12,644 nt of DNA from Spirochaetes bacterium RIFOXYC1_FULL_54_7 (GTDB taxonomy: Bacteria; Spirochaetota; Spirochaetia; Treponematales; UBA12059): the NCBI GenBank assembly GCA_001830645.1, contig MIBM01000081.1, positions 1-12,644 of the forward strand. Reading direction: 5' to 3'. Positions within the stretch are counted from its first letter, which is position 1. Every line of letters begins with the position of its first letter. The notes beneath the pieces are model-generated. The model was given only the letters and a program-made list of their open reading frames with translations, had not been told where the DNA came from and ran no database searches. The translations under genes and the position numbers were made by a program. Below, in pieces: positions 1 to 12,644 of this stretch.

Positions 1-34
1 CGTTAATAAATGGCTCTGTAGAAACTAGTTTTAA

Positions 35-51
35 AGCCCCCTTTGGGGGCT
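35..51 (-). terminator. Hairpin terminator after the NimA/NimC-like gene
   Basis: A perfect 7-bp stem (AGCCCCC, AAA loop, GGGGGCT) lies just beyond the stop codon of the minus-strand gene. Read on the minus strand it is followed by TTTAAAACTAG, a short and imperfect U-rich tail. A second perfect 8-bp hairpin (60-78, TTT loop on the + strand) sits directly upstream, inside the last codons of the same gene. The two tandem hairpins together make 3' end formation here likely. The short T tract keeps it from being a textbook intrinsic terminator. Confidence 0.6.
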
Positions 52-54
52 GAT

Positions 55-471
55 TCAAGCCACCTGCTTTGCAGGTGGTTGTTGACTATCCTGACCCGCA
101 CGCGGCAGGAGCTGGGCTGACCCATGATCAAGATAGAAGACCTCAAAATCCGGATGATCACTTGTTTTGTAGATATTCCTTACGACGTCACTTTTGGCAA
201 GTATCTTCACTTTGACATCCACCTCATTTGTAAACTGCACGTTTCCCCGTAGGCGTAGTAGCCATGCTCCATGAGGGTCTGAGCAGGCGAATTCCATTGC
301 TGGATTATGTTTGAGTTGTTTGCATACTTCCTTCTTGTTGTTGGTGCTGAAGCACAACCTTCCTGCATCCTCAAGCATGAACTGGTATGGCCGTACTCGT
401 GGTTGTCCATCCTCGAGCGTTGCAAGAAAGCCATTGATGTTGGCATACAGGAAATCAGTCAAATCTTTCAC
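55..471 (-). CDS. Pyridoxamine 5'-phosphate oxidase-fold protein, NimA/NimC-like flavin-binding family
   Basis: This is a 138-residue single-domain protein of the split-barrel FMN-binding fold. The N-terminal pattern FLATLEDGQPRVRPYQF (about residues 15-31), followed by a strand with FSTNNKKEV (41-49), is typical of small PNPOx-like and NimA/NimC-type proteins, which bind flavin or haem and reduce or sequester small substrates. Actual substrate unknown. The start is GTG at 469-471, supported by a GGAGG sequence ending 6 nt upstream on the minus strand. It is divergent from the large operon and has its own promoter (538-566), overlapped by a 17-bp repeat that is also found at the operon promoter, so co-regulation is plausible. 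The last seven codons form a perfect 8-bp hairpin in the mRNA, which leaves a low-complexity tail (QPPAKQVA). Fold assignment is fairly sure; the function is not. Confidence 0.8.
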   Translation of the reverse strand: MKDLTDFLYANINGFLATLEDGQPRVRPYQFMLEDAGRLCFSTNNKKEVCKQLKHNPAMEFACSDPHGAWLLRLRGNVQFTNEVDVKVKILAKSDVVRNIYKTSDHPDFEVFYLDHGSAQLLPRAGQDSQQPPAKQVA

Positions 472-537
472 TTCAGTCCTCCGATCCTTTTATTCCAGCT
501 GGTGTATATTTTGTCATAATCGATTCTCTCTTTTCCG

Positions 538-566
538 AGTGTAGAGTGCATTGCATATATCGTCAA
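538..566 (-). promoter_or_regulatory. Sigma70-type promoter for the minus-strand NimA/NimC-like gene
   Basis: On the minus strand a TTGACG -35 box (561-566) is separated by exactly 17 nt from a TACACT -10 box (538-543). Transcription would start near 531 and give a leader of about 60 nt before the GTG start. The -35 box lies inside the first 17-bp repeat (555-571), so a bound repressor would block it. Seen by eye; 9 of 12 consensus positions match. Confidence 0.5.
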
Positions 567-571
567 TATAT
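555..571. promoter_or_regulatory. Putative operator, copy 1 of the 17-bp repeat
   Basis: ATATATCGTCAATATAT has 6-bp symmetric arms (ATATAT/ATATAT) around a 5-nt core. It differs at one base from the copy at 733-749. It covers the -35 box of the minus-strand promoter. The natural candidate to bind it is the GntR-family regulator encoded at 789, but this is inference. Confidence 0.45.
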
Positions 572-581
572 TAAAAGAATA

Positions 582-599
582 CTTGAAATATATTACAAG
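582..599. promoter_or_regulatory. Near-perfect 18-bp palindrome, putative operator
   Basis: CTTGAAATATATTACAAG is palindromic except for one mismatched pair. It sits between the two divergent promoters, 11 bp from repeat copy 1. Its inner 14 nt (TGAAATATATTACA) recur exactly at 12203-12216, and the partly complementary TGTAATATAT occurs at 729-738 beside repeat copy 2. Short palindromes of this size are typical of dimeric GntR-family regulators. Confidence 0.4.
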
Positions 600-696
600 C
601 TCTATGATTTTATACGACGGGGTTGCCAGTGTGAAAGATGCCCTGATACTTCTGGGATCTTTGATAATTCGATAAAATAAAAATTATAAATTCTTG

Positions 697-725
697 TTGA
701 CAGGAGATAAATACCGCAGGATAAT
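697..725 (+). promoter_or_regulatory. Sigma70-type promoter of the catabolic operon
   Basis: A perfect TTGACA -35 box (697-702) is followed by a 17-nt spacer and a GATAAT -10 box (720-725, five of six consensus bases). Transcription would begin near 732, leaving a leader of about 55 nt before the regulator gene. The predicted start point lies at the edge of the second 17-bp repeat (733-749), a position where a bound repressor would block initiation. An upstream alternative is TTGATA (661-666), 18 nt, TATAAA (685-690). Confidence 0.65.
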
Positions 726-732
726 AAGTGTA

Positions 733-749
733 ATATATCGCCAATATAT
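733..749. promoter_or_regulatory. Putative operator, copy 2 of the 17-bp repeat
   Basis: ATATATCGCCAATATAT matches the 555-571 copy at 16 of 17 positions. It lies immediately downstream of the -10 box of the operon promoter, over the expected transcription start. This placement suggests autorepression by the first gene of the operon, relieved by a pathway intermediate. The binding protein is inferred. Confidence 0.5.
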
Positions 750-788
750 CGGCTGGAAATTGAAATACTGGCAGAAAGGCTTCATGGC

Positions 789-1487
789 ATGGGTATATCG
801 TCGGCTCTCCTGGATAAGCATGGCCCTGCCAATAACATGAGTAAAAAGACCCAAGTGTATGAACTGTTGAAGAACCGTATTGTACATGATGAACTGAAGC
901 CCCAGCAATATCTGAATGAGCTGGATCTTTGTGAAGAGTTGGGCATCAGCAAAACCCCGGTACGTGAGGCCTTGCAGCATCTGGAACGGGATCGTTTGGT
1001 GGTCATTGTACCGAACAAGGGCTGTTTTGTGGCAAGCATCAGCCTTGACCTGATACGAGAAATATTCGAGATACGGGAGGTGTTTGAATGTGCCGCGGCA
1101 AGGTTTGCTGCGCGTATGTCGTCACGGAAACAGTTCGAGGAATTGCTGGATACTCACGAATCATTCAAGGCAATCGGTGATGCGGAGATCCGGCAAGCTT
1201 TGGTATCCGGCTACCAGATCCATCAGATAATTGTAGACGCATCAGGAAACAGCTTCCTGTCCTGGTACTACAATTCGATACTTTCACAGATTTTGCGTAT
1301 CCGTATTCATTTCCTCAGCCGGTTTGAATCCAGCAGGCTGCATGCAACCAGTGGTGAGCACCGGGCGATACTCAAGGCGATTATAGAAGGCAATGAAGAT
1401 GAAGCAGAGAAGGCTATGAGGGCGCACTTGGTCAATTCCCTCGTAAGTATAGGACACTTGATGCTCAGTAACAGGAAGGACTTATGA
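789..1487 (+). CDS. GntR family transcriptional regulator, FadR subfamily (FCD domain)
   Basis: This 232-residue protein is likely the local repressor or activator of the operon. It has a winged helix-turn-helix at about residues 22-85, with the family signature LCEELGISKTPVREALQHLE at 48-67, then an all-helical FCD ligand-binding domain at about 87-215. Three histidines in the positions of the FCD metal site are visible (His145, His191, His213). The aspartate expected four residues before the first histidine is not there (Gly141), so metal binding may be altered. FCD regulators usually sense organic acids or sugar acids. The start at 789 has an AAGG sequence ending 9 nt upstream; an internal ATG at 837 (MSKKTQ) would also fit the domain but lacks an obvious ribosome site. 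Its stop overlaps the next start (ATGA), which ties its expression to the catabolic genes. Probably binds the repeats in the upstream region. Confidence 0.93.
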   Translation: MGISSALLDKHGPANNMSKKTQVYELLKNRIVHDELKPQQYLNELDLCEELGISKTPVREALQHLERDRLVVIVPNKGCFVASISLDLIREIFEIREVFECAAARFAARMSSRKQFEELLDTHESFKAIGDAEIRQALVSGYQIHQIIVDASGNSFLSWYYNSILSQILRIRIHFLSRFESSRLHATSGEHRAILKAIIEGNEDEAEKAMRAHLVNSLVSIGHLMLSNRKDL

Positions 1488-2158
1488 CACACGTTTTAAA
1501 AGAAGCCAGTCCCATCGATGCAAAAACAATCGACGCATTCCGGAACCTTGATGTGGCGACCGTCTATGAGGCATCCGGCCGGAAGGGGTATGTGGAGAGT
1601 GCCATAAAACCGGCGTTTCCAGGAAACAGGATATGTGGACCAGCCTTTACGGTTCAATGCGCGCCAGGCGACAACCTGATGTTGCACAAAGCTCTGCAGC
1701 GTGCTCCTGCGGGTTGCGTGCTTGTAGCAAATGTCGGAGGTTTATACGAATATGGTTATTGGGGGGGGATGATGGCAGTAGCCGCCATGTCCCGCGGAAT
1801 AGCTGGTCTGGCGATTGATGGATGCATCCGTGATTCAGTAGAAATGGCAAAGATGGGTTTCAAGGTATTCTGCCGCGGATTCTCCATCCGGGGAACGGTT
1901 AAGACAAACCTTGGTCTTATCAACTATCCAGTTAATTTTGGACAGATGACGGTGTTTCCCGGAGACTTGATCCTTGGCGACGAGGATGGAATGGTCGTGG
2001 TTCGAGCCGAGGATGCAGAAGCCGTCCTGGAAAAGTCCCTGAAACGGGTTGCATTCGAAGAAGCAAAATCAGCCCAGCTCGCCAGTGGCGTTACAAGCGT
2101 TGAGCTCAACGATCTCGAGAAGGTGTTCGGGGCTTTGGGACTGGTCGAGGAGTACTGA
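1484..2158 (+). CDS. RraA family protein, 4-hydroxy-4-methyl-2-oxoglutarate/4-carboxy-4-hydroxy-2-oxoadipate aldolase-like
   Basis: A 224-residue protein of the RraA / class II pyruvate aldolase (HMG/CHA aldolase) family. Visible family features are YWGGMMAVAAMSRGIAG (about 92-108) and AIDGCIRDS (110-118), which supply Asp112, Arg116 and Asp117. In HMG/CHA aldolases the equivalent Arg and Asp bind the substrate and a divalent metal, and the enzymes cleave or decarboxylate 4-hydroxy-2-oxo acids. Such chemistry fits a sugar-acid pathway better than RNase E inhibition, the role of E. coli RraA. The protein is longer than RraA (about 160 residues) and of the length usual for the aldolase branch. 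The ATG overlaps the upstream stop by 4 nt and has AGGAAGG just before it. Codons for Trp93-Gly94-Gly95 form a run of eight G bases. Family sure; exact reaction open. Confidence 0.88.
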   Translation: MTHVLKEASPIDAKTIDAFRNLDVATVYEASGRKGYVESAIKPAFPGNRICGPAFTVQCAPGDNLMLHKALQRAPAGCVLVANVGGLYEYGYWGGMMAVAAMSRGIAGLAIDGCIRDSVEMAKMGFKVFCRGFSIRGTVKTNLGLINYPVNFGQMTVFPGDLILGDEDGMVVVRAEDAEAVLEKSLKRVAFEEAKSAQLASGVTSVELNDLEKVFGALGLVEEY

Positions 2159-2162
2159 TACC

Positions 2163-3215
2163 ATGAAAATCGCCAGGCAAAATCTGCTTGAAACAGCGCG
2201 TGCAATTCTAGTTGAACTGGGTGAGACCAAGGACAGTGCCGCTGTAGCTGCAGACTCCTTGGTCAGGGCTGATATGCGTGGTGTGAGCACCCATGGCATC
2301 AATCTGCTACGGCTTGTCGCTCAGCGTGTAGACGCGAAGATGCTGGAATTACCAACTCGTGTGACCAATGTTTCGGACTTTGGAGCGACGGCGGTGCTAG
2401 ACGGTAACAATGGGCTTGGTCAAGTAGCTGCATATCAAGCGCTGAAACTATGCATGAGCAAAGCGAGGCAATTTGGAATCGGGATGGTAAACCTCCGTAA
2501 TACCAACAATATCGGAGCACTTGGGTGTATCACCGGTGAAGCCGCCCGCCAGGGGCTGATTTCGATAATAATGACCAACGGGAATCCATCGGTTGCCCCC
2601 TTCGGAGCTGCAGAACCCTTCTTCGGAACGAATCCCATCTCGGTGGCGGTTCCCCGGGGTGCACTGGAACCATTGGTTCTGGACATGTCATCGAGTGTGG
2701 TAGCCCGGGGCAAGATCAGACTGGCCTCTCTGAGTGAAAAGGAAATTCCATTGGGCTGGGCCCTTGATCCAGAAGGGAATCAGACAACAGATCCAAAGAA
2801 AGCGCTGAAAGGTTGCCTGTTGCCGCTGGGAGGCCCCAAGGGCTCCGGCCTTGCCATGATGATAGATATCCTGTCCGGCATGCTCACTGGTTCAGCCTAT
2901 GGAGACAAACTCAGAAGCTTCCATGAACTGGATGGGCCAACCGGAGTAGGTGCTTCCTTCATCTGCATCGATGTGGCACGTTTTGTCGGGGTGGCGAACT
3001 TTGAACAAGCCGTTACAGAATATGCACAGCGGATCAAGGGATTACGGAGGCAGCCGGGATTCGAGGAGATCCTGCTTCCTGGCGAGTTCGAGACTCAGAA
3101 AGAACACGAAAGCAACGAGTCGGGCATTGATGTACCGGAAGCTATTGTCAAAGGCATTGACGAGATCTCCGCAAGGTTGGGGTGTTCCAGCCGCTTGGGA
3201 AGTATAGGGAGTTAG
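2163..3215 (+). CDS. Ldh_2 family NAD(P)-dependent malate/L-lactate (2-oxo acid) dehydrogenase
   Basis: A 350-residue protein of the Ldh_2 (type 2 malate/lactate dehydrogenase) family, which includes sulfolactate, ureidoglycolate and 2,3-diketo-L-gulonate (YiaK) dehydrogenases. It interconverts a 2-oxo acid and the 2-hydroxy acid. Family features: catalytic His44 in GVSTHG (40-45); LVLDMSSSVVARGKIRLA (171-188); IPLGWALDPEG (195-205); and LLPLGGPKGSGLAMMIDIL (219-237). The segment RNTNNIGALG (112-121) has Asn116 where most members have His (SNHxG), a possible change in substrate handling. The ATG at 2163 was chosen over upstream in-frame starts because it lies 4 nt after the previous stop, has GAGGAG 10 nt upstream, and begins the expected N-terminal helix. 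A polar tail follows residue 300. A Ldh_2 enzyme beside a TRAP transporter recalls the yia diketogulonate cluster. Confidence 0.9.
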   Translation: MKIARQNLLETARAILVELGETKDSAAVAADSLVRADMRGVSTHGINLLRLVAQRVDAKMLELPTRVTNVSDFGATAVLDGNNGLGQVAAYQALKLCMSKARQFGIGMVNLRNTNNIGALGCITGEAARQGLISIIMTNGNPSVAPFGAAEPFFGTNPISVAVPRGALEPLVLDMSSSVVARGKIRLASLSEKEIPLGWALDPEGNQTTDPKKALKGCLLPLGGPKGSGLAMMIDILSGMLTGSAYGDKLRSFHELDGPTGVGASFICIDVARFVGVANFEQAVTEYAQRIKGLRRQPGFEEILLPGEFETQKEHESNESGIDVPEAIVKGIDEISARLGCSSRLGSIGS

Positions 3216-3226
3216 GGAGTTGAATG

Positions 3227-4966
3227 ATGGACACTATAATACGGGTTGATACCAGGACAAGGCAGATCCACACCCTGACTGCCACTGAGGATGAAATGCG
3301 CTGGGGTGGCAGATCGCTGATAGCACATGTATTGCTGAAAGAGGTTCCGCCGAATTGTGAAGCGACCGGCCGGTACAACAAGCTTATCTTTGCATCTGGT
3401 TTGCTGGCGGATACAAATGTAACTACGACTGGCCAGATGTCGGTAGGTGGGAAAAGCCCCCTGACCGGAGGCGTCAAGGAGAGCAATGTAGGCGGCTGGG
3501 TTGGCAGGAAAATTGCCAAGCTCGGCATAAGGGCCTTGATAATAGAAGATACGCCGGACACAGCCAGAACTGATGTATTGGTTGTGCGTGCCAGTGGATA
3601 CGAGCTAGTCAGCATGCCGGAGCTAAAAGGCTTGCTGGTAAGCGATACCATTACCTCGCTGAGACAGCACTACGGCAAGTCTGTTGGAATACTCTGTATA
3701 GGTCCATCCGGTGAGATGATGATGTACGGCTCGGGGATTGCAACTCCAGACAACAACGATGTCCAGATAAGGTATGCAGCCAGAGGTGGTCTCGGCGCTC
3801 TTATGGGGTCCAAGGGAATCAAGGCAATTGTAGTTGATGATGCCGGTTCCGGGTATGCAATGCAGGCCTATGACAAAGCACTGCTGACTGAAACCTCAAA
3901 GTGGATGGCCGAAGCGCTCCTGGCAGATCCGAAGACCGAGAATAGAAACTTGTATGGCACGCCAGCCATCCTTGCTTTGGCAAACTCATCAGGTCTGTTG
4001 CCAACACGGAACTTCAGTTCGGGTAGCTTCGAGAAAGCTGATGACATCGCCGGTGAAAGGGTCAGGGAAGAAATCCTGTCCCGGGGTGGTGAAGGCCGTT
4101 CGAGTCAGGCTTGTGTTGCCGGTTGTGTGATCAAATGCAGTAATATCTTTCCTGACAAATCGGGTAAAAAACTCGTGGCCTCGATCCAGTACGAGAATAT
4201 TTCCTTGCTTGGTTCGAATTGTGGAATCGGAAGTCTTGATGACATAGCTGAAATGAATCATCTGTGCAACGAAGTTGGTGTCGATGCGATAGAAACCGGC
4301 GCGGCCATAGGCGTAGGCATGGAAGCGGGGATTATCCAGTTCGGTGACGCCGAAGGCGCCAAAAACCTTATCCGGCAAATAGGCCAGGGGACCTATCTAG
4401 GCAGGATACTGGGTAACGGCGCGCAGATCACCGGACGCTTGCTTGGTATCCGTCGAGTACCGGTTATCAAGGGACAGGCCATACCTGGTTATGATCCCCG
4501 GGGAGTCAAGGGCAATGGTGTTACCTATGTAACTTCGCCAATGGGTGCCGACCACACTGCAGGCAATGCCTTCGAGACTTTGAAGACCCTCGATCCATTG
4601 AAAGCTGATGGGCAGGTTGATAGTTCACGCAAGCTGCAAATCAGGGCTGCTCTCCTTGATACGCTTGGAGTCTGTCTCTTTGTCAGGCCTCCCTTTTTAA
4701 AGAGACCCGAGATGTTCGGCAAGCTTCTTGAAGGACGGTATGGATGGAAGATGGGTATCCCGGAAATCATCGCCCTGGCTTGGGATACCATCGCTACGGA
4801 GCGGGAATTCAACAGGCAGGCGGGAGTTTCGGAAGAGTTCTTCCCGATGCCGGAATTCATGCGTGATGAACCATTGCCACCCTTCAACGCGGTATTCGAT
4901 GTCCCCATGAAGGATATGCGCGCCATGTGGGACGGTTTCGATCCGGCCAGTTTGACGACTTTGTAG
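3227..4966 (+). CDS. Aldehyde:ferredoxin oxidoreductase family tungsten/molybdenum enzyme
   Basis: A 579-residue cytoplasmic AOR-family oxidoreductase, about the usual family length. Such enzymes oxidise aldehydes to carboxylates, or run in reverse, using a bis-pyranopterin W or Mo cofactor and a 4Fe-4S cluster that exchanges electrons with ferredoxin. Visible features: N-terminal GGRSLIAHVLL (27-37); ARGGLGALMGSKGIKAI (185-201); the cluster cysteines Cys296, Cys300 and Cys304 in ACVAGCVIKCSN, with the fourth, Cys483, in DTLGVCLF; DPRG (423-426); and GADHTAGN (440-447). The first cysteine pair is spaced CX3C rather than the CX2C of Pyrococcus AOR. ATG codons at 3224 and 3227 are both possible; 3227 gives 7-nt spacing from AGGGAG. 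Immediately upstream and downstream genes are tightly spaced. It may oxidise an aldehyde released by the pathway. Its presence implies anaerobic metabolism; no dedicated ferredoxin gene is in the window. Confidence 0.92.
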   Translation: MDTIIRVDTRTRQIHTLTATEDEMRWGGRSLIAHVLLKEVPPNCEATGRYNKLIFASGLLADTNVTTTGQMSVGGKSPLTGGVKESNVGGWVGRKIAKLGIRALIIEDTPDTARTDVLVVRASGYELVSMPELKGLLVSDTITSLRQHYGKSVGILCIGPSGEMMMYGSGIATPDNNDVQIRYAARGGLGALMGSKGIKAIVVDDAGSGYAMQAYDKALLTETSKWMAEALLADPKTENRNLYGTPAILALANSSGLLPTRNFSSGSFEKADDIAGERVREEILSRGGEGRSSQACVAGCVIKCSNIFPDKSGKKLVASIQYENISLLGSNCGIGSLDDIAEMNHLCNEVGVDAIETGAAIGVGMEAGIIQFGDAEGAKNLIRQIGQGTYLGRILGNGAQITGRLLGIRRVPVIKGQAIPGYDPRGVKGNGVTYVTSPMGADHTAGNAFETLKTLDPLKADGQVDSSRKLQIRAALLDTLGVCLFVRPPFLKRPEMFGKLLEGRYGWKMGIPEIIALAWDTIATEREFNRQAGVSEEFFPMPEFMRDEPLPPFNAVFDVPMKDMRAMWDGFDPASLTTL

Positions 4967-4975
4967 GAGTTGAAT

Positions 4976-5722
4976 ATGGAATTACAGGACAAGGTAGTAA
5001 TTGTAACTGGAGCCGGCTTGGGATTGGGAATGTCCATAACCCGGAAGGTATTTGAGGAAGGGGCCTCTGTAGCTCTTTGGGATATGAATCTGGAAGCAGC
5101 GCAAAAACTAGCCAAAGAACTTGATCCGGGCGGAATCAAGGTATTTGCCGTGAAGGTCAATGTTACCGATGAGGCTGATGTACAGCAAGCTGTCAGTCAG
5201 ACAGTAAAGAAGTTTGGTCGCATCGATGTGCTTGTAAACAACGCCGGTATCTCCCGCCATGAGACCTTGGAGAACATGACCCTGGAGTTGTTCGAACTGG
5301 TAATCAAGGTGAATCTGACAGGACCCTTTCTTTGCTGCAAATCAGTAGCTCCGGTCATGCGAAAACAGAAGTCCGGAAAGATAGTGAATATAGCCTCACT
5401 TGGTGGACGGACCGGGAGACCGGGGGTGGGTGTTAATTATGCCGCCTCAAAGGCGGGCCTGCTTGGAATCACCAAAGTACTGGCCAAGGAATTGGGGCCG
5501 GACAATATCTATGTGAATGCGATTTGTCCAGGACCAATACTGACGGACCAGACAAGGCAGTACCCGCCTGAGGTATTCGCAAGCTGGAACGCCGGTCGTG
5601 CTGTACCCAAGGACGGATTGCCTGAGGATATCGGAGATGTTGTGATATTTCTTGCATCGAACAGATCGGACTGGGTGACGGGGATCTCCCTGGACGTCAA
5701 TGGTGGCATTTTTATTGGGTGA
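4976..5722 (+). CDS. SDR family NAD(P)-dependent oxidoreductase
   Basis: A 248-residue classical short-chain dehydrogenase/reductase. The nucleotide-binding motif TGAGLGLG is at 11-18, NNAG at 88-91, the catalytic tetrad is Asn113, Ser141, Tyr155 and Lys159 (YAASK), and the C-terminal VNGG motif is at 241-244. Asp36 at the end of strand 2 (ALWDMN) favours NAD(H) over NADP(H). The overall pattern resembles FabG-like, gluconate 5-dehydrogenase and KduD-type sugar-acid dehydrogenases, so oxidation or reduction of a hydroxyl on a sugar acid or cyclitol is the likely role. The ATG at 4976 was chosen because GTAGGAG (overlapping the preceding stop) lies 6 nt upstream; a TTG at 4970 is in frame but too close to that site. 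Substrate not identifiable from sequence. Confidence 0.93.
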   Translation: MELQDKVVIVTGAGLGLGMSITRKVFEEGASVALWDMNLEAAQKLAKELDPGGIKVFAVKVNVTDEADVQQAVSQTVKKFGRIDVLVNNAGISRHETLENMTLELFELVIKVNLTGPFLCCKSVAPVMRKQKSGKIVNIASLGGRTGRPGVGVNYAASKAGLLGITKVLAKELGPDNIYVNAICPGPILTDQTRQYPPEVFASWNAGRAVPKDGLPEDIGDVVIFLASNRSDWVTGISLDVNGGIFIG

Positions 5723-5750
5723 TACCCGAAAGTGGGAAGGAGAAGATGGA

Positions 5751-6110
5751 ATGGCAGGTTTGAAAGTAGTAGACATGAACAAGGTGGTACCCGAGCGAAA
5801 GGATCCGCCCCGGGCCTCATGGATTCTGATCTCGGAAAAAACCGTCGGCGCCCAGAATCTGGCGCTTGGTGTGAACGAGACGGAACCGGGTTCCATGGTG
5901 CCAGAACATATCCATGAGACCGAGGAAGAAGTGATGCTCTTCCTGGAAGGGCAGGGGAAATTCATAACCGCCGACCAGGAAATTGAGCTCAAACCGGGGA
6001 TTTGTGTCTACAACCCGCCAGGTGCCAGGCATCAGATCGTAAATACCGGAACTACGAAGCTCAAGTTCGTATGGGTCTATGCGCCGCAACTCAAGAGTCA
6101 CAGGCTCTAG
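5751..6110 (+). CDS. Single-domain cupin protein
   Basis: A 119-residue monocupin. Both conserved cupin motifs fit the classical pattern: motif 1 starts at Gly47 with His53, His55 and Glu60, closing at Gly67; motif 2 starts at Gly83 with Pro89 or Pro90, Gly91, His94 and Asn98. His53, His55, Glu60 and His94 form a complete metal site, so an active isomerase, epimerase, lyase or dioxygenase-like role is possible; a small-molecule-binding role is the alternative. The start at 5751 has AAGGAG 8 nt upstream; an in-frame ATG at 5700 would overlap the SDR gene and has no ribosome site. It lies between the SDR and the creatininase-family genes in the same operon, suggesting that it acts on an intermediate of the same pathway. 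Confidence 0.88.
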   Translation: MAGLKVVDMNKVVPERKDPPRASWILISEKTVGAQNLALGVNETEPGSMVPEHIHETEEEVMLFLEGQGKFITADQEIELKPGICVYNPPGARHQIVNTGTTKLKFVWVYAPQLKSHRL

Positions 6111-6130
6111 CTGCAAGAAAGGAGTGAACG

Positions 6131-7093
6131 ATGTCGGAATGGAAATTCCCCCAGGAAGGCCAGATGGACAAGCCTTCCAAAATCTACTTCCAGACAATGA
6201 CAAAGTTTGATGTAGAGGAACGACTGAAGAAAAATGACGTGATCCTTATCCCGATAGGCTCGACCGAGAACCATGGAGCAGCCGGTCCATACGGTGAGGA
6301 TACCTTTATTGTGACCCGCATCGCCGAGATGGTAGCCAAAAAGACCGGTTGTACCGTCGCAATGCCCATGTGGTACGGGTCTCATCCCTTCCACCATATA
6401 GGTCAGCCAGGCACAGTCCCTCTCCCTGACGATGTCTTCATGGCCCACCTGCGGTCGATGATTTCTGGTTTCTGGAATACTGGCTTCCGCAAGCAGATTT
6501 TCATGAGCATGCATGGACAGGAATATGCACTGCCATCAGCCATACAGGAATGGGGCAAGAAATACCAGGTTCCTGCGATGGTTATGTTCGTTGATCTACC
6601 AAGAATCATGGCCAAGGACTTGATGGACAAGGCCCACGGTGGACCCTTTGAAACTCCATTCCAGCATGCAGATGAAGCGGAACAATCGATCTCGATGGCG
6701 CTATTCCCTGAACTATGCCAGCCGGAGCATGCCGAAGACACAAGCATCAAGGGCTTCTTGCCCCCAGGGCATGTAGACCGGGGTGGAGATATTTACGGAA
6801 ATCCCATACCAGGACATTGCATAATCGGTGGAACGGGCATCGAGTGTGTAACCTTCCCTGAAGGAGTTCTGGGCAAGGCCACGCTCGCCGATCCTGCCAA
6901 AGCAACCAAAGCCATCGAGAATGTACTCAATTACCTGGTTAAATTGCAGGGTGATATCCTTGAACGCTTCCCTGTCGGGAAGCTGCCCGAGGGAAGGCTG
7001 ATGAGCCAGAGGGATCCTGCTGAAATTGAAGCCCTGCTTAAGGGCCCGTTGAATGGTGGCAAGCACCTGTACACGATAGCTTGGCCTAGTTGA
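6131..7093 (+). CDS. Creatininase-family hydrolase, probable 3-dehydro-scyllo-inosose hydrolase (IolN-like)
   Basis: A 320-residue member of the creatininase (creatinine amidohydrolase) fold family. Family landmarks are PIGSTENHG (41-49, ligands Glu46 and His48), GEDT with Asp57, SMHGQE with His128, and HADEAEQS (179-186, Glu182 and Glu184). These are the expected dinuclear metal ligands, except that the usual NGHGGN loop reads SMHGQE, so Glu131 may replace a ligand. It is longer than creatininase (about 260 residues), with an N-terminal extension and a C-terminal helical tail. I associate this N-terminal pattern, length and neighbourhood (Zn-dehydrogenase, TIM-barrel epimerase) with IolN of the Thermotoga-type inositol pathway, which opens diketo-inositol to 5-keto-L-gluconate. 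Another ring-opening hydrolase of a cyclic amide or ketone is the alternative. AAAGGAG precedes the ATG by 6 nt. Confidence 0.82.
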   Translation: MSEWKFPQEGQMDKPSKIYFQTMTKFDVEERLKKNDVILIPIGSTENHGAAGPYGEDTFIVTRIAEMVAKKTGCTVAMPMWYGSHPFHHIGQPGTVPLPDDVFMAHLRSMISGFWNTGFRKQIFMSMHGQEYALPSAIQEWGKKYQVPAMVMFVDLPRIMAKDLMDKAHGGPFETPFQHADEAEQSISMALFPELCQPEHAEDTSIKGFLPPGHVDRGGDIYGNPIPGHCIIGGTGIECVTFPEGVLGKATLADPAKATKAIENVLNYLVKLQGDILERFPVGKLPEGRLMSQRDPAEIEALLKGPLNGGKHLYTIAWPS

Positions 7094-7096
7094 GTA

Positions 7097-7128
7097 CTCC
7101 CTTGCGGGAGGGCTCCCCTTGTGGGGAG
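7097..7128 (+). promoter_or_regulatory. Tandem hairpins before dctP
   Basis: Two adjacent perfect hairpins lie in the 70-nt gap after the creatininase-family gene: CTCCC-TTGC-GGGAG (7097-7110) and CTCCCC-TTGT-GGGGAG (7113-7128). No T run follows directly, so they are unlikely to be a full terminator. They may protect or delimit a processed dctP transcript, or attenuate read-through. The strong AGGAGG site for dctP lies 22 nt further on. Confidence 0.45.
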
Positions 7129-7163
7129 ATATGTCAAGGTTCCTTGTTTTAGGAGGCAGTTCG

Positions 7164-8192
7164 ATGAAAAAGTTACTTTTGATTGTCTGCATGATTGCAG
7201 TCGTTGCATCCGCTGCATTTGGTCAAGCTAGGGTATTTGAACTGAAGCTTGCCCATGCCGACCCCATTGATGTGGCCACATCACGCAAGCATGCACAGGC
7301 AGTTGCCTTTGCATCACTGGTCAACGCTCGTTCGGGTGGTCGTATCAATGTAAAGGTTTATGGCGCTGGAGCTCTTGGTGCGGAACGAGAGTATGTGGAA
7401 GCCGTAAAGCTTGGCACCATCCAGTCTGGTATTGCATCAGGGGTCATTGCCAACTTCTTCCCCTCGGCCATGGTTACCGACATCCCATTCCTGTTTCCAT
7501 CATCCCAGGTTGCCTGGCAGGTAATGGACGGACCCTTTGGACAGGCTTTGTCCAAGGCTTTCCTGAAAGAAACCGGCATGCGCAACCTGGCTTTTGCGGA
7601 GGTTGGATTCCGGAACTTCACCAATAATGTGCGTCCGATCAAGTCACCTGCCGACATGAAGGGTTTGAAGATCCGTGTACAGGAAACCCCTCTCTACGTC
7701 ACCATGGTCAAGGCACTTGGTGCCAATCCTACTCCGATTGCCTGGACTGAGACCTATACTTCCCTCCAGACCAAGGTAGTGGATGGCCAGGAGAATCCTG
7801 TTCCCACCATTCTGATGGCTAAATTGCACGAAGTACAGAAGTATATAACTCTGGACGGCCATGTGTACGGAGTTGACTGGTTTATAATCAATGAGAAATT
7901 CTTCCAGAGCCTCCCGGCCGACCTCCAGTACGTTGTCCTTGATTCAGCTCAGATAGCGTCGGGTGTAGGGCGTGGTGTTTCACAGTTGATTTCAGCCCAA
8001 GGTGTGCAGATTCTTGTTGACAGTGGCAATGAAGTCTACGTGCCTACCGAAGTAGAACTTGAACTGTTCAGGAAAGCCACCCAGCAGCCGGTAATTGACT
8101 GGCTCAAGACCAAGATAGACCAGAAGCTTATCAACGATGCCCTGGCTGCGGTTAACCAGGTGGTAGCTGCCCAGAAAGCATCACTGAAGTAA
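7164..8192 (+). CDS. dctP: TRAP transporter substrate-binding protein, DctP family
   Basis: The periplasmic solute receptor of a TRAP transporter, 342 residues with its signal peptide. Residues 1-20 form a Sec signal (KK, then LLLIVCMIAVVASAAFG), with cleavage probably near Ala17-Gln21. The DctP core is recognisable from ELKLAHADP (26-34), AEVGFRNFTNN (145-155), DMKGLKIRVQE (164-174) and the TYTSLQTKVVDGQENP segment (197-212). Arg171 is at the position of the conserved arginine that salt-bridges a carboxylate in most DctP proteins, so the imported compound probably carries a carboxylate (sugar acid, keto acid). The start at 7164 is preceded by a strong AGGAGG at 7 nt and gives a proper signal peptide; the frame is open further upstream. 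Hairpins flank the gene on both sides, consistent with separate, higher expression of the receptor. The DctPQM naming is by family only. Confidence 0.95.
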   Translation: MKKLLLIVCMIAVVASAAFGQARVFELKLAHADPIDVATSRKHAQAVAFASLVNARSGGRINVKVYGAGALGAEREYVEAVKLGTIQSGIASGVIANFFPSAMVTDIPFLFPSSQVAWQVMDGPFGQALSKAFLKETGMRNLAFAEVGFRNFTNNVRPIKSPADMKGLKIRVQETPLYVTMVKALGANPTPIAWTETYTSLQTKVVDGQENPVPTILMAKLHEVQKYITLDGHVYGVDWFIINEKFFQSLPADLQYVVLDSAQIASGVGRGVSQLISAQGVQILVDSGNEVYVPTEVELELFRKATQQPVIDWLKTKIDQKLINDALAAVNQVVAAQKASLK

Positions 8193-8206
8193 ACCAGTTT
8201 CAGGTT

Positions 8207-8231
8207 GACAACCGGATGAATAGTGGTTGTC
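8207..8231 (+). repeat. Inverted repeat after dctP
   Basis: GACAACC (8207-8213) pairs with GGTTGTC (8225-8231) around an 11-nt loop, 14 nt after the dctP stop. It precedes the stronger hairpin at 8245-8273. On its own it is weak; together they give the dctP transcript a structured 3' flank. Confidence 0.35.
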
Positions 8232-8244
8232 GATCACATGTATT

Positions 8245-8273
8245 GCGGGTTCCAGTTCGTGGCTGGAACCCGC
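8245..8273 (+). promoter_or_regulatory. Strong intercistronic hairpin between dctP and dctQ
   Basis: GCGGGTTCCAG and CTGGAACCCGC form a perfect 11-bp stem with a 7-nt loop. A T run (gattttttgg, 8289-8298) begins too far downstream for a standard intrinsic terminator. In many receptor-dependent transporters such a hairpin stabilises the receptor mRNA or attenuates transcription, so that the receptor is made in excess of the membrane subunits. That role is inferred here. Confidence 0.55.
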
Positions 8274-8382
8274 TGGATACTGTTGCTTGGGATTTTTTGG
8301 TAATTGTTCAAAAGGTCCTGGAAATTTCTGTCAAGCAATGTGTTTGGCATCACAAGAATGGGCAATCGAAGGAGGTTCGGTG

Positions 8383-8895
8383 GTGAAAACCATTAAGCAA
8401 CGGCCCAGGATCATTCTTGCATTGGAATCGTGTATAGAATGGATCCTGTGTTTTATCGTCGGAATCATGGTAGTCAATGTAGCCGCCGGAGTATTCTTCC
8501 GTTATGTGCTTCAGAATTCGCTTTCATGGACCGAGGAACTTGGACGTTATCTCATGATCTGGATGGGTTACCTTGGTGCTGTCCTGGCTATGAAGGAAGG
8601 TTCGCATGTAGGGATAACTTCCTTTATTGCGCTGTTTCCACCCGTATTACGCAGAGCGCTTGAGGTTCTAGCCAGCATGATTGTACTGGCCTTCCTTGGT
8701 ATCGTTTTGGTGAAATCATTCTCACATCTGGAATCCCTGTCCATACAGCGTTCAAGCGCAATGGAGCTTCCCATGGTGTTTCCTTACCTAGCGGTAACCG
8801 TGGGTGTGTTCCTTATGGCAATAGAGACCTTGATGGTCATCCTGGGCTTCCGCTGGGAGCCAGAATCAACTGGTGAAGGGAAGCAGGGTATTTGA
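8383..8895 (+). CDS. dctQ: TRAP transporter small permease subunit, DctQ family
   Basis: The small integral membrane subunit of the TRAP transporter, 170 residues. Four hydrophobic segments are visible at about 16-37, 52-70, 92-112 and 131-153. The segment FRYVLQNSLSWTEELGRYL (39-57) is the family hallmark. It pairs with DctM to form the sodium-dependent membrane complex. The start is GTG at 8383, with AAGGAGG 7 nt upstream; the adjacent GTG at 8380 is too close to that site. The reading frame is open for 156 nt further upstream, but that part covers the intercistronic hairpin and encodes no transporter-like sequence. The gene ends directly against dctM with no gap. Confidence 0.93.
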   Translation: MKTIKQRPRIILALESCIEWILCFIVGIMVVNVAAGVFFRYVLQNSLSWTEELGRYLMIWMGYLGAVLAMKEGSHVGITSFIALFPPVLRRALEVLASMIVLAFLGIVLVKSFSHLESLSIQRSSAMELPMVFPYLAVTVGVFLMAIETLMVILGFRWEPESTGEGKQGI

Positions 8896-10176
8896 ATGTT
8901 GCTATCGGTAATTGCATTCATAGTATTTCTTTTGTTGGGCGTCCCCATAGCATTCAGTCTTGGTTCTGCCAGTGTTGTTTTCCTGCTATTGAAGGAGATA
9001 CCGCTAGGTCTTATCGCCCAACGGCTTTTTACCGGGATTGATGTCTTTCCTTTCATGGCAATTCCATTCTTTGTGCTGGCTGGTGAATTGATGAATGGAG
9101 CTGGAATAACCAAGCGACTTGTAAGCCTGGCCAATGTGTTTGTTGGCAGGATGAAGGGTGGGCTTGGGCAGGTCAATATCGTGACCTCCATGTTCTTTGC
9201 CGGGATAACTGGTTCTGCTGTAGCCGATACTTCCGCCATAGGTTCCATGCTCATTCCTGCGATGATTGAAGAAGGCTTTGATGATGACTTCAGTGCCGCT
9301 GTCACCTGTTCATCCTCTGTCATTGGTCCGATAATTCCACCAAGCATACCCATGGTCATCTATTCCCTGGTCAGTTCCACTTCGATCGCTGCTTTGTTTC
9401 TCGCTGGCATGATCCCAGGTATCCTGCTCGGGTTCAGCTTGATGGTGGTTAACTGGATCATATCCACCAAACGCAATTATCCGCGGGCAGATAGATGGCC
9501 AACTTTCAGGGAAATGTTTGCTGCCGGAGTGCATGGAATAATTCCCATGATGATGCCATTGATCATACTTGGCGGTATCCTGCTTGGTGTGTTCACTGCT
9601 ACGGAAGCTTCCGCGGTTGCGGTGGTATATGCCCTGGTGATCGGACTCTTTGTGTACCGCAAACTTGACTGGAAAACCATCAAGGGGGCCTTTCTCGTTA
9701 CTGCCAAGACCAGTGGAGTGGTATTCCTGGTGATTGCCGCTTCAAATGTATTCAACTGGTCACTTGTGGTAGAAGAAGTTCCGGTGCGCATGGCCTTGTT
9801 CGTTTCTGAGATCTTTACAAATAGGTATACCCTGCTGCTTGCAATCAATGTGGTCCTTCTCATTGTTGGAACCTTCATGGAGGGAACAGCAGCTATCATC
9901 ATTCTGGTTCCGATATTGATACCGATAACAGCACCATTTGGTATAGATCCTGTAATGCTCGGTGCAATCGTCGTCTTGAACCTGATGATCGGGCTTATTA
10001 CGCCTCCGGTAGGCTTGTGTCTTTATGTGGTGTGCGGGATTACCAAGCTCTCGATTGAACGGGTATCCAAGGCCGTGCTTCCATTCCTGGCTGCGGAGAT
10101 AGTCACTCTGTTGCTGGTAACGTACATCGAGCCTCTTTCAATGTTCCTGCCACGATTGTTCGGCTATGTACAATGA
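8896..10176 (+). CDS. dctM: TRAP transporter large permease subunit, DctM family
   Basis: The large membrane subunit of the TRAP transporter, 426 residues, the usual family length, made almost entirely of hydrophobic helices. Family landmarks include FPFMAIPFFVLAGELM (51-66), FFAGITGSAVADTSAIGS (100-117), GPIIPPSIPM (144-153) and, in the second half, NLMIGLITPPVGLCLYV. The repeated GxITG / PP loop pairs reflect the inverted-repeat architecture of the ion transporter superfamily; these loops form the sodium and substrate sites. The ATG follows the dctQ stop directly, with AGGG 7 nt upstream. The stop overlaps the start of the following epimerase gene by 4 nt. It carries no clue to the substrate beyond what the receptor gives. 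Confidence 0.96.
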   Translation: MLLSVIAFIVFLLLGVPIAFSLGSASVVFLLLKEIPLGLIAQRLFTGIDVFPFMAIPFFVLAGELMNGAGITKRLVSLANVFVGRMKGGLGQVNIVTSMFFAGITGSAVADTSAIGSMLIPAMIEEGFDDDFSAAVTCSSSVIGPIIPPSIPMVIYSLVSSTSIAALFLAGMIPGILLGFSLMVVNWIISTKRNYPRADRWPTFREMFAAGVHGIIPMMMPLIILGGILLGVFTATEASAVAVVYALVIGLFVYRKLDWKTIKGAFLVTAKTSGVVFLVIAASNVFNWSLVVEEVPVRMALFVSEIFTNRYTLLLAINVVLLIVGTFMEGTAAIIILVPILIPITAPFGIDPVMLGAIVVLNLMIGLITPPVGLCLYVVCGITKLSIERVSKAVLPFLAAEIVTLLLVTYIEPLSMFLPRLFGYVQ

Positions 10177-10994
10177 TGGGTAAACAGATGACAAGAATAA
10201 GACTGAGTTGCTTTGGCTATATCAAAGACCTGGATGATATTGCAGCAGCGGGATATGACTGCGCCGAGTTGCATATACGTGAAATCATGGGCTTTGATGA
10301 TGGGGAGTATAAAAATGCTCTCGGCCAACTTAAAGCATGTGGCATTCCCGCTGAAGTTTTTGACAATCCTATACCTTTGGATTCACATGTATCGGATGCT
10401 TCCTTTGACCTTTCATTTTACCGGGATTTCCTGTACAGAGCTACCGATAGGTGTGCAAGGATGGGGGCACGGTATTTTGTATTCGGCAATGGGAAGGCAC
10501 GCAGCCTGCCGGTTGAGGGTGATATACATGGGGCAACAAAGAAGTTCGATGACTTCTTCAATATGCTCCTTGATATTACAGCTGAATATGATATCACTAT
10601 ACTGATAGAGCCGCTCGGCAAGAAGCTTTCCAATATAGTGAACAACCTGCCGGAGGCTGTCGGGTTCATCAAGAAATTCGGCAAACCCAATCTGAAGACC
10701 TTTATTGACTACCGATACATGGTGGAACTCGGCAGACCTCTGGACGAGATTTCTGAATACAAATCCTATATAAAACATGTTCATCTGGACAACCCGCTGA
10801 CTGTGTTCCCGGAAAGGGTTGTGCCAAGATTGGATGATGGTTTTGATTATTCACCATTCCTGGATGCACTCAAGGCAATTGATTATAAAGGTATTATTTC
10901 AGTGGAGGCTTCTGTCTTCAAGGATTTCCATTCGGAGATTCGTGACGGCTTGCGCTTCTTCGAGGCGCACGGCATAAGGCCTGCCATCGGGTAA
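10173..10994 (+). CDS. Xylose isomerase-like TIM-barrel sugar epimerase/isomerase
   Basis: A 273-residue AP-endonuclease-2 / xylose-isomerase-like TIM barrel. The four metal ligands of D-tagatose 3-epimerase-type enzymes are all present: Glu146 (ILIEPLG), Asp179 (FIDYRY), His204 (HVHLDN) and Glu245 (SVEAS). It should therefore be an active Mn/Mg-dependent epimerase or isomerase of a free keto-sugar or keto-sugar acid. A precedent that fits the neighbours is IolO, which converts 5-keto-L-gluconate to D-tagaturonate in the Thermotoga-type inositol pathway; identity with IolO is not shown. The ATG at 10173 overlaps the dctM stop (ATGA); ATG codons at 10176 and 10188 are also in frame and there is no clear ribosome site, so translation probably depends on coupling. 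The codon use appears somewhat more AT-rich than that of its neighbours. Confidence 0.88.
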   Translation: MMGKQMTRIRLSCFGYIKDLDDIAAAGYDCAELHIREIMGFDDGEYKNALGQLKACGIPAEVFDNPIPLDSHVSDASFDLSFYRDFLYRATDRCARMGARYFVFGNGKARSLPVEGDIHGATKKFDDFFNMLLDITAEYDITILIEPLGKKLSNIVNNLPEAVGFIKKFGKPNLKTFIDYRYMVELGRPLDEISEYKSYIKHVHLDNPLTVFPERVVPRLDDGFDYSPFLDALKAIDYKGIISVEASVFKDFHSEIRDGLRFFEAHGIRPAIG

Positions 10995-11006
10995 AGGGGA
11001 AGTTAT

Positions 11007-12038
11007 ATGAAAGCTCTTGTTTATCACGGACCACGGGACTTGCGTTATGAGGAAGTTGTTACACCTGAGCCAAAGGTTGGGGAAGTGCTGGTCAAAGTAC
11101 GCGCTGTTTCCATTTGCGGATCCGATCTCTCAGGATACAAAGGCGGTTCTGCAATGCGTGTGCCTCCGCTGATCATGGGGCATGAATTTTCAGGTGAGAT
11201 AGCCGCACTGGGCAAAGATGTTGCAGGAGTAAGGGTAGGTCAACGAGTCGTGGTGGTTACAAACCTTTACTGTGGCATCTGCCAGGATTGCAAGGATGGA
11301 TTGCAGAATGTCTGCGACAATCGCTACATCATCGGCACGACCATGAAGGCTGGCAGTTACAATGGAGCCATGGCAGATTATGTAATTGCTCCTGCTGAAA
11401 AAATCATGGCTCTACCCGACAATGTATCCTTCAACGAATGTGCCTTGGTAGAACCCCTTTCGATATCCCTCCGAGCCACCAAGCATATTGGTACTCTGAC
11501 AGGAAAAACCATTGCAGTATTTGGCGCAGGTCCTATTGGTCTCATGGGTATCATGTGTCTGAAGGCCTTTGGCGCTGCAAGGATCATCGCTGTGGATGTC
11601 CTTGACAACCGGCTTGAGATGGCCAGGCAATGTGGTGCCACTGATGGCGTGAGCTCAAAAGGCGATGTAGTGTCTGAGATCAGGAAGTTGACTGGCGGGC
11701 TTGGTGTAGATGTGGTTTTTGATGCTGCGGGAGTTGCAGCCACCGTAAACACAGGGATAGAGATAGTCCGCAATGGTGGAACGATCATGCTTGTGGGAAT
11801 GGCTACACCTGTCATGGAAATAGAGTACAAGCATGCGGTAGTCAAGGAACTGAAACTGCTTACCAGCTATATGTACACTACAGAGATGCGGGAAGGCCTC
11901 CAGATGATCATAGATAGTAAACTCGATGTCAAACGGATGATAAGTTCAGTGTTGCCTATGTCTGATGGCCCCAGGATTTTCGAGGAATTAGCCTCAGGCA
12001 ATAGTTCTGAAATCAAGGTTATTTTGACCAATGGCTAA
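11007..12038 (+). CDS. Zinc-dependent alcohol dehydrogenase family protein (polyol/inosose dehydrogenase-like)
   Basis: A 343-residue medium-chain dehydrogenase of the sorbitol/threonine/galactitol dehydrogenase branch. Catalytic zinc ligands are visible as Cys37 (ICGSD), His59-Glu60 (GHE) and Glu149 (VEP). The structural zinc site is complete: Cys89, Cys92, Cys95 and Cys103. The Rossmann motif GAGPIG is at 173-178, and Asp197 at the end of strand 2 points to NAD. Likely reaction: oxidation of a secondary alcohol on a polyol, cyclitol or sugar acid. In the Thermotoga-type inositol pathway an enzyme of this class, IolM, makes the diketo-inositol that IolN opens, which would link this gene to the one at 6131. 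L-threonine or galactitol-type dehydrogenation is the alternative. It is the last gene of the operon; AAAGGGGAAG precedes the ATG. No clear terminator follows. Confidence 0.92.
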   Translation: MKALVYHGPRDLRYEEVVTPEPKVGEVLVKVRAVSICGSDLSGYKGGSAMRVPPLIMGHEFSGEIAALGKDVAGVRVGQRVVVVTNLYCGICQDCKDGLQNVCDNRYIIGTTMKAGSYNGAMADYVIAPAEKIMALPDNVSFNECALVEPLSISLRATKHIGTLTGKTIAVFGAGPIGLMGIMCLKAFGAARIIAVDVLDNRLEMARQCGATDGVSSKGDVVSEIRKLTGGLGVDVVFDAAGVAATVNTGIEIVRNGGTIMLVGMATPVMEIEYKHAVVKELKLLTSYMYTTEMREGLQMIIDSKLDVKRMISSVLPMSDGPRIFEELASGNSSEIKVILTNG

Positions 12039-12455
12039 GGTAATCAGCTGTGAAGTCATACATCACAAGCAAGGTGTTTATCCTTAGTCCTGATCTTAAA
12101 CAGAACATCTGAAAGGCAAATTATCTTAAGTTGATTGTTTATTGAACTGCCAAGATTGCTTTGTAACCTGGCAGTAATATTTGCAGGGTGCAGGCTTGTC
12201 CATGAAATATATTACAGGTATACCGCATGGGCGATGTATTGCTTTCAATGGGAGTGGGCACCACGGGGGTGGGCAAGCACAGATCGGAGGTGAGAAGAAT
12301 TCAATCACTAAAAGTGTCGGGAAGCAGGAGCGTACTTCAAGCACGGGAAAGGGATCGTAATCAAACATGAATCCCATATACCGGGTCGAGGGTTTCCGTT
12401 TGTGACCACGGAATCATATCATTCGATAGTCCAATCCATTGAGGGGGAAACAGCT
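12039..12455. other. Intergenic region after the operon
   Basis: About 417 bp without a convincing gene. A weak inverted repeat (CTGCCA 12147-12152 and TGGCAG 12169-12174, 16-nt loop) is the only terminator-like structure and lacks a T run. TGAAATATATTACA at 12203-12216 repeats a sequence from the divergent promoter region. A short + strand frame (12202-12360, 52 codons) and a minus-strand frame (12126-12377) both lack ribosome sites and look non-coding. GTGGGCA occurs twice (12254-12260, 12269-12275). Confidence 0.55.
12203..12216. repeat. Second copy of the TGAAATATATTACA motif
   Basis: These 14 nt are identical to 584-597, the centre of the palindrome in the operon's upstream region. Here the outer arms are not conserved, so the dyad is weaker. 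It could be an operator for the lipoprotein transcript or chance in AT-rich DNA. Confidence 0.3.
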
Positions 12456-12644
12456 ATGAACAAGAAGCTGCCAGGAATCATCAAAATCATTACTGGGATC
12501 ATTCTGGTTGTGTCACTTGCGGCCTGTGCAACGGTCGGACCAGCCAGGAAGGTCTATTCAAGAGCAGAATTCGTCGCAAAGATTTCGGATTACTTTGCCT
12601 GGCCACATCCGACTGAGTACAATGACATCTGGAAGGTACCGCTG
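12456..12644 (+). CDS. Lipoprotein, N-terminal part only (gene runs off the window)
   Basis: An open frame of 63 codons begins with ATG at 12456, preceded by GAGGGGG at 8 nt, and has no stop before the window ends. It encodes a lipoprotein signal: two lysines, a hydrophobic stretch (residues 8-22) and the lipobox LAAC with Cys24, followed by Ala25, so lipid attachment to an envelope membrane is likely. The mature part begins ATVGPARKVYSRAEFVAKI and then has SDYFAWPHP. The SRAEFVAKISDYF stretch loosely recalls the start of an S-layer homology repeat, but one partial repeat is not enough to assign it. Function unknown. It is separated from the operon by 417 bp and probably has its own promoter; a clear one was not found. 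Confidence 0.75.
   Translation, partial: MNKKLPGIIKIITGIILVVSLAACATVGPARKVYSRAEFVAKISDYFAWPHPTEYNDIWKVPL

Follow-up and report, generated by a model that had tools for sequence, protein, structure and literature searches.

A conserved spirochaete operon predicted to degrade quinate and shikimate without oxygen

Which substrate is served by an operon that combines a TRAP importer, an aldehyde:ferredoxin oxidoreductase (AOR), an RraA-like aldolase and an IolN-like hydrolase? The operon lies in a draft genome of a spirochaete order, within a 12,644-nucleotide stretch of contig MIBM01000081.1 that was analysed as a whole and is called the window here. A first-pass annotation had described twelve co-directional genes and named their families, and a domain search of the window found all twelve on the + strand with the families borne out. 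The genes and the upstream sites are as follows (CHA, 4-carboxy-4-hydroxy-2-oxoadipate).

555..571, no strand assigned: operator-like palindrome ATATATCGTCAATATAT, a perfect match to ATATATYGNCRATATAT
697..725, + strand: promoter-like TTGACA-17-GATAAT, sigma-70-like, 11/12 consensus positions
733..749, no strand assigned: second operator-like palindrome, directly downstream of the -10, match to ATATATYGNCRATATAT
789..1487, + strand: GntR/FCD regulator (PF00392 and PF07729)
1484..2158, + strand: RraA-like protein, predicted CHA aldolase yielding pyruvate and oxaloacetate (NF006731; PDB 3noj)
2163..3215, + strand: Ldh_2 family 2-hydroxyacid dehydrogenase, predicted maker of the CHA 2-oxo group (PF02615, 373.8 bits)
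3224..4966, + strand: AOR (AFOR_N, AFOR_C)
4970..5722, + strand: SDR dehydrogenase, TTG start, predicted ring oxidation (PF13561)
5751..6110, + strand: small cupin, predicted ketol-aldehyde isomerase (PF07883)
6131..7093, + strand: IolN-like creatininase-family hydrolase, predicted 3,5-diketone ring opener (NF041098)
7164..8192, + strand: DctP, TRAP substrate-binding protein (PF03480, TIGR00787)
8380..8895, + strand: DctQ, start approximate (PF04290)
8896..10176, + strand: DctM (PF06808)
10173..10994, + strand: TIM barrel, predicted epimerase next to the ring ketone, not IolO (PF01261)
11007..12038, + strand: zinc-dependent dehydrogenase ZnDH-a, predicted ring oxidation (PF08240, PF00107)

The intergenic gaps are -4, 4, 8, 3, 31, 20, 67, 181, 0, -4 and 12 nt; four of the starts behind these figures sit 3-6 nt off the listed start codons, and those gaps shift equally. 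The GntR reading frame may start at 789, and a start at 837 is more likely. The window contains no RNA families or tRNAs. Position 12038 is probably not the end of the functional unit: beyond the window the contig carries a dehydroquinase/TIM cassette that appears to form part of it.

This cassette (contig positions 16786-18506, 4.7 kb past the operon) consists of two tandem type II dehydroquinases, which score 198.8 and 174.7 bits with TIGR01088 aroQ (cut-off 169.85), and a second TIM barrel (TIM2). The operon or part of it occurs in nine of the 241 genomes of the order. Eight of these nine carry the tandem dehydroquinase pair, which is found in 0 of the other 232 genomes (Fisher p 3.6e-14 across 241 genomes, relatedness ignored), and in the ninth, G019, the contig breaks off at TIM2 and a neighbouring dehydroquinase fragment. 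The pair shifts place, being upstream or downstream and co-directional or divergent, yet stays with the operon. A separate type I dehydroquinase-shikimate dehydrogenase domain fusion is present in five genomes (G033, G058, G059, G065 and G066), in G033 some 12 kb beyond the operon on the same contig, which argues that the dehydroquinase pair of the cluster is spare for catabolism. Four further genomes (G060-G063) have two type I dehydroquinases, one inside the cluster. The second type II copy lacks the catalytic His (His101 of the M. tuberculosis enzyme) in all 11 loci (Phe in 10, Thr in one).

The cleavage enzyme provides the other main clue to the substrate. The RraA-like protein scores 192.9 bits with NF006731 (CHA aldolase/oxaloacetate decarboxylase; cut-off 179), in agreement with the earlier proposal of cleavage by an RraA-like enzyme, and 180.5 bits with the LigK model TIGR02798, below its cut-off of 304.5. 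Its best PDB match is 3noj, named CHA aldolase. We take R123-D124 and D102 of 3noj to be functionally important positions of CHA aldolase. The Arg-Asp pair is kept in the window and in 17/17 relatives, and the D102 position is Gly in the window and Asp, Asn and Gly in six, one and 10 of the 17 relatives, respectively. The dehydroquinase neighbours, present on the operon's own contig too, and the CHA-aldolase assignment point to hydroaromatic acids of the quinate/shikimate type rather than to the sugar derivative suggested by the first-pass annotation.

We propose that the operon probably encodes an inducible, oxygen-independent catabolism of quinate, and of shikimate via 3-dehydroshikimate/3-dehydroquinate. 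Gene content, conservation, co-occurrence and gene replacements are observed directly; the substrate, each reaction and the order of steps are inferred, with moderate support for the substrate class and less for the order. The TRAP system, which fits the imported carboxylate postulated earlier, would bring in the quinate or shikimate acid. The zinc dehydrogenase and the SDR would then convert the ring, via dehydroquinate, to a 4-hydroxy-3,5-diketone, which would be a direct analogue of 3-dehydro-scyllo-inosose. Retro-Claisen hydrolysis by the IolN-like metal hydrolase would yield HOOC-CH2-C(OH)(COOH)-CH2-CO-CH2OH, whose ketol end the cupin would turn into a hydroxyaldehyde. The AOR (ALDH elsewhere) would oxidise the aldehyde to the acid and pass the electrons to ferredoxin, Ldh_2 would oxidise the 2-hydroxyl to give CHA, and the RraA-like aldolase would split CHA into pyruvate and oxaloacetate. 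The downstream dehydroquinases would connect shikimate to the route. By our own arithmetic, quinate + 2 H2O = pyruvate + oxaloacetate + 8 [H]; atoms and electrons balance, and the four oxidations needed are matched by exactly four redox enzymes in the window operon. We lean slightly towards an undescribed route, free of O2 and CoA and never aromatising, that leads from quinate or shikimate through a ring 1,3-diketone and its hydrolysis to CHA with a ferredoxin-linked aldehyde step. No description of this pathway was found in the open-access literature searched. Several observations speak against the proposal: the Gly at the D102 position, the missing catalytic His of the second dehydroquinase copy, the 19 of 36 IolN loci in which no dehydroquinase is seen, the varying number of dehydrogenases, the galactarate genes next to the L030 hydrolase, the NCBIfam name of the hydrolase, and the tentative roles of both TIM barrels.

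The AOR contains both the AFOR_N and AFOR_C domains and four Cys residues that we take to bind the cluster: the Cx3Cx3C motif is found in 15/15 aligned relatives and the later Cys in 14/14. Its best PDB matches are 9mqx, 9g7j and 1aor. The PDB neighbours of Ldh_2 are malate, sulfolactate and ureidoglycolate dehydrogenases, and the His/Glu motif of the cupin is conserved in aligned relatives. The nearest folds of the TIM barrel are the 3-keto-glucoside 4-epimerase YcjR and ketose 3-epimerases; its metal ligands E-D-H-E are kept, and the protein is predicted to act as an epimerase beside the ring ketone.

Is the operon more than a chance grouping? The gene order RraA-Ldh_2-AOR-(SDR)-cupin-IolN is repeated in many distant genomes, and the operon therefore exceeds a chance assembly, as the first-pass annotation had assumed in treating it as one unit. 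The neighbourhood comparison that it had suggested, with rare co-occurrence counting against the idea, found that the genes do co-occur. The core (RraA, Ldh_2, AOR, SDR, cupin, IolN-like hydrolase and TRAP) is found again in spirochaetes, in Clostridia and in Atribacteria; a planctomycete has a variant form. A search of plasmids with the hydrolase gave zero matches at E 1e-20. Gene content was counted in 36 IolN loci, within the stretch covered for each. AOR is present in 21/36 and ALDH in 4/36, never together, and in L039 ALDH occupies the exact AOR slot; such replacement of AOR by ALDH accords with the aldehyde oxidation predicted earlier. RraA and Ldh_2 are present in the same 20 of the 36 loci. 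The cupin occurs in 26/36 and in none of the seven loci of the HMGL and Cit types. SDR never shares a locus with ZnDH-b at >=59% identity, and the TIM barrel accompanies ZnDH-a in 16/16 loci. The dehydrogenase count is not fixed: L045 and L047-L049 have an additional Gfo/Idh/MocA enzyme, and in L031 a ring dehydrogenase is missing from the 10 kb downstream. In addition to RraA, two other cleavage modules are seen, namely an HMG-CoA-lyase-like protein (Pfam HMGL-like, under the NCBIfam cut-off) and a citrate-lyase-like module (CitF above and CitE-like below cut-off), and all three would suit a citrate-like tertiary hydroxy acid. Transporters elsewhere (TAXI-TRAP in L042, DASS in L038) are of the acid type, as is the TRAP system of the window. 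The same slight lean extends to a modular pathway present in several phyla, with SDR or ZnDH-b, AOR or ALDH, RraA, HMGL-like or citrate-lyase-like cleavage, and type I or II dehydroquinase.

A variant inositol route, in which 3-dehydro-scyllo-inosose gives 5-keto-L-gluconate, the cupin, AOR and Ldh_2 produce a 2-keto-aldarate and the RraA-like enzyme cleaves it, is unlikely. In its favour, the creatininase-fold hydrolase scores 523.3 bits with NF041098 (IolN; cut-off 245), named 3-dehydro-scyllo-inosose hydrolase by NCBIfam, which agrees with the ring-opening step predicted earlier. The cupin-AOR-Ldh_2-hydrolase set could chemically process 5-keto-gluconate too, and the zinc dehydrogenase and TIM barrel fall within the IolM and IolO superfamilies. 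However, of the IolM/IolN/IolO correspondence drawn by the first-pass annotation only the IolN part held: the zinc dehydrogenase reaches 197.4 bits with NF041097 (IolM; cut-off 450) and the TIM barrel 46.7 bits with NF041099 (IolO; cut-off 300), in line with the same annotation's view that this is not the standard inositol route. These cut-offs are missed widely. Missing the IolM cut-off does not settle the matter by itself, given that L056 pairs an IolO above cut-off (307.1) with a zinc dehydrogenase at only 198.1. True IolM/IolO clusters, L178 and L179, have IolM at 524.8 and 522.6 and IolO at 388.6 (L179) and 294.0 against 300, and their hydrolases are only 52-53% identical to that of the window. 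NF041098 gives 544.6-564.8 bits to the L178, L179 and L170 clades and does not separate clades. The operon's own clade and the L056 clade (40% identity) differ at 39 hydrolase positions that are invariant within each, some of them next to the metal-ligand motif. A Pfam scan of the twelve operon genes found no Gfo/Idh/MocA inositol 2-dehydrogenase. Moreover, TRAP systems import acids, and dehydroquinases and a CHA-type aldolase would serve no purpose on inositol. The inositol pathway was thus rejected as the first choice, since both cut-offs are missed and the hydrolases that accompany true IolM and IolO form another clade.

The same chemistry might act on another hydroaromatic or cyclitol carboxylate (a quinate epimer, dihydroshikimate or a hydroxylated cyclohexane carboxylate), with the dehydroquinases as a side entry. 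We regard this as improbable. It would suit the TIM barrel's resemblance to an epimerase beside a ketone, with a TIM barrel in 16/16 ZnDH-a loci, and the 19/36 IolN loci that have no dehydroquinase in the stretch covered (five are Bacillota clusters, and many of the others end at contig edges); the dehydroquinase linkage, the strongest outside clue, points instead to dehydroquinate/dehydroshikimate. It is very unlikely that the operon serves an open-chain sugar acid, as first thought, with the dehydroquinases adjacent for biosynthesis only. No further dehydroquinase was found in G000 (assembly 72.6% complete), in keeping with that idea, but the five related genomes hold the separate type I fusion, the pair is duplicated and remains linked while its position around the operon varies, and degrading an open-chain acid would leave a ring-opening hydrolase without a task. 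The likeness to the yia diketogulonate cluster did not survive comparison with the YiaK-type model NF009750 (3-dehydro-L-gulonate 2-dehydrogenase; 164.6 bits, cut-off 316). A galactarate route was also set aside, galactarate genes being seen in only one of the 36 loci (unlabelled neighbours scanned in part), L030, where they adjoin a hydrolase with SDR and ZnDH.

How does the proposed quinate/shikimate route compare with known systems? Like the Thermotoga-type inositol pathway (IolG/IolM/IolN/IolO), it would oxidise the ring twice, to a 2-hydroxy-1,3-diketone, and open a C-C bond of it hydrolytically with a creatininase-family enzyme; unlike that pathway, the operon has no IolG, falls below the IolM/IolO cut-offs and has TRAP, linked dehydroquinases and a CHA-type aldolase. 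The last step of protocatechuate 4,5-cleavage is catalysed by a LigK/GalC-type CHA aldolase. The predicted last intermediate here is likewise CHA, with RraA-fold cleavage to pyruvate and oxaloacetate, but CHA would arise from an alicyclic acid without an aromatic ring, dioxygenase or oxygen. No ring-cleaving dioxygenase or protocatechuate-cleaving gene was found among the twelve genes and the downstream proteins scanned. Aerobic quinate/shikimate catabolism proceeds through quinate dehydrogenase, dehydroquinase, dehydroshikimate dehydratase and protocatechuate. It shares with the operon the predicted oxidation of quinate to dehydroquinate and a predicted catabolic dehydroquinase, whereas the operon's predicted ring opening precedes aromatisation. 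Few plant acids are as abundant as the esters of quinate and shikimate. Fermenters specialised on 'hydroaromatic compounds' (Ilyobacter insuetus and Propionivibrio limicola) were reportedly described in 2002, and to our knowledge their pathway has not been traced to genes. In the phloroglucinol pathway of the anaerobe Clostridium scatologenes, too, a cyclic 1,3-diketone is opened hydrolytically by a metal-dependent enzyme, namely the Mn-dependent 'cyclase'-family DPGC; among characterised proteins its nearest homologue is isatin hydrolase (PMC10470551). The operon hydrolase, in contrast, has a creatininase fold. A phloroglucinol-type cyclohydrolase was rejected as belonging to a different protein family.

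If the proposed route is correct, hydroaromatic fermentation gains named candidate enzymes, an AOR is placed in a pathway independent of sugars, and oxygen-avoiding bacteria open the six-carbon ring of quinate/shikimate with water instead of oxygen. The label '3-dehydro-scyllo-inosose hydrolase' would then span at least three gene contexts, and, with the slight lean given above, much database 'IolN' may not be an inositol enzyme.

The sigma-70-like site at 697..725, in line with the promoter described earlier, matches 11/12 consensus positions, but the whole scan gave 18 sigma-70-like sites against 14.6 expected, not clearly above chance. Terminator-like sites in the same scan showed no excess (9 against 11.0). 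The palindromes are the better evidence for the promoter region. The 17-bp palindrome ATATATYGNCRATATAT has exactly two copies in the window (chance expectation 0.01), and close copies (0-2 mismatches) precede the related GntR gene in L026, L029, L055, L125 and L128; none was found in L047 or L049, the latter starting inside or at GntR. In the dehydroquinase cassette of the window's contig the only site has 2 mismatches (chance 0.1 at that threshold), is ~470 bp away from the first dehydroquinase on its upstream side and adjoins the start of an opposite-strand gene, so that a shared operator is not claimed there. In L029, L055 and L128, an operator-like site lies between a divergent dehydroquinase cassette and the GntR operon.

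All twelve operon genes listed in the first-pass annotation are present, on the plus strand and separated by -4 to 181 nt, and they form a conserved, modular, catabolic operon. The gene combination is new, the protein families are already known, and no published description of the operon or pathway was found in the open-access library searched. The remaining features of the window and of its 18.6-kb contig (C81) are as follows.

55-471, minus strand: PNPOx-like gene, within the window, not part of the operon
12402, open start: ORF with no Pfam match, within the window, outside the operon
C81 16786-17708 (L054 coordinates plus 12000): two type II dehydroquinases, outside the window
C81 17721-18506: TIM2, a second TIM barrel, outside the window; the whole trio, which is conserved, spans 16786-18506 (L054 4786-6506)

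The interval between the operon and this dehydroquinase-TIM2 cassette (L054 508-4271) encodes an SLH/metallo-beta-lactamase-fold protein, a NicO-type transporter and a DUF1007 protein, which apparently have no relation to the pathway.

Does the cassette belong with the operon? We searched 241 genomes of the window's order for the hydrolase, the AOR and type II dehydroquinase, a sample that is less biased than loci picked by the hydrolase. The hydrolase was found in 8 genomes (E <= 1e-80), type II dehydroquinase in 31 and the AOR in 13 (E <= 1e-100; six, including one fragment, at no less than 65% identity, and seven at 37-43%). A whole or partial operon occurs in nine genomes, eight of which carry a tandem dehydroquinase pair (the window's genome G000, G004, G030, G033, G052, G090, G099 and G118), and in the ninth, G019, part of a dehydroquinase adjoins TIM2 where the contig ends (L131). 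The other 232 genomes of the order yielded no tandem pair, and the association gives a Fisher p of 3.6e-14, with the relatedness of genomes ignored. The 232 include G093, which has a hydrolase at 50% identity in another context (L126) and two dehydroquinase genes about 9 kb apart, not in tandem. G004 and G052 lack a hydrolase match, yet both have GntR-RraA-Ldh_2-AOR reaching the contig end (L125, L128). The AOR piece of G052 does not reach the E <= 1e-100 threshold; G090 and G099 have no AOR match at that threshold, and in both an ALDH lies near the dehydroquinases (L027, L130).

The modular organization emerges from a wider set of loci. A hydrolase-based scan of species genomes gave 29 loci at 64-95% identity in spirochaetes, Clostridia, Atribacteria, one planctomycete and Proteiniphilum, to which the window and L055 were added (31 loci). 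A second sample, 398 genomes from the phylum of Faecalicatena faecalis (G060, locus L032), gave 34 hydrolase matches in 26 genomes at E <= 1e-80; seven share 73-76% identity with the window's hydrolase, the other 27 share 50-59%. Two of the seven were already in the set (L032 and, in G071, L044), and the other five (L162-L166) brought it to 36 loci, which, being chosen via the hydrolase, show its companions and not the solo frequency of other genes. An AOR occurs in 21 of the 36, an ALDH in four (L027, L039, L046, L053), an HMG-CoA-lyase-like (HMGL) gene in six (a 22% match in L162 excluded) and a CitE/CitF-like gene in one (L038). AOR and ALDH share none of the 36 loci, and four have none of these genes (L028, L030, L050, L051), three of them truncated upstream by contig ends and L030 not. 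RraA and Ldh_2 occupy an identical set of 20 loci; the cupin is found in 26 and in 0 of the 7 HMGL/Cit loci. The SDR (at least 59% identity) and the alternative zinc dehydrogenase ZnDH-b (at least 49%) each occur in 14 of the 36 and never together, with weak 36% SDR matches in L036 (10 kb off) and L038 and the different SDR of L030 excluded. ZnDH-a is present in 16 loci, all with the TIM gene, which also occurs in L034, at a contig end.

A dehydroquinase lies within reach in 17 of the 36 loci (10 type II, the window's contig included, and 7 type I) and was found in none of the other 19 stretches, L162-L166 among them. The cassette is divergent from and adjoins GntR in L029, L055 and L128, lies downstream on the same strand in the window's genome, L026, L027, L049 and L050, and lies upstream in L047. 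The first copy keeps the usual catalytic residues of type II enzymes, and at the catalytic His position the second carries Phe (10) or Thr (1) in all 11 aligned loci. In 12 of 12 TIM2 sequences, Ser or Ala stands at the Asp ligand position, and the last Glu has given way to another residue (in L026 it is unaligned). The joint retention of two degenerate active sites suggests either new chemistry or a non-catalytic complex. The HMGL-type loci L032, L033, L035, L036, L037 and L043 have an in-cluster type I dehydroquinase, and a second one lies elsewhere in all four of their genomes searched (G060-G063). The type is backed by few independent cases because L032, L033 and L035-L037 are closely related; among them, L033 and L035 come from the cultured species Faecalicatena orotica and Hespellia stercorisuis, respectively. 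A BaiCD-like OYE flavoenzyme and an MFS transporter accompany these six clusters (profile-scanned in L032, assigned by similarity in the other five). The planctomycete locus L046 shows weaker type I similarity, with two type I matches in its genome; elsewhere in G033, G058, G059, G065 and G066, a single 485-508-aa frame joins a type I dehydroquinase to a shikimate dehydrogenase domain.

In the proposed chemistry, one further oxidation of 3-dehydroquinate would give a 3,5-diketone, C7H8O6, whose keto groups flank a hydroxyl-bearing carbon. IolN hydrolyses such a diketone in inositol breakdown, after the IolM step, and the quinate-derived 4-hydroxy-3,5-diketone would offer the same hydrolysable motif. 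Hydrolysis would yield HOOC-CH2-C(OH)(COOH)-CH2-CO-CH2OH, of formula C7H10O7, which is 4-carboxy-4-hydroxy-2-oxoadipate (CHA) with the end carbon two oxidation steps short. An isomerase, an aldehyde oxidase and a 2-hydroxyacid dehydrogenase could then produce CHA, which an aldolase would split into pyruvate and oxaloacetate, for an overall balance of C7H12O6 + 2 H2O = C3H4O3 + C4H4O5 + 8 H. Among the RraA-like relatives, that of L034 retains Asp at the position of residue 102 of the CHA aldolase 3noj. The genes, arranged as RraA, Ldh_2, AOR, SDR, cupin, IolN, run almost in reverse of the proposed step order, with the SDR as the exception. The HMGL clusters would need only hydrolase, lyase and a pair of zinc dehydrogenases, for a balance of quinate + H2O = oxaloacetate + hydroxyacetone + 4 H; cupin, AOR/ALDH, Ldh_2 and RraA are jointly absent there, and this joint loss gives the step order its best internal support. 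Two observations are harder to place in the scheme: L045 and L047-L049 have an extra Gfo/Idh/MocA enzyme, and no ring dehydrogenase was seen nearby in L031. The substrate is probably a hydroaromatic acid of the quinate/shikimate type, and the exact CHA route has about an even chance of being correct.

Could the substrate be inositol? The window's hydrolase scores 523 bits on the IolN model (NF041098). That model gives 544.6 and 564.8 to the hydrolases of L178 and L179, 563 to that of L170, in a tricarboxylate-transporter cluster, and 304 to that of L056; the model alone cannot separate the clades. The 'IolN equivalog' label spans several gene contexts and is probably over-applied. True inositol clusters differ from the operon, as judged by L178 and L179, whose zinc dehydrogenases reach 524.8 and 522.6 with the IolM model and whose TIM barrels reach 294.0 and 388.6 with the IolO model, for which the cut-off is 300. 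Inositol is an unlikely substrate, and the hydroaromatic acid remains our preferred reading. In L056 (40% identity) IolO passes its cut-off, but the zinc dehydrogenase stops at 198.1 with the IolM model; the transporter genes there, from a reading of the ORFs, look like an ABC sugar importer.

Fifteen stretches, which take in 16 of the 27 lower-identity matches, show the context of the 50-59% relatives. IolM-like and IolO-like neighbours occur in L178, L179 and L181 (50-53%), and an IolO-like neighbour in L171 and L172 (51-56%). Eight Bacillota stretches at 56-59% (L167-L170, L174-L176, L180) have at least one of AOR, small cupin and Ldh_2, with no RraA among the neighbours compared, and this sister cluster probably serves a related carboxylate pathway. 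In L169 and L170, the two scanned, the cluster also holds tricarboxylate transporter parts, CoA-transferase subunits, fumarase, malic enzyme and a PrpR-type activator. L173 offers no more than an iron ADH and a distant AOR (28%), and L177 none of the IolM-like, IolO-like, AOR, cupin, Ldh_2 and RraA neighbours sought.

The AlphaFold model of the hydrolase (pLDDT 85.3) matched only creatininase-family chains in the PDB (26 of 26 at E <= 0.001; TM-score 0.73-0.80 by target length). E46, H48, D57 and H128 align with the creatininase metal-ligand positions, and Gln130 occupies the position of E122. A comparison of 121 sequences from the window's clade with 120 from that of L056 shows 39 positions that are fixed (>93%) but different; one of the 39 is a gap in the L056 clade, and 126 and 130-132, around H128, are among them.

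Variant gene sets adjoin the hydrolase in two of the loci. In L030, the IolN-like, SDR and zinc dehydrogenase genes adjoin galactarate dehydratase, DHDPS-family, MOFRL glycerate-kinase-like and 3-hydroxyisobutyrate-dehydrogenase-type genes, shortly before the contig end. In L038 (1405-7173), the IolN-like gene is followed by a DASS-type transporter (slightly under cut-off), CitE-like, CitF (over cut-off) and SDR genes; the CitE-like/CitF pair is a possible third, citrate-lyase-like cleavage module.

The palindrome ATATATYGNCRATATAT has eight copies at up to two mismatches on the plus strand of 127 kb from eight loci, all eight upstream of GntR, in six loci (window, L026, L029, L055, L125, L128); L047 and L049 have none at this threshold on that strand. 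The second window copy lies directly downstream of the -10 element, a placement that would suit a repressor site.
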